NCBI RefSeq assembly: GCF_024029775.1
Contig: NZ_CP097122.1
Coordinates: 62,001 to 126,000, forward strand
Direction: 5' to 3'
Length of the DNA stretch: 64,000 nucleotides
Source: Fructobacillus americanaquae
Lineage (GTDB): Bacteria > Bacillota > Bacilli > Lactobacillales > Lactobacillaceae
Shown here: positions 1-64,000 of the stretch, in pieces
How the letters are laid out: each line of letters begins with the position of its first letter
Numbering within the stretch: position 1 is the stretch's first letter
Notes under the pieces: model-generated
What the model was told of the DNA's origin: nothing
The model's input: only the letters and a program-made list of their open reading frames with translations
The model's database searches: none
Translations under genes and position numbers: made by a program

Positions 1-273
1 TCGGCTGGTGTGACTTACATTTTGAACCAATTAATGAAAAAAACGAGTTTGACAGGCAAAATTCATCCCCATATGTTGCGCCACAGTTTTGCGACCGCTT
101 TATTAAATCGGGGAGCTGATATGCGAACTGTGCAAGAATTACTGGGGCACGAAAACCTTTCAACGACCCAAATCTATACCCATGTTTCAAAAGCCATGCT
201 TCAGGATTCCTATCAAAATTTCTTTCCACGGGCAAAAAAGGTGAGTGAAAGACACACAAAAAGAGAAGGATGA
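1..273 (+). CDS. xerC: Tyrosine recombinase XerC/XerD, C-terminal part
   Basis: C-terminal end of a tyrosine site-specific recombinase. The frame is open to the first base of the window, so the N-terminal DNA-binding domain and most of the catalytic domain lie upstream. The visible part has HMLRHSFAT (catalytic His-x-x-Arg), [10 protein letters not shown] (second catalytic His) and IYTHVS (nucleophilic Tyr), followed by the short tail usual for Xer proteins. Xer enzymes resolve chromosome dimers at dif and act in the cytoplasm on DNA. The family call is firm. XerC rather than XerD is inference, because the part that separates them is missing. No terminator is visible after the stop. Confidence 0.85.
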
Positions 274-311
274 TTTTTATCCAAAAGTTTTTTCAGTACG
301 GGCCAATTAAA

Positions 312-340
312 TTGTCATTCTAGGGAATAGATAGTAGAAT
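312..340 (+). promoter_or_regulatory. Promoter of the epimerase gene, probably giving a leaderless mRNA
   Basis: TTGTCA (312-317), a 17-base spacer and TAGAAT (335-340). The ATG of the next gene starts at 347, only six bases after the -10 box. Transcription would therefore begin at or within a base or two of the start codon. No Shine-Dalgarno sequence is present. Confidence 0.7.
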
Positions 341-346
341 AAAGTT

Positions 347-1222
347 ATGATAATTCTGGAGAATGACAAATTAAAGGTACAGATCAGTGAGCATGGTGCG
401 GAGCTGATTTCAGCATGGAATAAGGAAGCAGAACTGGAGTATATCTGGTATGGGGATCCCATGTATTGGGGTCGGCATGCACCTAACCTGTTCCCAATTG
501 TAGGCCGCCTGCAGGGGGACCAGTATGAATTGGCTGGTCAAACCTATTATATGAACCAACACGGTTTTGCTCGGAATATGGATTTTTTAATTGTCAGCGA
601 ACAAGATGACGCGGTTCGTTTGCGTTTGGAGGATTCCGAATCAACACGGCGAATTTATCCTTTTGCCTTTATCTTTGATGTCATCTTCACCTTGAATGGC
701 TCTTCACTAAAGGTGGAATATGAGGTCAAAAACCCAGCGAGTCATGATTCATTATTCTTCTCTGTTGGTGGCCACCCAGCTTTTAATCTCCCCCTTGATG
801 GTGGCAAATTCTCAGATTACTATTTATCTGTGACGCCAGAAAAGGTTTATGATCGGATTCGCCTGGTTGGACCATATTCGAATCCAAACGTGCCCACGCC
901 ATTTTCTTCAAATATTCCATTGCGCTTGCGACAGGAAGACTATCATGACGATGCCATTATTCTCAAACTTGATCGTCAGAAAACAACCTTCTTGCTGGCT
1001 CGTCTAGCAAATCAGCATGGGATGGAAATGACAATTGATAACGCTCAGTTTGTTGGCATTTGGACACCATCTGGTAAAGATGCGCCCTTTATTGCTGTCG
1101 AGCCATGGTGGGGGATTGCTGATACAGTTGATGCAACCGGAAACTTCAAGGAAAAATTTGGCGTTAACGTTCTTGCTGCGGGTGATACTTTTAATGGTTC
1201 TTACTCGATGAACTTCTTTTAA
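347..1222 (+). CDS. Aldose 1-epimerase family protein (LacX-like)
   Basis: A 291-residue member of the aldose 1-epimerase (GalM) superfamily, LacX-like branch, which interconverts anomers of sugars or sugar phosphates in the cytoplasm. The beta-sandwich landmarks are visible: NQHGFARN around residues 70-77, GGHPAFNLPL at 141-150 (probable catalytic His143) and AVEPWWG with the probable catalytic base Glu252. The start fits the family, which usually begins with a short strand such as MIILEN. There is no ribosome site, and a good promoter ends six bases upstream. It is a single-gene unit ending at an 11-bp hairpin. The true substrate cannot be read from the sequence. Confidence 0.85.
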   Translation: MIILENDKLKVQISEHGAELISAWNKEAELEYIWYGDPMYWGRHAPNLFPIVGRLQGDQYELAGQTYYMNQHGFARNMDFLIVSEQDDAVRLRLEDSESTRRIYPFAFIFDVIFTLNGSSLKVEYEVKNPASHDSLFFSVGGHPAFNLPLDGGKFSDYYLSVTPEKVYDRIRLVGPYSNPNVPTPFSSNIPLRLRQEDYHDDAIILKLDRQKTTFLLARLANQHGMEMTIDNAQFVGIWTPSGKDAPFIAVEPWWGIADTVDATGNFKEKFGVNVLAAGDTFNGSYSMNFF

Positions 1223-1253
1223 GCGAAATATTTTAAATCAATCAATGAAAGAA

Positions 1254-1281
1254 AAAGCCAGCTGTTGATTCAGCTGGCTTT
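1254..1281 (+). terminator. Hairpin after the epimerase gene
   Basis: Perfect 11-bp stem AAAGCCAGCTG / CAGCTGGCTTT with a six-base loop. It is followed by only three T residues, so termination may be partial and the next gene may be read through. Confidence 0.6.
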
Positions 1282-1295
1282 CGGATTATTAGACT

Positions 1296-2189
1296 ATGAA
1301 AATTACAGAATTATTTGAACAAAAAAAGCCAATTGCCCAATCAGCATTGGCTGTCCCAATGGCGTTAGGGCCAACCGATAAATTTACCCCTTTCAAGCAG
1401 GCATTAGACCAAAAGAATCCAGATGTTGTTATCTGGCAGGCCGATGCGATTGCTGATGAGTTTTCTAAAGAAGTGGTTTGGGATCAGGTGAAGGCCGGTG
1501 GTGCACAGGCGGTTGAAGAACGTGACGCCTCTGCAATGAAAAAAGCTGCAATGAAGGCAGAATTAGACCAGGCATACCAAGAATTTCTGTCTAATTGGCC
1601 AGCCATGCACCAGCAAATTGTTCAGGAACTGGTGGATAATGCTCTGCAGACAGCAGGGGAGCACTTGGTTTTGCTGGCTTATACTACCAAAGCTGCTGGT
1701 GGAAAAGGTGAGTTAGCCCCGGCTGATCAAGCTTACTTTTTAGCAACGGCACTGCAGGCTGGAACTAGTCGCTTTGCCGGCGTCTACTTACCAGAGGAAA
1801 TGGATGCAAATCTGCAGGAAAAAATCATTGCTGTGGCGGAGAAGGTGGCTGTGCCGGTTATTCGAACAGGCACACTTCATGATCTGACACCAGAAACGAT
1901 TCGAGCGGCTTTCTCGTCTTTGTTAATCAAGAAGCCGGATGTTGTCAACTTACAGGTTGCATCTGATCGGTTAGCTGAAATTGACTTAGCCGATTTTGAA
2001 TTAATTTTAGCTGGTTTGGCTGATCAAGCTGGTGAAACAGCCCTCGTGTTAACGGTTACGGGTATCCTCTCCAAGGATCAAATTGAATCTTGGCTTGTTT
2101 TCCAATCGGCCTTAGTGACTCTGGCCTTAGGGGAAAATTGGCAGACACCTTTGATTAAAAGTACTGTTGCTGAACTAGGGTGGGCTTGA
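1296..2189 (+). CDS. Conserved hypothetical protein, 297 aa
   Basis: I do not recognise this protein. It is soluble, acidic and rich in alanine and leucine, with no signal peptide or membrane segment. The alternating pattern of hydrophobic strands (AVPVIRTG, DVVNLQV, ALVLTVTG) with helical stretches suggests an alpha/beta barrel or Rossmann-like fold, but no catalytic motif is clear. The start at 1296 has only a weak ribosome site (GGATTA). A possible promoter TTGATT-16-TATTAG (1265-1292) overlaps the upstream hairpin, so the gene may have its own transcript or depend on read-through. The body uses ordinary codons like its neighbours and is clearly coding. Confidence 0.7.
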   Translation: MKITELFEQKKPIAQSALAVPMALGPTDKFTPFKQALDQKNPDVVIWQADAIADEFSKEVVWDQVKAGGAQAVEERDASAMKKAAMKAELDQAYQEFLSNWPAMHQQIVQELVDNALQTAGEHLVLLAYTTKAAGGKGELAPADQAYFLATALQAGTSRFAGVYLPEEMDANLQEKIIAVAEKVAVPVIRTGTLHDLTPETIRAAFSSLLIKKPDVVNLQVASDRLAEIDLADFELILAGLADQAGETALVLTVTGILSKDQIESWLVFQSALVTLALGENWQTPLIKSTVAELGWA

Positions 2190-2260
2190 TATCGGCTACC
2201 ACTTCAAGTAAGCAGATCTAGATTGATCATTTCGCTCTTTTCTTGATTGCCAATGCATGG

Positions 2261-2333
2261 TATAATGAAAACAACCAACTGAGGTAGTTTATCTATCTAC
2301 CTACCCAGCACCCGCAAGGGTGCTGTTTTTTTT
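2261..2333 (+). ncRNA. Candidate small RNA with its own promoter and terminator
   Basis: An extended -10 box TGGTATAAT (TATAAT 2261-2266) is followed by a gene-less stretch of about 60 bases. It holds a hairpin (GGTAG / CTACC around 2282-2303) and a strong terminator: stem CAGCACCC / GGGTGCTG (2306-2325), GCAA tetraloop, then eight T. No reading frame of useful length fits. No clear -35 box is seen. The next gene downstream is convergent, so this is not a leader for it. Confidence 0.5.
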
Positions 2334-2390
2334 ATGCTTAAATTGCCGTATTTACTAGTTAGCCGCTTAAAAACACTAATAGTAGGCAGA

Positions 2391-2436
2391 AAGAAAAAAC
2401 TCCGTTTCCTTTATCGGTCGATAGGGAAAGCGGAGT
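2391..2436 (-). terminator. Terminator of the amidase gene
   Basis: Read on the minus strand: ACTCCGC-TTTCC pairs with GGAAA-CGGAGT (one bulged base) followed by TTTTTTC. It lies just downstream of the minus-strand amidase. Confidence 0.8.
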
Positions 2437-2443
2437 CTTTGCT

Positions 2444-3322
2444 TTACTGTTCATTATAGTTGGGGTAAAGAGTTTTTAGATAGGTAGTCAAGCCTGATTT
2501 AATATCCTTGGCAATCTTTTGTTGGTAGGAACTTTGGCGAATGTAAGAAAAGTCATGGTCTGAATTAATGAACCCATTTTCGAGTAAGACGGCCGGTCTG
2601 GTGACGTCTTTAATCACAAGGTAAGGCATTGTTTCATAACCACGATTTTCCAGTGGCAGGTTATTCAGTGAGCCGTTTAAAGCTTGAGCGAGTGCTTGTG
2701 AGTTGTCATTATAATAATACTGAGAAACGCCCGAAGCGCTGTTATTCGATTCTGAGGAGTCAAAATGTAAGGAAATTTGGGCATCAGCATTATACTTTTC
2801 AGCTTTGCGGGGGATGTAAAGGAGGGGAACAACGACATCTTTAGTGCGGACCATGATGACCCGTACACCAGCCTCAGTCAGAACTTTTTCAGTTGCCAAT
2901 GCTGTTTTTAAAGTGTACGTCTTTTCGTAGTGCTTGCCATCTGTTGAAAGCGCACCAGTATCGGAACCACCGTGACCTGGGTCTATGACGATGGTCGCTT
3001 CGGAAAGTTGCGTGGCTGTCTTTAACTTGGTGTTATTAGCAACCCAGGAAGCGACCCAACCAACTTTTTGGTTGTTATCGCGTTTGACCTGCCACCAGCC
3101 ATTGTTTTTGGCAACGACTGTTAGCTTGGTGCCGGCCTTCAGCTTGGTAATTTGTTTGTAGTTGATCCCCGGACCAGTTCGTAATGGAACCTGGTCCGGT
3201 CGGGTCGTCAGTTGGTTTTGTTGTGCCAGCGAGATGATTAGAATCATGGTCGCGAAGGTAAAGACACCAACGATGATGGCTCCGATTTTATTTTGTTTAA
3301 TCCAATTTATTAATTGAAACAT
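2444..3322 (-). CDS. N-acetylmuramoyl-L-alanine amidase with SH3 domain
   Basis: Cell-wall hydrolase of 292 residues that cleaves the bond between muramic acid and the stem peptide. Domains in order: a membrane anchor or uncleaved signal at about 14-33, a bacterial SH3 domain at about 40-97 (VPLRTGPGINY, WWQVKRD), and an Amidase_3 zinc domain from about 109. Probable zinc ligands are visible as IDPGHGG (His117), the Glu133 region, SLHFD (His186) and LLENGF (Glu248). It is expressed alone on the minus strand, with its own terminator. The likely role is peptidoglycan turnover or daughter-cell separation at the outer membrane face; which of these is not shown by the sequence. Confidence 0.9.
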   Translation of the reverse strand: MFQLINWIKQNKIGAIIVGVFTFATMILIISLAQQNQLTTRPDQVPLRTGPGINYKQITKLKAGTKLTVVAKNNGWWQVKRDNNQKVGWVASWVANNTKLKTATQLSEATIVIDPGHGGSDTGALSTDGKHYEKTYTLKTALATEKVLTEAGVRVIMVRTKDVVVPLLYIPRKAEKYNADAQISLHFDSSESNNSASGVSQYYYNDNSQALAQALNGSLNNLPLENRGYETMPYLVIKDVTRPAVLLENGFINSDHDFSYIRQSSYQQKIAKDIKSGLTTYLKTLYPNYNEQ

Positions 3323-3409
3323 TAATCCGGCCTATTCTTCATATACTTCTGTTTATTTTATCACGAATATTCCAGAAAAAGGGTTCTTGATTCGAGTATA
3401 ATAGATGAC

Positions 3410-5326
3410 ATGAAACAATTTAGAGTACAAAATTTAACATCTGTCTACGGTGAAAAGGTCCTCTTTGATGACCTTTCCTTTTTGATTACCCAAGGGGACC
3501 GCGTTGGTTTGGTTGGGGTTAACGGATCTGGGAAAACAACCCTTTTAAATGCCCTTTCCGGCAAACAACCAGCTGATCATGGGGCCATTTCGACCCAAAA
3601 TGATTATCGCATTGGTTACTTGGAACAAGATCCTGATTTGGCTGGACACATGCAGGTCTTAGATGCCATTTATGCCGGCGATCAACCAGTTTTTCAAACC
3701 ATTCGTGCTTACCAGGAATCCTTAGATTTTCTGGCGCAAGATCCCGAAAATGCGAAGGCAGCAAGCCGCTTTGAAAAGGCGCAGGCTGCTATGGATCGTG
3801 ATGATGCCTGGACCATTGAGGCCCAGATTAAGACTATTTTAACGCAGTTACATTTAACGAATTTAAATCAGGAGGTGGCCAGCCTATCTGGTGGGCAAAA
3901 AAAGCGGGTTGGCTTAGCGCAAGTTTTAATTCAAGAGCCTGACCTGTTGATTTTAGATGAGCCGACCAATCACTTGGATTTTGATTCGATTGCTTGGCTG
4001 GAACAGTATTTGGCCAAGTATAAGGGGGCATTGTTAACGGTCACACACGATCGCTATTTCTTGGATCGGGTGACGAATCGAATTTTTGAGCTTTCTTTTG
4101 GCAAGCTGTACGAATACCAGGGAAATTACCAAGATTACGTTGAAGGCAAGGGCATCCGCCAGGAAAATGAGGCGGCTGCTGAGCACAAGCGTGAAAAACT
4201 GTACGAAAAAGAACTGGTGTGGATGAAAAAATCAGCTCGAGCACGGACAACCAAGCAGAAGGGCCGGGAAAGGGCCTTTGCAGAGTTGGAGGAATCGCTA
4301 GGGAATGTCCGTACGGATCAGGATGTTGAAGTGTCATTGGGACAACAGCGCTTAGGAAAGAAAGTCATTGCCTTAGACCATGCTTCCTTGGCTTTTTCCG
4401 ACCAAGTGATTTTTAAGAACTTATCATTGCGTTTTGGTCAGCGCGACCGAATTGGCATTACTGGACCCAATGGGGTTGGCAAATCTTCTCTTTTGAATGT
4501 TTTAGCTGGGCGGTTGCCCTTGACTGATGGAGTGTTGGAAATCGGTGAAACGGTGCGAATCGGTTACTACACTCAGGTAACGGAGGAGATTCCGGCTGAT
4601 AAGCGCATGATTGAGTATTTGACGGATGTTGCTTCGAGTGTGAAAGACCGTGATGGCAACGTTATTTCGGCTAAAGATCTCTTGGAACAGTTCCTTTTTC
4701 CAAGTTCTATGCATGGAACTTTGGTTCGCAAGTTATCTGGTGGTGAGAAGCGCCGGTTGTACTTATTGAAAATACTTTTGCAAGAACCAAATGTTTTGTT
4801 GCTCGATGAGCCAACCAACGATTTGGATATCGGAACTTTGACCGTTTTGGAGAACTTTCTTTCTCGCTTTGCAGGAACCGTTGTGACGGTTTCCCACGAT
4901 CGTTACTTTTTGGATAAGGTGGCCGACTATGGCTATTATTTGTCTGGTAATGGTCAAGTTGATCGCTATAATGGGGAATTCTCATTTTACTTGGATGAGG
5001 TTGTCTTACCAAGTGAAAAGGATGCCGGCAGCAGTCGTCTGGATAAAAAAGACAAAGCAACAACTGCAAAATCAGTAACGCCAGCTCAAAAGCCGAAAGA
5101 GCGTAAGTTAACCTACATGGAAAAACGCGAATGGGAAACGATTGAGGATGAAATTGTTGATTTGGAGGGACAAGTTGAGGCCTTTAATGACCAAATGGCC
5201 GCCAACGGTGCTGATTACCAAAAGGTTGCTGCAATTCAGGTCCAATTACAAGAAGTTTCGGATGCTCTTGATGCGAAAATGGATCGTTGGGCTGAATTGA
5301 GTGAAATTGTTGAAGGACAGGGCTAA
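3410..5326 (+). CDS. ABC-F type ATPase (YfmR/Uup-like)
   Basis: Soluble protein of 638 residues with two fused ABC ATPase domains and no membrane segments, the hallmark of ABC-F translation factors that act in the ribosomal E site. Walker A motifs are GVNGSGKT (about 36-43) and GPNGVGKS (about 353-360). Signature motifs are LSGGQKKR and LSGGEKRR, Walker B motifs LILDEPTNHLD and LLLDEPTNDLD. A basic linker (KSARARTTKQKGRERA) joins the halves and a coiled-coil tail closes the protein, as in Uup and YfmR. A TATAAT sits at 3397-3402, seven bases before the ATG, and no ribosome site is seen, so the mRNA may be leaderless. Housekeeping ribosome rescue is likelier than antibiotic resistance. Confidence 0.9.
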   Translation: MKQFRVQNLTSVYGEKVLFDDLSFLITQGDRVGLVGVNGSGKTTLLNALSGKQPADHGAISTQNDYRIGYLEQDPDLAGHMQVLDAIYAGDQPVFQTIRAYQESLDFLAQDPENAKAASRFEKAQAAMDRDDAWTIEAQIKTILTQLHLTNLNQEVASLSGGQKKRVGLAQVLIQEPDLLILDEPTNHLDFDSIAWLEQYLAKYKGALLTVTHDRYFLDRVTNRIFELSFGKLYEYQGNYQDYVEGKGIRQENEAAAEHKREKLYEKELVWMKKSARARTTKQKGRERAFAELEESLGNVRTDQDVEVSLGQQRLGKKVIALDHASLAFSDQVIFKNLSLRFGQRDRIGITGPNGVGKSSLLNVLAGRLPLTDGVLEIGETVRIGYYTQVTEEIPADKRMIEYLTDVASSVKDRDGNVISAKDLLEQFLFPSSMHGTLVRKLSGGEKRRLYLLKILLQEPNVLLLDEPTNDLDIGTLTVLENFLSRFAGTVVTVSHDRYFLDKVADYGYYLSGNGQVDRYNGEFSFYLDEVVLPSEKDAGSSRLDKKDKATTAKSVTPAQKPKERKLTYMEKREWETIEDEIVDLEGQVEAFNDQMAANGADYQKVAAIQVQLQEVSDALDAKMDRWAELSEIVEGQG

Positions 5327-5340
5327 GGCTCTGTTTTTTA
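5317..5340 (+). terminator. Terminator overlapping the ABC-F stop codon
   Basis: Stem ACAGGGC / GCTCTGT (one G-T pair) at 5317-5334 with the TAA stop codon inside the loop, followed by TTTTTT. Confidence 0.75.
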
Positions 5341-5427
5341 TTCAGGTTGCCATGGCTATTTTTAGCTTTGAATGGCCGTTGGTCCTCCTTGCTTTCGTCT
5401 AACGGTGTTGAAAGAAGGGAGAAACTG

Positions 5428-6306
5428 ATGAATTTGAATCAATTTTTGTTAGCGCTTCACCTGACACCTGGATTGGGTCAAGCGAAGGAGGCGAAGGTGA
5501 TTGGCGCCTTAAGTCAACAAGGTCATCCAGAGCAGGGACCCTATCCTTGGCCTTTTTTAACGTTAGCTCTTGTTCTTGGTTTGGAGCCCGGATCACAACC
5601 ATATCGGCAGATTCAGGCGAGTTATGAATGGTCATTAGATAAAGCCCTAGCATACCAAGGGGATTGGTTGACCTACTTTGATAATAATTACCCTAAACAA
5701 TTGAAAGAAGTTTATCAGCCACCGTTAGTCCTTTTTTACCAGGGGGACTTACGGGCGCTGACGCTGCCATTACTAGCAGTGGTTGGGGCTAGAGCAGCCG
5801 GTCCTTATGGATTGGCAGCACTCCGGCAATTGTTGCCAGCGGTCCTTAAGGCGGGGATTGGTGTTGTTTCTGGATTAGTAAAGGGAATTGACGTGATGGC
5901 CCACCAGATGACCTTTCATTATGGTGGTGTTCCAGTAGCAGTCATTGGCACGGGTCTGGACCGGGCATACCCAGCAAATCACCGTGTATTGCAAGACCAG
6001 GTTGGTCTGCAAGGGTTATTAGTCTCCGAGTACCCAGTCGGGTCTTTGCCATTAAAAAATCACTTCCCAGACCGTAATCGAATTATTGCGGGTCTTTCGA
6101 GCGCTACGTTAGTGGTCGAAGCCAAGCACCACTCCGGGTCTCTGATTATTGCTAATTTAGCGTTACAAGAAAATCGACAAGTTCTAGCGGTTCCTGGTCC
6201 GATTAATGCCCCCTTGTCGGTTGGCCCCAACGAATTGATTCAGGCTGGCGCGTTGCCAGTCTTAACCAGCAGTGATATCATTAGAGCGGTTTCATGTTTG
6301 ACTTAA
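5428..6306 (+). CDS. dprA: DNA-processing protein DprA
   Basis: DprA/Smf binds incoming single-stranded DNA and loads RecA during natural transformation. The protein is 292 residues from the ATG at 5428, chosen because GAAGGGAG lies seven bases upstream and the sequence then begins with the usual helical N-terminus. The Rossmann core is clear: VVGARAAGPYG, VSGLVKGIDVMAHQ, VAVIGTGLDRAYPANH and FPDRNRIIAGLS. The family more often has GLARGID where this protein has GLVKGID. It is followed by topA, the common Firmicutes order dprA-topA, but a promoter between them lets topA be expressed alone. Cytoplasmic. Confidence 0.92.
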   Translation: MNLNQFLLALHLTPGLGQAKEAKVIGALSQQGHPEQGPYPWPFLTLALVLGLEPGSQPYRQIQASYEWSLDKALAYQGDWLTYFDNNYPKQLKEVYQPPLVLFYQGDLRALTLPLLAVVGARAAGPYGLAALRQLLPAVLKAGIGVVSGLVKGIDVMAHQMTFHYGGVPVAVIGTGLDRAYPANHRVLQDQVGLQGLLVSEYPVGSLPLKNHFPDRNRIIAGLSSATLVVEAKHHSGSLIIANLALQENRQVLAVPGPINAPLSVGPNELIQAGALPVLTSSDIIRAVSCLT

Positions 6307-6308
6307 AA

Positions 6309-6332
6309 ATTGCCATTATAATTGCCATTATA
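6309..6332. repeat. Tandem 12-bp repeat
   Basis: ATTGCCATTATA occurs twice back to back, starting two bases after the dprA stop codon. Function unknown. Confidence 0.9.
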
Positions 6333-6357
6333 TAGTAGGAAAATGATTTTACCTATC

Positions 6358-6387
6358 TTGCCAAAGACTAGCTTTGGCTGGTATGAT
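6358..6387 (+). promoter_or_regulatory. topA promoter
   Basis: TTGCCA (6358-6363), 18-base spacer, TATGAT (6382-6387) with an extended TGG upstream of the -10. It gives a leader of about 110 bases before topA. Confidence 0.7.
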
Positions 6388-6502
6388 GGGAGAGTTAAAC
6401 CAAAAGGAAAGTTTACTTTTAGTTGGTGACCGTGATTATCGATTCCAAAATAATCGCTTTTGTCGTCTATCAAGCAGCTTTAGAAAAATGGGGAATCACA
6501 CG

Positions 6503-8644
6503 TTGGTAGAAGCAAAGACCAAGAAAACAATTACTCCAAAGAAAAAGAGTAAGAAGAAAACAAGTAAAAAATTAGTAATTGTCGAGAGTCCGTCAAAGGC
6601 TAAGACAATTGAAAAATATCTTGGCTCGACGTATCAAGTTGTTGCCTCGATTGGCCATGTTCGCGACTTACCTAAGTCAACATTGGGTGTAGATGTTGAC
6701 CAGAATTACGAACCAAAGTACATCAATATTCGTGGTAAGGGACCAGTGATTAAGGACCTGAAAAAGGCTGCCAAGTCTGCTAAGCAAGTTTACCTCGCAT
6801 CCGATCCAGATCGTGAAGGAGAGGCGATTGCCTGGCATTTACAGCATATTTTGGCTCTTGATCCAGAGCAAAAAAACCGTGTAGTCTTTAACGAAATTAC
6901 CAAGGATACGATTAAAAACGCCTTCAAGGAACCACGGACGATCAATCAAGATTTGGTTGATGCTCAGCAAGCTCGGCGGATTATCGATCGGTTGGTGGGT
7001 TACTCGATTTCACCAGTGTTGTGGAAGACAGTTAAACGCGGCTTGTCAGCCGGTCGGGTACAATCAGTTGCCCTTGGTTTGATTATTGCCAGAGAGCGTC
7101 AGATTCAGGCTTTCCAACCAGAAGAATACTGGACACTGGATTCGGAATTCAAGAAGGGCAAGGCGAAGTTTAAGGCGAACTTCTATGGCTTTTCTGGCAA
7201 GAAGCAACCGTTACCTGATAATGCTGCCATCCAAGCAGTCATGGCGGATTTGGATGTGAACAAGCCCTTCCAGGTGTCAGAAGTTAAGGCGAAGGAAAGA
7301 AAGCGGCAACCACAGCCACCATTTACAACATCGACCATGCAACAGGCGGCCAACACGCAGTTAAAGTTCCGAACACGGAAGACGATGATGACGGCTCAGC
7401 AGCTCTATGAAGGAATCAATTTAGGACGTGGCCTTGGTCAAGTTGGATTGATCACCTATATGCGTACGGATTCGACAAGACTTTCAGCTGTGGCGAAGAA
7501 TGCTGCTGCCCAGTATATTCATGACGAGTGGGGCGAAGAATACTCAAGCCATAAACCTGTTGCTGGAACACCGCAAGAAGGCGCCCAAGACGCCCACGAA
7601 GCAATCCGTCCAACCGATGTCACGAAGACACCGGCATCGATTAAGGATAAGCTGACTCCTGACCAATTCAAGTTGTATTCCTTGATTTGGTCGCGCTTTG
7701 TTGCGTCTTTGATGACACCAGAAGTTTTGGATACCCTAGCCGTGACGGTTGAGCAAAACGGCGTCTTGTTCCATGCCAATGGATCAAAGACGAAGTTTGC
7801 TGGATTTACGAAGGCCTATCCGGCTGCCAAGGAAAAAGATAACCTGTTGCCTGATTTGGCAGAGGGGGACGAAGTCGATTTGGCAAAGACAAATCCTGAA
7901 CAGCATTTCACGATGCCACCAGCGCGTTATACTGAAGCGGCCTTAATTAAAGCCTTGGAAGAAAACGGTGTTGGTCGTCCTTCAACTTATGCACCAACGT
8001 TGGATACCATTCAGCGGCGAAACTATGTGCGGGTGGATGCACGGAAATTCGTGCCGACTGAATTAGGTGAAATTGTCCAGACTATTGTTGAGGATAAGTT
8101 CCCAGATATTACCGATACCAAATTTACGGCCCAAGTTGAAAATTCACTGGATGAAATTGAAATTGGTGATAAGAAGTGGGTGCCGGTCGTCGACGAATTT
8201 TACAAGCCATTCTCAAGGGAAGTTCAGTCCGCCGAGGAGACCTTGGAAAAAATTACGATGCACGATGAGTTGGCCGACATGGACTGTGAAGTTTGTGGTG
8301 CGCCAATGGTGATTAAGATGGGCCGATATGGCAAATTTTATGCTTGCTCGCGTTTCCCGGATTGTCGCAATACGAAGGCAATTGTGCAAGAAATTGGTAT
8401 CACTTGTCCAAAGTGTGGCAAGGGGCAGGTAGTTGAGCGTAAAACCAAGCGTGGTCGGAAGTTTTATGGTTGTTCTCGCTATCCCGACTGTGACTTTGTT
8501 TCATGGGATAAGCCAAAGGATCCAAACCAAGGAGACGATCAGAAGGCTTTTGCAACTGGTGAAGACCAGCAGGCAAGTGCTACAGTCGCTACGACAACTA
8601 AGAAAAAGGTCCCCGCGAAGAAAAAAACGAGTGAAGCGAAGTAA
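6503..8644 (+). CDS. topA: DNA topoisomerase I
   Basis: Type IA topoisomerase that relaxes negative supercoils. I place the start at the TTG at 6503, where GGGGA lies eight bases upstream; an ATG at 6488 is in frame but has no ribosome site, and the promoter rules out a much earlier start. From the TTG the protein is 713 residues, a normal family length. The Toprim domain opens with [17 protein letters not shown]; the catalytic tyrosine is in [10 protein letters not shown], at residue 319 by this numbering. Two C-terminal zinc ribbons are intact (CEVCGAPM...CSRFPDC and CPKCGKGQ...CSRYPDC), followed by a lysine-rich tail. A lysine-rich N-terminal extension precedes Toprim. Confidence 0.95.
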
Positions 8645-8656
8645 GAGAATTTTGAA

Positions 8657-8683
8657 AAGCCGCCGCTAAGGACGGCTTTTTTT
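8657..8683 (+). terminator. topA terminator
   Basis: AAGCCG / CGGCTT stem followed by seven T. Confidence 0.75.
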
Positions 8684-8709
8684 GAGAAATGAGTATGAAA
8701 GGTCGCTGT

Positions 8710-9525
8710 ATGGCTACAAATAACAAAGTTTTAACCATCGCGGGATCAGACTCGCTAGCCGGTGGAGGTCTCCAAGCTGATTTGGCTACCTTTGCGGCAG
8801 CTGGCCTAGCTGGTTTTTCGGCGATTACGAGTATCGTCAGTATTCAGCCAAGCAATGTGGCTGTCTTTCCCGTGCCAGATGAGGTTTTTGACCAGCAACT
8901 AAAGTCTCTAGCCCAGGTCACAGACTTTGCCGCCATTAAGGTGGGGATGCTAACGTCGGTCAAGCAATTGGACCGGGTGGTTGCCTTCTTACAAGATTAT
9001 ACTGGCCCGATTGTCGTCGACCCTGTGTTAGTCTTGAAGGAAGGCCACTTAGCTGAAAACAAAGTGCTAGTTCAAGGATACTTGGACCGCCTATTGCCGT
9101 TGGCAACGGTTACGACACCAAATTTAAATGAGGGACTGGCATTGGCAGATCAAAATGGTGCTTTGGTGAGTACGTCGACTAATTTGGCAGAATTAGCAAA
9201 AGAAATTAGTCAACGCGGTCAGACTGCCGTGTTTTTAAAGGGTGGTCAGGGATTTGTTGACCATCAGGCCCTTGATGTTTTGACAGTAGGAGGACACATC
9301 AGTTATTTGTCACAACCTGCCTTGGGTAAGAGTGCCTTTGTTAATGGAGCAGGCTGCACTTTAGCGGCCGCGATTACAGCCAAATTAGCCTTAGGCGAGA
9401 AACTACCAGAAGCGGTTGAGCAGAGTCAGTGTTTTGTTCATCAGAGCATTCAACAGGGTTATCGCTTGAATGCCAGTCGAACGGATGGCAACGTTTTTCA
9501 GATTGGTGCCAAATGGTGGAAATAA
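8710..9525 (+). CDS. Pyridoxine / hydroxymethylpyrimidine kinase (PdxK/ThiD family)
   Basis: A ribokinase-fold kinase of 271 residues that phosphorylates pyridoxal-type vitamers or the thiamine pyrimidine HMP. The start at 8710 is preferred over an ATG at 8689 because GAAAGGT precedes it and the next residues are the family opening VLTIAGSDSLAGGGLQAD. Other landmarks are AIKVGMLTS, VVDPVLV, TTPNLNE, VFLKGGQ and the anion-hole region VNGAGCTLAAAI. The usual GTGCT is GAGCT here, a conservative change at the catalytic loop. PdxK and ThiD cannot be told apart by eye. The single-gene unit has no TPP riboswitch, which slightly favours vitamin B6 salvage. Confidence 0.85.
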   Translation: MATNNKVLTIAGSDSLAGGGLQADLATFAAAGLAGFSAITSIVSIQPSNVAVFPVPDEVFDQQLKSLAQVTDFAAIKVGMLTSVKQLDRVVAFLQDYTGPIVVDPVLVLKEGHLAENKVLVQGYLDRLLPLATVTTPNLNEGLALADQNGALVSTSTNLAELAKEISQRGQTAVFLKGGQGFVDHQALDVLTVGGHISYLSQPALGKSAFVNGAGCTLAAAITAKLALGEKLPEAVEQSQCFVHQSIQQGYRLNASRTDGNVFQIGAKWWK

Positions 9526-9570
9526 GGCGGGGTAGTTAATCCGACACTTACTGATTTTTTTGACAGAAAA

Positions 9571-9601
9571 AAAGAGTTCTTCTACTAGAAGAACTCTTTT
9601 T
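9571..9601. terminator. Bidirectional terminator
   Basis: A perfect 13-bp stem AAAGAGTTCTTCT / AGAAGAACTCTTT with a three-base loop, between convergent genes, flanked by A and T runs so that it can work on both strands. Confidence 0.9.
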
Positions 9602-9617
9602 CGTATGCGTTTAAAAA

Positions 9618-10403
9618 TTAGCCCTTGCCATCCTGGAAGGCGGCATAAAGGGTCATCCCTCCATCAACGAAGAGGGTGGTACCAGTAACGTACTTGGCCT
9701 GATTGGAAGCTAACCAAACGGCAGCATCGGCCACGTCTTCGGGATCGCCAATCTTTTGCATTGGAATCATCGACTGTGTTTCTGCATATTGAGACTTGTC
9801 AGCAAACTTTTTAGCATTAATTGGCGTGTTAATCGCGCCGGGTGCGATATTGTTGACGCGAATGCCTTTTGGCGCATATTCCATGGCAATTGTTTCGGTA
9901 AAGAGCTTAACCCCACCCTTAGCAGTTGCATAAGAAGCAAAGGTCGGCCAAGGGATTTGCTGGTGGACGGAAGACATGTTGATGATGTTGCCAGTTCGGT
10001 CATTATCTAACCAGTAGTTCAGGGCTTCTTTTGCCCCAAGGAAAACACCGGTCATATTAATGCCAATGACTTTATTCCACTCCTCAAGTGTAATCTGGTG
10101 AGTTGGTGTTTGAATTTCCATTCCGGCATTATTGACCCAAACATCTAAACCACCAAAGTTATCAATCGCGGCCTGTAAAAGGGCTTTGACGCCGGTTTCA
10201 GTTGAAACGTCGGCCTTGATAGCAACAGCATCGCCACCATTTTTTCGAATCTCGTCGACGGCTGCTTGAGCCCCGGCTTCGTCGGAATGGTAATTAATGA
10301 CAACGTTCATCTTTTCTTGAGCAAAGCGCAACGCAATTGCGTTACCAATACCCTTAGAGCCACCGGTAATAACGGCAACTTTTTTGTTCAAATCGTTAAA
10401 CAT
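9618..10403 (-). CDS. Short-chain dehydrogenase (glucose 1-dehydrogenase type)
   Basis: Classical SDR oxidoreductase of 261 residues. It has the cofactor motif TGGSKGIG near residue 14, a DVS strand end, NNAGME, the catalytic Ser in NMSSVHQ, and the Tyr-x-x-x-Lys of YATAKGG. The C-terminus (TGTTLFVDGGMTLY) matches glucose 1-dehydrogenase-like members, which use NAD(P) to oxidise sugars or related alcohols. A strong ribosome site, AAGGAGG, precedes the ATG. The promoter at 10450-10478 lies against the end of adaA. The gene may be co-regulated with adaA but has its own promoter. Substrate unproven. Confidence 0.88.
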   Translation of the reverse strand: MFNDLNKKVAVITGGSKGIGNAIALRFAQEKMNVVINYHSDEAGAQAAVDEIRKNGGDAVAIKADVSTETGVKALLQAAIDNFGGLDVWVNNAGMEIQTPTHQITLEEWNKVIGINMTGVFLGAKEALNYWLDNDRTGNIINMSSVHQQIPWPTFASYATAKGGVKLFTETIAMEYAPKGIRVNNIAPGAINTPINAKKFADKSQYAETQSMIPMQKIGDPEDVADAAVWLASNQAKYVTGTTLFVDGGMTLYAAFQDGKG

Positions 10404-10419
10404 CTAGTTCCTCCTTGTA

Positions 10420-10445
10420 CAAAAAAAGCGAAAGTTGGTTTCGCT
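10420..10445 (-). terminator. Terminator after adaA
   Basis: Minus strand AGCGAAA / TTTCGCT stem followed by TTTTTTTG, placed between adaA and the SDR ribosome site. It lies at the very start of the transcript from the SDR promoter. Confidence 0.65.
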
Positions 10446-10449
10446 GTCT

Positions 10450-10478
10450 ACTGTAACTTAATGAACGTGGATTGGCAA
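10450..10478 (-). promoter_or_regulatory. Promoter of the SDR gene
   Basis: Minus strand TTGCCA (10473-10478), 17-base spacer, TACAGT (10450-10455). Confidence 0.55.
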
Positions 10479-10480
10479 GT

Positions 10481-11032
10481 TTATTTGTTTTGCTTGCGGT
10501 ATTGAACGGCCGTTACGCCAACTTCCTGCTTGAAGACGGTATTGAAATATGAGAGGTTAGGGATGCCAACCTTAAGGCCTACAAGGGCCACTGAGTCTTT
10601 GCCATCCTTGAGTAGTTTCTTGGCATGAAACATCCGCACTCGTAATAGATAACTTTGTGGGCTTTCTTTAGCGACAGTCATAAAGGCCCGGTGAAGAATG
10701 CCGGATGAGACAGAAAAGTCTTCACTCAAGGATTCGAGTGTGATTCGATTTTTATAATTGGCTGAAAGAACACCTTTCACCCGGAAGACTAAATCAGCCT
10801 TATCGGATAGTTCACCAAAGGGCTGACAATCAGAGCAAGGTTGGAAGCCTTCGAACAGGGCCTCGTCATTTGTTTTAAAAATCTGAATATCTTCAGGGTG
10901 GGTGTCACTACCGTGAATACATGAGGGACAACAAACCCGCTTATCGGTTGTGACACCGTAGATAAAGCTACCGTTATATTCCGCATCTCGATTGTGAATT
11001 GCTTGCCAACGCTTTTTTGTTAATGAGTACAT
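10481..11032 (-). CDS. adaA: AdaA-type methylphosphotriester-DNA sensor and AraC regulator
   Basis: The 183-residue protein joins an Ada metal-binding domain to an AraC-family helix-turn-helix domain. In AdaA a zinc-bound cysteine accepts the methyl group from damaged phosphate backbone, which switches the protein into a transcription activator of the adaptive response. The zinc site is visible as RVCCPSC and FQPCSDC within the first 80 residues, after FIYGVTT. The C-terminal half carries the two-helix AraC region (LEESL-type helix, PQSYLLRVRM, VGIPNLSYFNTVFKQ). AAAGGAGG precedes the ATG. No O6-alkylguanine transferase (adaB/ogt) or alkA partner is adjacent. It could instead regulate the downstream SDR. 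Confidence 0.85.
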   Translation of the reverse strand: MYSLTKKRWQAIHNRDAEYNGSFIYGVTTDKRVCCPSCIHGSDTHPEDIQIFKTNDEALFEGFQPCSDCQPFGELSDKADLVFRVKGVLSANYKNRITLESLSEDFSVSSGILHRAFMTVAKESPQSYLLRVRMFHAKKLLKDGKDSVALVGLKVGIPNLSYFNTVFKQEVGVTAVQYRKQNK

Positions 11033-11153
11033 CCTGAAGACCTCCTTTTAGAATTTATCTAGTTCCCAGAAATTGCTTATGAAAAAAGCTCCAAACAATA
11101 ATAACATAAATTGGTCTATTTGAGTATTGCTATTACTTTACAAAGAAGGTTTT

Positions 11154-11182
11154 TTGTGTTTCAAAGGCTGATTTAGTAAAAT
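11154..11182 (+). promoter_or_regulatory. Promoter of the TPR gene
   Basis: TTGTGT (11154-11159), 17-base spacer, TAAAAT (11177-11182). Confidence 0.55.
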
Positions 11183-11228
11183 AGAAAAGAGCAATCACGC
11201 AAAAAGCGTTTGGAAAGGCGATTAAAAA

Positions 11229-12494
11229 TTGACAAATTATGCAGAAGAAATGATGGCTGCTATTCGCTTGGGACAAATGGACCAAGCCCAGAAAGCCTTT
11301 CAAAAATCACTAGCCGAAGATGACGATGACTTGGTCTATTCATTAGCTGAAGACCTTTATGCCATTGGCTTTGTCGAGGAGTCCAAGCAAGCCTACTTAC
11401 ACCTATTAGCCAAGTACCCAGATGAGGGCGACTTGAAGACGGCTTTGGCGGAATTAGCGATTGAAGAAAACGACTTGGATTTGTCTCAGGACTACCTAGC
11501 TCAAATCCCAAAAGATTCACCAGCCTATTTGCAGGCCTTGTTGGTTAAGGCAGACTTGTACCAATCTGAGGGCCTCAGTGAATCAGCCGAACATGCCTTG
11601 GAGCAGGCGTCACAGTTGGCACCAAACGAACCGGTCGTGACCTTTGCCTTGGCTGAATTTTACTTTACGACTGGCCAGTACCATCAGGCCATTCGTGGTT
11701 ACCGTCAACTCTTGTTAGCCGGTCAACGACGGATTGCCAAGGTTGACATGGCTGCGCGAATTGGGACGGCCTACGCAGCCATTGGAAATGTTGATAACGC
11801 GATTGCTTATCTTGAACAGATTAAACCCATTGACATGACGATTGATACTAAGTTTCAACTGGCCTTTTTGTATGTCGAGAAAAAAGCGGATGAGGACGCC
11901 TTACCACTCTTTGAAGATATTTTGGCGGCAGACCCTCAGTACACTTCCGTTTACCCACTGCTTGGGCAATTGTATGAACGGATTAACGATCTTGACCAGG
12001 CGGAAAAGACTTATCGCTTGGGGCTGTCCTATGATCAAACGAACCCGGTCTTGTATCGCCAAGCTGGACTCTTGGCCTTTAAATTGGGTCAGTATGACCA
12101 AGCCCAAGCTGATTTCAATCAGGCACTTGGCCTTGATGACCAAGACTTAGCAACTTATAGTGCTTTAGCTGACCTCTATCTAGCCCGTCACAACTATGAT
12201 GCCGTCATCGAAACAATTGGTGCAGCTCAAGAGTTGGATTTGGTTGACCCCCGCTTTAGTTGGGACTTAGCACGCGCTTACCATGCCAAGGAAGAAGAAG
12301 AAAAGGCAGAAGAACAATGGCAGGCCGCACAGGTTGATTACCCGGCGGATCCTGATTTTTGGCACGACCTTGCTGACTGGTATCACGAGGTTGGTCGACG
12401 AAAAGAAGAATTAACTGCCTTAGAAAAGGCTGTTGATTTAAATCCCGACAACTTTGAATTAGCCGACCGCTTGGCTGATTTATCGCTTGATTAA
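11229..12494 (+). CDS. Tetratricopeptide repeat protein
   Basis: A soluble 421-residue protein made almost wholly of TPR helices: repeated patterns such as PVVTFALAEFYFTTGQYHQAIRG, VYPLLGQLYERINDLDQAEK and a final ALEKAVDLNPDNFELADRLA. TPRs form a superhelical scaffold for protein partners. It starts with TTG at 11229, with GGAAAGGCG upstream, since no nearby ATG gives a full first repeat. The protein is strongly acidic. It resembles the YpiA-type TPR proteins of Firmicutes, whose role is not established, and precedes cca with a 90-base gap. The function is unknown beyond scaffolding. Confidence 0.85.
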   Translation: MTNYAEEMMAAIRLGQMDQAQKAFQKSLAEDDDDLVYSLAEDLYAIGFVEESKQAYLHLLAKYPDEGDLKTALAELAIEENDLDLSQDYLAQIPKDSPAYLQALLVKADLYQSEGLSESAEHALEQASQLAPNEPVVTFALAEFYFTTGQYHQAIRGYRQLLLAGQRRIAKVDMAARIGTAYAAIGNVDNAIAYLEQIKPIDMTIDTKFQLAFLYVEKKADEDALPLFEDILAADPQYTSVYPLLGQLYERINDLDQAEKTYRLGLSYDQTNPVLYRQAGLLAFKLGQYDQAQADFNQALGLDDQDLATYSALADLYLARHNYDAVIETIGAAQELDLVDPRFSWDLARAYHAKEEEEKAEEQWQAAQVDYPADPDFWHDLADWYHEVGRRKEELTALEKAVDLNPDNFELADRLADLSLD

Positions 12495-12583
12495 AAAATG
12501 AATGGAAATCCCTTTGTTTCGTGCATTCAAGGTGAAATCTTGCTAAGATTAGATGAATAGTAAATGATTAGAAGGAGGTGGCG

Positions 12584-13783
12584 ATGAAGCTTGAACTGTT
12601 ACCAAGTGAATTGACGGCTGCCAAGCCGATTCTAAAACAGATTAACCAAGCCGGCTTTCAAGCTTATTTTGTTGGCGGTTGTGTTCGTGACATTATCTTA
12701 GGAAAACCAATTCACGACGTTGATATTGCTTCTTCTGCCTACCCAGAAGAAATTAAAAAAATATTTAAAAAAACGGTTGATACTGGTATCCAACATGGCA
12801 CTGTTATGGTCTTGGACCACGGTGAGGGATATGAAATTACGACTTTTCGGACGGAGTCTACTTATACGGACTTTCGTCGACCTGACCAAGTAACGTTTGT
12901 ACGGTCATTGAGTGAGGACTTGAAACGCCGAGACTTTACCATTAATGCCTTTGCCCTCGATGAAGATGGTCAAGTCATTGATTATTTTGACGGCCTGAAT
13001 GATTTGTCTAACCGACAAATCAGGGCAGTTGGTTTAGCAAAAGAACGCTTTACAGAGGACGCTTTGCGAATGATGCGTGCCCTGCGTTTTGCTGCGCAAT
13101 TAGATTTTCAAATTGAAGGCCAGACTTTAGCCGCCCTGGTGGAACTAGGACCTAATTTAGCTAAAATCGCCGTTGAGCGTATTCGAGTCGAATTTGAAAA
13201 GATGTTGCAAGGGCAGGCTGCTGGTGTAGCTTTGCAAGTCTTAGTTGAAGCTGGACTTTTGCCTTACCTACCAGGAAAAACTGGGTTGATGACGGAAGCC
13301 AACGTTTTCAAGGTGGCTACGCAGCTGGAAAGAAAACAACCGCAAAGTCAACAAGTTGTCTGGGCTTTGTACCTGGGGCAACAGGGCTTTGATGGGCCCA
13401 CCCTGCAAGCGCAGTTACGGCAGTGGAAGCTATCGAAAGAAGTGATGCAGGCCGTGATGGCGGTTGGACCACTGTTAGCTGATGTCAACCAGATTGACCG
13501 GTGGGCGATTTATGAGCACAATGCCCACGTGGAAACGTTACTGGAAACGCTGACAATCATGGGAATTGACAAAGGCGTGACGGACAACATTCAAAAAAAC
13601 TATGATAGCCTGGCGATTTATTCAATGAAAGACCTGGCCTTAAGTGGTGGAGACTTGATTGCTGCTGGTTTGGCAAAACCGGGTCCTGATTTAGGCGCGG
13701 CGTTAAAGAAAATGGAACGGGCTGTGGTCTTAGGGCAGGTGAACAATACCAAAGAGGCCTTAACCACCCTGGTGAAGGAGTAG
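12584..13783 (+). CDS. cca: CCA-adding tRNA nucleotidyltransferase
   Basis: Adds or repairs the 3'-terminal CCA of tRNAs without a template. From ATG 12584 (AAGGAGG five bases upstream) the protein is about 399 residues, the usual size for class II bacterial enzymes. Motifs are GGCVRD at 31-36 with the metal site HDVDIA, the FRTE flexible-loop region, RRDFTINA, the template motif EDALRMMRALRFAAQL, and the ERIRVEFEKM helix. It sits four bases before folA and is probably co-transcribed with folA, degV and the following small genes. A GTG at 12578 is in frame but lies inside the ribosome site. Confidence 0.95.
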   Translation: MKLELLPSELTAAKPILKQINQAGFQAYFVGGCVRDIILGKPIHDVDIASSAYPEEIKKIFKKTVDTGIQHGTVMVLDHGEGYEITTFRTESTYTDFRRPDQVTFVRSLSEDLKRRDFTINAFALDEDGQVIDYFDGLNDLSNRQIRAVGLAKERFTEDALRMMRALRFAAQLDFQIEGQTLAALVELGPNLAKIAVERIRVEFEKMLQGQAAGVALQVLVEAGLLPYLPGKTGLMTEANVFKVATQLERKQPQSQQVVWALYLGQQGFDGPTLQAQLRQWKLSKEVMQAVMAVGPLLADVNQIDRWAIYEHNAHVETLLETLTIMGIDKGVTDNIQKNYDSLAIYSMKDLALSGGDLIAAGLAKPGPDLGAALKKMERAVVLGQVNNTKEALTTLVKE

Positions 13784-13787
13784 ACAG

Positions 13788-14285
13788 ATGGCAACAGTTA
13801 AAATGGTTTGGGCGGAGGATGACCGCCACGCAATTGGTAAGGATGGGGATTTACCTTGGTCCATCCCATCAGACTTACAACACTTTAAAAAAGAAACGGT
13901 CGGGTCGACCATGGTGATGGGCCGTGCAACTTGGTCAGCCATTGGCCGTCCTTTGCCACAACGTCAAACGGTTGTTTTAACTCGAAAAAGTGATTTTGAC
14001 CCCGGCTTTAAGGAGGTCGTTGTTGTTCATTCCCTTGTTGATTTGCAAGCTTTGATTGATGATGAAACCAGCCAAGGGCACGTCGTGACGGTTGCTGGTG
14101 GTGCTCAAGTCTTTGCAGCGCTGATGCCAATGGCGACTGATTTGATTGTCACGAAGGTCAAGGGAGACTTTGGAGGGGACACTTTTGTCGATCCAGTTGA
14201 TTTGAATCAATTCAGGTTAACAAAGCAACAAGAGGCCGTCGATGGCGACTATCAATTAACCTTTTTAACATATAAACGGAAGTAA
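13788..14285 (+). CDS. folA: Dihydrofolate reductase
   Basis: Reduces dihydrofolate to tetrahydrofolate with NADPH. The 165 residues match the family. Visible landmarks are IGKDGDLPWSIPSDLQHFKKET (catalytic acidic residue in the D-LQHFK helix, Trp of the Met20-type loop), MGRATWSAIGRPLP, VVLTR, and the NADPH loop GGAQVFAALMP. There is a four-base gap after cca and GGAG upstream. The enzyme feeds the folate pool also used by glyA and the 5-formyl-THF cyclo-ligase further along. No thymidylate synthase is adjacent, although folA often pairs with thyA in this order. Confidence 0.95.
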   Translation: MATVKMVWAEDDRHAIGKDGDLPWSIPSDLQHFKKETVGSTMVMGRATWSAIGRPLPQRQTVVLTRKSDFDPGFKEVVVVHSLVDLQALIDDETSQGHVVTVAGGAQVFAALMPMATDLIVTKVKGDFGGDTFVDPVDLNQFRLTKQQEAVDGDYQLTFLTYKRK

Positions 14286-14300
14286 GTAGGAGACGATTCT

Positions 14301-15152
14301 ATGGCTAAAGTACAGATTGTAACGGATTCAGCTGCTAAGTTAACTCAGGCAGAAATTGACCAGTATCACATCAAGGTTGTCCCATTGACTGTTCAGATTG
14401 ATGGCACCATTTATCAAGACGGGGTGACCATTTCAGCTGAAGAATTCTTGGAAAAAATGCAAGAAAGCAATCAGTTGCCACAGACTTCACAGCCATCGAT
14501 TGGGGCCTTTAAAGAAGTTTACGATCAGTGCTATCAAGAAGATCCGGAAGCAACGGTCTTATCTTTGCACCTGTCATCTGGTTTATCTGGTACAGTAAAT
14601 GCGGCCGCTCAGGCAAATGCCTTAACAAAAGCTGATGTCCATGCATTCGATACGTTGAGCGCTGACCGGTCTGAGGCGTTTGTAATCTTGGCAGCAGCGA
14701 AAGCAGCGAAAGCTGGTCAAAGCTTAGAAGAAGTTTTACAGGTTGCAGAAACTGCCAGGGACCAAACTTACATTTTTTTGTCATTCCGCTCACTCGATAA
14801 CATGGTTGCTGGTGGTCGCTTATCAAAGACACAGGGCTTGATTGGTAATCTGCTGAATATTAAGGTTGGTGCCAAGGTCGATGCGGAAGGCAAAGTGGAT
14901 GTTGTTGTGAAAGGGCGCGGCTTAAAGACCATTAAAGCCTTCAATGAAAGCGTGATTGAGCAAATGAAGGGCTACCAGCAGATGAAGGCGATTGGAGTAA
15001 CCTATACCGGCATCAAGGATGAGGCCGAAGAAATGGTTCAACGCTTAAATGCCATTTGGCCAGACATTGACATTCTCTTGTCAGTGGCAACACCAATTAT
15101 CTCGACACATACGGGGATGGGAGCTTTGGCCATTCTCTTTGAAGCAGAATAA
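14301..15152 (+). CDS. DegV family fatty-acid-binding protein
   Basis: DegV/FakB-type protein of 283 residues that binds a fatty acid and presents it to the kinase FakA for phosphorylation and entry into phospholipid synthesis. It opens with the typical VQIVTDSAAKLT and has LHLSSGLSGTVNAA, the fatty-acid phosphate-binding TSQPSIG region and FRSLDNMVAGGRLSK. The end, STHTGMGALAILFE, is family-typical. The gene is 15 bases after folA with a GTAGGAG ribosome site. A fakA gene is not seen in this window. The ligand is inferred from the family only. Confidence 0.9.
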   Translation: MAKVQIVTDSAAKLTQAEIDQYHIKVVPLTVQIDGTIYQDGVTISAEEFLEKMQESNQLPQTSQPSIGAFKEVYDQCYQEDPEATVLSLHLSSGLSGTVNAAAQANALTKADVHAFDTLSADRSEAFVILAAAKAAKAGQSLEEVLQVAETARDQTYIFLSFRSLDNMVAGGRLSKTQGLIGNLLNIKVGAKVDAEGKVDVVVKGRGLKTIKAFNESVIEQMKGYQQMKAIGVTYTGIKDEAEEMVQRLNAIWPDIDILLSVATPIISTHTGMGALAILFEAE

Positions 15153-15170
15153 AGAAAGAGTTGATATTAA

Positions 15171-15743
15171 GTGAAAAAGGGTAAGGTCGTCATTTTAACA
15201 ATTGCTGGGATTGTGGTTGTTTTAGGTGCGGGGGCGGGTCTTGCCTATATGAACCTGGCCAACCAAGCAGGTCCAACGGTTAGCACCAAGAAAGCAGATA
15301 GTGACCAAGCGACTGGTACCAAGAAGGTATTGGCAACTAAGTCATTCACTAAAGACGAAGTCAATGAGATGATTCAGTCCCAATTGCAAAATAGTCATTA
15401 TCAGGTTAACCTTGATGGAAAGAACATTGTAGCAACCAGCACGAGTTCGAGTTTGAAGGGCCAATTAACGATGACACCCAAGGTTACCAGTGCTGGCAAC
15501 GTTGTTTTAACTGTTAACAAGGCGAAGGTTCATTCGCTGGATGTTCCTGCCAAGGCTGCCCTTGGCTACCTACTTAAGCAAAATATGGCACCAGCCGGTG
15601 TGGCGATTCAGCCAAGTCAGGGGCAAATCACGTTGGATTTGTCGCAGTTAACACAGGATGGTCAAACAGCTTACCAAGCTAAGCAAATTGATGTCCAGAA
15701 TGGAATTTTTAAATTTTCAGAGGTAGATACTAGTGCCCAGTAA
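15171..15743 (+). CDS. YpmS-like membrane-anchored protein (DUF2140)
   Basis: A 190-residue protein with a single N-terminal membrane segment (about residues 6-28) and an extracellular beta-rich domain, matching YpmS/DUF2140 in size and context. It starts with GTG at 15171, with AAGAAAGAG upstream. The C-terminal half repeats short strands (MAPAGVAIQPSQGQITLDL, QIDVQNGIFKF) as in the family. It overlaps the start of the YozE gene by 11 bases, so the two are translationally linked. Its role is unknown; an outer-surface lipid or cell-wall function has been suggested for the family but nothing here proves it. Confidence 0.75.
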   Translation: MKKGKVVILTIAGIVVVLGAGAGLAYMNLANQAGPTVSTKKADSDQATGTKKVLATKSFTKDEVNEMIQSQLQNSHYQVNLDGKNIVATSTSSSLKGQLTMTPKVTSAGNVVLTVNKAKVHSLDVPAKAALGYLLKQNMAPAGVAIQPSQGQITLDLSQLTQDGQTAYQAKQIDVQNGIFKFSEVDTSAQ

Positions 15744-15960
15744 GTCACGAACTTTTTATGGTTGGTTGATGACCAACCGCAATTCGGTTGCAGCAACCGA
15801 AATTCAACAATTTGCCAACAATGCCTTTTTGGACCAAAGCTTTCCAAAACAGTCGACCGATTTTGATGAACTTTCGAATTACTTGGAGGGTTCAGCGAGT
15901 TATTTAATGTCGATGACTATTTTTGATGAGGCTTGGTCAGAGTACCAAGCATCGCGGTAA
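15733..15960 (+). CDS. YozE family protein (UPF0346)
   Basis: Small soluble protein of 75 residues with the YozE/SAM-like fold: SRTFYGWLMTNR at the N-terminus, a central FANNAFLDQSFPKQSTDFDELSNYLE and a C-terminal aromatic helix (FDEAWSEY). The GTG start at 15733 lies inside the end of the YpmS-like gene. The ypmS-yozE order is kept in several Firmicutes. The biochemical role is not known. It is followed 23 bases later by rbgA. Confidence 0.85.
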   Translation: MPSKSRTFYGWLMTNRNSVAATEIQQFANNAFLDQSFPKQSTDFDELSNYLEGSASYLMSMTIFDEAWSEYQASR

Positions 15961-15983
15961 GAAAAAGACAGGAAGGAAAGTCC

Positions 15984-16832
15984 ATGGGACAATTAATACA
16001 ATGGTATCCTGGTCATATGGCCAAGGCCTTTCGCCTGATGCGCGAAAACTTAAACTTGGTAGACATTGTTTTTGAACTGGTTGATGCCCGCTTACCAGCG
16101 TCATCACGTAATCCAGAAGTGGATAAATTGATTGGTGATAAGCCAAGACTGCTGGTTTTAACCAAGGCTGATTTAGCCGACCCCAAGCAGACCAAAGCTT
16201 GGAAAGAACGCTTTGAAAAAGAAGGGCTAAGTGTAGTCGTCTTGGATACGAGAAGTCCAAAGACACCTCAGACGATGACAAAGGCGGCCAAAGCTGTTTT
16301 GGCCGATAAAATCAAGGCCCAAGAGAAGCGTGGAATTGAGAATCGCCCCATTCGAGCAATGCTCGCTGGGATTCCCAACGTTGGTAAGTCAACCCTGCTC
16401 AATCACCTTGTCCAAAAGAATGTGGCACCGACAGCCAACAAGCCTGGGGTGACGAAGAAGATTGCTTGGCTAAAGACGCCAGCAGGGTTGGAAATTTTGG
16501 ATTCACCAGGTGTCTTGTGGCCTAAATTTGAAGACCAGCAAATCGGTCTTCGCTTGGCCTTGAGCGGAGCGGTAAAGGATACACTCTTTGCCAAGGATGA
16601 TGCGGTGTTGTCTCTGATTGCTTTTTTCCGGGATTATCGTCCGCAAGCTATTATTGAGCGTTATCACCTGGCGGATGACGCCTTTACGATGCTGTCTGAT
16701 GTGGATATTCTCTTAGCCATTACGGCTAAGCTGGGTTTTAAGGACGATTATGATAAGGCGGCTATACGCGTTTTAAATGATCTTCGTCAAGGAAAGTTGG
16801 GTACGTATACCCTGGATTTAATTCATGGCTGA
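15984..16832 (+). CDS. rbgA: Ribosome biogenesis GTPase RbgA/YlqF
   Basis: Circularly permuted GTPase needed for late assembly of the 50S subunit. The 282 residues run from ATG 15984 (GGAAGGAAAG upstream), giving the family opening IQWYPGHMAKA. The G motifs appear in permuted order: LTKADLAD (G4), the DTRSPKT region (G5), GIPNVGKST (G1), the PGVTKK loop (G2) and LDSPGVLWP (G3). The His in the WYPGHMAKA N-terminal region is also conserved. It overlaps rnhB by eight bases, the common rbgA-rnhB pair. Cytoplasmic, ribosome-bound. Confidence 0.95.
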   Translation: MGQLIQWYPGHMAKAFRLMRENLNLVDIVFELVDARLPASSRNPEVDKLIGDKPRLLVLTKADLADPKQTKAWKERFEKEGLSVVVLDTRSPKTPQTMTKAAKAVLADKIKAQEKRGIENRPIRAMLAGIPNVGKSTLLNHLVQKNVAPTANKPGVTKKIAWLKTPAGLEILDSPGVLWPKFEDQQIGLRLALSGAVKDTLFAKDDAVLSLIAFFRDYRPQAIIERYHLADDAFTMLSDVDILLAITAKLGFKDDYDKAAIRVLNDLRQGKLGTYTLDLIHG

Positions 16833-17589
16833 AACGATTGTAAGCATTAAAACGGCTTTAAAAACAGCTGCCTCGGATGACTGGCGCTTAGCTGCCTGGC
16901 GGCTAGATGACCGTCAAGGCGTCAAGGCTGCTTTAGCAGCTTTTGATCGACGGCAGGAAAAATTAGCCGAGCAAAAGGCGGCCTTTTTGTCGCGCTTTTC
17001 TTTGGAAGAACCACTTTGGACAGCTGGTTATCAAAACATTGCCGGTGTTGATGAGGTTGGTCGGGGACCCTTGGCGGGACCTGTTGTTGCTGCGGCAGTA
17101 ATCTTGCCACAGAATTTTGATCAATACGGCGTCATTGACTCAAAGCAGGTGAGTGAAAAACACCGTTTGGAATATGTTCAGGCGATTAAGGACGAGGCCG
17201 TTGCTTATGGGATTGGCGTGGTTAGTGCGCAAGTGATTGATGAGGTGAATATCTATCAAGCCAGCCGGCTAGCGATGAAGGAAGCAGTGGAACAGTTGCA
17301 GCCCATGGCCGACTATTTATTAGTTGATGCCATGACGATTGATACAGATTTGCCACAGCAATCGCTGATTAAGGGGGATGCTCGTTCTAACTCGATCGGT
17401 GCAGCCAGTATTTTGGCCAAGGTCACACGTGACCAAATGATGGCTGACTATGACCGAGAATATCCCGGTTATGATTTTGCTCATAATGCCGGTTACGGCA
17501 CAGCTAAGCACCTCTCAGGTTTAGTGGCTTTAGGCCCATCACCGATTCACCGGTGCACTTTTGAACCGGTGAAAAAGCTTTTATCATGA
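16825..17589 (+). CDS. rnhB: Ribonuclease HII
   Basis: Removes ribonucleotides from DNA by cutting the RNA strand of RNA-DNA hybrids. The protein is 254 residues. The core begins at AGVDEVGRGPLAGPVVAAAV (catalytic Asp-Glu pair), with IDSKQVSEKHR, LLVDAMTI (third acid) and SIGAASILAKVTRD following. An N-terminal extension of about 70 residues before the core is normal for the Firmicutes form. It overlaps rbgA and ends before a weak terminator. Confidence 0.95.
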   Translation: MAETIVSIKTALKTAASDDWRLAAWRLDDRQGVKAALAAFDRRQEKLAEQKAAFLSRFSLEEPLWTAGYQNIAGVDEVGRGPLAGPVVAAAVILPQNFDQYGVIDSKQVSEKHRLEYVQAIKDEAVAYGIGVVSAQVIDEVNIYQASRLAMKEAVEQLQPMADYLLVDAMTIDTDLPQQSLIKGDARSNSIGAASILAKVTRDQMMADYDREYPGYDFAHNAGYGTAKHLSGLVALGPSPIHRCTFEPVKKLLS

Positions 17590-17597
17590 TTTTTTAT

Positions 17598-17626
17598 GGG
17601 GCGCAAAAATTTTGTGGCTCCTTTTT
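17598..17626 (+). terminator. Possible terminator after rnhB
   Basis: GGGGC-GCAAAA pairs with TTTTGT-GGCTCC, with one bulge and two G-T pairs, then TTTTT. Imperfect. Confidence 0.5.
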
Positions 17627-17684
17627 GCTCGTTAGCTTGGCACTGGCACAAGCAGTAATTTTTTAATTGAGAAAGGAATTGCTT

Positions 17685-18386
17685 ATGACAGCAATTAAAC
17701 TGAGCCCGCGGTTAGCCGCAGTGAAAGATTTGGTGAATGACCAGGCACGTGTTGCCGATATTGGGTCAGACCATGCCTATTTAGCGGCAGCCCTGTTACT
17801 GGAAAAGAAGAGCGAATTTGCCTTGGTGGGTGAGGTTGCGCAGGGTCCTCTCGAGAATGCTATTCATACGGTGGCCCATTATGGTTTGTCTGACCAAGTA
17901 ACTTGTCGGTTAGCGGACGGACTAGCAGCGATTGAACCCGCTGATCGAATCGAAACCGTTGTAATTGCCGGAATGGGTGGTTTGCTGATTGAGAAGATTT
18001 TGACTGCTGGCCAAGATAAGGGGCCGTTTAACCAATTAATTTTACAGCCGAATACTGATCAGGCGGCGGTTCGTTTGTGGCTAAGTAAAAACAGTTATCG
18101 AATTGATCAAGAAGAAATTGTGCAAGAGGGACACCACCGTTATGAAATCATTGTGGCCGTTCCCGGTCAACAGGAGCTGACCCGTGCCGACTGGACCTTT
18201 GGTCCAAAGCTCCTGCAAGCAAAAAGTCCAGTTTTCTTGGCCAAGTGGAAGCAAGAACGCAGTCGAGCGGCTGAGGTTTTGTCACGATTAGAAAACGCAC
18301 AACAGACAGGCAGTGAAAAGTATGTAAACTTACAAAAAAAGCTCAATTTTATCAACCAGGAGGTTTTTAATGGTCAAAGCAAGTGA
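17685..18386 (+). CDS. trmK: tRNA (adenine-22-N1)-methyltransferase
   Basis: SAM-dependent enzyme that methylates A22 in bacterial tRNAs. It has 233 residues from ATG 17685, with GAAAGGA upstream. It begins with the family pattern KLSPRLAAVKDLV and has the SAM motif VADIGSDHAYLAAALL and the catalytic-region motif VIAGMGGLLI, then LILQPNTDQAAVRLWL. The C-terminal part is a helical coiled coil, as usual. It overlaps the Nif3-like gene by 17 bases, an arrangement found widely in Firmicutes (trmK-yqfO). Confidence 0.92.
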   Translation: MTAIKLSPRLAAVKDLVNDQARVADIGSDHAYLAAALLLEKKSEFALVGEVAQGPLENAIHTVAHYGLSDQVTCRLADGLAAIEPADRIETVVIAGMGGLLIEKILTAGQDKGPFNQLILQPNTDQAAVRLWLSKNSYRIDQEEIVQEGHHRYEIIVAVPGQQELTRADWTFGPKLLQAKSPVFLAKWKQERSRAAEVLSRLENAQQTGSEKYVNLQKKLNFINQEVFNGQSK

Positions 18387-19158
18387 ATTAATTGAACAAA
18401 TTGAGGCCTTTGCACCAAAGTCGTGGGCTGAACCGGGCGATCCAACTGGGTTACAGATTGGCCAGCCGGACCAACCAATTCACCGTGTCTTGACGACCCT
18501 GGATGTACGGCCGGAAGTTGTCCAGGAGGCCATTGATTTAGGGGCTGATTTTATCTGGGCTCATCACGAAGCCATGTTTCGGCCTGCTAAAAACCTCGAT
18601 TTGTCGGACCCACAAAATGCCATGTATGCACTCGCAATTAAAAATAACATTGTGATTTATGCCTCTCATACTAACTTGGATGCTGCCATTGGTGGTTTGA
18701 ATGATTGGTTATGCCAGGCATTTGGGATTGAAAATCAGGTGCCACTTCTGCCAAGTGATGAGGGCAAGCCCGGGATGGGGCGGATTGGTGAGTTGAAGAC
18801 TGCCTTGACCATGGCTGACTTTGCGAAACAGGTGAAGACTGTTTGCCAGGTCGCTGCTGTGCGTCTGATTACCAATGATGCGACTAAAATTGTGAACCGG
18901 GTTGCCATTCTAGGTGGTGATGGTGGTAAGTATTGGCAAAAGGCGCAAGAAGCTGGCGCTGACCTTTACTTAACTGCTGATTTGTACTACCATGTTGGTC
19001 ATGATGTATTGGCCGCTGATTTTGCCGTGTTAGACCCCGACCACCATATGGAAGCCTTGGCCAAAGAACCGATGGCTCAAAAAGTGCAAGAGTGGTTTGA
19101 TGGACAATTACCGGTCACGGCTAGTCAGATAAATACTGATCCCTATACCTATTTTTAG
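18370..19158 (+). CDS. Nif3-like dinuclear metal-binding protein (YqfO family)
   Basis: A 262-residue Nif3/YqfO protein. The family forms hexamers with a two-metal site but its reaction is not established. The metal-binding pattern is visible: IWAHHEAMF with paired histidines, the SHTNLDAA motif, and a late HVGHDVL plus DHHMEALA. It lacks the inserted PII-like domain of longer homologues, so it is the short form. It overlaps trmK by 17 bases and has AGGAGG within the trmK end. The two are expected to be expressed together. Confidence 0.88.
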   Translation: MVKASELIEQIEAFAPKSWAEPGDPTGLQIGQPDQPIHRVLTTLDVRPEVVQEAIDLGADFIWAHHEAMFRPAKNLDLSDPQNAMYALAIKNNIVIYASHTNLDAAIGGLNDWLCQAFGIENQVPLLPSDEGKPGMGRIGELKTALTMADFAKQVKTVCQVAAVRLITNDATKIVNRVAILGGDGGKYWQKAQEAGADLYLTADLYYHVGHDVLAADFAVLDPDHHMEALAKEPMAQKVQEWFDGQLPVTASQINTDPYTYF

Positions 19159-19184
19159 GTCTGTTTGCAAGCAGGAGGTTTTGC

Positions 19185-20426
19185 ATGTCTGAGAAGTACC
19201 CACAGTTAGTGTCTCGTTTCTTACGCTATGTCAAAGTTGATACGCGGTCTGATGAAGAGAGTCAGACGATTCCATCATCGCCAAAAGAAGTTCAGTTTTT
19301 AAAGGATTTGGCCGTTGAATTAAAGGAAATAGGCTTGGAAAACGTCCGCACGATGAAGGATGGCTATCTTTTTGCTGAATTGCCTTCGAATTTACCAAAC
19401 GGACGGGGAACAAAGATCGGCTTTATTTCCCATGTGGATACGGCTGATTTTGAAAGTGAGCATGTCAACCCACAAGAAGTTGATCACTACGACGGACATT
19501 CCGTTTTGGAGTTGGGGACGTCTGGCTACAAGTTGGACCCAGAAGTGTTCCCACATCTCAAGAACTATCAAGGACATGATTTGATTACGACGGACGGGAC
19601 CACCTTACTAGGTTCTGATGACAAGTCTGGTGTGGCTGAAATCATTGCTTTGGCAGAATATTTGTTGGCCCACCCAGAAGTAAAGCATGGTCCAGTTCGC
19701 TTTGCTTTTGGTCCGGATGAAGAAATTGGTATCGGCGCTAATCATTTTGATGTTGCTGCCTTTGATGCTGATTTTGCCTACACCGTTGATGGCGGTCCGT
19801 TGGGCGAATTGGAGTGGGAAACCTTCAATGCTGCGCAGGCCGAGATTGTGATCACCGGTCAAAACGTTCATCCTGGTACTGCCAAGGGGGCAATGGTTAA
19901 TGCCATTCAAGTCGGGATTGATTTTCATAATGCGTTGCCTGAGCATGACCGTCCCGAAAAGACAGAGGGTCGTGAAGGTTTTTATCATTTGATTGATATG
20001 GCAGGAACGCCAGAGAAAGCTACGTTAACTTACATTATTCGGGATCACGATCGGGAAAAGTTTGAAAGCCGCAAGCAAACGCTGGTCCAAAGCGTCGACC
20101 AATTAAATCGGGATTTGCAAAAAGACCGAGTAGCTTTGACCCTAAAAGATCAATACTACAACATGGGTGATGTCTTGAAGGATCACCAAGAAGTTGTTCA
20201 ATATGCCGATCAAGCCATGATGGATTTGGGCATCACACCGGATACACAACCGGCTCGAGGTGGTACGGATGGATCAAAGATTACGTTCTTAGGTCTGCCA
20301 ACGCCAAATCTTTTTGCCGGTGGTGAAAACATGCACGGTCGTTATGAATTCGTGTCAAAACAGGTGATGGAACAGGCAACTGATGTTTTGTTAGGGATTT
20401 TGACAAAGGCGGCAGAGTCAAAGTAA
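19185..20426 (+). CDS. pepT: Peptidase T (tripeptidase)
   Basis: Zinc aminotripeptidase of the M20B family that removes the N-terminal residue from tripeptides in the cytoplasm. The length, 413 residues, is standard. Metal and catalytic residues are in SHVDTADF, LGSDDKSGVAE, FGPDEEIGIGA and TVDGGPLG, and the C-terminal metal site is in MHGRYEFVS. AGGAGG lies upstream. Peptide use is important to lactic acid bacteria that need many amino acids. A strong terminator follows. Confidence 0.96.
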   Translation: MSEKYPQLVSRFLRYVKVDTRSDEESQTIPSSPKEVQFLKDLAVELKEIGLENVRTMKDGYLFAELPSNLPNGRGTKIGFISHVDTADFESEHVNPQEVDHYDGHSVLELGTSGYKLDPEVFPHLKNYQGHDLITTDGTTLLGSDDKSGVAEIIALAEYLLAHPEVKHGPVRFAFGPDEEIGIGANHFDVAAFDADFAYTVDGGPLGELEWETFNAAQAEIVITGQNVHPGTAKGAMVNAIQVGIDFHNALPEHDRPEKTEGREGFYHLIDMAGTPEKATLTYIIRDHDREKFESRKQTLVQSVDQLNRDLQKDRVALTLKDQYYNMGDVLKDHQEVVQYADQAMMDLGITPDTQPARGGTDGSKITFLGLPTPNLFAGGENMHGRYEFVSKQVMEQATDVLLGILTKAAESK

Positions 20427-20468
20427 GCAGACTGGCTTAACTTGATTAATTAAAATTAATGGCAATAA

Positions 20469-20499
20469 AAAAGACTAGGATTTTTTCCTAGTCTTTTTT
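20469..20499. terminator. pepT terminator, bidirectional
   Basis: AAAAGACTAGGA / TCCTAGTCTTTT stem followed by T residues, and preceded by A residues. It lies between convergent genes. Confidence 0.9.
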
Positions 20500-20518
20500 A
20501 AAGTAAACTGTTGGTGTT

Positions 20519-20716
20519 TTAGGCTTGGTTGTCTGCCTTTTCTACATTTGGAGAATCTGACAAGGCAGGTACCAAAACGAGGGCAGCTTCACCAACGATA
20601 ATCGTTACGAGAGCTGTCACACCTGGATTGAAAGTTACGCCGGTCATTTGTCCGACCAAGTAACCAAGAACTTCACCAAACAGTGCACACCAGAAGGCGG
20701 CGGTAATATAGCGCAT
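20519..20716 (-). CDS. Small membrane protein, DUF2929 family
   Basis: A 65-residue protein with two hydrophobic segments (about 3-24 and 31-50) and a polar acidic tail. It matches the DUF2929/YjzD pattern of short Firmicutes membrane proteins that open with MRYI and a GEVLGY-like turn. AAAGGAAG precedes the ATG. A minus-strand promoter, TTGCGA-16-TATCAT (20746-20773), lies upstream. Role unknown. Confidence 0.75.
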   Translation of the reverse strand: MRYITAAFWCALFGEVLGYLVGQMTGVTFNPGVTALVTIIVGEAALVLVPALSDSPNVEKADNQA

Positions 20717-20933
20717 GTTTCCACTTCCTTTATGATTTACCCACTATGATACGCCCCTCTGATAAATTCGCAAGAGAATTTGTTTGATTTAAGGACAACA
20801 ATTTCAGATAAGTGTTGGTTAAAAAGGCCAAGCAGCTAAAAAGGGGCGGGCGATGTTCTTGGAATTTTTCAGCTAGGCAAACAAATTTTCGGTATAATGT
20901 TTTTAGACTAGTGACGCCGTCAAGGAGGACTTT

Positions 20934-23900
20934 ATGTACGCACCATTACAACAAAAAAGCGCTTATTCGCTTTTGCAAAGTCCTAATTCGGTAGAGCAAA
21001 TTATTCAAGTGGCCAAGGACCGGGGCTATCAAGCGGTCTCTTTGGCAGAAGAAAACGTGCTTTATAGCGTGGTTGCCTTTTACAAAGCGGCCAGAAAAGC
21101 CGGTATTAAACCAGTTTTTTCGCTGGTCTTGCAGGTTAATGGCTTGGTGAATGTGGCCACAGCTTTCCCGGTTTTACTGACCGCTAAAAATCAGGTTGGT
21201 TATCAAAACTTGGTTTATTTGTCTTCTAAAAAGATGGCAAATCCTGATCAGGCGCTTCAATTGACTGACTTGACGGGTCACCTCGATGGGCTTTCTTTGA
21301 CTTTGTCGCCAAAATCAGAATTGGGGCAGTTAATTGTTGTCGAAGATTCGGCGGTTAAAAATTACCTGGATCAGTTAACTGACAAGGTTGGTGGAGCTGA
21401 TTTTTACTTAGGCATTAATCCATTAATGTCGGTTCACCACCAAGACCTCTTAGTCGCTTATGCCATGGCCCATCAAGTGCGCTTAATCGCTTGGGACCAA
21501 GTCGATTATTTAAACGAGGAAGATGTTTTTTTTGCTCAAGTTTTGCGAGCCATTAATCAGGGAACTCAGTTAGAAGACTTGGACCTTTTAGCCCGTGAAA
21601 AAGGGGCCTATTACCTCAGGTCACAGGCGGAAATTGCTGAATTGTATCAAAAAAATGCGGCTTTACGTGGTGCTTATCAGAACAACGAGGCCCTGATTGG
21701 TGAGGCGAACGTTGATTTGGCGTTCAAGTCACCAGCCCTACCTGTTTTTCAACAGGATTCTGGGTTGGATTCGAAAACATATCTGACCCAATTGGCCAAT
21801 GCGGGCTTAAAGCGTCGGCTAACGGGCCATGAGGAATCCTTTCAAGACTATCAGGACCGGCTGAACCACGAGTTGACCGTCATCGTGGGGCTTGGCTTTG
21901 CTGATTATTTCTTGATAGTTTGGGACATTGTTAAGTACGCCAGAGACCACCATGTCCAAACTGGTTCCGGTCGTGGATCCGCTGCGGGGTCCTTGGTTGC
22001 TTATACATTAGGGATTACCAATGTTGATCCCTTAGACGAAGGATTGCTATTCGAACGGTTTTTAAATCCTGACCGAGCATCGATGCCCGATATTGATATT
22101 GATTGGCCAGATGACCGTCGTGATGAAATTCTTGCTTACCTTCATGATAAGTACGGTCAGGAATCTTTCGCACAGATTATTACTTTTGGTACTTTGGCAG
22201 CTAAGCAGGCATTGCGCGATACAGCCCGTGTTTTCGGCCTTGATGCCAAGGCACAAAAACGGCTTTCAGAGGGCGTACCGGCTGGTAAAAATGGTCGTAA
22301 GGTGCCTCTGAAAGAAGCCTGGACGGCGCCTGACCAAAAGCTTAAACAGGCGATTTATGACTTGGACTTTGGTCAACTGCTGCTAAAAACGGCTTTGGCA
22401 ATTGAAAACTTACCGCGAAATTATTCAACCCATGCTGCCGGCGTCGTCCTTTCAGACCAACCATTAGTGGCCACGTTGCCGGTTCAAGTTGGCAATGATG
22501 GCTATCTCTTAACTCAAGTTGAGAAGGGGCCAGTTGAAGAACTTGGCCTATTAAAAATTGATATTTTGGGCCTGACGAACTTGAAAATTTTGGCGCAAAC
22601 GATTGCCTTGGCTCAAGACGATCTGCCAGCTGATTTTGATATTAAAAAAATTGATTTTCAGGACAAAGAAACCTTGCAACTTTTTGCCAATGGCAATACA
22701 ACAGGCATTTTCCAGTTTGAGTCGGCTGGTATGAAAAATGTCCTAAAGCGACTGGAAGTGGATGATTTTCATTTGATTGTGGCGGCCACGGCCCTTTATC
22801 GACCAGGTCCTAGCCAACACATCGACCCCTTTATTAAACGACGCTTGAAACAAGAACCCGTGCCGACGATTGATCCTGTCGTTGACCAAATCTTGGCCCC
22901 AACCTACGGTATCTTAGTTTATCAGGAGCAGGTCATGCAGGTGGCTGCTGCCTATGCTGGCTTCTCATTGGCCCAGGCGGATTTTCTTCGTTCGGCGATG
23001 TCCAAGAAAAAGCTTGAGCAGATGGCAGCGGTCAAAACTGCTTTTATAACTGGAGCACAGCAAAAGGGGCACCGTCTTGACGAAGCAGAAAAACTGTTCG
23101 CTTATATCGATCAGTTTGCTAATTATGGTTTTAATAAGTCGCATGCAGTAGCTTATAGTCAACTATCGTTCCAGCTGGCCTACATGAAGGCCCATTACCC
23201 ATTGGCCTTTTATACAGCAATTTTGAATGCCCACCAAGGCGGTGCCGAGAAGGCGCAAGCCTATTTGGCCGAGGTCAAGCAACTCGGTTTGAAGGTTTTG
23301 CCGCCAGATGTTAATACCTCCACTAGGGATTGGTCTATCCAAGCTGGCGCTCTGGTTATGGGCTTGGGCAATATTAATGGCTTGCAAACGGCCTTTGTGA
23401 CAACCTTATTGGATAGTCGCAGTCAGATTGGTCGCTTTGCTAGTTTGCAAGACCTGATCAAGGCTTTGCCTGAGAAATTCCGCGATGAAAAGTTTTTAAA
23501 TCAGCTTGCCTATGCAGGGGCACTTGACCATTTTGGCTATAACCGGGCGGAACTCTTAGCCAATTTGCCGGACTTGATTAATGCGGCTAGTTTTGGTGAC
23601 TTAGTTTTGTCAGAGACGAAAATCAAGAAATTGGCTGATTTACCGTTAGTAGAGCGATTGCAAACGGAAAAAGAGGCCCTTGGCTTTAACTTATCGGGCC
23701 ATCCAACTGAGGCTTTTCAAGCCGATTACGACCGAGGAACCGTGACGGCCATGGTCAATTTAGTTGCTGGACAGCGTGTCAAAGTTTTAGGCCTCGTTAA
23801 AAACGTCAAAATTATCCAGACGAAACGGGGGGACGATATGGCCTTTGTTAATTTAACGGACATGACCGGCAGCGTCGATGTCACCATCTTCCCCAAAATT

Positions 23901-24335
23901 TATGACAAGGTCAAAGCGGTCTTAAAGGTTGGACGCTTAGTTCAGGTAGGCGGCAACACAGAAGTCCGCCAGGGGATCTCTGTTATTGGCAATTTCGTTG
24001 ACGCAGTGGATGCCAGCCAAAGTCAAAATTTTCAAGCTGATTTGGACAAAAAACATCCGGTTCATCAGCAAACAGCACCAACAAGAAAGACTGCTCAGTC
24101 AGGTACATGGTTTTTGCGTCTGGATGAAGACCATGATCAAGAGCCGATTAAAAATCAGCTTTGGCAGGTTATGCAACAAAATCCTGGTGACTACCCGGTT
24201 ATCTTGTATTGGCCGAAGACAAAGATAAGGCGAATGTTACCACAATCTTACAATTTAGCTGGTTCAGACCAGTTAAAGCAGGCATTAGAACAGGTTCTAT
24301 CTAGTAAAAATGTCGTTTTCCGACAAAAAGACTAA
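20934..24335 (+). CDS. dnaE: DNA polymerase III alpha subunit DnaE
   Basis: Replicative polymerase subunit, DnaE1/DnaE type, 1133 residues. It opens with the PHP domain (APLQQKSAYSLLQSP), followed by the polymerase core with GSGRGSAAGSLVAYTLGITNVDPL and the catalytic acids in MPDIDIDW. The fingers region, helix-hairpin-helix and C-terminal OB fold (VKVLGLVKNVKIIQTKRG) are all present. The PHP metal-binding histidines usually seen near the start (HxHS) are absent: the protein reads QKSAYSLL there, so the PHP site is probably not active. AAGGAGG precedes the ATG and a TATAAT lies at 20893-20898. pfkA, often next in Lactobacillales, is missing; pyk follows. Confidence 0.95.
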   Translation: MYAPLQQKSAYSLLQSPNSVEQIIQVAKDRGYQAVSLAEENVLYSVVAFYKAARKAGIKPVFSLVLQVNGLVNVATAFPVLLTAKNQVGYQNLVYLSSKKMANPDQALQLTDLTGHLDGLSLTLSPKSELGQLIVVEDSAVKNYLDQLTDKVGGADFYLGINPLMSVHHQDLLVAYAMAHQVRLIAWDQVDYLNEEDVFFAQVLRAINQGTQLEDLDLLAREKGAYYLRSQAEIAELYQKNAALRGAYQNNEALIGEANVDLAFKSPALPVFQQDSGLDSKTYLTQLANAGLKRRLTGHEESFQDYQDRLNHELTVIVGLGFADYFLIVWDIVKYARDHHVQTGSGRGSAAGSLVAYTLGITNVDPLDEGLLFERFLNPDRASMPDIDIDWPDDRRDEILAYLHDKYGQESFAQIITFGTLAAKQALRDTARVFGLDAKAQKRLSEGVPAGKNGRKVPLKEAWTAPDQKLKQAIYDLDFGQLLLKTALAIENLPRNYSTHAAGVVLSDQPLVATLPVQVGNDGYLLTQVEKGPVEELGLLKIDILGLTNLKILAQTIALAQDDLPADFDIKKIDFQDKETLQLFANGNTTGIFQFESAGMKNVLKRLEVDDFHLIVAATALYRPGPSQHIDPFIKRRLKQEPVPTIDPVVDQILAPTYGILVYQEQVMQVAAAYAGFSLAQADFLRSAMSKKKLEQMAAVKTAFITGAQQKGHRLDEAEKLFAYIDQFANYGFNKSHAVAYSQLSFQLAYMKAHYPLAFYTAILNAHQGGAEKAQAYLAEVKQLGLKVLPPDVNTSTRDWSIQAGALVMGLGNINGLQTAFVTTLLDSRSQIGRFASLQDLIKALPEKFRDEKFLNQLAYAGALDHFGYNRAELLANLPDLINAASFGDLVLSETKIKKLADLPLVERLQTEKEALGFNLSGHPTEAFQADYDRGTVTAMVNLVAGQRVKVLGLVKNVKIIQTKRGDDMAFVNLTDMTGSVDVTIFPKIYDKVKAVLKVGRLVQVGGNTEVRQGISVIGNFVDAVDASQSQNFQADLDKKHPVHQQTAPTRKTAQSGTWFLRLDEDHDQEPIKNQLWQVMQQNPGDYPVILYWPKTKIRRMLPQSYNLAGSDQLKQALEQVLSSKNVVFRQKD

Positions 24336-24343
24336 ATTGTGTC

Positions 24344-24373
24344 TTGTGAATTGGTTATAGAGTGTATTACAAT
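24344..24373 (+). promoter_or_regulatory. pyk promoter
   Basis: TTGTGA (24344-24349), 18-base spacer, TACAAT (24368-24373). Confidence 0.6.
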
Positions 24374-24430
24374 ATGAAAAGGAAGTTGTTTGTAGGCAAC
24401 TCACCAAGATATCAAAGGAGCTATTTACCC

Positions 24431-25849
24431 ATGAAAAAGACGAAGATCGTCTCAACACTTGGTCCATCATCAACTGATGTAGACACAATTGTGAAGTTAA
24501 TCGAAGCAGGTGCGAACGTATTCCGTTTCAACTTCTCACACGGTGATCACGAAGAACATTTGGGCCGTATGCAAGCCGTTGCAGAAGCCGAAAAGATTAC
24601 TGGTAAGACTGTTGGTCGTTTGCTTGATACAAAGGGTGCCGAAATCCGGACTACTAAGCAAGCTGATGGTAAGATTCAATTCTCAACTGGCGATGTATTC
24701 CGTATCTCAATGGACGACAGCATCGAAGGTACAAAGGAAAAGATTGCAGTTACTTATCCTGGATTGTTTGACGACGTTAAGGTTGGCGGACAAGTGCTCT
24801 TTGATGATGGTTTGTTAGCTACTACTGTCACTGAAAAGGACGAAGCAAACAAGGAATTGGTTGTTAAGGCTGAAAACAATGGTTTGTTGGGATCACGTAA
24901 GGGTGTGAACGCTCCTGGTGTTTCAATCAACTTGCCTGGTATCACTGAAAAGGATGCTGATGACATTCGTTTTGGTTTGGACCACGAAATTAACTATATC
25001 GCTGCTTCATTCGTTCGTAAGCCTGAAGATGTTTTGGATATCCGTGCCTTGTTGAAGGAAAAGAACATGGAACACGTTCAAATCATCCCTAAGATTGAAT
25101 CACAAGAAGGTATCGATAACTTAGATGCTATCTTGGAAGTTTCTGATGGTTTGATGGTTCCACGTGGAGACATGGGTGTTGAAATCCCTGCCGAAAACGT
25201 GCCTTTGATTCAAAAGGAAATGATTGACAAGATGAACGTTTTGGGATTGCCAGTTATTACTGCTACTCAAATGCTTGACTCAATGGAAGAAAACCCACGT
25301 CCTACACGTGCCGAAGCTTCCGATGTTGCCAACGCTGTCTTTGATGGTACTGATGCAACAATGCTTTCTGGTGAATCAGCTAACGGTGATTACCCAGTTG
25401 AAGCTGTTGCTATGATGGCCGCTCTTGATGAAAAGGCTGAATCAGCTTTGTCATTGTACAGCCGTCATGCTGATACTTTCTACGGTGATGATGATGTTGA
25501 ATCAGTTGCTTCAGCAGCAGCTCGCTTGTCAGATTCAGTTGAAGCTAAGGCCGTCGTTGTTTTGACTGAAACTGGTTACGCTGCACGAATGGTTTCAAAG
25601 CACCGTCCTGCTGTCATGACCATTGCAATGACAAAGTCAGAACGTGTTCAACGTGGATTGACTTTGAACAACGGAATCTTGCCTGTTTTGGTTGACACAC
25701 CAAAGACTGTTGATGACTTGGTTGCTAAGGCCAAAGAAGAAGCCCAAGCTCAAGGATTGGCAACTGCTGGTGACAAGATTGTTGTTGTGACTGTTGCCCC
25801 AATTGACATGGCTAAGTCAACGAACAACGTTTCTGTTGAAACAATCTAA
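24431..25849 (+). CDS. pyk: Pyruvate kinase
   Basis: Last step of glycolysis: phosphoenolpyruvate plus ADP to pyruvate plus ATP. It has 472 residues from ATG 24431, the usual length without the extra C-terminal PEP-utilising domain seen in Bacillus. Landmarks are KTKIVSTLGPSS, RFNFSHGDHEEH, LLDTKGAEIRT, the active-site IIPKIESQEG with its lysine, and MVPRGDMGVEIP. Codon use is much more biased than that of its neighbours (TTG for Leu, CGT for Arg, AAC and GAA), as expected for a very highly expressed enzyme. It has its own promoter and terminator. Confidence 0.97.
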   Translation: MKKTKIVSTLGPSSTDVDTIVKLIEAGANVFRFNFSHGDHEEHLGRMQAVAEAEKITGKTVGRLLDTKGAEIRTTKQADGKIQFSTGDVFRISMDDSIEGTKEKIAVTYPGLFDDVKVGGQVLFDDGLLATTVTEKDEANKELVVKAENNGLLGSRKGVNAPGVSINLPGITEKDADDIRFGLDHEINYIAASFVRKPEDVLDIRALLKEKNMEHVQIIPKIESQEGIDNLDAILEVSDGLMVPRGDMGVEIPAENVPLIQKEMIDKMNVLGLPVITATQMLDSMEENPRPTRAEASDVANAVFDGTDATMLSGESANGDYPVEAVAMMAALDEKAESALSLYSRHADTFYGDDDVESVASAAARLSDSVEAKAVVVLTETGYAARMVSKHRPAVMTIAMTKSERVQRGLTLNNGILPVLVDTPKTVDDLVAKAKEEAQAQGLATAGDKIVVVTVAPIDMAKSTNNVSVETI

Positions 25850-25860
25850 TAAGTTTACTG

Positions 25861-25889
25861 AAAAAGTCCGATTTTGTCGGGCTTTTTTT
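25861..25889 (+). terminator. pyk terminator
   Basis: AAAGTCCGA / TCGGGCTTT stem (one G-T pair) and a seven-T run. Confidence 0.85.
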
Positions 25890-25942
25890 GTTCTAAATTG
25901 TGTTAAAATAGGGTAAGTTCAACTAAATGAGGTGCGGAATTT

Positions 25943-26944
25943 TTGACAACGCAAACTGAGAAACTATTCACTTTTGAAAACATTGAACAGCAGACCAAAT
26001 TAACGGGTCCAAAGGATCAACTTTTGGTTTTAATAGAAGAAGGCCTGGCCGTTAAAATGCTCGTTCGTGGCAATCAGGTAGCTGTCCAAGGCGATTCGAA
26101 CCAAGCTTCTTTGGCACTTGCCGTTTTGGAAGCACTGACACAATTAATTAAGAAACAAATCTCCGTTGGTCCTGCTGACGTTATCTCTGCGATGACGATG
26201 GCCAAGCGGGGAACGCTGGATTACTTTGCAGATTTGTATAGTGAAAGTATTATCCGCGATAACAAGGGCCGTGCAGTCCGGGTTAAAAACTATGGTCAGC
26301 GCCAATATGTTCAAGCGATTCGCAAAAATGATTTAACTTTTGGGATTGGACCAGCTGGAACAGGAAAAACTTTCTTGGCCGTTGCCATGGCCATCTCGGC
26401 CTTAAAGAAGGGTGATGTTGAGCGAATTGTCATTACTCGTCCTGCGGTCGAGGCTGGTGAATCACTTGGGTTCTTACCGGGTGATTTAAAGGAAAAGGTT
26501 GACCCTTATATGCGCCCGATTTATGATGCCATGAATTCTTTAGTCGGAGCAGACCATGTTGCTCGCCTAATTGAACGGGGTGTCCTAGAAATTGCGCCAC
26601 TCGCCTATATGCGTGGTCGCACCCTTGATGATGCCTTTATTATTGTCGATGAGGCTCAAAATACGACAAATGCCCAAATGAAGATGATTTTAACACGCTT
26701 GGGCTTTGGCTCTAAGATGGTTGTTAACGGGGACCCCTCTCAGATTGACTTACCGCATGGTGTTCGATCTGGGCTGGTTGCTGCCCGTCGGATTCTTCGC
26801 GATGTCAACCGCATCGCCTTTATTAACTTTGAAAGTGGTGACGTTGTTCGTCATCCAGTTGTTGGTCTGATTGTTTCCGCTTATGAGGATGCAGATGCCC
26901 GACTAGCAGAACTAAAAAACGCACAGAAAGAAGCCAATAACTAA
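25943..26944 (+). CDS. phoH: PhoH-family ATPase
   Basis: PhoH-like NTPase of 333 residues, associated with RNA metabolism through its fixed neighbour YbeY. It has the Walker A GPAGTGKTFLA, Walker B IIVDEAQNTT and the motif RPAVEAGESLGFLPGD. A short N-terminal KH-like region precedes the ATPase core. It starts with TTG at 25943 with GGTGCGG upstream. It overlaps ybeY by one base, heading the conserved series phoH-ybeY-dgkA-era-recO of Gram-positive bacteria. Confidence 0.93.
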   Translation: MTTQTEKLFTFENIEQQTKLTGPKDQLLVLIEEGLAVKMLVRGNQVAVQGDSNQASLALAVLEALTQLIKKQISVGPADVISAMTMAKRGTLDYFADLYSESIIRDNKGRAVRVKNYGQRQYVQAIRKNDLTFGIGPAGTGKTFLAVAMAISALKKGDVERIVITRPAVEAGESLGFLPGDLKEKVDPYMRPIYDAMNSLVGADHVARLIERGVLEIAPLAYMRGRTLDDAFIIVDEAQNTTNAQMKMILTRLGFGSKMVVNGDPSQIDLPHGVRSGLVAARRILRDVNRIAFINFESGDVVRHPVVGLIVSAYEDADARLAELKNAQKEANN

Positions 26945-27426
26945 TGGATTTAGCATTAATTGATCAGACGAGCGATGGTGTAACACAGTTTCACCAAGAC
27001 CTTGTCCAATCTGTTTTAAATTATGCTGGTGCCTATCTAGAATTACCAGACAACACTGAGATGTCAGTGACCTTTATGAATAACGATGCCATCCAGGCCT
27101 ATAACCGCGACTATCGTGGCAAGGATAAGCCAACGGACGTCATTTCTTTTGCCATTGAAGAAGATGGCGAGGATAGCCCTGTCTTGCTTGATAAAGAAAT
27201 GGCCGCCGATATCGCTAAAAATATTGGGGATATTTTGGTCTCCGTTGATATTATTGACAGCCAGGCGGAATACCTTGGTCACTCTTTTGAACGTGAACTT
27301 GGTTTTCTAGTGGTTCATGGCTTCTTACACTTAAACGGTTATGACCACATGCTTGGTGATGCCGAGGAAAAAGAGATGTTTGACTTGCAGAGGAAGATTT
27401 TAGATGACTACGGACTTACGCGATAA
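26944..27426 (+). CDS. ybeY: Endoribonuclease YbeY
   Basis: Metal-dependent RNase for 16S rRNA 3'-end maturation and ribosome quality control. The 160 residues include the zinc motif HGFLHLNGYDHMLGD (three histidines) and the DVISFAIEE strand. The ATG overlaps the phoH stop by one base (TAATG), so translation is coupled. It overlaps dgkA by 23 bases on the other side. Confidence 0.95.
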   Translation: MDLALIDQTSDGVTQFHQDLVQSVLNYAGAYLELPDNTEMSVTFMNNDAIQAYNRDYRGKDKPTDVISFAIEEDGEDSPVLLDKEMAADIAKNIGDILVSVDIIDSQAEYLGHSFERELGFLVVHGFLHLNGYDHMLGDAEEKEMFDLQRKILDDYGLTR

Positions 27427-27925
27427 CAATCACGGTCAGAGTGAAGAGGCTGATTTCCATCCTAAGTCTGCTGTGGAAGAATTGGCGGAACAAACCAATC
27501 CCAAGGCGCCGTCTGGGCGGAACGAGAATTTTTTAATTTCAATGTATCATGCATTGAAAGGAATTTTCTTAGTAGTGATTCGCGAGCGAAATATGCGCTT
27601 CCATTTAAGTTTTGCGTTCTTTGTTCTGGTGCTTGGCCTCTACTTAGGTCTGAACCGGTCTGAATGGCTTTGGGTCGTGATTGCAGTTTTTTTGGCTGTT
27701 TATGGCGAGTTCTTAAATACAGTGGTGGAAGCTGTTGTCGACCTGGTGGTTGAACGTAAATACCATCCTTTAGCTGGTCTGGTGAAGGATGTTTCGGCCG
27801 GAATGGTTTTAGTCGCTGTTGGTGCTGAGGTGATTATCTTAGCTTTGATCTTCCAGCCACACATCTGGCATTACTTCGGGATTGAAACGGACTTCTCTCG
27901 TTTTGTTCACCGTTTGAAAGGATAA
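27404..27925 (+). CDS. dgkA: Diacylglycerol / undecaprenol kinase DgkA
   Basis: Small integral membrane kinase; in Gram-positive bacteria this family phosphorylates undecaprenol to supply the cell-wall lipid carrier. It has 173 residues: an unusual polar N-terminal extension of about 45 residues, then three membrane segments (about 60-80, 83-105 and 127-150). The catalytic signature is [14 protein letters not shown], followed by [15 protein letters not shown]. The ATG at 27404 has AGAGGAAG upstream and lies inside ybeY. Methionine 47 (MYHALKGI) is an alternative start giving the common short form. Confidence 0.9.
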
Positions 27926-27933
27926 CTTACTTT

Positions 27934-28845
27934 ATGACAAATCCAGGATTTAAATCAGGTTTCGTGGCCATTATTGGTCGACCAAACGTTGGAAAGTCGA
28001 CTTTATTGAATCGCATTGTTGGTGAAAAAATTGCCATCATGTCCAATAAGGCGCAGACTACCCGAAACAAGATCCAAGGTATTTATACTACCAACGATGC
28101 CCAGGTGGTTTTTATCGATACACCGGGTGTTCATAAGCCTCAAAATTCTTTGGGCGATTACATGGTCAAATCAGCTTTCTCAGCCTTACATGAAGCAGAT
28201 GCAATTTGGTTTGTTGTTGATGCAAGTCAAAAGCGAGGCGGGGGTGATAACTATATCATTGACCGTTTAAAGGAAGTGACGAAGACACCGATTTACTTGC
28301 TGGTCAACAAAGTCGACTTGTTGCCTAAGGAAGAACTGTTTGAAGTCATCCAATCTTATCAAGAAGATGCACCAGTCTGGAAGGAAATCTTCCCGATTTC
28401 AGCAACCGAGGGGGACAATGTTTCTGAGCTGTTGGAAACAGTCATCAGCGATCTGGATGAAGGCCCCCAGTACTTCGATTCAGATCAGTTAACGGATCAT
28501 CCCGAACGCTTCGTTATCTCTGAATTAATTCGTGAGAAGGTTTTGCAATTGACCAAGCAAGAAGTCCCACATTCTGTGGCGGTTGTCATTGATAAAATCT
28601 CTTCCGATGATGATGGTTTGGTTAGCATCCAAGCTTCAATTATCGTTGAGCGTGCCAGTCAAAAGAACATTGTGATTGGTAAGCAAGGGCGGATGATTAA
28701 GGAAATTGGTACACGAGCACGGAAAGACATTGAACGTTTACTCGGGTCTAAGGTCTTTTTGGAAACCTGGGTCAAGGTTGAAGAACGTTGGCGTGATCGA
28801 CCACAGGCCTTGCAAAGCTTTGGCTACCGTAAGGATGATTTTTAA
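27934..28845 (+). CDS. era: Ribosome assembly GTPase Era
   Basis: GTPase that binds the 3' end of 16S rRNA during 30S maturation. The 303 residues carry [12 protein letters not shown] (G1), the [10 protein letters not shown] switch (G2), DTPGVHKP (G3), NKVDLL (G4) and the ISATEGDNV region (G5). A C-terminal KH domain follows with [19 protein letters not shown]. It sits eight bases after dgkA and ends before a terminator that separates it from recO. Confidence 0.97.
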
Positions 28846-28876
28846 GGTCGCCTTACCAGCCACAATAGCTGAGCAG

Positions 28877-28905
28877 ACAACCATCAGCTTGATGGTTGTT
28901 TTTTT
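28877..28905 (+). terminator. Terminator between era and recO
   Basis: Perfect 10-bp stem ACAACCATCA / TGATGGTTGT, three-base loop, then seven T. Confidence 0.88.
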
Positions 28906-28925
28906 ATGGAAAAGGGGGGACCGTG

Positions 28926-29711
28926 ATGGCATTGATTGAAGGTCTAGTCTTGTATACACGACCTTACCGAGATAACGATTTACTGGTTCGAGTTTTTACG
29001 AAGGAACAAGGGATAATGACTTTGATGGCTCGAGGAGCTAAGAAGGCAAATTCAAAAATTGGTTTTGCCTGCCAGGCTTACTCTTGGGCCATTTTCGATG
29101 GCGCTTATCCAAAAAATAATCAGGGTTTAGGCTTTATTAATGATGTGCAAGACAGTCATCCCTATAAAAATGTTGTTGGGGACATCAATGTGAGTGCCTA
29201 TGCAGCACTAATTGTAAAACTCTTGGATTTAGCCTTCGAGGAGGGAAAATCAGAACTAGAATGGTATGAAAAAACGTTGATTGGTTTTGACAAACTCAAT
29301 GAGCAGGTAGACCCCCAAGTCATTACCAATATTTTTGAACTGCAGTTGCTGCCTGCTTTTGGTGTGGCCCCTAATTGGCAGGCCGACCCGCTTTCCGGAG
29401 CGGTAACGGGGGTGTTTGATTATTCTGAAAAATATAACGGTATCATTGAACGGTCACATTTTGACCTTGATGACCAACGTTTAAACTTAGATCAGAAGGT
29501 TGTCTATTACTTACGGCAATTTTCAGCAATTGACATGAATAAGATTGCTAAGGTAACCTTATCTTTAATGACTAAGCGCGGTATTCAACGGGTGATTGAC
29601 TATCTTTATGACCGAGAAGTTGGGTTGAAGCCAAAAGAAAAGGTCTTCATTCAAAAAATGGCTGCTTTTGAAGGGCAGCTGGCCATTAAGGCTCGAAAGG
29701 GAAAGCCATGA
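28926..29711 (+). CDS. recO: DNA repair protein RecO
   Basis: Recombination mediator that, with RecR, loads RecA on SSB-coated DNA. It has 261 residues from ATG 28926, preceded by AAAAGGGGGG, giving the family opening with an OB fold (EGLVLYTRPYRDNDLLVRVFT). The helical C-terminal domain follows (FELQLLPAFG). No zinc-finger cysteines are seen in the C-terminal region. The four-base overlap with ansA (ATGA) implies coupling. Confidence 0.92.
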   Translation: MALIEGLVLYTRPYRDNDLLVRVFTKEQGIMTLMARGAKKANSKIGFACQAYSWAIFDGAYPKNNQGLGFINDVQDSHPYKNVVGDINVSAYAALIVKLLDLAFEEGKSELEWYEKTLIGFDKLNEQVDPQVITNIFELQLLPAFGVAPNWQADPLSGAVTGVFDYSEKYNGIIERSHFDLDDQRLNLDQKVVYYLRQFSAIDMNKIAKVTLSLMTKRGIQRVIDYLYDREVGLKPKEKVFIQKMAAFEGQLAIKARKGKP

Positions 29712-30670
29712 AAAGAATTTTAGTTTTACATACTGGTGGGACGATTGCCATGCATGAGGATGTTGATGGTGATGTTGAACAGGGTGCACAAAACCCATTG
29801 AATGATGCTCATCTTGATTTACCTGAAGTGGAGCTCACAACTGAAAATATTTTTAACTTGCCATCCGAACACATCACACCAACTCATATGTTGGCTCTCT
29901 ATAACCGCCTCAAAGATGCGCAAAAAGATTTTGACGGGGTAGTGATTACGCATGGAACAGATACTCTAGAAGAGACTTCATTCTTTTTGGACGGAACGCT
30001 TTCCTTTGAAATGCCGATTGTCATGACTGGTGCGATGCGTTCCTCCAACGAATTAGGATCCGATGGTTTATATAATTTCCAATCAGCCTTACGCGTGGCC
30101 ATCGATGAACAGTCTAAAAATCGGGGTGTCATGGTTGTTTTAAATGACGAAATTCATGCTGCTCGTTTCGTGACAAAAACCCATGCAACAAACGTTGCCA
30201 CCTTTGCTTCACCGATTTCAGGGGCGATGGGCATGGTGAATAAACGCAAGATTCTCTTCTTTTATGATTTGCCAGATAAGCGAACTTATCCAATTAAAGT
30301 TGTTGATAAAAGAATTCCGGTTATGAAAGCCTACGCTGGGATGGATGGCCATATTTTGAGCCTGTTAGCTGACTCAGGAATTGATGGCATCGTGATTGAG
30401 GCGCTTGGAGCGGGAAACTTGGGTGAGGACGCTGCCTTGGGCGTTTTGAAGCTTTTGGATGCTGGGATCCCAGTGGTGATTGTTTCGCGGTCTTTTAAGG
30501 GGATTGCCGAACCGGTGTACGATTACCTTGGTGGTGGTGTACAGCTCGAGAAGGCTGGAGCCATCTTTGCTTCGGCCGTTAATGGGCAAAAAGCCCGACT
30601 AAAGCTGTTGATTGGGTTGGAGAACAAGCTAAACACGAACGATTTAAACGATTACTTGCATGAATTTTAA
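29708..30670 (+). CDS. L-asparaginase, type I
   Basis: Cytoplasmic asparaginase of 320 residues that hydrolyses asparagine to aspartate and ammonia. The two catalytic threonine motifs are present: LHTGGTIAMHED near the N-terminus and ITHGTDTLEETSFFLD about 80 residues later. The C-terminal domain (IVSRSFKGIAEPVYDYLGGG) is complete. The start overlaps the recO stop by four bases. It could be named ansA; the closest subfamily cannot be fixed by eye. Confidence 0.92.
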   Translation: MKRILVLHTGGTIAMHEDVDGDVEQGAQNPLNDAHLDLPEVELTTENIFNLPSEHITPTHMLALYNRLKDAQKDFDGVVITHGTDTLEETSFFLDGTLSFEMPIVMTGAMRSSNELGSDGLYNFQSALRVAIDEQSKNRGVMVVLNDEIHAARFVTKTHATNVATFASPISGAMGMVNKRKILFFYDLPDKRTYPIKVVDKRIPVMKAYAGMDGHILSLLADSGIDGIVIEALGAGNLGEDAALGVLKLLDAGIPVVIVSRSFKGIAEPVYDYLGGGVQLEKAGAIFASAVNGQKARLKLLIGLENKLNTNDLNDYLHEF

Positions 30671-30688
30671 TAAAAGTCGTACTTATGC

Positions 30689-30718
30689 TAGACTAGCGCA
30701 ATCAATCTTTGCTATAAT
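30689..30718 (+). promoter_or_regulatory. glyA promoter
   Basis: TAGACT (30689-30694), 18-base spacer, TATAAT (30713-30718). It leaves an 80-base leader with no clear fold. Confidence 0.55.
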
Positions 30719-30800
30719 TACTTTACACTAGTTAATCAGCTGACTGGCTAGCCACTGTTGTTTGATTTAGTGAAAGAAGATGCCCAGGAGAGCTTAAATC

Positions 30801-32033
30801 ATGAATTTTACTGACCAAGACCCATTGATTTTTTCAGCCATTCAACAAGAAGGTGCCCGGCAAAACCGGACAATCGAATTGATTGCTTCTGAAAACTTTG
30901 CTTCAAAAGCCGTGCGAGCTGCCCAAGGTTCGGTATTGACGAATAAGTACGCGGAGGGATATCCCTACAAGCGTTACTACGGTGGAACGGAATATGTTGA
31001 TATTGTTGAACAAGCTGCGATTGATCGTTTAAAGGAGTTGTTTGGTGCAGAATATGCTAACGTGCAACCACATTCTGGTTCACAGGCAAACGCTGCAGCC
31101 TACATGGCCTTCTTGAAACCAGGCGATACAATTTTGGGTATGGATTTGGATGCCGGTGGTCACTTGACTCACGGAGCTAAGGTAAGTTTTTCTGGTAAGG
31201 TTTACCATTCTGAAACTTATGGTTTAGATCCAGAGACTGAAACTTTGGATTATGATGCCATCATGGTACAAGCTAAGGAAGTCAAGCCACAGATGATTGT
31301 GGCTGGTGCATCTGCTTATTCACGAACAATCGACTTTAAGAAATTCCGAGAAATTGCTGATGCAGTTGGGGCCTACTTGATGGTTGACATGGCCCACATT
31401 GCTGGGTTGGTTGCAGCTGGTTTGCACCAAAATCCAGTTGGCATCGCTGATGTTGTGACATCAACAACCCACAAGACTTTGCGTGGTCCACGTGGTGGGG
31501 TAATTTTGTCACAAGAAAAGTATGCTAAGCAAATCAATTCAGCCATCTTCCCTGGTTCACAGGGTGGACCTTTAGAACACGTGATTGCAGCCAAGGCCGT
31601 TGCCTTTGGCGAAGCATTACGTCCAGAATTTAAGGACTATGCTAAGCAAATCATCAAGAATTCACAGGCAATGGTTACGGTCTTTGAAAAGACTGACGAC
31701 ATCCGTGTTGTCGCTGGTGGTACTGATAACCATCTCTTCAACCTAGATTTGACCAAGACTGATTTGACTGGTAAGGAAACACAAGAATTGTTGGACCGTG
31801 TTTCGATCACGACCAATAAGGAAGCTTTGCCAAACGAACAACGCAGTCCATTTATTACTTCTGGAATTCGTATTGGAACACCCGCCATTACGACTCGTGG
31901 TTTTGACGAAAACGATAGTGCTGAAGTTGCTCGTTTGATTGTGGAAGCAATTCATAACCATGACGATGAGAAGGTATTAAAGGACATTAAGAAACAAGCG
32001 GAGCGTTTGGCAATGGCCCATAAATTACCGTAA
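30801..32033 (+). CDS. glyA: Serine hydroxymethyltransferase
   Basis: PLP enzyme that converts serine and tetrahydrofolate to glycine and methylene-THF. The length is 410 residues. The cofactor lysine lies in [16 protein letters not shown], with the PLP-site [12 protein letters not shown] and the substrate arginine in [13 protein letters not shown]. Near the N-terminus, [14 protein letters not shown] is typical. It works with folA and the 5-formyl-THF cyclo-ligase that follows. It is highly expressed by codon bias. Confidence 0.97.
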
Positions 32034-32056
32034 TGCCCAATTAGATGAGAATGATG

Positions 32057-32081
32057 AAAAGCTGTTAAGTCAGCTTTTTTT
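32057..32081 (+). terminator. glyA terminator
   Basis: AAAAGCTG / CAGCTTTT stem, six-base loop, and a run of seven T. Confidence 0.8.
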
Positions 32082-32107
32082 CTTTGAATCTGCTGGAGAT
32101 GAAAAAA

Positions 32108-32653
32108 ATGCTTGATAAAAAGACGATTCGCCAGGAACAAAAGGCCAAGTTAAAGTCTTTGAACCCTTTAGTAAAAATTGAACAAGAAAAACAGTTATAT
32201 CAAAAACTGTTTCTACAGCCAGCCTGGGTTCATGCTCAAACTGTCGCTGTGACGGCCTCGCTTCCTTTTGAAGTCGACACAAGGCCGATTATGGCGGCTG
32301 CTTGGCAGGCAGGCAAGACAGTTGGTTTGGCGAAGGTGGTTGACCGTGAATTAACCTTTGTTGGAATTAGTACTGATAGTACCCTGACAGTCGGTCAGAG
32401 CTTTGGTATTTTAGAGCCCGAAAATGGTCGGAAACTGAAGAAATCAGCAATTGATTTGGTCTTAGTGCCGGGGCTTGCCTTTAACGAGGAAGGTCTGCGT
32501 GTCGGCTTTGGTGGTGGCTATTACGACCGCTTTCTAGCTGATTATGAGGGGGCAAGTGTCAGCCTTGCTTTAGCAGAACAAAGGCGGTCTGATTGGATTC
32601 CCGACAACTTTGATGGGGTGGTTGGCCAGGTTTTGACCCTAAAAAATCAGTGA
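32108..32653 (+). CDS. 5-formyltetrahydrofolate cyclo-ligase
   Basis: ATP-dependent enzyme that returns 5-formyl-THF, a side product of GlyA, to the active folate pool; this explains its position after glyA. It has 181 residues from ATG 32108, with GGAG nine bases upstream (an ATG at 32099 is a poor alternative). The ATP and substrate motifs are visible as LVPGLAFNEEGLRVGFGGGYYDRFL, preceded by SLPFEVDTRPI. The N-terminal helix begins KKTIRQEQKAKLKSL, typical of the family. Confidence 0.93.
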   Translation: MLDKKTIRQEQKAKLKSLNPLVKIEQEKQLYQKLFLQPAWVHAQTVAVTASLPFEVDTRPIMAAAWQAGKTVGLAKVVDRELTFVGISTDSTLTVGQSFGILEPENGRKLKKSAIDLVLVPGLAFNEEGLRVGFGGGYYDRFLADYEGASVSLALAEQRRSDWIPDNFDGVVGQVLTLKNQ

Positions 32654-32675
32654 TTGTAACATAAAATTTGAATGA

Positions 32676-32704
32676 GAGTCTCAACGTGAACGTTGGGGCT
32701 TTTT
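32676..32704 (+). terminator. Terminator after the cyclo-ligase gene
   Basis: AGTCTCAACG / CGTTGGGGCT stem (two G-T pairs), TGAA loop, then TTTTT. Confidence 0.8.
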
Positions 32705-32730
32705 CTTAGCAAATTTTTATTGATTTTTTC

Positions 32731-32759
32731 TTGCTAAAGCGAACATCTGTTCGTATAAT
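32731..32759 (+). promoter_or_regulatory. SOS promoter with LexA box
   Basis: TTGCTA (32731-32736), 17-base spacer, TATAAT (32754-32759). The spacer holds CGAACATCTGTTCG (32740-32753), an almost perfect palindrome that fits the Gram-positive LexA (DinR) box CGAAC-N4-GTTCG. A bound repressor would cover the promoter, so the three genes downstream should be DNA-damage inducible. Confidence 0.9.
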
Positions 32760-32791
32760 GAAAACAGACTCAATAGGGAGGAGCCCGTCAA

Positions 32792-34129
32792 ATGACCACT
32801 AATGATTTTGCCAAAATTTATCAAAATGAAGACCGGCGGGTTGTTTTTCTAATCGATTCAAAGAGTTTCTATGCCAGTTGCGAAGCGGTTGAACGGGGCT
32901 TAAATCCGCTGCAGTCCATGCTGGTGGTGATGTCACACCAAGAAAATGACACAGGGGGGCTAGTGTTAGCTTCATCGCCAATGGCCAAGAAACGGCTTGG
33001 CATCTCCAACGTTACTAGACAAAAGGATGTCCCAGATGTGCCTGGTCTGATTAAGGCAGAGCCGCGGATGAACCTTTATATCAAAAAAAACTTAGCGATT
33101 AATGCCATCTACCAACAATACGTTGATGATGAACACTTGTTACCGTATTCCATTGATGAATCAATCTTGGATATCACTGATTTTTGGCACCTTTTTGGTA
33201 AGAACCCAAGAGAAGTCGCTCAAAAAATTCAGCAGCAGGTCCTTGCTGAAATGGGAATCTATCTTTCAGTTGGTATCGGCGATAGCCCGGTTTTAGCCAA
33301 ATTGGCCTTGGATTTGGAAGCGAAGAGGGCCCCACACCTACTGGCTGAGTGGCATTATGAAGATGTACCCAAGAAGCTGTGGCCTGTGACAAACTTTGGA
33401 CACGTGTGGAGTATTGGCCAAAAAACGGCAGAAAAGTTGAAGGGGTGGGGAATTGCAAGCATTGGTGATTTAGCCAGGAAAAACCCATATATGCTGAAAG
33501 AGCGCCTTGGATTAATGGGTGAGCAACTTTATGCTTTGGCTTGGGGCATTGACCGGTCTGATTTAACAGAAAAAATTATGCCCAAAGATAAGTCTTATGG
33601 GAACTCACAGGTTTTACCGGAAAATTATCATGATGGGGCGGCCATCCAAGTAGTTGTGCAAGAAATGGCCGACCAGGTAGCAAGTCGTCTGCGGGCGCAT
33701 CAGCAACAAGCGACCTTAGCGTCACTTTACCTTGGTTACGCGGACCAAGGAATCGCTTTCAATACGCGCCACAGTCCAAAAACGGGTTTGCATCAAACTG
33801 TCCGGATTGAACCAACCAACCGTAGTCAAACATTAATGAACGTTTTGAAACGTATTTTTCAAGAAAATTGGTCGGGTGATGCCGTTCGCTATATTGGAGT
33901 TTCTTTTTCTGGCTTATCAAGTGAAAGTGTTCAAGAAATTTCACTTTTCGACAAGGCTCCTAGTCCAACCGACCAAGAAGAAGACCCGGTTGATACGGTA
34001 GTTGACCAAATTCGCCGTCGCTTTGGGGCAGCGAGCCTGGTCCGATCTATTTCCTTAGAAAAGGGGGCGACGGCGATTAGCCGTGCTAATTTAGTTGGGG
34101 GCCATAATGGGGGCAATGCTTATGAGTGA
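32792..34129 (+). CDS. Y-family DNA polymerase (UmuC/UvrX/YqjW type)
   Basis: Translesion DNA polymerase of 445 residues. The catalytic acids are in FLIDSKSFYASCEA and PYSIDESILDITDFW. The helix-hairpin-helix region includes VWSIGQKTAEKLKGWGIASIGDL. The form with a SHQENDTGG insert and a long C-terminal region resembles UvrX/YqjW rather than DinB. GGGAGGAG precedes the ATG and a LexA box covers the promoter. It overlaps the YolD-like gene by eight bases, the same pair as yqjW-yqjX in Bacillus. It is expected to be error-prone and induced by damage. Confidence 0.93.
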   Translation: MTTNDFAKIYQNEDRRVVFLIDSKSFYASCEAVERGLNPLQSMLVVMSHQENDTGGLVLASSPMAKKRLGISNVTRQKDVPDVPGLIKAEPRMNLYIKKNLAINAIYQQYVDDEHLLPYSIDESILDITDFWHLFGKNPREVAQKIQQQVLAEMGIYLSVGIGDSPVLAKLALDLEAKRAPHLLAEWHYEDVPKKLWPVTNFGHVWSIGQKTAEKLKGWGIASIGDLARKNPYMLKERLGLMGEQLYALAWGIDRSDLTEKIMPKDKSYGNSQVLPENYHDGAAIQVVVQEMADQVASRLRAHQQQATLASLYLGYADQGIAFNTRHSPKTGLHQTVRIEPTNRSQTLMNVLKRIFQENWSGDAVRYIGVSFSGLSSESVQEISLFDKAPSPTDQEEDPVDTVVDQIRRRFGAASLVRSISLEKGATAISRANLVGGHNGGNAYE

Positions 34130-34520
34130 GAATTTTTTTGCTGATCCTGATTGGCTATCAACTGTCTCCGGCTACTTTGACCATGATTACCGTGACCGAG
34201 GCAAAGTTAAGTGGAATGGTTTTTTTCTTTCGGACCACACTGCCGAATTAAAAAATCAGAAGACGAATCAAGATCAGGCCGATCAAACAGAATTGCATGA
34301 GGCCATGTCATACGAACAAATGCAGCAGGTGGTTGCTTTGGCATACCGTAACTCACAGCGGTTAGTTGTCCAGGCAAACAGTTTCGATATCGAGGGCCGT
34401 GCTAGTCCTGTGGAAATTGGGAAGGTAACTGGCTTTTTTATGGACGGTTTTTACTTAGACAAAGAACCAAAAAATTGGGAAGACTTGCAGTTTGTGGGGG
34501 TTGATCATGATCGAAAATGA
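34122..34520 (+). CDS. YolD-like protein
   Basis: A soluble 132-residue protein with the YolD pattern: DYRDRGKVKWNGFFLSDHTAEL at the start, a polar linker, then a strand-rich half with DIEGRASPVEIGKVTGFFMDG. YolD-like proteins accompany UmuC-type polymerases in Firmicutes; an accessory role like UmuD has been proposed but not proved. The start at 34122 follows GGGGGC and lies inside the polymerase stop region, so translation is coupled. It belongs to the SOS operon. Confidence 0.8.
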   Translation: MSENFFADPDWLSTVSGYFDHDYRDRGKVKWNGFFLSDHTAELKNQKTNQDQADQTELHEAMSYEQMQQVVALAYRNSQRLVVQANSFDIEGRASPVEIGKVTGFFMDGFYLDKEPKNWEDLQFVGVDHDRK

Positions 34521-34767
34521 ATTAATAACTGAAATTTTAAAGGAAATGGCACCGTTATTTAAACGGGCTAAAAATACTATTTATGAATTACGAGTGGTAG
34601 ACCAACGATATGCTGGCCAAGTTAATTTTTTCTTTGAGTGGAATCAGGTTGGTCGCTCAACCATTTCTCGTCAAATTTTAACCGTTCCTAGACGGCGGGT
34701 AAAAGATTTAGAAGGATTAATTACGGCCTTGAAATCTAAAACAATGGTGACAGTGACACTGGTATAA
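34507..34767 (+). CDS. Small protein of unknown function in the SOS operon
   Basis: I do not recognise this 86-residue protein. It starts at ATG 34507 with GGGGG upstream and overlaps the YolD-like gene by 14 bases, so it is translated with it and falls under the same LexA promoter. It has a leading acidic helix (ENELITEILKEMAPLFKRAK), then alternating strands (TIYELRVVDQ, VNFFFEWNQ, SRQILTVPRRR) and a last helix. There are no cysteines, signal peptide or membrane segment. Position suggests an accessory protein of the translesion polymerase. Confidence 0.75.
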   Translation: MIENELITEILKEMAPLFKRAKNTIYELRVVDQRYAGQVNFFFEWNQVGRSTISRQILTVPRRRVKDLEGLITALKSKTMVTVTLV

Positions 34768-34836
34768 CCCCTATCAAAACAGCACTAAAAACTTTTTATT
34801 AATAATTGTCTATTTTATGTTACAACTGTGCAAATT

Positions 34837-34867
34837 GTTTTACATCTTTGTAAAACAGAGATATAAT
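34837..34867 (+). promoter_or_regulatory. Pyruvate oxidase promoter with palindromic operator
   Basis: TTTACA (34839-34844), 17-base spacer, TATAAT (34862-34867). A perfect inverted repeat GTTTTACA-TCTT-TGTAAAAC (34837-34856) covers the -35 box. It is not a standard cre, Rex or LexA site, so the regulator is unknown. Confidence 0.75.
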
Positions 34868-34900
34868 ATGGCTATAGCAAAGTAGAACAGGAGATGTCTT

Positions 34901-36724
34901 ATGTCAGTAACAGTAAACACAGTTCCAGCAAGCATCGCAATGTTGAAGGTGCTTGAAGATTGGGGTGTTGATCACCTCTTTGGCTATCCTGGGGGTTCGT
35001 TTAACTCCACCATGGCAGCCCTCGCAGAGCGAAAAGAACAGATTCACTATATCCAAGTTCGCCATGAACAAGTTGGTGCTTTAGCAGCAGCAGCAGATGC
35101 CAAACTCACTGGTAAGATTGGTGTTGCCTTTGGGTCGGCTGGGCCTGGGGCAACAAACTTGCTAACGGGTCTCTACGATGCCAAGGAGGATCATGTGCCT
35201 GTTTTGGCTCTTGTCGGTCAAACACCACGCGCGGTAATGAACTCGCACTTTTTTCAAGAGTTCAACGAGGATCCAATTTTTGAAGATGTATCCGTTTATT
35301 GTCGAACTGTCATGACAGCCGAAAGTTTGCCACACGTGGTTGACCAAGCTATTCGTGAAGCCTACAAGCATCAGGGTGTCGCAACAGTGATTATTCCAAA
35401 TGACTTGGGCTACGAACAAATTCCAGATATTGCTTATGGTTCTCATGGAGCCACAGATGATAAAAAGGCACCACAGCCAGAACCAACTGCGGCCGAAGTA
35501 GACCAATTCTTGGCAATAGTTAAGGAAGCCAAGCGACCAGTTATTCACGTTGGTCGTGGTATCCAAGAAGGTGGTGATGCCCTCATTGAATTGTCAAAGA
35601 AATTGCAAATTCCTTTGGTCATGACTGGTTTAGCAAAAGGGCATGTTGATGAAAGCTATGCCGGAAATCTGGGTATGGCTAACCGTGCTGCCTCAAAGGC
35701 TGCTGATGAAATCATGGCAAGTGCTGATTTGTTGATTGCTATAGGGGCCGATTTTCCATTTGCAAAACTAGTTTACACGACACATCCGTTTAAGTTTATT
35801 CAGGTTGATAACGACCGAACAGAACTTGGCCGCCATCATAACCTGGATTTGGGTATCTGGGCAGATGCAACTACTTTTGTCCAGGCTGCCCTAGACCGTA
35901 GTGAACAAGCGCCAGAATCTGCATTCTTCAAGGCCGCTTGTGCCGATAAGGAAAACTGGTTTGCCTACCAAAAGCAATTGCAAGATGATACTCGTGAACC
36001 GCTTCGCGCTGAACCGATTTATAAGGAAATTAATCGTGTTGCTGACCCCGATGCTGTCTTTGCCATTGATATTGGTGACAATATTATTAACTCCTTCCGT
36101 CATTTGCATGTGACGCCAAAGAACAAGTTCGTGATTTCTGCCATTTTTGCTTCTATGGGTTCTGGACTGCCAGCTGCTTTGGCTGGACAATTATCATATC
36201 CTGGTCGCCAAGTTTGGAACATCGCTGGTGATGGTGCCTTTTCAATGATTATGCAAGATTTGTTAACCGAGAAGAAGTATGATTTGCCAATTATTAATGT
36301 CATTACAGCCAACAAGACATTGAACTTTATCAAAAGTGAACAGGATGATGTGGCCATGCATCATTCAGGAATTGATCTTGCTGATCAAAATTTCGCTATG
36401 ATTGCTCAAGGAATGGGTGTTGAAGCGGTAACCGTGACAAAGGCTAGCGAATTGTCAGCAGCTTTTGACAAGGCGATTGAGGTAACCAAGGCGGGTCGAC
36501 CATTCTTGATTGAAGCTAAGATTTCTGATGCCCGGTCATTGCCTGTCGAGGAGTTGCAATTGAAGCAAACAGACCAAGGGATGGAAGAAACACTTAATCC
36601 AACGTATAACAGTAACCTTGATTTGCAACGACCAAGTTCTGTTCGTGAATTCTTAGATTCATACGATGGTCAAAACTTGAAAACACTCCCAGAGTTCTTC
36701 GAAGAATATGGTGTTAAATGGTAA
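34901..36724 (+). CDS. Pyruvate oxidase
   Basis: Thiamine-diphosphate and FAD enzyme that turns pyruvate, phosphate and oxygen into acetyl phosphate, carbon dioxide and hydrogen peroxide. The 607 residues match lactobacillar Pox/SpxB. The TPP-activating glutamate lies in QVRHEQVGALAAAADAKLTGK, and FGSAGPGATNLL and DHVPVLALVGQ follow. The TPP-phosphate site is GDGAFSMIMQDL, with an Asn-containing helix about 25 residues later. Acetolactate synthase is the main alternative, but the KLTGKIGVAFGSAGPG and HPF-FIQVDNDRTELGRHH regions favour oxidase. It needs thiamine diphosphate, of interest since the thiamine transporters here look damaged. Confidence 0.88.
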   Translation: MSVTVNTVPASIAMLKVLEDWGVDHLFGYPGGSFNSTMAALAERKEQIHYIQVRHEQVGALAAAADAKLTGKIGVAFGSAGPGATNLLTGLYDAKEDHVPVLALVGQTPRAVMNSHFFQEFNEDPIFEDVSVYCRTVMTAESLPHVVDQAIREAYKHQGVATVIIPNDLGYEQIPDIAYGSHGATDDKKAPQPEPTAAEVDQFLAIVKEAKRPVIHVGRGIQEGGDALIELSKKLQIPLVMTGLAKGHVDESYAGNLGMANRAASKAADEIMASADLLIAIGADFPFAKLVYTTHPFKFIQVDNDRTELGRHHNLDLGIWADATTFVQAALDRSEQAPESAFFKAACADKENWFAYQKQLQDDTREPLRAEPIYKEINRVADPDAVFAIDIGDNIINSFRHLHVTPKNKFVISAIFASMGSGLPAALAGQLSYPGRQVWNIAGDGAFSMIMQDLLTEKKYDLPIINVITANKTLNFIKSEQDDVAMHHSGIDLADQNFAMIAQGMGVEAVTVTKASELSAAFDKAIEVTKAGRPFLIEAKISDARSLPVEELQLKQTDQGMEETLNPTYNSNLDLQRPSSVREFLDSYDGQNLKTLPEFFEEYGVKW

Positions 36725-36745
36725 GCTTATAAGCTAACGTATAAT

Positions 36746-36775
36746 AAAAGTCTTCTTTTGAAGGCTTTTTATTTT
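36746..36775 (+). terminator. Terminator of the pyruvate oxidase gene
   Basis: AAAGTCTTC / GAAGGCTTT stem with TTTT loop, then a T-rich tail. Confidence 0.8.
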
Positions 36776-36789
36776 GTTGTTAGAAAGCA

Positions 36790-36819
36790 TTGCTTGCTTA
36801 AAGAGAATCGGTGTAAAAT
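36790..36819 (+). promoter_or_regulatory. gpmA promoter
   Basis: TTGCTT (36790-36795), 18-base spacer, TAAAAT (36814-36819). Confidence 0.5.
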
Positions 36820-36840
36820 AGAGCGCAAAGGAGCTTGATT

Positions 36841-37554
36841 ATGCCAAAACTTGTTTTACTTCGTCACGGTCAAAGTGAATGGAACCAGTCTAACCGTTTT
36901 AATGGTTGGATCGATACTTATTTGTCTGTAACTGGCAAAAAGAAAGCACAGGACGCCGGGCGGGCACTTTTGAAACAGGACATTCATTTTTCCCGGGCTT
37001 ATAGCTCAGTTCTTAGTCGAACGATTATGACCATGAATCGCATCTTGGACGAATTAGGTCAATCATATATTCCGCTTATGAAGTCTTGGCGGTTAAATGA
37101 GCGTCATTATGGTATCTTGCAAGGTGAGGATAAGGATGATATGCGCGCTAAGTATGGGAAAGAGCAGGTCCAAATCTGGCGACGGTCTTATTCTGTTCTA
37201 CCACCTAAACAGCCTGCATATGATCCAACAGTGACCATTGCTGGTCAAAAGTACCCTGCTTTTGACCACCGCTATGCACAAGTGCCATACGGCCTTTTGC
37301 CACTGAGTGAGAATATTCAAAGTACAGAAATTAGAGTTCGACCACTTTTTGAAGAGGAAATTGTACCACGGTTACGCGCGGGAGAAGATGTCTTGATTGT
37401 TGCCCATGGAACGTCTGTCAGAGCGTTGACAAAGCTGATTGAAGGTCTGACACCAGACCAGGTAACTAAAGTTGAAATCCCAAACGGTGAACCCATTATT
37501 TATGAGTTTGATAAAAGTTTATCCGTTTATAAAAAGAAAATTATTCATTCTTAA
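36841..37554 (+). CDS. gpmA: 2,3-bisphosphoglycerate-dependent phosphoglycerate mutase
   Basis: Interconverts 3- and 2-phosphoglycerate in the lower part of glycolysis. It has 237 residues from ATG 36841, with AAAGGAG upstream. The phosphohistidine motif is LVLLRHGQSEWNQ. NERHYGILQGEDKDDM and a second histidine in VAHGTSVRALTKLIEG complete the active site. The family is cofactor dependent (dPGM). It may be one of several copies in the genome; the common family motif AHGNSLR is AHGTSVR here. Confidence 0.9.
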   Translation: MPKLVLLRHGQSEWNQSNRFNGWIDTYLSVTGKKKAQDAGRALLKQDIHFSRAYSSVLSRTIMTMNRILDELGQSYIPLMKSWRLNERHYGILQGEDKDDMRAKYGKEQVQIWRRSYSVLPPKQPAYDPTVTIAGQKYPAFDHRYAQVPYGLLPLSENIQSTEIRVRPLFEEEIVPRLRAGEDVLIVAHGTSVRALTKLIEGLTPDQVTKVEIPNGEPIIYEFDKSLSVYKKKIIHS

Positions 37555-37639
37555 ATAAAATGCTCTTAGAAAATAGGTTTGCTTGCGCCCATATTTTATT
37601 GGGAATGCTGTGAAAATGTTTAATGAAAAGGAGATTATG

Positions 37640-38311
37640 ATGGCAAAGACATTGGTAATTGGTGCCCACGGTCAGGTCGGCCAAATTTTGGTTCAAGACT
37701 TAGCTAGTAAGCAGCAAGAAGTTTTAGCAGCCTTTCGGAATAAAGACCAATTGCAAACAGTGGCTGATGTAGCCGGTGTTGAGGGAGTCTATTTTGACTT
37801 GGATGTTGATGAACAAACGATGACACAGTTTTTTCTGGATCACCAAGTTGGCCAGATTGTTTTTACGGCTGGTGCCGGCGGTAAAGGTGGTATCGAGCGA
37901 ACGGTAGAAGTTGATTTGGATGGCGCCATTAAAACGATGGCTGCTGCTAAAAAAGCTAGTGTTGCTCACTATGTGATGGTTTCAGCTGCTGGGGCGGACG
38001 ACCGCGGTCGTTGGTCTGCATCCGGCATTTATCATTACTTTATGATGAAGCACTATGCTGATTTGTACTTACAAAATTCCGGTTTGGATTATACGATTGT
38101 TCGGCCAACGTTGCTCTTGGATACTACTGGTACTGGCAAGGTTTCATTGGATGTTGACTTCGCGGGTCCAAAGGAAAGCTTGCAAATTCCGCGAGCAGAT
38201 GTCGCTGCCTTTGTCATAGCAGTATTAGCTCATCCTGAGCAAGCAGCTAATCAAATTTATGATTTAACAGCTGGTCACCAGGAAATTCAACATATTTTTG
38301 ATGAAAAATGA
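37640..38311 (+). CDS. NAD(P)-binding atypical SDR protein
   Basis: A 223-residue NmrA/atypical SDR protein. It opens with the dinucleotide motif LVIGAHGQVGQILVQDL and has SAAGADDRGRW and YHYFMMKHYADLYLQNSGLDYTIVRPTLL, the pattern of YwnB-like reductases and flavin reductase-like proteins. No full Tyr-x-x-x-Lys of classical SDRs is placed as expected, but HYFMMKHYAD may serve. The start at 37640 is preferred over the adjacent ATG at 37637 for spacing to AAAAGGAG. Substrate unknown. Confidence 0.8.
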   Translation: MAKTLVIGAHGQVGQILVQDLASKQQEVLAAFRNKDQLQTVADVAGVEGVYFDLDVDEQTMTQFFLDHQVGQIVFTAGAGGKGGIERTVEVDLDGAIKTMAAAKKASVAHYVMVSAAGADDRGRWSASGIYHYFMMKHYADLYLQNSGLDYTIVRPTLLLDTTGTGKVSLDVDFAGPKESLQIPRADVAAFVIAVLAHPEQAANQIYDLTAGHQEIQHIFDEK

Positions 38312-38362
38312 GGCCAAAAGGGGTTCTTAGTTTTATTTAAATTAAAAATAAATGATAAAGAG

Positions 38363-38390
38363 TTGACATTGACTCATAAAGTTGTAAACT
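38363..38390 (+). promoter_or_regulatory. Promoter of the T-box transcript
   Basis: TTGACA (38363-38368), 16-base spacer, TAAACT (38385-38390). Confidence 0.65.
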
Positions 38391-38396
38391 ACAAAA

Positions 38397-38680
38397 CAAC
38401 AGATAGAAATGACAAGCGACAATAAGAAGTGTCTGGGTAAGAAAATGATTAGAGAGCGCCTATTTGGTGAAAGGGCGTCGTTTTCAAACTCAAAGACGAT
38501 CATTCTTTAGCTAGTGGGCTGAAATCAGTAAGCCTTGCTCGGTTGGTACCGTTATCAAACCGGCGTATCGCTTTTTCGGCCGTACGTTTGAGGTTGAACT
38601 TTGTCGTTCAACAAATTAAGGTGGTACCGTGCATAAGCGCCCTTAACAACGATTTTTTCGTAGTTAGGGGCGCCTTTTTA
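38397..38680 (+). promoter_or_regulatory. T-box riboswitch (tRNA-sensing leader)
   Basis: The antiterminator carries the T-box sequence AAATTAAGGTGGTACCGTGC (38613-38632), whose TGGT would pair with the ACCA end of an uncharged tRNA. Stem I is seen upstream: base pairs AATGAT / ATCATT (38444-38503), AGAGAG, an apical hairpin GCGCC / GGCGT with loop TATTTGGTGAAAG. The terminator AGCGCCCTTAAC / GTTAGGGGCGCC (38636-38674) ends in TTTTT. The best guess for the specifier codon is CTC (Leu, 38489-38491), with GAC (Asp) as an alternative; this is uncertain. It controls the hydratase gene downstream. Confidence 0.92.
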
Positions 38681-38762
38681 TCTGCTGATTTTTTAGAAAA
38701 GGAGGGAACCGTGAAGTTTCGTACTGTAGTGAGCTGTTTGTATACTGAAAGGAGCATTAAAA

Positions 38763-39584
38763 ATGACAATGACTGAATTGAAGACCAAGGTGAAGGTAGT
38801 ACCAGCAAAGCAAGAGGACAAATTGGCACAGGCCCTCTATCATGCTTACCAAGAACGCCAACCGCTTAAAATGACTGAATGGGAGCAGGTTGTTAGCGAT
38901 GACCAAACTGCCTATGAAGTGCAAGATCAATTGATGGAGCTCAAAAATCAACCACTTGGGGGTTACAAGGTTAGTTTGACTAGTCAAGAAACGCAAGATA
39001 TGTTCGATTCAAATGAACCTTTGTATGGGGCTCAGGTGCAAAAACATTTCGTTCAATCACCGGCTAACCTTTCTTTGAAGAGCGATTTATTGGACCCATT
39101 GGTAGAAGTAGAATTGGTTTTCAAGGCGAAGGAAGACTTGAAAGTCACTGATTCTTTGGAGGATTTGCGTCGCAAAACGACTGTGGCGGCTGGTGTGGAA
39201 GTACCCGATGCTCGGTTTACGGATTGGTTTCCATCTTTGAGTAAGTACTTAGTGATGGCAGATGCGGCTGTTGGTGGTTTTGTGGTTTATGGGCCGGAAC
39301 GCGAAAGTACATCTTTGACGGTTGCTGAATTTGAAGATGTCCAGGCCCAGTTAGCCCATAATGGTGAGGTAGTGGCCGAGGGCAGTTCGGCCGAAGTTTT
39401 GGGTAACCCACTGAAATCGTTGCAATGGCTAGTTAAAAAGTTGGCAGCGCAGGGAAAGACCTTGCATGCGGGGGAACGCGTTTCCTCTGGAACCTTCTTA
39501 TTGCCGCCACACTTAACAGAAGGAACCTGGACAGCTAGCTTTAACCACGATTTTGCAGATGTTGTGGTCGAAGTTAGTAAATAA
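38763..39584 (+). CDS. 2-keto-4-pentenoate hydratase / fumarylacetoacetate hydrolase family protein
   Basis: A 273-residue member of the MhpD/FAH superfamily, which acts on 2-oxo acids by hydration, hydrolysis or decarboxylation with a divalent metal. The metal site is suggested by DPLVEVELVFKAKEDL (Glu-x-Glu) and the AGVEVPDARF region. A lysine in GGYKVSLTSQETQ is family-typical. AAAGGAG lies eight bases before the ATG. The gene alone follows a T-box leader, so it is made when a specific tRNA is uncharged. That is unusual for a catabolic-type enzyme and hints at a role in amino-acid related 2-oxo acid metabolism. The substrate is unknown. Confidence 0.8.
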   Translation: MTMTELKTKVKVVPAKQEDKLAQALYHAYQERQPLKMTEWEQVVSDDQTAYEVQDQLMELKNQPLGGYKVSLTSQETQDMFDSNEPLYGAQVQKHFVQSPANLSLKSDLLDPLVEVELVFKAKEDLKVTDSLEDLRRKTTVAAGVEVPDARFTDWFPSLSKYLVMADAAVGGFVVYGPERESTSLTVAEFEDVQAQLAHNGEVVAEGSSAEVLGNPLKSLQWLVKKLAAQGKTLHAGERVSSGTFLLPPHLTEGTWTASFNHDFADVVVEVSK

Positions 39585-39615
39585 GCAAACAATTTTGAAA
39601 TATCAAATTGGATAG

Positions 39616-39644
39616 TTGTCTTTTTCCGTTAAAATGAGTATAAT
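39616..39644 (+). promoter_or_regulatory. Promoter of the thiamine locus leader
   Basis: TTGTCT (39616-39621), 17-base spacer, TATAAT (39639-39644). No later promoter is evident before the TPP riboswitch, so the whole leader should start near 39651. Confidence 0.75.
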
Positions 39645-39650
39645 CATTTC

Positions 39651-39780
39651 CATTAGGGAATAAGGGTTACAATCGTGTTAGCGACCCTCATTATCCAGTC
39701 ACCCATTTTAGCGGTTCCAAATTGTTTGTTGAAAAACACAACAATCGGCCGTACTAATAAATTGGGCGGCCTTTTGTTTT
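39651..39780 (+). ncRNA. Unidentified structured RNA ending in a terminator (leader module 1)
   Basis: About 130 bases from the promoter to a terminator-like hairpin GGCCG / CGGCC (39747-39771) followed by TTTTGTTTT. Inside lie an imperfect long stem (GG, AAT, GGGT paired with ACCC, ATT, CC between 39656 and 39696) and a hairpin ATTGTT / AACAAT (39721-39745). There is no reading frame. It matches no riboswitch class I know. The TPP riboswitch starts only about eight bases after it. Confidence 0.5.
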
Positions 39781-39787
39781 GAATAAA

Positions 39788-39924
39788 ATCGATCGGGGAG
39801 TTTGTGTGACAGACTGAGAGGATGGTAGACCATCGACCCGAACACCTGAACCGGATAATGCCGGCGGAGGAAATCGTAGCTTTTTTTGTAATCGAGGACT
39901 CCTTTTGTGGGTGCTCGATTTTTT
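39788..39924 (+). promoter_or_regulatory. TPP riboswitch with terminator (leader module 2)
   Basis: A clear THI element: P1 CGAT / ATCG, GGGGAG, a P3 stem GTTTGT / ACAGAC, CTGAGAGG, a small stem GATGG / CCATC, GACCCGAACACCTGAACC, and the P5 signature CCGGATAATGCCGG followed by CGGAGGAA. A terminator AATCGAG / CTCGATT (39890-39920) and T run follow. Thiamine diphosphate should cause early termination and shut off the thiW operon. Confidence 0.95.
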
Positions 39925-39956
39925 CTTTTAAATCAGAAAGGAGTGTAGTGAATGAT

Positions 39957-40143
39957 TCACGGTCATTTGACCGTGCGGGATGAAGGGGAGCGCCTTGATC
40001 CTGAAAAAACAGCGATGGGAAGCCGTGTTCCGGCGTGAGAGGAGACCAAGTAGTCTCGACCGAACTTTCTATCAGTCAGGGGCTTGTCTGACTGGTTTAA
40101 CCGCTAAAGTGGGAAAGGAGCGCTGTTTTTTCGCTACCCCACT
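39957..40143 (+). promoter_or_regulatory. Third structured leader element, partly TPP-like (leader module 3)
   Basis: Between the TPP terminator and thiW lie: a hairpin CACGGTCA / TGACCGTG (39958-39975); GGGGAGCGCC (39986-39995) with GGCGTGAGAGG downstream; a stem GAGAC / GTCTC; then CGACCGAAC; and a hairpin AGTCAG / CTGACT. The 5' half and the TGAGAGG...CGACCGAAC core resemble a TPP aptamer, but the GGATAATGCC part is absent. GAAAAAACAGCG (40003-40014) is perfectly complementary to CGCTGTTTTTTC (40121-40132). The second arm can instead fold into a hairpin closed by AGTGGG / CCCACT, so two exclusive states exist. Confidence 0.55.
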
Positions 40144-40166
40144 GAATTTAAAAGGAGCGTTTTCAA

Positions 40167-40672
40167 ATGAAGACACAGAAAAAATTATCAACGAAGAAGA
40201 TGTTAGTGACTGCCTTGTTGGCTGCCTTAGCTTATGTTTTAAATAGTTTTGTCTATTTTCCGGCAATGGCGCCCTTTCAGCACTTCGTTGACGTTTTAGC
40301 CGCCGTTTTGCTGGGGCCATGGTACGGCTTTGCTAGTGCTTTGATTTGTGGCATTTTACGGATGATGTCCGGCAGGACAATTCAAGCCGTAACAGGGGCC
40401 ATTTTGGTCCCATTCTGGGCGGTTTGATTTATCGCAAAACCCACAACCTTTACCTGGTCTTCCTTGGTGAAGTGATTGGAACGGGGATTTTAGGGGCTTT
40501 GACTTCTTATCCATTGATGAAGATCTTTTATGGCTTGGACGTCCATAGGTGGTATTACTTCGTGCCATATTACACACCAGCTGCCATTGTGGGTGCTGGA
40601 ATGGGGTTGGCAGTGGTCTTAATTTTTCAAAAGACAGGCTTACTAAAGCGAATCCAGGCGAACTTGGATTAA
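40167..40672 (+). pseudogene. thiW: thiW, ECF transporter substrate-binding subunit, frameshifted
   Basis: ThiW is the membrane S component of an energy-coupling-factor transporter for a thiamine precursor, probably the thiazole. The first frame (40167-40427) gives residues with VLNSFVYFPAMAPFQHFVDVLAAVLLGPWYG and stops after TGAILVPFWAV. The second half continues one base back in frame: GPILGGLIYRKTHNLYLVFLGEVIGTGILGALTSYP to the stop at 40672. Adding one T to the run in GCCATTTTGGTCCC (near 40403) restores a single protein of about 168 residues with the family sequence. AAAAGGAG precedes the ATG. Real mutation, phase-variable run or base-calling error cannot be told apart here. Confidence 0.85.
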
Positions 40673-40722
40673 CTAAACACCGTCAATCAGGCCAAATTAG
40701 CTTTGGCAAGGGGAAGTAAGCG

Positions 40723-41378
40723 ATGAGCGATAGGGAATATTTGATCTTCGACCTCGATGGTCATTAGTTGATTCGATGCCTTTTTGGGAGAATTTAGCGA
40801 CTGAATTGCTTGATCGATATGGCATTGACCAGCTGCCAGTCGGTTTGCATAATCAGATTCAAACCATGACTTTAACGGATTCAGCCATTTTCATACAAGA
40901 ATTATTAGCGCTACCCGTTACAGCTGCCAACTTGGTGCAGGAAATGCGAGCTTTGATGGACCGACATTACCAACATGATATTCCACTTAAAGTTGGGGTA
41001 GCTGCATACTTACAAGATGCCTACCAAGCTGGTCATAAAATTGTTTTGGCAACGGCCAGTAGTTCAGTTTTGGCCAAAGACTGTCTTCGCCGGTTGAATT
41101 TATTGCCGTTTTTTGACTTTGTCTTTTCTTGTGAAGATGTTGGACAGGATAAAACAAAGCCCACAATTTATCAGGTTGCTGCACAATATTTTGACCAGCA
41201 GCCCAACAGGATTGCAGTCTATGAAGATGCTCTGTATGCTGCTGCCACAGCAAAGCAAGCGGGTTTTCATTTGATTGGTGTTTATGACCATCAGTCAAAA
41301 GAAGAGTGGACTGATTTACAAAAGTTAGCGGACGAAACGATTGATTTTGCCACAGCAGTAAAAGGAGAAAATAAATGA
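40723..41378 (+). pseudogene. HAD-family phosphatase, frameshifted in its catalytic motif
   Basis: A HAD phosphatase of the beta-phosphoglucomutase-like group, perhaps acting on a thiamine-related phosphate given its operon. From ATG 40723 (GGGGAAG upstream) it reads MSDREYLIFDLDGH and stops at 40767. Restoring one base after GATGGT (40756-40761) gives DLDGxLVDSMPFWENL and an open frame to 41378, including LATASSSVLAKDCL and CEDVGQDKTKPTIYQ. Without the repair, translation could restart at ATG 40776 but would lack the nucleophilic Asp and be inactive. It overlaps the next gene by four bases (ATGA). Confidence 0.85.
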
Positions 41379-41674
41379 GTGCAAGTGTTGCGATTCAGGT
41401 TTTACCAGCAGCTGAAAATGACCAAGAGTTGTGCCGAATGGTTGATGAGGTGATTGCTTATATTCAAAGTACCGGCTTACGCTATGAAGTTGGTCCCTTT
41501 GAAACAACGATTGAAGGCGATAATTATAACCAGTTGATGGACATCGTCAAAGAGTGCCAACACGTGGCTGTCCGGGCAGGTGCCAAGAAAGTCTCTGCCT
41601 ATATTAAGGTTGCCTATCAGCCAGATGGCGAAATTTTAACGATTGATCAAAAGATTGGTAAGTATCACAAATAA
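41375..41674 (+). CDS. Thiamine-binding protein (DUF77 / MTH1187 family)
   Basis: A 99-residue ferredoxin-like fold protein of the DUF77 family, some of which bind thiamine or HMP in the cytoplasm. The sequence VAIQVLPAAENDQELCRMVDEVIAYIQSTG followed by YEVGPFETTIEGDNYNQLMDIVKECQ and KVSAYIKVAYQ is typical. Its ATG overlaps the HAD stop codon (ATGA) and it is the last gene of the TPP-riboswitch operon. It is intact, unlike the two genes before it. Confidence 0.85.
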   Translation: MSASVAIQVLPAAENDQELCRMVDEVIAYIQSTGLRYEVGPFETTIEGDNYNQLMDIVKECQHVAVRAGAKKVSAYIKVAYQPDGEILTIDQKIGKYHK

Positions 41675-41705
41675 AAAAATCAGACCTCTGCAGGTCTGAT
41701 TTTTT
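41674..41705. terminator. Bidirectional terminator
   Basis: AAAAAATCAGACCT / AGGTCTGATTTTTT with CTGC loop, between convergent genes. Confidence 0.9.
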
Positions 41706-41734
41706 AATCTGTAATTATCAAAGTATGAGTTGTA

Positions 41735-42427
41735 TTATTGCAAGATTGCTTCCAAAGTTGGTAAATCTGCAACTACCTGAGTGGGCTTAATTTTCGCCGG
41801 GCTCTCCTTGTGATTTGGATTAATCCAAATTGTGTCGAGTTGATAATTTTGGCCCCCCATGATGTCAGATGTTATGCCATCGCCAATCATCACCGTGTTT
41901 TCTTTGGTCATATGTGGGTTATCCTGGAAAATACGATCGAAAAAAGCTGAGTCAGGTTTAGAAGCACCAATCATTTCAGAAGTAAATATTTGGTCAAAGT
42001 ATTTTCCTAAGCCGGTTTCCTTGAGGCGAAGACGTTGTGTGGCATCCTGGCCATTTGTACCGGCGATAATCGTATATTGTTCTTGCAAGTGTTGCAAAAT
42101 TTCAGTTGCATAGGGAACCAGCCGATAATTATGGTCACGCAATGTGGCGTATTCTTGTTCAAGTTGGTCGGCATCATAGTCAATTGCTAGTGCTGCAAGC
42201 GTTTTTTTAAAACGTTCTTCAAAAATTTGTTGTCGAGCAATTTCTTTCAATTCGTATTGTTGCCAGAGATGGTGGTTAATCTCTTGGTAAGTTTTGAGTG
42301 CATGGTCTAAATCAGTGCCTGTTAAGCCTAATTCATTTGAAAAAAGCTGACGAATAGCAGCGACTTCGCCTCCGGTAAAGTCTAAGAGGGTGTCATCAAG
42401 GTCAAAAATCAAGTATTCATAGGTCAT
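41735..42427 (-). CDS. YjjG-type HAD nucleotidase
   Basis: HAD phosphatase of 230 residues of the YjjG group, which removes phosphate from non-canonical pyrimidine nucleotides. The nucleophile motif is FDLDDTLLDF, motif II lies in IIAGTNGQDATQ, the lysine in EMIGASKPDSAFF, and the final acids in VMIGDGITSDIMGG. The start is taken at the ATG giving MTYEYLIFDLDD; a TTG four codons earlier at 42439 is possible. It is a single-gene unit on the minus strand sharing a bidirectional terminator with the thiamine operon. Confidence 0.88.
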   Translation of the reverse strand: MTYEYLIFDLDDTLLDFTGGEVAAIRQLFSNELGLTGTDLDHALKTYQEINHHLWQQYELKEIARQQIFEERFKKTLAALAIDYDADQLEQEYATLRDHNYRLVPYATEILQHLQEQYTIIAGTNGQDATQRLRLKETGLGKYFDQIFTSEMIGASKPDSAFFDRIFQDNPHMTKENTVMIGDGITSDIMGGQNYQLDTIWINPNHKESPAKIKPTQVVADLPTLEAILQ

Positions 42428-42569
42428 GCTACAATCCAACTTTCTATACTATAATTACCTTTAATTATGATAACACGGTCATTAAAAGACAACCCTTTAA
42501 TTTTTGTCTTATTTTAAAAGCGGGTGGCCGGCTGGATTCATTTTAAAAATGGTTAAAAAGCGTTCTTTG

Positions 42570-42592
42570 TTATCAAATTTTAATCTTGATAA
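42570..42592. promoter_or_regulatory. Inverted repeat upstream of yeiH
   Basis: TTATCAA-N9-TTGATAA, the ATC-N9-GAT layout of LysR-type regulator sites. A weak promoter (TTGACG at 42595-42600, TTTAAT at 42620-42625) follows at once. No LysR gene is adjacent. Confidence 0.4.
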
Positions 42593-42678
42593 GCTTGACG
42601 GAGCCCCCCTGGTTAGGTGTTTAATAGGGAAGGAATATTTTTTGTTAAAAAGCTAACGAAAGAAGGAATAGTTGTCTG

Positions 42679-43680
42679 ATGAGAATCGAGAAGAAGCATG
42701 TTGTTGGGATTGTCCTGGCAGTCGTGGTTTCGCTTTTTGCCCAATTTTTGAGTAGGTACTTACCGCAATTGGGTGCGGAAAGTTTGGCAATGATTATTGG
42801 GATTTTGCTGGGAAATACTATTTTTGCCGGTAACCAATATGGAGCTGGGGTTAAGTGGTCCGAAAAGTACCCGATTGAAATTGGGATTGCTTTGCTGGGC
42901 TCGACTTTGACCTTTAAAACGCTTTCCAAGTTAGGACTAAATGGGATCGCTTTTATCATTATTAATATGATCTTGGTGATTGGTATCGTATTTTTGTTGG
43001 GGAAGTACCTATTTAAGGTCGACGATCACAGCACGATGTTGATGGGTGCCGGAAATGCCGTCTGTGGCTCCAGTGCCATTGCTGCTGTTGCCCCGGTCAT
43101 CAAGGCCAAGGATGACAATCGGCGTACGGCAGTCGCCACCGTTTCCTTGACGGGTATGCTGCTTTTGCTGACGTTGCCTAGTTTGTCACACTTCTTATTT
43201 GGTAATAATGATTTACTGCGTGGGGCCTTAGTTGGGGGGACTGTCCAGTCTGTCGGTCAGGTAGTTGGAACAGCCTCTTTGATTAATTCAAACGTTGTAA
43301 CCTTTGCAACTCTGTTTAAGCTATTGCGGGTCATTATGCTGGTCTTCGTCGTTGTGTTGTTTGCTTACATCGCTAAGCGGCAAAATGCGAAAGAGGCGGT
43401 TGAAGAGGACGAAAAGGCTAAAATTACGATTTTACCTTGGTACATTATCGTCTTTGCCATCTTATTGGTCGTCAACTCAATCATGGCTTTGCCGGCCCCA
43501 ATCCATCAATTTAGCCATACGGTGTCAACTTTCTTCGGCGTCGTCAACTTAGCTGCAATTGGTTTGAACCTAAAGTGGTCAGTTATCAAAAAAAGTGGTG
43601 TCAAGTTCCTCAGTTTCGGTTTCTTAGTTGGTGCGGTTCAAGTTCTGCTTGCCGTCATCTTAATTCATTTATTCTTTTAA
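42679..43680 (+). CDS. YeiH family membrane transporter (putative sulfate/sulfite exporter family)
   Basis: Integral membrane protein of 333 residues with about ten hydrophobic segments. It has the UPF0324/YeiH motifs SEKYPIEIGIALLGSTLTF, MGAGNAVCGSSAIAAVAPVIKA and GGTVQSVGQVVGTA. The family is annotated as sulfate exporters, and some members affect sulfur-compound resistance, but the substrate is not settled. The ATG at 42679 has GAAGGA upstream. It stands alone between a promoter region with a LysR-like inverted repeat and its own terminator. Confidence 0.85.
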   Translation: MRIEKKHVVGIVLAVVVSLFAQFLSRYLPQLGAESLAMIIGILLGNTIFAGNQYGAGVKWSEKYPIEIGIALLGSTLTFKTLSKLGLNGIAFIIINMILVIGIVFLLGKYLFKVDDHSTMLMGAGNAVCGSSAIAAVAPVIKAKDDNRRTAVATVSLTGMLLLLTLPSLSHFLFGNNDLLRGALVGGTVQSVGQVVGTASLINSNVVTFATLFKLLRVIMLVFVVVLFAYIAKRQNAKEAVEEDEKAKITILPWYIIVFAILLVVNSIMALPAPIHQFSHTVSTFFGVVNLAAIGLNLKWSVIKKSGVKFLSFGFLVGAVQVLLAVILIHLFF

Positions 43681-43685
43681 AAATC

Positions 43686-43714
43686 AGTCCTGACTTAAAC
43701 TGTCGGGACTTTTT
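43686..43714 (+). terminator. yeiH terminator
   Basis: AGTCCTGAC / GTCGGGACT stem (one G-T pair), then TTTT. Confidence 0.8.
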
Positions 43715-43792
43715 GTGTTACAATTAACTACATTAAGGGCATATGCAGGCGAAACCCGTATCAAATTGCCGTCGAAAAAGGAGGCTTTTTTG

Positions 43793-44473
43793 ATGCACAT
43801 TCATGTTTTGCAACATACACCGAACGAAGGACCAGGGAGCATTGCCCGTTGGTCAGAAAAACACGGTCATCAGCTGACCGTTCACCATCCAGCTCATTTT
43901 CGGGACGTTTTGCCAAGGGCAGAGGAGGTGGATTTTTTAGTAATTTTGGGTGGGCCCATGAGTCCCAACGATCATTTGCCGTGGATTGCTGAAGAGCGAG
44001 CGCTAATTGCACAATTAATGGCCCAGCATAAGCCAATTTTTGGAGCATGTTTTGGTGCTCAGCAAATTGCTAAGGTCCTTGGGGGTAAAGTTCTTGATGC
44101 TCCTTATAAGGAAGTTGGCTGGGCACCGGTTCAGCGAGTTAGTGATTGCATTCCGGGCTTACCAGAGAGGATGGAAGCGCTACATTGGCATGAACAGATG
44201 TTTACCATTCCTGACCAGGCCGAGTTGTTGTTCAGCACTGCTTTGGTTAAAAATCAGGGCTTTATCCTTGGGAACATTTTCGGATTGCAGTTCCACTTTG
44301 AACCGGAGGCGGATAACATCCGTGAAATGGTTGCTAATGACGGCGAGTATGCTAACGATGCTAAAAACGCTTTGCACCAAACTGGCGCAACTATTTTAGC
44401 TCATGGTATTCCTGAAGAGAATCAGGAAGTGATGTTTCGACTGTTGGACTATTTAGCTAAACAAACAAATTAA
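43793..44473 (+). CDS. Class I glutamine amidotransferase-like protein
   Basis: A free-standing GATase1 domain of 226 residues like the amidotransferase part of GMP synthase. The Cys nucleophile lies in PIFGACFGAQQIAKVLGG and the His-x-Glu pair in LQFHFEPEADN. LVILGGPMSPND is the oxyanion strand. AAAAAGGAGG precedes ATG 43793. Such proteins are either stand-alone glutaminases or hydrolases of gamma-glutamyl compounds; no synthase partner is next to it. Cytoplasmic. Confidence 0.85.
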   Translation: MHIHVLQHTPNEGPGSIARWSEKHGHQLTVHHPAHFRDVLPRAEEVDFLVILGGPMSPNDHLPWIAEERALIAQLMAQHKPIFGACFGAQQIAKVLGGKVLDAPYKEVGWAPVQRVSDCIPGLPERMEALHWHEQMFTIPDQAELLFSTALVKNQGFILGNIFGLQFHFEPEADNIREMVANDGEYANDAKNALHQTGATILAHGIPEENQEVMFRLLDYLAKQTN

Positions 44474-44487
44474 TTTCAGACCAAAAA

Positions 44488-44519
44488 TAAAAGGACTGTC
44501 ATTTATGACAGTCCTTTTA
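44488..44519. terminator. Bidirectional terminator
   Basis: AAAAGGACTGTCAT / ATGACAGTCCTTTT with a three-base loop, between convergent genes. Confidence 0.9.
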
Positions 44520-44539
44520 CGCTACATGATTGAATCGAC

Positions 44540-45742
44540 TTAGTCTTTAATTACAAGTAAGTGGATTAATTTGTCGTATCCAGTACTTTCATCGGTGTCG
44601 TCCATTCGTAATGGCCCAGCGATAACGCGGGTAATACCGGCCAAAACGAGTGTTCCAATAACGACCAAAGCAAGTGTTACCAAAACGGCAATGACCTGAT
44701 GACCAAGTAAGTCCCAGTGGCCAGAAATTAAACCAGCGGCACTACCAGGCAAGTTTTTATCAGCGAAAACACCGGTCAGAAGAGCGCCAACGGTACCGCC
44801 AATTCCATGAATACCAAAGGCATCCAATGTATCATCGTAACCGAAGAAGTTCTTAATTGTTGTGATGCTGATAAAGCCAAGGACCCCGGCAATCAAGCCC
44901 ATAACAATCGCTGCCCATGGTTTTACATAACCAGCTGCTGGCGTAATGGCGACCAGACCTGCTAAAGCGCCAGTGACCAATCCATCGAGTGTTACCCTCT
45001 TTTGGATCTGGTAGGCAATCAACCCCCACGAAAGAACAGCTGCTGAGGAAGCCACCCATGAATTAATCAACGCTACAATGGCTTGGTTGTTGGCAGCCAA
45101 AGCTGAACCAGAGTTGAAGCCGAACCAACCAACCCAGAGTAAGAAACCACCAACTAAGACGAAAATTGGGTTTGTTTGGTGTGGCTTTTGATCGTTCCGT
45201 GGGCCGAGAATCAAGGCTAATACCAAACCTGTAACACCAGAAGAAATGTGAACAACTGTTCCTCCCGCAAAATCGATCGCCCCCAACTTAGCTAAGAACC
45301 CGTTATCCCAAACCATGTGGGCAAGGGGAGCGTAAATGAAAAGTAACCATAATGTTAGGAAAACTAACATTGACTTCAAACGCATCCGCCCAACAACTGA
45401 GCCGGTGATGATCGTGACCGTGATAATTGGAAACATTCCTTGGAAGATGGCAAAGGCACCATCCGGAATGGTCAAACCGCGAGTAGACCCTGACAGGGAA
45501 ACGTGGTTTAATCCCCAAAAATGTAGGTTTCCAATCAGCGAGCCAGAACCACCGAATGACAAGCTATAGCCTAACAACGCCCAGACTACCGTTGCTAGAC
45601 CAATCAGTAATACTGAGATGCCAACCGTATGCAACAAGTTTTTCTTATCACCCAATCCTGCGTAAAACAATCCCAAACCCGGGGTCATGATCCAAACCAA
45701 AACCGCTGATGTCAGGACCCAAGCAATACTTCCACTATCCAT
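44540..45742 (-). CDS. amtB: Ammonium transporter AmtB
   Basis: Membrane channel for ammonium, 400 residues, about eleven membrane segments. The start is the ATG at 45742 giving MDSGSIAWVLTSAVLVWIMTPGLGLFYAGL, with GGAGGAATTT upstream. Motifs include DFAGGTVVHISSGVTGLVLAL (with a pore His), LLWVGWFGFNSGSALAAN and FGIHGIGGTVGALLTG (second pore His). No glnK/PII gene lies next to it, although amtB is usually paired with one, so regulation may differ. Confidence 0.95.
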   Translation of the reverse strand: MDSGSIAWVLTSAVLVWIMTPGLGLFYAGLGDKKNLLHTVGISVLLIGLATVVWALLGYSLSFGGSGSLIGNLHFWGLNHVSLSGSTRGLTIPDGAFAIFQGMFPIITVTIITGSVVGRMRLKSMLVFLTLWLLFIYAPLAHMVWDNGFLAKLGAIDFAGGTVVHISSGVTGLVLALILGPRNDQKPHQTNPIFVLVGGFLLWVGWFGFNSGSALAANNQAIVALINSWVASSAAVLSWGLIAYQIQKRVTLDGLVTGALAGLVAITPAAGYVKPWAAIVMGLIAGVLGFISITTIKNFFGYDDTLDAFGIHGIGGTVGALLTGVFADKNLPGSAAGLISGHWDLLGHQVIAVLVTLALVVIGTLVLAGITRVIAGPLRMDDTDESTGYDKLIHLLVIKD

Positions 45743-45959
45743 GTAAATTCCTCCAAAAACTGTTTCCCTGCTATTGATTACAGGTTTTATCATACCGCTT
45801 GTTGTAACTGTACCAATTTAAATTTGGTAGCTTTCCTGACAAAGATTATATGTCTTGTTAGGCAAAGGGGAGTATATTCATCAGTAAATATTCGGGAAAC
45901 GCGATAAGTTGCTGACCTGGCGACCGAATACGCTAGGGATTTATCAATAAGGAGAATTC

Positions 45960-46463
45960 ATGTTTGACACTGCTGATGATTTTATTCGACGTGATCCTGC
46001 TTTACAATACCGTTATCAGGTTTTACTTTTCCATACTGGTTATAAGGCTGTCAGGGTTTATCGCAAAAGCCACTATCTCTGGACGCATGGCCATCCATTC
46101 TTGGCTCAGCTGCTGGCAACACATAGTAAGAGAAAAACCGGGATTGATATCCATCCCGGCGCAACAATTGGCAAAAATTTGGTCATTGACCATGGGGTCA
46201 ATGTTGTGATTGGTGAGGAAACTGTAATTGGAGATGATGTAACAATTTATCAGGGTGTTACACTAGGGGCTCGTTGTGCTGTTAAGGATGGTGTACGACG
46301 TCATCCGACTATTGGCGACCGAGTCTTAATCGGTGCAGGTGCAAAGGTAATTGGCAACATTCATATTGGCCAGGATAGTAAAATCGGAGCCAATGCCGTC
46401 GTTTTGCAAGATATTCTTGCTGGTCAAACCGTTGTGGGGATCCCTGCCCGTGTTGTTAGTTAA
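45960..46463 (+). CDS. cysE: Serine O-acetyltransferase
   Basis: Left-handed beta-helix acetyltransferase of 167 residues that makes O-acetylserine for cysteine synthesis. The hexapeptide repeats run from IDIHPGATIGKNLVIDHG to GANAVVLQDILAGQTVVGIPARVV. The catalytic His is in IDHGVNVVIGE. The N-terminal helical domain is short (about 60 residues), so this is a compact form compared with the enterobacterial enzyme. No cysK follows. A related acetyltransferase with another acceptor is possible. Confidence 0.85.
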   Translation: MFDTADDFIRRDPALQYRYQVLLFHTGYKAVRVYRKSHYLWTHGHPFLAQLLATHSKRKTGIDIHPGATIGKNLVIDHGVNVVIGEETVIGDDVTIYQGVTLGARCAVKDGVRRHPTIGDRVLIGAGAKVIGNIHIGQDSKIGANAVVLQDILAGQTVVGIPARVVS

Positions 46464-46529
46464 TTAAAATTTGCCGTCGAGATAGAATTAATCTTTTTAT
46501 TAAGAATTATACTTATTCTAATAAAAATC

Positions 46530-46558
46530 TTGTATTCCGACATTATTATTTGTACAAT
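46530..46558 (+). promoter_or_regulatory. Promoter of the zinc-ribbon membrane protein gene
   Basis: TTGTAT (46530-46535), 17-base spacer, TACAAT (46553-46558). Confidence 0.65.
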
Positions 46559-46603
46559 AAAAATATTGAGAAAGTAAGTATTTATATTGGAGGAATATTT
46601 GAG

Positions 46604-47287
46604 ATGGCAATGACTGATGAAGATCGGGCACGTAAAGAAGGTATTACACAAGATGGTGTAACAAAGATTGATTACATGGCTTCGATCCTGTTTTTTTGGG
46701 TAAAGGGTTATGTAGAAGTTGACAACCGGGTAATTAAGGTTCAACGCCAGAACACGATTGCACATATTATCCCAGCTGGAGAAGACAAGCAGGTTTTCCG
46801 TTTGGACAACGTCCAGGGATCAAGCCAACACACTAGTTACAAGCTCTTCAACTTTATTGTTGGAGCGTTGATTGCCTTTTTTGGTGTTGAAAGCCTTGGT
46901 AGCAATGCTGTTTTGGGAATTGTTTTAGCAGTGTTTGGTGTTATCTTCTTCTTAAACGGAATCGTGACGGAATTGGTGATCAATGGAAATGGTTCTAACT
47001 ATTTTGTTGGTGTCACGCTGTTCGATAAGCAAAAGGTTATCGACATCAATCAAAAAATCCAAGAGGCTTTGATCTATGGTCAAGATGCTCATGATAACAA
47101 TCGAGTGATGGCTAACGCTAACATGAACTCGCAAGCAATGATTGATGCCATTCGCGATCAGAATAACCATTCGACCGAAGCTCAAGAAGATGCCCAGAAA
47201 CAAAGAACCACTTTCTGTAGCCAATGTGGCGCTAAGATTGATGGTCAAGCTAAGTTCTGCCCTTCATGTGGTGCACCACGGGGCTGA
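46604..47287 (+). CDS. Membrane protein with C-terminal zinc ribbon
   Basis: A 227-residue protein of unknown function. Two adjacent membrane segments (about residues 82-122: LFNFIVGALIAFFGVES and LGIVLAVFGVIFFLNGI) sit between an N-terminal strand-rich domain and a cytoplasmic polar stretch. The last 25 residues are a zinc ribbon, CSQCGAKIDGQAKFCPSCG. GGAGG precedes ATG 46604. Proteins of this layout are common in lactic acid bacteria, often near stress or cell-envelope genes. The gene is a single unit with its own promoter and terminator. Confidence 0.75.
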   Translation: MAMTDEDRARKEGITQDGVTKIDYMASILFFWVKGYVEVDNRVIKVQRQNTIAHIIPAGEDKQVFRLDNVQGSSQHTSYKLFNFIVGALIAFFGVESLGSNAVLGIVLAVFGVIFFLNGIVTELVINGNGSNYFVGVTLFDKQKVIDINQKIQEALIYGQDAHDNNRVMANANMNSQAMIDAIRDQNNHSTEAQEDAQKQRTTFCSQCGAKIDGQAKFCPSCGAPRG

Positions 47288-47314
47288 CTTTCCATTCGTA
47301 ACTCGGTATTGGTT

Positions 47315-47346
47315 AAAACAGCAAATTATTTTGCTGTTTTTTATTT
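47315..47346 (+). terminator. Terminator of the zinc-ribbon protein gene
   Basis: Perfect 11-bp stem AAAACAGCAAA / TTTGCTGTTTT and a T-rich tail. Confidence 0.88.
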
Positions 47347-47474
47347 TAGATTCAATTACTTGGGTAAGTTAAGCCTAATATTCAGGTGGTGTTTTAAAAT
47401 GTTTTCTTCATTTTAAACTAAAATGCTTACTGATCTTAGCTTCTTTTTATTGCGTTATCATCATTATTTCTTGC

Positions 47475-47480
47475 TATAAT
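47475..47480 (+). promoter_or_regulatory. -10 box of the proBA promoter
   Basis: Extended TGCTATAAT; a TTGCGT at 47450-47455 is the nearest -35 match but sits 19 bases away. Confidence 0.5.
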
Positions 47481-47508
47481 AGAATAAACTTAATGAAGGA
47501 AAAAGTGC

Positions 47509-48294
47509 ATGGCAGACTGGCAGAAAATCGTTGTAAAAGTTGGAACAAGTACCATTGTGGACCTGGATGGGCAAATCAAATATCCGGTTGTGAATCGTTT
47601 AGCCCAAACACTCTCGACCCTACAAAAAGATGGTCACCAGGTGCTATTGGTGACCTCTGGTGCCATTGGCGTCGCTTTAAACCAGATGAATTTGCACCAG
47701 CGGCCAAAGGAAATCCCACAGCAACAAGCACTCGCGGCCATTGGACAGGGTTATTTAATGTCTTTATACCACCAAAGCTTTGCCTTCTATCAGCAACAAG
47801 TTGGACAGGTTCTTTTGACTTATGACGTCTTTGACAATCCAGCGATGCTGGAAAATACCACCAATGCTATTGAAACTCTTTTTGACCAGGGGGTCATTCC
47901 AATCATTAACGAAAACGATGTCATTGCCGTTGATGAGTTGGATCACCAACACTCATTTGGTGATAACGACCGTTTGGCTGCATTAGTTGCAAAACAAATT
48001 CAGGCGGATGGTTTAATCATTTTGAGTGATGTCGATGCACTTTATACAGCTAATCCGAATATTGATTTGAATGCTAAACCCATTCATCGAGTTGAGGCGA
48101 TTACGGAAACACTTTGGCTTAGTGCAACGGGCTCAACTTCCGGTTTGGGCACTGGTGGTATGAGTACTAAGTTAGCAGCAGCTGATTTAACGATCAAAAA
48201 TGGCCAAAAAATGGCCTTGGTGAACGGCAATGACCCGGCTAACATCCTTGCTGTGATTGCAGGAGACGAAATTGGGACACTTTTTGAGGAATAG
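47509..48294 (+). CDS. proB: Glutamate 5-kinase
   Basis: First step of proline synthesis: ATP-dependent phosphorylation of glutamate. The 261 residues form only the amino-acid kinase domain; the PUA domain found in longer ProB proteins is absent, as in several Lactobacillales and streptococci. Motifs are IVVKVGTSTIVD, LVTSGAIGVALNQM, INENDVIAVDE, FGDNDRLAALVA and the GTGGMSTKLAAA loop. GAAGGA is upstream. Four bases separate it from proA, an operon pair. Confidence 0.95.
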   Translation: MADWQKIVVKVGTSTIVDLDGQIKYPVVNRLAQTLSTLQKDGHQVLLVTSGAIGVALNQMNLHQRPKEIPQQQALAAIGQGYLMSLYHQSFAFYQQQVGQVLLTYDVFDNPAMLENTTNAIETLFDQGVIPIINENDVIAVDELDHQHSFGDNDRLAALVAKQIQADGLIILSDVDALYTANPNIDLNAKPIHRVEAITETLWLSATGSTSGLGTGGMSTKLAAADLTIKNGQKMALVNGNDPANILAVIAGDEIGTLFEE

Positions 48295-48297
48295 ACG

Positions 48298-49539
48298 ATG
48301 ATAACAGTTGAAAAAATTGGTCAACAGGCGCAAGCAGCAGCACAAGTTGTTGCACAATTATCAATAGAAGATCGAAACCAAATTCTATTGTCGATGGCTG
48401 AAGCCCTGCGAGAGCAAAAATTAGCTATCATGGCAGCGAACCAAGCGGATCTAGATCATGCAGCAACGCTTTCTGGCCCAATGCGTAATCGCCTAACACT
48501 TGATGATGCAACGATTGAGGACATTGCTACTTCTTTGGCTGCCGTGGCAAACCTGGCGGATCCCTTGGCCGGCCCTAACGAAAACTGGAAACATCCATCC
48601 GGGTTCCAGATTATCAAGAAGCCCGTTCCACTTGGAGTTGTGGCAATGGTCTACGAAGCCCGCCCGAATGTGACGGTTGATGCAGCTGCTTTAACGTTTA
48701 AATCAGGAAACGCTGTGATCTTACGTGGCGGTAAAGAAGCAATCCATTCGAATATCGCCTTGGCCCAGGTGCTACGTTCCGTGCTGACAGACCACCAGTT
48801 AAACCCCAATATCATTCAATTAATCACTGATACAACCCATGATTCTGTTAACGACTTGCTCCATCTTCGTCAATATGTAGATGTTTTAATTCCGCGTGGT
48901 TCTGGCAGCTTTATTGACTTTGTGGTGACGAATGCTACTGTACCAGTTATTGAAACTGGGGCAGGTAATACGCACATCTTTGTGGATGAAGATGCCGACC
49001 AGGATCAGGCAATCAAGGTGATTGTCAATGCGAAGACGCAAAAGCCTGCTGTCTGCAATTCAGCCGAAAAACTACTAATTCATGAAAAAATTGCCGCTGA
49101 ATTTTTACCGAAGGTGACTTCATCTTTAATTGAAGCCGGGGTTGAACTACGTGGCGATGATCGGGCTGTGGCAATTGATGATCGTCTTTCATTAGCAACA
49201 GCGGCTGATTGGGATACAGAATACAATGACTTAATTATGGCAATTAAGATTGTGCCCGTTATCGATGACGCCATCGATTGGATTAACGCGCATACGACTC
49301 ACCATTCTGAAACAATTCTCGGGCAAAATCCGCAGCATGTTGCTGATTTTATGAACCAAGTTGATGCTGCGGTGGTCTATCAAAACGTTTCGAGTCGCTT
49401 TACGGATGGCTTTGAATTCGGTTTTGGTGCCGAAATCGGTATTTCAACGCAAAAGTTACACGCTCGTGGGCCAATGGGCTTGAAAGCATTAACGACGATT
49501 AAGTATGAAGTTTTTGGTGATGGTCAAACACGTCATTAA
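48298..49539 (+). CDS. proA: Gamma-glutamyl phosphate reductase
   Basis: Second step of proline synthesis, NADPH-dependent reduction to glutamate semialdehyde. The 413 residues have the aldehyde-dehydrogenase fold: PLGVVAMVYEARPNVTVDAAALTFKSGNAVILRGGKEA, the catalytic Cys in KPAVCNSAEKLLIH and the GAGNTHIFVDEDADQ stretch. It closes with LGLKALTTIKYEVFGDGQTR-type residues. proC is not in the window. Confidence 0.96.
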   Translation: MITVEKIGQQAQAAAQVVAQLSIEDRNQILLSMAEALREQKLAIMAANQADLDHAATLSGPMRNRLTLDDATIEDIATSLAAVANLADPLAGPNENWKHPSGFQIIKKPVPLGVVAMVYEARPNVTVDAAALTFKSGNAVILRGGKEAIHSNIALAQVLRSVLTDHQLNPNIIQLITDTTHDSVNDLLHLRQYVDVLIPRGSGSFIDFVVTNATVPVIETGAGNTHIFVDEDADQDQAIKVIVNAKTQKPAVCNSAEKLLIHEKIAAEFLPKVTSSLIEAGVELRGDDRAVAIDDRLSLATAADWDTEYNDLIMAIKIVPVIDDAIDWINAHTTHHSETILGQNPQHVADFMNQVDAAVVYQNVSSRFTDGFEFGFGAEIGISTQKLHARGPMGLKALTTIKYEVFGDGQTRH

Positions 49540-49567
49540 AAGCTGATACTCAAATAATTTCTTGTTA

Positions 49568-49606
49568 AATAGTTCAAAAGTTTAATTACTTTTGAACTAT
49601 TTTTTA
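49568..49606 (+). terminator. proBA terminator
   Basis: Perfect 14-bp stem AATAGTTCAAAAGT / ACTTTTGAACTATT and a T run. Confidence 0.9.
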
Positions 49607-49642
49607 TTACGGTTTTAGAATAAAAAGGTGTAAACTAAAAAT

Positions 49643-51172
49643 ATGCAAAAAAACACCTTTCATTTTAATACAAATCGATTGATGGTCATTATTAATGGGA
49701 CTCTGGTTGGTTTTTTGACCGGAATCGTAGTATCCATCTTTCGAATGAGCATTGAACATTCACTTTCATGGTGGCGTGATATGTATACATATATTCGAAA
49801 CAACCACTGGTCAGTCCTTGTCGTCGCTATTTTTATTAATTTAGCAATTGGGCTAATTGTCGCAGTGCTAGTTAAAAAAGAGCCCAACATCGCCGGTTCT
49901 GGGATTCCTCAGGTTGAAGGGCAGTTAATGGATCAATTGCATTTAAATTATTTCTCGATTCTATGGCGAAAATTTGTTGCGGGTATTTTAGCCATTGGTT
50001 CGGGCTTGATGTTGGGACGTGAAGGACCATCGATTCAACTTGGGGCTGCCGTCGGACAAGGTGTTGCCGAAACCATCAAGGCTGACCATAGTCAAAAAAA
50101 GTCACTGATTGCGGCTGGTGCAGCATCTGGTTTGGCTGCTGCCTTTAATGCACCGTTAGCCGGCGTGATGTTTGTTTTGGAAGAAATTTACCATAGTTTC
50201 TCACCAGTAATCTGGCTGGGTGCGCTAGCTGGTGCCGTAATGGCCGATGCAATTTCCACGATTGTGTTCGGCCAGACACCAGTTTTGGCGGTTGGACAAT
50301 TGCCAATTATTCCGGTACGGCTCTATGGCCTGCTATTGATTTTGGGACTCATGCTTGGTTTGCTTGGCTTTTTATACCAAAAAACGCTTTTGGCCAGCCA
50401 GAAAATCTACCAATGGACACACCTACCAAAATATCTGAACGGAATGATTCCGCTGATATTAGTCATTCCTTTGGGGATTTTTTGGTCGAACGGCCTGGGC
50501 GGGGGAAATAATTTGGTCTTGGCGCTTGGCAACCATGTTCCAGGCATCAAAATTTTATTGGCCATGGTACTGGTTCGCTTTATCTTTTCGATGATCAGTT
50601 ACGGCTCGGGCCTTCCCGGAGGAATCTTTTTGCCAATTTTGACACTTGGTGCCCTAAATGGTGCTATAATTGGCCAGGTCTTTGTCATGTTTGGTTGGGT
50701 CTCTGCGTCTTACCTCATTGATTTCGTGGTGATTGGTATGGCTGCTTATTTTGCAGCCATCGGGAAAGCACCCTTTACGGCCATTATCCTGATTATTGAA
50801 ATGGTCGGTTCTGTGACCCACGTTTTGCCATTGGCCTTTGTCAGTTTAGTGGCTTACCTAGTGGTTGATTTGTGCAATGGTGCGCCAATCTATGAATCCT
50901 TGTTGAACCGTCTTTTGCAAAATCAGGAAGGCAATGGCAGCCAGCAACTGATCACCTTGGAAGTGCCCGTTTTGGCCGGGACAGTTTTAGAGGATCACGA
51001 AATTCGCAATGTTGACCAGCTCAGTCACAGCTTAATTACAATGGTGAAGCGGAGCAACCAAAGCTTACTGCCTGCTGGGGACCTAATTTTACGTCCGGGA
51101 GATATTATCTACGTTCGAACAGCACGAGCTGAATCTGAAAGGATTCGGGCAGCGCTTCTATTAAAAATGTAA
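49643..51172 (+). CDS. ClC-type chloride channel/antiporter with RCK_C domain
   Basis: Membrane ClC protein of 509 residues, with the chloride selectivity motifs GSGIPQVEG, GREGPSIQLGA (gating Glu) and GLPGGIFLP, and about ten or more membrane helices up to residue 430. The C-terminal 75 residues form a TrkA_C/RCK_C regulatory domain (GTVLEDHEIRNVDQ, GDIIYVRTA), a known ClC architecture. A TAAACT box at 49631-49636 lies six bases before the ATG and only a weak ribosome site (AAAGGTG) is seen further up. Either a proton antiporter or a passive channel is possible. Confidence 0.92.
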   Translation: MQKNTFHFNTNRLMVIINGTLVGFLTGIVVSIFRMSIEHSLSWWRDMYTYIRNNHWSVLVVAIFINLAIGLIVAVLVKKEPNIAGSGIPQVEGQLMDQLHLNYFSILWRKFVAGILAIGSGLMLGREGPSIQLGAAVGQGVAETIKADHSQKKSLIAAGAASGLAAAFNAPLAGVMFVLEEIYHSFSPVIWLGALAGAVMADAISTIVFGQTPVLAVGQLPIIPVRLYGLLLILGLMLGLLGFLYQKTLLASQKIYQWTHLPKYLNGMIPLILVIPLGIFWSNGLGGGNNLVLALGNHVPGIKILLAMVLVRFIFSMISYGSGLPGGIFLPILTLGALNGAIIGQVFVMFGWVSASYLIDFVVIGMAAYFAAIGKAPFTAIILIIEMVGSVTHVLPLAFVSLVAYLVVDLCNGAPIYESLLNRLLQNQEGNGSQQLITLEVPVLAGTVLEDHEIRNVDQLSHSLITMVKRSNQSLLPAGDLILRPGDIIYVRTARAESERIRAALLLKM

Positions 51173-51182
51173 GAATCTTGAA

Positions 51183-51222
51183 AAAAAGGGACCAATTCAG
51201 TATTTGCTGGTTGATCCCTTTT
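51183..51222 (+). terminator. Possible terminator after the ClC gene
   Basis: AAAAGGGA / TCCCTTTT with a long 24-base loop; it overlaps the start of the next promoter. Confidence 0.45.
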
Positions 51223-51229
51223 GCTATAA
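51221..51229 (+). promoter_or_regulatory. Extended -10 promoter of the dehydratase gene
   Basis: TGCTATAAT at 51221-51229, with only poor -35 candidates upstream. Confidence 0.5.
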
Positions 51230-51261
51230 TATTTTTTAAAATTAGTCAAAGGAGAGAGGGC

Positions 51262-52269
51262 ATGCGCTATCAGAAAATACTTGTAACGGGAGGGGCTGGT
51301 TTTATTGGCACGAACTTCGTTCGTTATCTGCTGGAACATTATCAGGGAGTTGAAATCACCGTTTTAGATAAGTTAACTTACTCCGGAAATCTAGAAAATT
51401 TGGCTGATTTGTCAACCAAGCGATTAAATGTGGTGGTCGGAGATGTTTGTGACGCTTCCTTGGTTTGCCAGCTGGTTCAGAGTGTCGACGCAGTGATTAA
51501 CTTTGCGGCGGAAAGTCATAATGATAATTCTTTAGCCGATCCCAGGCCATTTTTGGATACGAATATTATTGGTACTTATACGTTGCTGGAAGCAGTTCGC
51601 AAATACCATGTTTTTTACCACCATGTTTCGACGGATGAGGTTTTTGGTGACTTATCAATTGATTCAACAGCGAGGTTTCAAGAAGAATCGCGCTATCAAC
51701 CTTCGTCACCATATTCGGCAACCAAGGCCAGTTCTGATCATCTGGTTCGGGCTTGGGTCCGCTCTTTTGGTATTCAGGCCACGATTTCAAACTCGTCGAA
51801 TAACTATGGACCTTATCAATATGTTGAAAAGCTAATTCCGCGGACGATTGCCACCATTATCAGTGGTGCAAACCCTCAGGTATTTGGTTCGGGAAAGCAG
51901 GTGCGCGATTGGTTACACGTAACCGACCACGTTCGGGGATTGTTAGCTGTGCTGGAAAAGGGGGAAAGTGGCCAAACCTATCTTTTTTCGGCGAATTGTC
52001 AACTGAGTAATTTAACGGTTTTGCAAAAAATAATGCGCCAGCTCGGCCAAGATCCGTCGAATATTGTGCATGTTGCTGATCGCCCTGGTCATGATCAGCG
52101 TTATGCCTTGGACGCCAGTCACACGATGGCAGCTCTTGACTGGCACCCGGTGGTGACTGATTTTGATGCTGGTTTAGAAGAAACAATTGCTTGGTACCAA
52201 AATCACCAAGATTGGTGGCAGCAGGCACACTCGATTGTCGAAGCTAAGTACCTGAAGGAAGGACGTTAA
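51262..52269 (+). CDS. rfbB: dTDP-glucose 4,6-dehydratase
   Basis: Extended SDR enzyme of 335 residues that makes dTDP-4-keto-6-deoxyglucose, on the path to dTDP-rhamnose and related cell-surface sugars. It starts at ATG 51262, with AAGGAGAGAGG upstream. It has GGAGFIGTNFVRYLL, LDKLTYSGNLENL, NFAAESHNDNS, VSTDEVFGDL and the catalytic YSATKASSDHLVRAW. The other rhamnose genes (rmlA, rmlC, rmlD) are not next to it. It is followed six bases later by an acetyltransferase. Confidence 0.9.
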   Translation: MRYQKILVTGGAGFIGTNFVRYLLEHYQGVEITVLDKLTYSGNLENLADLSTKRLNVVVGDVCDASLVCQLVQSVDAVINFAAESHNDNSLADPRPFLDTNIIGTYTLLEAVRKYHVFYHHVSTDEVFGDLSIDSTARFQEESRYQPSSPYSATKASSDHLVRAWVRSFGIQATISNSSNNYGPYQYVEKLIPRTIATIISGANPQVFGSGKQVRDWLHVTDHVRGLLAVLEKGESGQTYLFSANCQLSNLTVLQKIMRQLGQDPSNIVHVADRPGHDQRYALDASHTMAALDWHPVVTDFDAGLEETIAWYQNHQDWWQQAHSIVEAKYLKEGR

Positions 52270-52275
52270 TAAAAA

Positions 52276-52725
52276 ATGACTGAAAAATTCTTTATTCGGG
52301 AGGCAACGTTGTTCGATTTGGACGCCATTCATAGGTTGAACACAAACGAACTGGGTTATGATTATCAAATTGAGAAGGCGAAAAATCAGTTGGTGCAGTT
52401 ACTTGAAGATCAACGTCACCATCTGCTGGCAGTTGCCGAGGATTCGCACCACCAGGTTTTGGGTTACCTGCATGCCGAAGTTTATCAGGAAATTTATGCT
52501 GATCCTGCGTTGAATATCTTGGCACTAGCAGTCAACCGGTTAGCGCAGGGACAGGGGATTGGCACGGCTTTAGTCGTGTGGTTAGAGGAGGCGGGCAAAA
52601 GTCGAAATATTTGGACCATCCGGCTTAATTCTGGTGCCAATCGTCAAGAGGCCCATGCCTTTTATCGTCGCCTGGGTTTTGAAGAAATTAAAACGCAGAA
52701 GAAATTTGTGCGAGTGAATCGCTGA
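52276..52725 (+). CDS. GNAT family N-acetyltransferase
   Basis: A 149-residue GNAT acetyltransferase. It opens with FIREATLFDLDAIHRLN and has the acetyl-CoA site NRLAQGQGIGTALVVWLE (Q-x-x-G-x-G/A pattern). Near the end is EAHAFYRRLGFEEIKTQKKF. The ribosome site GGAAGG lies just before the rfbB stop, and the six-base gap suggests an operon. The acceptor could be an amino sugar made through the dehydratase, an antibiotic or a protein N-terminus; nothing in the sequence decides. Confidence 0.82.
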   Translation: MTEKFFIREATLFDLDAIHRLNTNELGYDYQIEKAKNQLVQLLEDQRHHLLAVAEDSHHQVLGYLHAEVYQEIYADPALNILALAVNRLAQGQGIGTALVVWLEEAGKSRNIWTIRLNSGANRQEAHAFYRRLGFEEIKTQKKFVRVNR

Positions 52726-52764
52726 TGGTCAATCCTACGACGTAAGACGGAAATTTAGCGAGAT

Positions 52765-52798
52765 AAGCGCCTGACAAAATTGGTATAGGCGTTTTTTT
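52765..52798 (+). terminator. Terminator after the acetyltransferase
   Basis: AAGCGCCT / AGGCGTTT stem (one G-T pair) with a 14-base loop and seven T. Confidence 0.75.
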
Positions 52799-52901
52799 AA
52801 TCAACATTATTCTAATTAAAGTATATAATTACTGATTTAACAACTTTTATTATTAGAAAAATTACTTTATCTTCTAAAACCGACAAAAATCGTTATATGT
52901 A

Positions 52902-53248
52902 TGCTACAATATTATTAGTCATACTTATTAGTTTAAGAATACTTTTGTTCACTCTAATGGCGTCGTACTTTCATACATATCTGAATATTAATTTTGACAG
53001 TTAATTGTGCCAGTATTCCAATTAGCTAAAAACCTACATGTTAATCGCCAACGATTAGCCGAAAATGTTCGCTTTTTATCTATGAAGAGACACGATTTCA
53101 AAATTCGGGGACTTACACCACTTGATTGTTGGCGCCGAACTTTGAGTAGTATGCAACTGCCAACACGATCACGCAAGAGAAGACGTGCCGTGGCCAGGAG
53201 ACCACCTCTGGTGTGATACCTTCTCATGAACCATCGAAAGGAATACTC
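52902..53248 (+). promoter_or_regulatory. Long structured leader of the P-type ATPase gene
   Basis: An extended -10 TGCTACAAT (TACAAT 52905-52910) starts a gene-less stretch of about 330 bases. Near its end is a fold: P1 TTACACCA / TGGTGTGA (53113-53120 with 53209-53216), inside it P2 TGAT-TGTTGGC / GCCAACA-ATCA (53123-53133 with 53159-53171), and a hairpin GTGG / CCAC. A smaller hairpin AATCG / CGATT lies near 53043-53056. It does not match the manganese (yybP-ykoY) or magnesium (M-box) riboswitches I would expect before a cation ATPase. Reading frames over it look like chance. Confidence 0.45.
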
Positions 53249-54841
53249 ATGCAAGCATTCCAAAAAGGAGTTCAAGCAACACTCAAGGCCTTTGGAACGA
53301 AATTGGACCAAGGACTTTCTGAAAAGCAGGTTGAAAAAAGCCGGCGAGAACATGGAAAAAATGTTTTCGTGGCTGAAAAGAAAACATCTTTAGCTAAGAA
53401 AATCTTACTTAGTTTAAAGGATGTCGCCACAATTATTTTGTTGATTGCGGCTGGGATTTCCTTTGTCGCCACTTATTTGGAAGGAAGTAATAATTACTTC
53501 GAAAGTCTGCTGGTGATTGGCATTGTGGTCATCAACTCAGCATTGTCGATTTTTCAAGAAGGCAAGGCTGAAAGTTCCTTAGCCGCTTTGAAAGATTTGA
53601 ATAAGAGTCAGGTTAAGGTTTTTCGCAACGGTCAACCAGAATTAATTGACTCGGATGACGTTGTTGTCGGCGATCTTTTGCTCTTAGAAAATGGGCGGTC
53701 AATTGCCGCTGATGCGCGTTTAATTGAAGCTGTTGAATTACAAACGGAAGAGTCCGCACTGACTGGCGAAAGCTTGCCCGTAGAAAAAGATGCGGATGCT
53801 ACTTTTAAAGGGGACGGTAACGTTGACCTCGGTGAACGAGTAACGATGGTTTACCGTGGTACTACCGTTGTCAACGGTCACGGCCTGGCCATCGTCACTG
53901 CTGTGGGAATGGCAACTGAAATGGGTAAGATTGCTAGCCTATTGAACAATGAAAACAGCACGCCTTTGACACCATTGCAACGTCGTTTGGCCCAATTAGG
54001 TCGTAATATTTCTTATTTGGCCATTATTTCCGCTGCCGTTGTTTTAACGCTAGGAATTGCTCAAGGAATGGATTTGAAACACATCTTCTTAACGGCCATC
54101 TCCTTAGCAGTGGCCATCGTGCCAGAAACGTTACCAGTGATTGTGACAATGACTCTGGCTCTCGGCGTTCAACGAATTGCCAAGAAGCACGCGATTATCC
54201 GACGGTTACCAGCGGTTGAAACACTGGGAACAACGAATGTCATTGCTTCGGATAAGACTGGAACGTTAACACAAAATAAGATGACGGTTCGTCAGGTCTG
54301 GCAAGCAAATCAAAATCAGTTGTCCGCCATAGCTGATGGTTTGCCAGGCTTTGCTCTGAGTCGTGAACCAATGTTAACGGATGTGATGGACAAGGCGCCA
54401 ATGCCCAAAAATTCGTCATTATTTAGTCAGGGACTTGGACGACAAATTGCCCTCAATGCCTCGCTTTTTGCCTTGGTGACCTTAGGCGCCATCTGGTTTG
54501 GTCAAAATGTGGCCATGGGTGGCCTTGCCACTTCAGAAGAGGTGGGCCAGACAATGGCCTTCGTCGTCTTGTCATTAACGTCGATTATGCACGTTTTCAA
54601 TATCCGTTCTGAAAAGTCTCTTTTTTCAATTCGTTATGATGCCAATCCATCATTGGTGAATATGGCTCTCTTAGCAACACTAATTACGGTTGCAGTTTCG
54701 ATAATTCCGGGTGTTCAAGGACTCTTCGGTTTGGTCGGCTTATCGGCTAGTCATTGGTTGCTGATCGTTCTCTTAACTGTTATACCGACGATTGTCTTAG
54801 AAATCCTGAAGAAAATCAGCCCAAGGCTCTTTCAGGTTTAA
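53249..54841 (+). pseudogene. P-type cation ATPase (Ca/Mn type) with large internal in-frame deletion
   Basis: Remains of a PacL/YoaB-type cation-pumping ATPase. The 530 residues read normally through the cation N-terminal domain, the first membrane pairs, the actuator domain (TGES in ESALTGESLPVEKD), M4 (VAIVPETLPVI) and the phosphorylation site [14 protein letters not shown] (Asp335). After about residue 358 the sequence jumps to DGLPGFALSREPMLTDVMDKAP, which belongs to the region before the C-terminal membrane helices. The nucleotide-binding domain, the TGDGVNDAPAL hinge and probably two helices, about 350 residues, are missing. The frame stays open. It cannot pump by the normal cycle. AAAGGA precedes ATG 53249. 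Confidence 0.85.
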
Positions 54842-54872
54842 TGACAAATAACTAACTCGAAAGGTAATTTGT

Positions 54873-55094
54873 ATGCCAGTAACGTCGCGACCCGAACACC
54901 AAAATAGAGGCTTTTCAATTAGCAGCATTTTCATTATTTTAGGCAGTTTTATTGGTATTGACATGGTTGAAAATACTTATCCCGCTATTAAGGATAATCT
55001 TCTTTTGAACTTTGTTATCTTTGTCTCGATTTATATAGGACTAAGGTTCATTGCGAGGGGAGTGCAAAAAATTAAACTGCGATTCTTGTCGTAA
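54873..55094 (+). CDS. Small membrane protein of unknown function
   Basis: A 73-residue protein I do not recognise, with two hydrophobic stretches (about 16-31 and 44-61) and a basic C-terminus. GAAAGGT precedes the ATG. It lies 31 bases after the deleted ATPase and before a very strong terminator, so the two are probably co-transcribed. Confidence 0.6.
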   Translation: MPVTSRPEHQNRGFSISSIFIILGSFIGIDMVENTYPAIKDNLLLNFVIFVSIYIGLRFIARGVQKIKLRFLS

Positions 55095-55105
55095 AATATA
55101 AATAC

Positions 55106-55141
55106 AAAAAAGACCCGTTGCTTCAGCAACGGGTCTTTTTT
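55106..55141 (+). terminator. Strong terminator
   Basis: Perfect 16-bp stem AAAAAAGACCCGTTGC / GCAACGGGTCTTTTTT with TTCA loop. Confidence 0.93.
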
Positions 55142-55156
55142 CTATCCTTACTTGCT

Positions 55157-55261
55157 ATGACAGCCATTGTTGGCAGTGAGATGAGTCAAGACTTCCAGCA
55201 AGTGCTAACTGGACCAGTTTCCCAGGAGCAATATCAGCAAAGTATTTTTAAACAGAATTAA
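55157..55261 (+). other. Tiny reading frame, possible gene remnant
   Basis: An open frame of 34 codons (MTAIVGSEMSQDFQQVLTGP and on to SIFKQN) with plausible codon use but no ribosome site. It follows a strong terminator at once. It may be the C-terminal scrap of a lost gene. I cannot name a parent. Confidence 0.25.
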
Positions 55262-55321
55262 ATGGTCGAAAAAAGCGACAACACTTAAAAATAACGTAGT
55301 AGCTTTCTAAATGCCTTTTAG

Positions 55322-55822
55322 TCAGTCTCGTTCGGGCATAGGAACGGTCGCCACTTCATTACCATGTTCTTGAATTATCTCGAGAAGATCAAGGGTTTTC
55401 AGCCAAACCGTTGCTGTGTTTTCATTTGGGTGAATCCCAATTAGTCCAGGATCTTTTAGAAAGTCCTCATCAAGAAAGAAGTTGACTTGGCGGCCATCAT
55501 TATTTAAGAGACCGAAAGGAGAGACAGAACCAGGAATTAAGTCCATTAACCTTAGCAAGTCTTCTTCTGAGGCAAATGATAGTGGTCGGGTCTGATTTTC
55601 CTTGCGAAAAGCCTTTAAATCAACTCTTTTATCACCTTTAACAGTAATCAGAAAATAATTTCGTTTTTTATCGTCACGGACAAAAAGGTTTTTGGCATCG
55701 GCATCTGGGTAAGGTAAGTCAACATCAACAATACTATCCATACTAAATAATGCTTGGTGTTCTGTAATGTCGTGCCAAATTTTTTTTTGCTGCAAATACT
55801 GAAAAACTTCATTTTTATCCAT
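55322..55822 (-). CDS. Prolyl-tRNA editing protein (PrdX / YbaK family)
   Basis: A 166-residue free-standing editing domain that clears mischarged alanyl- or related aminoacyl-tRNAPro. It follows the ProX/PrdX pattern: WHDITEHQALFSMDSI near the start, AKNLFVRDDKKRNYFLITVKGDKRVDLK (family lysine), and a glycine-rich GSVSPFGLLND-type motif followed by FLDEDFLKD and GIHPNENTATVWL. The start is the minus-strand ATG at 55822, with AAAGCTGAGGTAAAAG upstream. It is a single-gene unit. Confidence 0.88.
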   Translation of the reverse strand: MDKNEVFQYLQQKKIWHDITEHQALFSMDSIVDVDLPYPDADAKNLFVRDDKKRNYFLITVKGDKRVDLKAFRKENQTRPLSFASEEDLLRLMDLIPGSVSPFGLLNNDGRQVNFFLDEDFLKDPGLIGIHPNENTATVWLKTLDLLEIIQEHGNEVATVPMPERD

Positions 55823-56013
55823 ACTTTTACCTCAGCTTTTAATATAGGTCACATTATATCATTAGCAAGAGTTACTTAATGATTGCAATCGTTGAGCTAC
55901 TTATTTTTATTTTACTTAAAATACAAAAATGTTTCATTTTCACTCGCTATGCTCGCAAAAATAAGTTACAATTATTATATGAGGGAATAAGGAAAGGAAT
56001 TAAGAAAAATTTT

Positions 56014-56328
56014 ATGAGAATTGATACTTCAGAATATCCAACAGGTGAAAACGCTGTACCTGAGAAGCGCGTTAAACGTCTAAAGTTGCTTAGTAAGGCT
56101 GCTACCTTTACTTGTATTGCGATGTATGTTTCATATATCCCGCAAATTATTAGTAACTTTTCTGGCCACCCAGTTGGTTTATTACAACCACTGGTGGCAA
56201 TGATTAATGCTTCGCTTTGGACTGGTTATGGCTGGACCAAGACCTTTAAAGATTGGCCGATTATCATTTCAAACGTTCCTGGTGTTTTGTTTGGATTGTT
56301 TACAGTGATTACAATTTATATCCATTAA
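56014..56328 (+). CDS. SemiSWEET-type sugar transporter
   Basis: A 104-residue membrane protein with three predicted helices in its last 80 residues, the SemiSWEET fold that dimerises to form a sugar channel. The PQ signature is YIPQIISNFSG in the first helix. QPLVAMINASLWTGYGW and ISNVPGVLFGLFTVITIYIH form the other two. I take ATG 56014; GGAAAGGA lies upstream at a rather long spacing of about 15 bases. A longer frame from 55879 lacks family support. An inverted repeat terminator follows. Confidence 0.8.
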   Translation: MRIDTSEYPTGENAVPEKRVKRLKLLSKAATFTCIAMYVSYIPQIISNFSGHPVGLLQPLVAMINASLWTGYGWTKTFKDWPIIISNVPGVLFGLFTVITIYIH

Positions 56329-56354
56329 TCCATGAACCAAACACTAATAAAATA

Positions 56355-56392
56355 AACTAGTTGACCAATGATTGGTCGACTAGTTGGTTTTT
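56355..56392 (+). terminator. Terminator after the SemiSWEET gene
   Basis: A 14-bp stem AACTAGTTGACCAA / TTGGTCGACTAGTT (one G-T pair) with a three-base loop, then GGTTTTTC. Confidence 0.8.
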
Positions 56393-56470
56393 CTTAATCT
56401 CAAAGAAGAAATGATCAATTGATTTTTTCAACAAACACAACATTAATATGAATAGTGAAAGGAGTTTTTT

Positions 56471-58813
56471 ATGAAAAAAATCATCCCACAAGAAAAGCCT
56501 TTACTGGCTTCCAAGAAATTGTGGCTCTTCGTCGCTTTTTCTACCCTGACTAGTGCCGGGTTTTTAACGCAAACAGAGGGTCATGCTGTTGGTTTAAACA
56601 ATGATTTAACCGCTTCGGCTGATGAAACGGCAAATACGCTGCAAACAGCTAATACCGTCACTTTGGCGTCAAAGCAACAAGACACATCGAATAGCACTTC
56701 AGCAACTGCTACTAGTACAGAAAATAACAACGAAACAGTAGCTAGCCAAGCTACTAGCCAAACGAATAGCGGAAACGAGTCAAGTTCCATTTCTGCTAGT
56801 CAAACTAATACTGATAGTGGGGCAGGTTCTGCAACTACTAGTCAGACATCCACCAGTACTGATTCAAACTCTTCAACGAGCCAGTCAGAAAATAGCTCAA
56901 GTCAAAGTACGAATGATAGTACTGGATTGACGAGTCGCATTGCTGATGATAGCAGTACAAGTCAGTCTACCGGTACGGGTAACTCAGCCAATGTTGGTAC
57001 AACTAATGACAATTCCACTTTAATTGGCCAAGCATTGGTACCAGATAATACTTTACGAGCTGCTTTTGCGACGGCCTTAAATAAGTCAGCTGACCAGCTA
57101 ACGGTGAGCGACTTGGAGCAAGTCAAAGCAATTAAGATTACTTCTGGTAAGGTTGAATCGCTACAGGGCCTGCACTATGCTAAAAATCTCGAAAGTATCA
57201 CTGTCATTGGTAATTATAAGCAAAATAGTGACGATGATGACAATACGATTAGCAGCTATTACCCTCAGAGCGATAGCCCTTATCAGTATGACAATGAGAG
57301 TGGATCTGCTGATATTTCTGATGTCCTTTCGGATGATAAAATTACAGAATTTAATGAGTTGACCCAGTTGAAGTTCATTCAGTTGACTGGTTTGGGTTTG
57401 AGGGATGCTAATTTTTTGCGCAAGCAGGCGGAACACAACCAAAATTTGGTAACCCTTTATATTAATCGGAATTCGATTTCTAATTTAACTCCCTTTACTG
57501 GCATTACCATGTCGCATCTTCAGACACTTAATATCGCTAATAATAATTTTTCTGATGTCAGCGTTATTCAAAATGTTGATTTACCAGCGATAACAACGAT
57601 AGATGCTAGCTACAACCAGATTAGTGATATTACGCCAATTACCAAGGCTCAAATCACCAATATTCAATATTTATTTGCTAATAATAATCAACTTAGCAAT
57701 ATTGATGTTTTTAAGGATTCTCCCTTGACGAAACTGAAGTGGCTTGCTGTCAATAATAATAATATTAGTAATATTACCATTATGACTGGGCTCTATAATC
57801 GTTATCCAGATTTACATGTTTTCCAAATTGATAACAACCAACTAAGCGATATTAGCTTTATGAATGGTTTCCAGCTGTTATTCCAGACGACTGCCCAAGA
57901 TCAACACCATCAAGAAACAGTAACCGCCGTTCGATCAAATCAACCGACAATTGATATTGCTTTGCCAATTAAAACCAGTTCTTATGATGATCAAATTCAA
58001 GTGGGTAATCAGTCTTATTACAATGGTCAAAGTGACCCGCAGGGGAACACTTTGACGATTAGCCAGCTTTCAAATACAATTCAGAGTGTTAACCTTTACA
58101 ATGGACAAACTATTTCCGGTAAACAGCTTACCGACCAATCATTTACTGGAGTGAAATCTCTTACGATTGCGGTACCAACTGATAACACCACCAATACTGT
58201 ATTATTTTATCAATGGTCTGGTGCCCGGGGTCGGTTTAATGGTACTGGAACAATTACGGTTAACTGGGTTGACCCAGTGCAGCCAGAAATCGTTGCCAAT
58301 AACCAGACCATTACCCAAGGTAATCAATTTGATGCACTGACACAGGTGAGTGCTTTTGATCAACAAAATGATGGCGGTGGTCGTGTTGATTTAACCAAGC
58401 AAATCACTGTTATCCAAAATCAAGTCAATCCTCAAGTAGTTGGAACTTATACAGTTGTTTATCAAGTAACCAATTCTTACGGACTAACTACAAGTAAAAG
58501 CATCCAAGTTACAGTACAAGCACCAGCATCAATTCCAAACAATGATGGTCAATCTAGCACTCAGCAAAACCAACAGAGTAACCAGTCCCAGGTTCAACAG
58601 AGTGCACAAGAAGCGCAACACGCTGCTACAAGCGTCGTTCCATTAGCCGCAAAAAATAATACAGTAGCTGTTAACCAACAAGAAGCTGAGCATGCACTAC
58701 CTGATACTGCTGACACCGCTCCGCAAAGTCGCGTTGAAAAATTTGCACCTGTGTCTTTGTTTGCTTCGTTAACACTCTTATTCTTAGCTAAAAATAAGAA
58801 AAAGAAGCGCTAG
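56471..58813 (+). CDS. Leucine-rich-repeat surface protein with wall-anchor-like C-terminus
   Basis: A large exported protein of 780 residues. In order: signal peptide (about 1-40, hydrophobic part LWLFVAFSTLTSAGFL); a Ser/Thr/Asn-rich stalk (about 45-190); a repeat N-cap (LTVSDLEQVKAIKITSGKVESLQGLH); internalin-like leucine-rich repeats (such as LQTLNIANNNFSDVSVIQ and LKWLAVNNNNISNITIM) to about residue 470; a strand-rich part; an Ig-like module (VVGTYTVVYQVTNSYGL) near 640-690; a glutamine-rich linker; and LPDTA, a hydrophobic helix and KNKKKKR. The sorting motif is LPDTA rather than LPxTG. AAAGGAG precedes the ATG. A role in adhesion is likely. Confidence 0.85.
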   Translation: MKKIIPQEKPLLASKKLWLFVAFSTLTSAGFLTQTEGHAVGLNNDLTASADETANTLQTANTVTLASKQQDTSNSTSATATSTENNNETVASQATSQTNSGNESSSISASQTNTDSGAGSATTSQTSTSTDSNSSTSQSENSSSQSTNDSTGLTSRIADDSSTSQSTGTGNSANVGTTNDNSTLIGQALVPDNTLRAAFATALNKSADQLTVSDLEQVKAIKITSGKVESLQGLHYAKNLESITVIGNYKQNSDDDDNTISSYYPQSDSPYQYDNESGSADISDVLSDDKITEFNELTQLKFIQLTGLGLRDANFLRKQAEHNQNLVTLYINRNSISNLTPFTGITMSHLQTLNIANNNFSDVSVIQNVDLPAITTIDASYNQISDITPITKAQITNIQYLFANNNQLSNIDVFKDSPLTKLKWLAVNNNNISNITIMTGLYNRYPDLHVFQIDNNQLSDISFMNGFQLLFQTTAQDQHHQETVTAVRSNQPTIDIALPIKTSSYDDQIQVGNQSYYNGQSDPQGNTLTISQLSNTIQSVNLYNGQTISGKQLTDQSFTGVKSLTIAVPTDNTTNTVLFYQWSGARGRFNGTGTITVNWVDPVQPEIVANNQTITQGNQFDALTQVSAFDQQNDGGGRVDLTKQITVIQNQVNPQVVGTYTVVYQVTNSYGLTTSKSIQVTVQAPASIPNNDGQSSTQQNQQSNQSQVQQSAQEAQHAATSVVPLAAKNNTVAVNQQEAEHALPDTADTAPQSRVEKFAPVSLFASLTLLFLAKNKKKKR

Positions 58814-58897
58814 CAGTAATCATCAAAGCAGTTGACAGAATTTGCACCTTGTAAATAGGGCTTGTCAGCACAGCGATTAATTAAATAATTGTTGCCA

Positions 58898-58934
58898 AAA
58901 GAAAGAATTCTTGATAAGAATTCTTTCTTTTTCG
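58898..58934 (+). terminator. Terminator of the surface protein gene
   Basis: Perfect 15-bp stem AAAGAAAGAATTCTT / AAGAATTCTTTCTTT and further T. Confidence 0.9.
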
Positions 58935-58984
58935 CTAGCTGCTGATTATGGTTATTCAAGAACTATTAAGTTCAGTCGCTGTTG

Positions 58985-59464
58985 AATTGGTGTGCAATGG
59001 AAAGGGCTCTAGATGCGGGACATTGCGGTCGATTGGTGTTTCGAATTTTGATGCAGGAAAAATTGTTGAATTTGCAAAATTAGTTGAAACAACCCAGCAA
59101 GTTAATCAGCTTGAATTTAATCTATGGAACCAACGTGAAAAAGATCAAGAGTGGAATAAAAAATATTCTGTTCAACCAGAAACGACGGTTAGACCTATTT
59201 CACAACCAGGTTTTGCAGAAAATTGGTAAGAAATATAATAAGACAGTTGGGCAAGTTGTTTTAAGATGGTTAATACAAAGAAACATTGTTGTTTTAGCCA
59301 AATCTGTTCATGAGGAACGGATACGCGAAAATTTTGATGTTTTTGACTTTAATCTTTCAGAAGAAGACATGGATTTAATCAAGGGTTTGGACAAAAAAGA
59401 ATCTGCTTTATTTGATCATAATGATCCCGTTTTTGTTGAACGGTTAACCGGTTGGTTGATTTAA
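58985..59464 (+). pseudogene. Aldo/keto reductase remnant
   Basis: The C-terminal half of an aldo/keto reductase in two frames. The first gives LRSIGVSNFDAGKIVEFAKL and QQVNQLEFNLWNQ and stops at 59229. The second, shifted near 59180, gives LFHNQVLQKIGKKYNKTVGQ, VVLRWLIQRNIVVLAKSVHEERIRENFDVFDF and runs to 59464. The N-terminal barrel half with the catalytic Asp, Tyr and Lys is missing and the segment between the two frames is shortened. It is non-functional. There is no promoter or ribosome site; it starts 50 bases after the terminator of the surface protein. Confidence 0.85.
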
Positions 59465-59513
59465 AGAATTAATTATCATTAACTGGCTAATCATTACTCT
59501 AATTAATATGTAA

Positions 59514-59565
59514 AAAATGAGATTTCCAAAAACGTTCATAAAGTTTTTGGGGAATCTCATTTTAA
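59514..59565. terminator. Long hairpin, probable terminator
   Basis: AAAATGAGATTTCCAAAAAC pairs with GTTTTTGGGGAATCTCATTTT (one bulge). It lies between the reductase remnant and the convergent membrane protein gene. Confidence 0.7.
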
Positions 59566-59691
59566 CATTATGGCTGTTATAGAAATCAAGTTAAGACGGT
59601 AGTAATTCTGAAAGGGGATAAGGTTGGTAATGTTGCCTTGGGGAAGAGTGATTATAAGTAGTAACGGTCTTTATTTATTCTCAGTCACTTT

Positions 59692-60435
59692 TTAAGCACC
59701 TTTTTTTAATGATTTTCTAAAAAAACGAGTACTAATAGCTATACCGACAATGATCAGTACAAAACCAATACAGATGCCAAAAAGTCCTGTGGAAGAAGAA
59801 GCAAACTCAGAATGTTTATAAGATAACAAAGCGTACTGTGTCATTACAATTGCAACCAATCCGTCAGCTAAATTAAGTGCTTTAAGATAAGAAATAATTG
59901 GACTATTGAATTGTCGAGAGTTTATCCAACCGATAACTGATGTAACGATTTTTATAAAACCAATTAATGCTATGAACAAGACAATATTATGATTATAATT
60001 TTGAGGTTGACCATGAACAAACATAAACGTTGACAGTCCCACCAAAACCAAGCCTAAAATTGAATAGAAAATGCCACCTTCACGTAAGTATATTTCTTCT
60101 AATTTTCTACGTTCTAAATTTGAAAAATTAGCTATTCTAACCTGTTTATAACGAAATAAAAAATAAGCACGGATGGCTAACAGAATTAGATAGTAGAAGC
60201 CAAAAATTAAAAACCACAATGACCAAAGCACTAAACCGATTGTAATTTTTATCATGGCAAACATTGAATTAGACACTGTACTGAATAAATTATATAGAAC
60301 CACTCGATCTGCTTTCAAAGATATATGTCTTTTTAAATTATTTTTTTTAATAAAAATATTAAGTTGCTTCTTTATTTTTTTGATAGTGTTCACCTTGATA
60401 TATTTTGCCTTCACAATCGATAAGGTTATGTACAA
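59692..60435 (-). CDS. Multi-pass membrane protein of unknown function
   Basis: I do not recognise this 247-residue protein. After a basic N-terminal part of about 55 residues there are five or six hydrophobic segments (about 60-92, 120-138, 148-166, 183-203 and 214-236). The composition is more AT-rich than that of the genes further left. The start is uncertain: TTG at 60435 gives the full frame but has a poor ribosome site; Met58 would leave only the membrane part. It is alone on the minus strand at the edge of the plasmid-like region. Confidence 0.6.
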   Translation of the reverse strand: MYITLSIVKAKYIKVNTIKKIKKQLNIFIKKNNLKRHISLKADRVVLYNLFSTVSNSMFAMIKITIGLVLWSLWFLIFGFYYLILLAIRAYFLFRYKQVRIANFSNLERRKLEEIYLREGGIFYSILGLVLVGLSTFMFVHGQPQNYNHNIVLFIALIGFIKIVTSVIGWINSRQFNSPIISYLKALNLADGLVAIVMTQYALLSYKHSEFASSSTGLFGICIGFVLIIVGIAISTRFFRKSLKKGA

Positions 60436-60771
60436 TTCGTTTTATCAAAACTCTATCAAAGTTGGTGATTAAAACTGACTATTAACAAAATAGCAACAAA
60501 CATTGGCAATTTATCAATACATCAGGTAGATAATACATTTTTTAACGAAATATTTGATTGGGGGGTGATAATCCTCATTGGCCCTTAACTGTAACGTGCA
60601 ATATTAAAAGCAACAGAAGGCTAATTAAGTGAGTAGTAGCAATGGTTCCCATTGCCTTTAACTCCTATACATTTTTGCATATTTGCAAATTAAAGAAGCC
60701 CGATGTGGCTTCTTTTTTTTTACAATTTTTTAGTCCTTGGTCACCGGGGGCTTACGACAGTGGAGGTCAAC
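60436..60771 (+). promoter_or_regulatory. Replication-gene leader with hairpins and attenuator-like terminator
   Basis: A 335-base gap with no gene. It holds a 7-bp hairpin GCAATGG / CCATTGC (60639-60655), a small hairpin TTTGCA / TGCAAA near 60674-60688, and a strong terminator AAAGAAGCC / GGCTTCTTT (60692-60715) with further T. AAGGC at 60617-60621 could pair instead with GCCTT at 60654-60658. The layout, ahead of a regulator and RepA_N gene, resembles the attenuated leaders of related plasmids. Confidence 0.5.
60692..60721 (+). terminator. Terminator upstream of the replication genes
   Basis: Perfect 9-bp stem AAAGAAGCC / GGCTTCTTT with a six-base loop and a T run to 60721. Confidence 0.85.
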
Positions 60772-61029
60772 ATGAAAAACAACACAGGCCTAGATTTACG
60801 ACAAATTATTAAAAATTATCGAACTATCCGTTTAATGAGTCAGAAAGATTTGGCTGAGTCTTGGGAAATTCCACAACGTGCGATTTCGCGATGGGAACAA
60901 TCAGCCCGATCGAACCCTTCAATTGAGTCGTTGTTGCATATCTCTTCTGGTTTAAATCTATCAATTGATGAATTGATTGAACAGACTTTTGTTAATGAAG
61001 AGGAGGACACATCAAATGCAAAGAATTAA
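60772..61029 (+). CDS. XRE-family transcriptional regulator
   Basis: An 85-residue DNA-binding protein with one Cro/CI-type helix-turn-helix: LRQIIKNYRTIRLMSQKDLAESWEIPQRAISRWEQSARSNPS, then helices four and five (ESLLHISSGLNLSIDELI). The start at 60772 has TGGAGG upstream; the longer open frame crosses the terminator and is not credible. It overlaps repA by 14 bases and probably controls copy number or its own operon. Confidence 0.85.
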   Translation: MKNNTGLDLRQIIKNYRTIRLMSQKDLAESWEIPQRAISRWEQSARSNPSIESLLHISSGLNLSIDELIEQTFVNEEEDTSNAKN

Positions 61030-61864
61030 CCTCCAACAAATTCAGTCATTTGAACAATTTTATCGGATTCCCAAAATCTTTTTTACTTCAGAAAAATATA
61101 AAGATATGAGATTGGAATCCAAGACAGCCTATGCCATTTTAAGAGACCGGTTTGAATTGTCGTTAAAAAATGGCTGGATTGATGAGCAGCAAAATGTTTA
61201 CTTTATTTTCACTGTTGCAGCTTTGCAAGAAATTTTAGGCTGTGGCAAAAATAAAGTGATTGCCATTAAAAAAGATTTAGCAAAATATGGGTTGCTTGAA
61301 GAAGAAAAAATTGGTTTCAATCGTGCAAATCGTCTTTATCTTGGAGCTGTAACGAGTGATTCTTTCTCAGAAAACTCCCTTAAAGCGTTGGGGGACAAGG
61401 AGGTTTCAAAATCAAACCTCCGGAAGTTTGAAAATCAAACCACTGGAGGTTTGAAAAATAAACCTCCAAAGGTTTCAAAATCAAACCCTAATGATACTGA
61501 CTATAGTGATACTGAATTAAGTGATACTGAAATAAAAGATGATGAGGATGATGACGTATTTAATAATACACGTGCGAATGATTTGGATTTGCTTGTGGAC
61601 CATTACCAAAAAGAAACTGGTCAACGTCCCAATTTAAAACAAGCTAATCGATTGGAGCAATTAGCTAATCTTTATGGCGCTTTGCTTGTTAGCGAAGCTA
61701 TTACTCGTTCGGCCGAGAACAATACCAGTAATCTTTTGTATATCGAAAAAGTAGCGCAATCAATGAACGAAGTACAGCAAAAACAATTTAGTCAAGTACG
61801 ACAGTTCAACGAACCAATCGTACCAATCACTAAACTTAGTGACATGGAAGGTGGCTTAATATGA
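61016..61864 (+). CDS. repA: Plasmid replication initiator, RepA_N family
   Basis: A 282-residue initiator of theta replication. The N-terminal RepA_N domain is very clear: EQFYRIPKIFFTSEKYKDMRLESKTAYAILRDRFELSLKNGWIDE, with YFIFTVAALQEILGCGKNKVIAIKKDL forming the winged helix. A variable middle part is encoded by iteron-like repeats (61399-61488), and a helical C-terminal domain follows (ETGQRPNLKQANRLEQLANLYG). ATG 61016 is chosen for GAGGAGG upstream. The next gene overlaps by four bases. Such genes belong to low-GC Gram-positive plasmids and some integrative elements. Confidence 0.93.
   Translation: MQRINLQQIQSFEQFYRIPKIFFTSEKYKDMRLESKTAYAILRDRFELSLKNGWIDEQQNVYFIFTVAALQEILGCGKNKVIAIKKDLAKYGLLEEEKIGFNRANRLYLGAVTSDSFSENSLKALGDKEVSKSNLRKFENQTTGGLKNKPPKVSKSNPNDTDYSDTELSDTEIKDDEDDDVFNNTRANDLDLLVDHYQKETGQRPNLKQANRLEQLANLYGALLVSEAITRSAENNTSNLLYIEKVAQSMNEVQQKQFSQVRQFNEPIVPITKLSDMEGGLI
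61399..61488. repeat. Iteron-like repeats inside repA (probable replication origin)
   Basis: Four copies of a 20-24 base palindromic repeat of the type GGAGGTTTCAAAATCAAACC: 61399-61421, 61422-61441, 61444-61467 and 61468-61488, with small changes. RepA_N plasmids are known to keep their origin repeats in the middle of the rep gene. Confidence 0.8.
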
Positions 61865-62304
61865 CAAGTATTTTAATCATAATTGCTTTGTCTTTATCTT
61901 CAACGGCCATCTTTATCGGATTAACAGATTTTATTAAAGGCGACGCGTTAAAAGCCATGATAGAGGTAGTTGTTGGAATACTCTTTTTTAATCTGATTTT
62001 ATTCGGTGAACCAATATCACAATCGATTCAAACACAGATTCAAGCATACCAAGTTCAGAACAGGAACAAAACAATTAACCACCTACAAAGCGAAATTCCG
62101 AATGAGGTTAGTTTACGTAAACTTGACTCTCAATTGAAATATCGAGGTATAGATTTAGACGATGCAGATAGCGTTAGTTATGACAATGGTGTTTTGAAGA
62201 TATTTTTTTCTGATTGGAACCTCTTCACAGGAACACAATCAACAACCTGGTCTGTGAAATTACATGATAATGCAATTGACAGTACATCAAGAAGTAGAAG
62301 TTAA
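61861..62304 (+). CDS. Membrane-anchored protein of unknown function
   Basis: A 147-residue protein I do not recognise. Two hydrophobic segments (about 4-22 and 34-52) are followed by a polar extracytoplasmic or cytoplasmic domain of about 90 residues with a short helix (QVQNRNKTINHLQSEIPN) and strands. Its ATG overlaps the repA stop (ATGA), so it is translationally coupled to the initiator and is part of the plasmid module. Confidence 0.65.
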   Translation: MTSILIIIALSLSSTAIFIGLTDFIKGDALKAMIEVVVGILFFNLILFGEPISQSIQTQIQAYQVQNRNKTINHLQSEIPNEVSLRKLDSQLKYRGIDLDDADSVSYDNGVLKIFFSDWNLFTGTQSTTWSVKLHDNAIDSTSRSRS

Positions 62305-62347
62305 GATTATCAAATATTGAAAAACTAGAACGTTTGGAGGAAAAAAT

Positions 62348-62761
62348 ATGAGCACGAATATTGCAGCATTACGAGGTCGTTTGGTTTCAAAAACTGTGTT
62401 GGGTTACACATCTTCTGGCAAAGTTTTCACAACAGGACGAATTGCCGTATCAAGAAACTTTACGAACAAGAAGGGACAACGTCAAACTGACTTTTTCCGT
62501 TTTGTTCTTTGGGGAAAACAGGCGCAAAATTTTACTGATTTGGTTGATCAAGGAGATCGCATTGGGTTGGATGGCCATCTTCAAAGTAGCTCTTACGAAA
62601 AAGATGGGAGTACTCATTTTGTAACTGACCTTTATGTTGACCATTTTGATCTTGTCGAAACCCTTCAGGATAAAGAAATTATCCGTCACCAGTTAGCTCA
62701 AGACGATTTGGTATCTAGCCATGACGAAGTTGTCGTGACCGATGATGATTTGCCATTTTAA
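62348..62761 (+). CDS. ssb: Single-stranded DNA-binding protein, plasmid type
   Basis: A 137-residue SSB with one OB fold: IAALRGRLVSKTVLGYTSSGKVFTTGRIAVSRNF, TDFFRFVLWGKQAQNF and GLDGHLQSSSYEKDG. It ends in the acidic tip DDDLPF, which binds partner proteins. GGAGG precedes the ATG. The sequence is diverged from chromosomal SSBs and it sits in the replication module after repA, so it is probably the plasmid's own copy. Confidence 0.92.
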   Translation: MSTNIAALRGRLVSKTVLGYTSSGKVFTTGRIAVSRNFTNKKGQRQTDFFRFVLWGKQAQNFTDLVDQGDRIGLDGHLQSSSYEKDGSTHFVTDLYVDHFDLVETLQDKEIIRHQLAQDDLVSSHDEVVVTDDDLPF

Positions 62762-62782
62762 TTTTTAAAAGGAGATATGAGT

Positions 62783-63030
62783 ATGAATAACATTGATATT
62801 GCCATTGCTAATTATGAAAACAGAAAAAATGCTGGTTTGTATCATACTGCAGAAGTAAATGCAGTGAATAACAAGCTGATTAAAATGCAGTGAATAACAA
62901 GCTGATTAAAAAGACAAGCAAAACTGCTCAAAAATTGGCTTTACAGAAAAACATTAAAATTAGGGAGTTACAAAACGCTTCATTGCCATATGCAAAGCAC
63001 ATGAAATGGTTATCCCATCCATATTATTAA
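62783..63030 (+). pseudogene. Small plasmid gene broken by a tandem duplication
   Basis: An unrecognised small gene. From ATG 62783 (AAAAGGAG upstream) it reads MNNIDIAIANYENRKNAGLY and stops at 62893 because 26 bases are duplicated in tandem (62858-62909). Removing one copy gives a 73-residue protein with the basic helical stretch KKTSKTAQKLALQKNIKIRE and an end at 63030. The gene follows ssb by 21 bases. Confidence 0.75.
62858..62909. repeat. 26-bp perfect tandem duplication
   Basis: AATGCAGTGAATAACAAGCT plus six more bases occurs at 62858-62883 and again at 62884-62909. The unit is not a multiple of three and shifts the reading frame. Confidence 0.95.
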
Positions 63031-63069
63031 TTACTGTATTTCAGAGAGATTGAGGGAGGGAGAAGTGTA

Positions 63070-63354
63070 ATGGTAACTAAGCAGTTAAGTTTGTTTAAAG
63101 AAAAAGAACAAAGTGTAGTAGATCGTGTTGAACAAATTATCAGAGAAGAAATTATTAATTGCAAGAAACGAAATATTAACTATAAAAAGCAAAAGAAAAT
63201 TCGTCAATTACAAAAATATATTGATTTTTTGAATATCAGATTAAGCTTCATCCCAATCACGAGTGAGCAACATGCAATATTGAAATTTAAGATTAATCAA
63301 GAAGTCAAAAAACTCAATCAATTAATCATGAAAGAGGAAAAAAATGAAGACTAG
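63070..63354 (+). CDS. Small coiled-coil protein of unknown function
   Basis: A 94-residue, lysine-rich, mostly helical protein (VVDRVEQIIREEIINCKK, QKKIRQLQKYIDFLNIRLSF, KINQEVKKLNQLIMK) that I do not recognise. GGGAGGGAG precedes the ATG at a good distance, so it is probably translated. It belongs to the plasmid-like module and overlaps the next, truncated frame by 11 bases. Confidence 0.6.
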   Translation: MVTKQLSLFKEKEQSVVDRVEQIIREEIINCKKRNINYKKQKKIRQLQKYIDFLNIRLSFIPITSEQHAILKFKINQEVKKLNQLIMKEEKNED

Positions 63355-63406
63355 AAAAGAATATTTACGTTTTACTTTTTTAACAGGAAATGGTTTTGCC
63401 ATCTGA
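63344..63406 (+). pseudogene. Truncated reading frame at the plasmid/chromosome junction
   Basis: From ATG 63344 (AAAGAGGAAAA upstream) the frame gives MKTRKEYLRFTFLTGNGFAI and stops at 63406, a few bases before the thiT fragment on the other strand. It looks like the first 20 codons of a plasmid gene cut at the junction. Confidence 0.5.
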
Positions 63407-63414
63407 CTGATCTT

Positions 63415-63756
63415 CTAATCTATTTCCTTGTTCCCAAAGGCCTTCTTAACCATTGGGACAGTCACAGCTGTGAAACCGACCAACCCAAAGGTCAATGGGT
63501 AATCCAAGAAAGCCTGAAAAGGTGTCAAAATATAGGCACCTAAGATTAACTTGATGAGTCCAAACAGAATTCCGACTGTTAAACCACCCTTATAGCCATA
63601 GCGATACGCCATAATCATCGTTGGTACCATTTGAAATGAAATGGAGCCACCCTCACCCCAAAGACGAATAGACCAGAAACTCAAGACAACGAATAGGGCG
63701 ATGAAAAGCGCCAATTCCGTAATAAAACGTAAATTTTTCGATTGCGTGTTTTGCAT
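63415..63756 (-). pseudogene. thiT: thiT, thiamine ECF transporter subunit, C-terminally truncated
   Basis: ThiT is the thiamine-binding S component of an ECF transporter in the cell membrane. From ATG 63756 (AGAGGAG upstream) the protein reads RFITELALFIALFVVLS, GSISFQMVPTMIMAYRYGYKGGL and FGLIKLILGAYILTPFQAFLDYPLTFGLVGF, all typical, but stops after 113 residues. ThiT proteins are about 180 residues, so the last two membrane helices, which carry much of the thiamine site, are missing. DNA beyond the stop belongs to the plasmid-like module. A TPP riboswitch lies upstream. Confidence 0.85.
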
Positions 63757-63784
63757 TTTTCTCCTCTTAGTGCATAAGTCCACA

Positions 63785-63821
63785 AAAAAAAACCATCCGA
63801 AACAGTAAAAGCGAACGGACG
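63785..63821 (-). terminator. Expression-platform terminator of the thiT riboswitch
   Basis: Minus strand CGTCCG / CGGATG stem (63816-63821 with 63794-63799) followed by a run of T. Confidence 0.7.
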
Positions 63822-63833
63822 ATTGTCTTAATC

Positions 63834-63922
63834 TTTTCTGTTTTCCCTACGCGTGTCTTAACACAACAGGTTCGAAGGGTCGGCTTGCGCACTTTCAGCT
63901 CCAAAGAGCTCCCCTAAACGGA
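63834..63922 (-). promoter_or_regulatory. TPP riboswitch upstream of thiT
   Basis: On the minus strand: TTTAGGGGAGCTC, GAGCTGAAAGTG, GACCCTTCGAACCTG, then a P5 hairpin TTGTG-TTAAG-ACACG and CGTAGGGAA. These are the conserved THI-box parts in order. A terminator follows before the thiT ribosome site. Confidence 0.92.
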
Positions 63923-63943
63923 CGTTATTTATTTGTTACCACC

Positions 63944-63973
63944 ATTATGACCAGGTCCAAGCGTTTTTGACAA
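63944..63973 (-). promoter_or_regulatory. Promoter of the thiT riboswitch transcript
   Basis: Minus strand TTGTCA (63968-63973), 18-base spacer, CATAAT (63944-63949). Confidence 0.65.
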
Positions 63974-64000
63974 GCCATCGCTCAAAAAAAAGTCGGCTGC

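Follow-up and report, generated by a model that had tools for sequence, protein, structure and literature searches.

A candidate riboswitch class upstream of thiW that reuses the pyrimidine half of the TPP aptamer

Organization of the thiW leader

The window analyzed here is a 64,000-nt stretch of the Fructobacillus americanaquae genome (GCF_024029775.1, NZ_CP097122.1, forward strand 62,001–126,000), and all coordinates refer to it. Upstream of thiW, an ordinary TPP riboswitch and its intrinsic terminator are followed by a second structured stretch, composed of a TPP-like element and its platform. The parts of the locus, all on the plus strand, are as follows:

39784–39889 (+): ordinary TPP riboswitch aptamer, 5′ of the element (RF00059, 70.1 bits)
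39890–39929 (+): intrinsic terminator of the TPP riboswitch, ATCGAG...CTCGAT with a T run (direct sequence)
39958–40142 (+): whole second structured stretch (TPP-like element plus platform), after the TPP riboswitch terminator and before thiW
39958–39975 (+): hairpin hp0, CACGGTC/GACCGTG (direct sequence)
39978–40001 (+): hairpin A, 4 bp, a G·G mismatch and 4 bp, with the hexaloop GGAGCG (39987–39992)
40003–40014 (+): 5′ strand of the closing helix P1, GAAAAAACAGCG (own versus swapped leaders, p = 2e-15)
40012–40021 (+): conserved GCGA(U)GGGAA, whose GGG is the counterpart of TPP G17-G18-G19
40022–40034 (+): stem P3, GCCG/CGGC, with loop TGTTC; the outer pair varies (G-C, C-G, U-A, G-U)
40035–40041 (+): GUGAGAG junction; UGAGA corresponds to the TPP J3-2 T-loop U39–A43, the pyrimidine pocket (sequence comparison)
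40042–40057 (+): stem P3a, GAGAC/GTCTC; 100% paired in 96 sequences, with 4 of 5 pairs changing on both sides
40058–40062 (+): GACCG, counterpart of TPP A47-C48-C49; the conserved module ends here (40062)
40065–40117 (+): P4-like helix, CTTTC (40065–40069)/GAAAG (40113–40117), around species-specific hairpins
40121–40132 (+): 3′ strand of P1, CGCTGTTTTTTC, pairing perfectly with GAAAAAACAGCG 106 nt apart
40109–40142 (+): competing hairpin, GTGGG/CCCAC plus AGCG/CGCT, which shares part of the P1 arm and excludes P1 and P4
40151–40157 (+): Shine-Dalgarno sequence of thiW (direct sequence)
40167–40672 (+): thiW, S component of a thiazole ECF transporter, split into two frames (TIGR02359 on both pieces)

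Alignment with the intact copy of Fructobacillus sp. EFB-N1 shows that the thiW frame is split where one T is missing from a homopolymer near 40401. In the same comparison (region 40167–41378), the HAD-type gene after thiW carries small indels near 40750–40761. Two indels so close together point to mistakes in the assembly and not to genuine pseudogenes. The genome has five TPP sites by RF00059, and the element is not among them; a TPP riboswitch at 63827–63925 on the minus strand falls barely below the Rfam cutoff (54.2 versus 54.3 bits). The genome also encodes thiE and thiM, and a tenA-thiD-like pair, read from the sequence, lies behind another TPP riboswitch.

The original prediction described a TPP-like variant with two exclusive folds, beginning at 39957. 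Its motifs, including the perfect 12-bp pairing of P1, are present where it placed them, with the correction that the hairpin at 39958–39975 also belongs to the element proper. The GGGGAG that it regarded as shared with the TPP riboswitch is a coincidence: nucleotides 39985–39990 form the upper part and loop of a different hairpin, and it is GGGAA at 40017–40021 that truly corresponds to TPP GGGGNG. The AGTCAG/CTGACT hairpin, proposed as the replacement for the pyrophosphate-binding part, proves to be species-specific filler, the conserved element ending at GACCG (40062). Two further readings of this stretch were dropped: a short reading frame from 39954 (ATGATTCACGGT...), the start of which is not kept in relatives, and an intrinsic terminator at the T6 run, which is not conserved.

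Distribution and gene context

A search of homologous thiW leaders, as the prediction had proposed, recovers the same element well beyond the window. It follows the TPP riboswitch in the thiW leaders of four further Fructobacillus species, giving five with that of the window, and in those of two other Lactobacillaceae genera. In other Fructobacillus species, thiW is preceded by a TPP riboswitch alone, without the element. The exact pattern GGGAA..GTGAGAGG..CGACCG was searched in 397 Lactobacillaceae genomes and occurs in 7, each time in one of the element-bearing thiW leaders already found. A species-wide scan for GGGAANCC..GGNGTGAGAGG..CGACCG, with one genome per species and no gene criterion, yielded at least 118 stretches, nearly all from Clostridia, plus Veillonella and Floccifex; more than 110 contigs from these groups carry the element. 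Each stretch has GCGA(U)GGGAA, P3, GUGAGAG, P3a, and GACCG, and most have the GGAGCG-loop hairpin upstream. With a covariance model (R2), more members came to light in 5 other genomes from a 397-genome phylum sample and in 19 of 225 genomes of one order. Taken together, more than a hundred bacteria of gut and food conserve the element.

The Fructobacillus genomes (G000–G012) also differ in thiE. Where the element is present, in five species, thiE is a separate short frame of 216–230 aa. In seven species without it, thiE lies within a frame of 495–552 aa, which is probably a fusion with another enzyme such as ThiD.

Among the matches listed, 112 loci extend 350 nt or more past the element, and in all of them thiazole-salvage genes come next, as judged by tblastn. 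The first gene is thiW in 108 of these loci and thiM in 3; in the remaining one, a gene for an MTH1187-type thiamine-binding protein precedes thiW. In 85 of the 112 loci listed, thiM lies within 5 kb. Most of the loci found with R2 that have an identified gene agree with this thiazole-salvage context. A TPP riboswitch core is located within 600 nt upstream in 93 of the 118 matches listed and in 0 of 97 control windows, and a run of five or more T residues separates both elements in 84 of these 93 tandem leaders. Several of the other 25 elements follow genes that, as read from their C-terminal sequences, appear to be thiC (HMP-P synthase) or thiE.

Some loci depart from this arrangement. One leader (L115) has the reversed order of element, TPP riboswitch, and thiW. 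A subtype reading GGGAG...UUGAGAG (L224 and L225, from genomes G1240 and G1227) precedes a gene for a putative PhnD-type ABC transporter binding protein, not thiW; in L225, this protein is accompanied by a PhnC-like ATPase, and G1227 has a normal copy of the element before thiM as well. The PhnD-type system could possibly transport a phosphorylated thiamine precursor.

Secondary structure and relation to the TPP aptamer

The folding energy of the window's element, a single sequence, is modestly better than that of its shuffles (z = −2.5). The model contains 17 pairs; in an alignment of 96 distinct sequences, they are formed in 98.5% of cases, and 13 of the 17 change on both sides. Covariation in these sequences is 0.560, as compared to 0.177 when shuffled (0 of 500) and no more than 0.111 when partners are slid. 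Fitting the alignment to the model biases it in the model's favor, but the margin is large. P1, of which the 12-bp pairing in the window is one case, is longer in leaders' own pairs than in pairs swapped among species (117 leaders, p = 2e-15), and the competing hairpin predicted on the same arm (40109–40142) behaves likewise in 61 leaders of relatives (p = 1.7e-8). Both p-values are too small because related species were counted as independent; the covarying sequences are plainly visible. Both P1 and the competing hairpin are supported in relatives. The latter is discontinuous in the window itself and in relatives typically reads GGAAGCG..CGUUUCC, right before the Shine-Dalgarno sequence.

In hairpin A, all eight pairs show changes on both sides in the 96 sequences, and the loop is GGAGTG, or GGAGC followed by G, T, or A, in 116 of 125 sequences. 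The P3 loop is UGUUY in nearly all members from the species-wide scan. As judged by eye, most relatives seen have a hairpin of unrelated sequence at the hp0 position, their P4-like helix reads CUUCC/GGAAG, UUUUC/GAAAA, or UUCCC/GGGAA, and no consistent complementarity that would allow kissing is found between the GGAGCG loop and the P3 loop. The P4-like region contains no TPP P4/P5 signature. The conserved bases all lie within the 5′ module ending at GACCG. GCGA, which was not part of the search pattern, precedes GGGAA in 122 of 122 distinct sequences and is invariant even in leaders where no P1 partner turned up. In Mediterraneibacter-type leaders (L083, L086, L095, L114, L148, L162, and L192), the core is present, but no GGAGCG hairpin adjoins it and there is no TPP riboswitch; the hairpin seems to be located at a greater distance 5′ of the core, with an extra stem between them.

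Such conservation bears on the possibility that the element is a decayed duplicate of the TPP riboswitch that it adjoins and with which it has motifs in common. Strong conservation and covariation in more than 100 species, also where no TPP riboswitch is nearby, leave this explanation with next to no probability, and it was rejected on the basis of conservation across five Fructobacillus species, two other genera, and more than 110 clostridial contigs. The original prediction held that absence or loss of pairing in relatives with intact thiW would point to such decay; this is not the overall pattern. Among Fructobacillus species whose thiW is intact, some lack the element.

Rfam searches do not place the element among TPP riboswitches. 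The region 39900–40200 gives no RF00059 match up to E = 10, leaders L136 and L085 give none up to E = 5, and no plausible Rfam family matches the element on either strand even at E = 10. TGAGAGG, the small stem, and CGACCGAAC nonetheless match the TPP riboswitch at 39784–39889. Model R1 was built from six leaders and no TPP sequences, with loop and linker letters removed from two leaders for alignment. When it was run on 395 Lactobacillales genomes, it matched, apart from members, just 15 sites at E ≤ 0.05, all of which have the sequence of TPP riboswitches. In 10 of the 12 tandem loci examined, its weak matches lie where Rfam places the TPP riboswitch. True members score at least 50 bits and TPP riboswitches at most 33.

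The residue numbers used here are those of the E. coli thiM aptamer, mapped onto the element. The element shares with the TPP riboswitch the P3/P3a arm, GGG-N-N, the UGAGA T-loop, and ACC, which make up the pyrimidine-sensor half, as well as a closing helix P1 and an association with thiamine genes. GGGAA, UGAGAG, and GACC occur in all members. In the TPP aptamer, U39-G40-A41-G42-A43, G18-C48, G19, and A47 bind or stack on the HMP ring or brace its pocket (PMC3764141, PMC7824784); all of these positions are invariant in the element. However, U20, G21, and C38 of the TPP riboswitch are A, A, and G, such that an A·G replaces G21-C38 beside the pocket. Because these flanking positions differ, the pocket may be altered relative to that of the TPP aptamer. 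A rare subtype (L205 and L223–L225) has G and U or A there, which suggests that the flanking positions touch each other.

The pyrophosphate sensor P4/P5 (U59, G60, C77, G78, A80) is missing from the element, and CUGA...GCGNAGGGA of TPP P4/P5 is absent directly 3′ of GACCG in the leaders inspected. The invariant GCGA and the GGAGCG-loop hairpin stand in its place. The weak R1 hits to TPP riboswitches, the invariant pocket, and the absent sensor nucleotides bear out the idea of a TPP-like RNA with its pyrophosphate half replaced. A circular permutation of the TPP aptamer (GCGAUGGGAA compared with TPP GCGUAGGGAA) is unsupported because only one helix separates GCGAUGGGAA from UGAGAG.

With its conserved aptamer-like module and mutually exclusive structures near the ribosome-binding site, the element has the general features of a riboswitch. 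A structured leader that is bound by a protein or otherwise acts in translation, with no small-molecule ligand, would agree with the Shine-Dalgarno-like appearance of the GGAGCG loop. The element nevertheless has traits typical of aptamers, namely long invariant unpaired stretches, a TPP-like pocket, a tandem position behind a metabolite riboswitch, and a wide spread across the phylum Bacillota, which render a ligand-free leader improbable.

Proposed ligand and mechanism, and comparison with known systems

The retention of the HMP pocket and the loss of the pyrophosphate sensor indicate that the ligand should carry an aminopyrimidine ring and should not be recognized through a TPP tail. Building on the established RNA, helices, gene association, and tandem order, we infer, at slightly better than even confidence, a cis-acting riboswitch of a class outside Rfam that reuses the TPP pyrimidine half, binds a non-TPP molecule containing the HMP ring, and turns thiW on when bound. 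The most likely ligand is HMP-PP or HMP-P. The precursor sensor originally envisaged before thiW is supported to this extent, although the specification of a precursor without phosphates is not, since HMP-PP or HMP-P would fit the gene logic better.

In the proposed mechanism, low TPP would cause the upstream riboswitch to let transcription through, and the second element would then check for the pyrimidine precursor. Ligand binding would keep GCGA in the aptamer and open P1, allowing the competing hairpin to form, freeing the thiW ribosome site, and switching thiazole uptake on. Without ligand, P1 would form and cover the site. The combined logic would be NOT TPP AND HMP-PP. Cells carrying the element salvage thiazole, and free pyrimidine precursor, once sensed, should create a demand for it. 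Because no conserved base lies 3′ of GACCG and GCGA does not vary even without a P1 partner, P1 is read as the expression platform, and its role as an OFF platform with ligand binding as ON is favored. The inclusion of the start codon in P1 in Veillonella, and the pairing of the P1 strand with the ribosome site in short leaders (p = 0.04), are in line with such a role of P1. The TPP riboswitch keeps P1 closed in its bound state, a precedent that would make the element an OFF switch and that counts against ON. In a thermodynamic folding proxy for opening of P1 by ligand, Shine-Dalgarno exposure is no greater than with a control constraint. The Fructobacillus species that have thiW without the element also count against the best explanation.

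An OFF riboswitch for thiamine or TMP, a TPP aptamer minus its pyrophosphate sensor that closes P1 and silences thiW when bound, would likewise account for the kept pocket and the lost sensor. When P1 is formed, the ribosome site is covered both in short leaders, where the P1 strand pairs with that site slightly better than in swapped controls (p = 0.04), and in Veillonella, where the start codon lies inside P1. Unpublished TPP-type variants for thiamin or TMP from the Breaker laboratory, mentioned in a review (PMC9481103), lend it further weight. However, restriction to thiazole-salvage genes is odd for a thiamine sensor, and those variants are still classed as TPP riboswitches, whereas the element has no RF00059 match even at E = 10; we regard this alternative as unlikely. 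The gene association with thiazole uptake and phosphorylation could instead point to an OFF riboswitch that senses what ThiW/ThiM deliver, thiazole (HET) or HET-P, with the TPP likeness an inherited scaffold only. This is a rather unlikely case, as the TPP-like conserved part is the pyrimidine pocket and the TPP riboswitch holds the thiazole of TPP by nothing more than a hydrophobic contact.

If the preferred reading of an HMP-ring sensor is correct, the element would be a new riboswitch class, tied very strictly to one set of genes in abundant gut bacteria, many gut Clostridia among them. It would also exemplify a rare change of aptamer ligand by swapping half of the binding site, and would be the second RNA logic gate that balances both halves of vitamin B1. 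The element provides an RNA for ligand screening and a way to test directly if ThiW-family transporters import thiazole under pyrimidine-supply control.

The element is not included in Rfam 15, and no description of it was found in the non-subscription literature searched. The unpublished TPP-type variants resemble it as TPP-related RNAs of other specificity that occur in tandem TPP sets, but are described as within the TPP class, whereas the element escapes the TPP model (PMC9481103). Their sequences are not public, so the element may overlap or be identical with some of them. A functional parallel is the validated TPP/HMP-PP tandem (thiS motif) that controls thiW of C. lundense by NOT-TPP-AND-HMP-PP logic (PMC6478431). 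Like the HMP-PP riboswitch, the element is a second unit behind a TPP riboswitch having its own terminator, with thiW among its genes (PMC6478431); among the matches listed, the tandem occurs in 93 of 118 and the thiazole genes in 112 of 112. In its described architecture, the thiS motif is a short terminator-embedded hairpin, whereas the element is a module of several helices that lacks a terminator. Its aptamer does not lie within an intrinsic terminator stem: the T6 run seen in the window is part of P1, and many relatives do not have it. By this comparison, the element appears unrelated to the thiS-motif HMP-PP riboswitch but parallel to it in tandem logic. We give even odds to its being an HMP-PP or HMP-P riboswitch class in which one half of the TPP aptamer was kept and the other replaced, a second, independent RNA solution to the task of the thiS motif.
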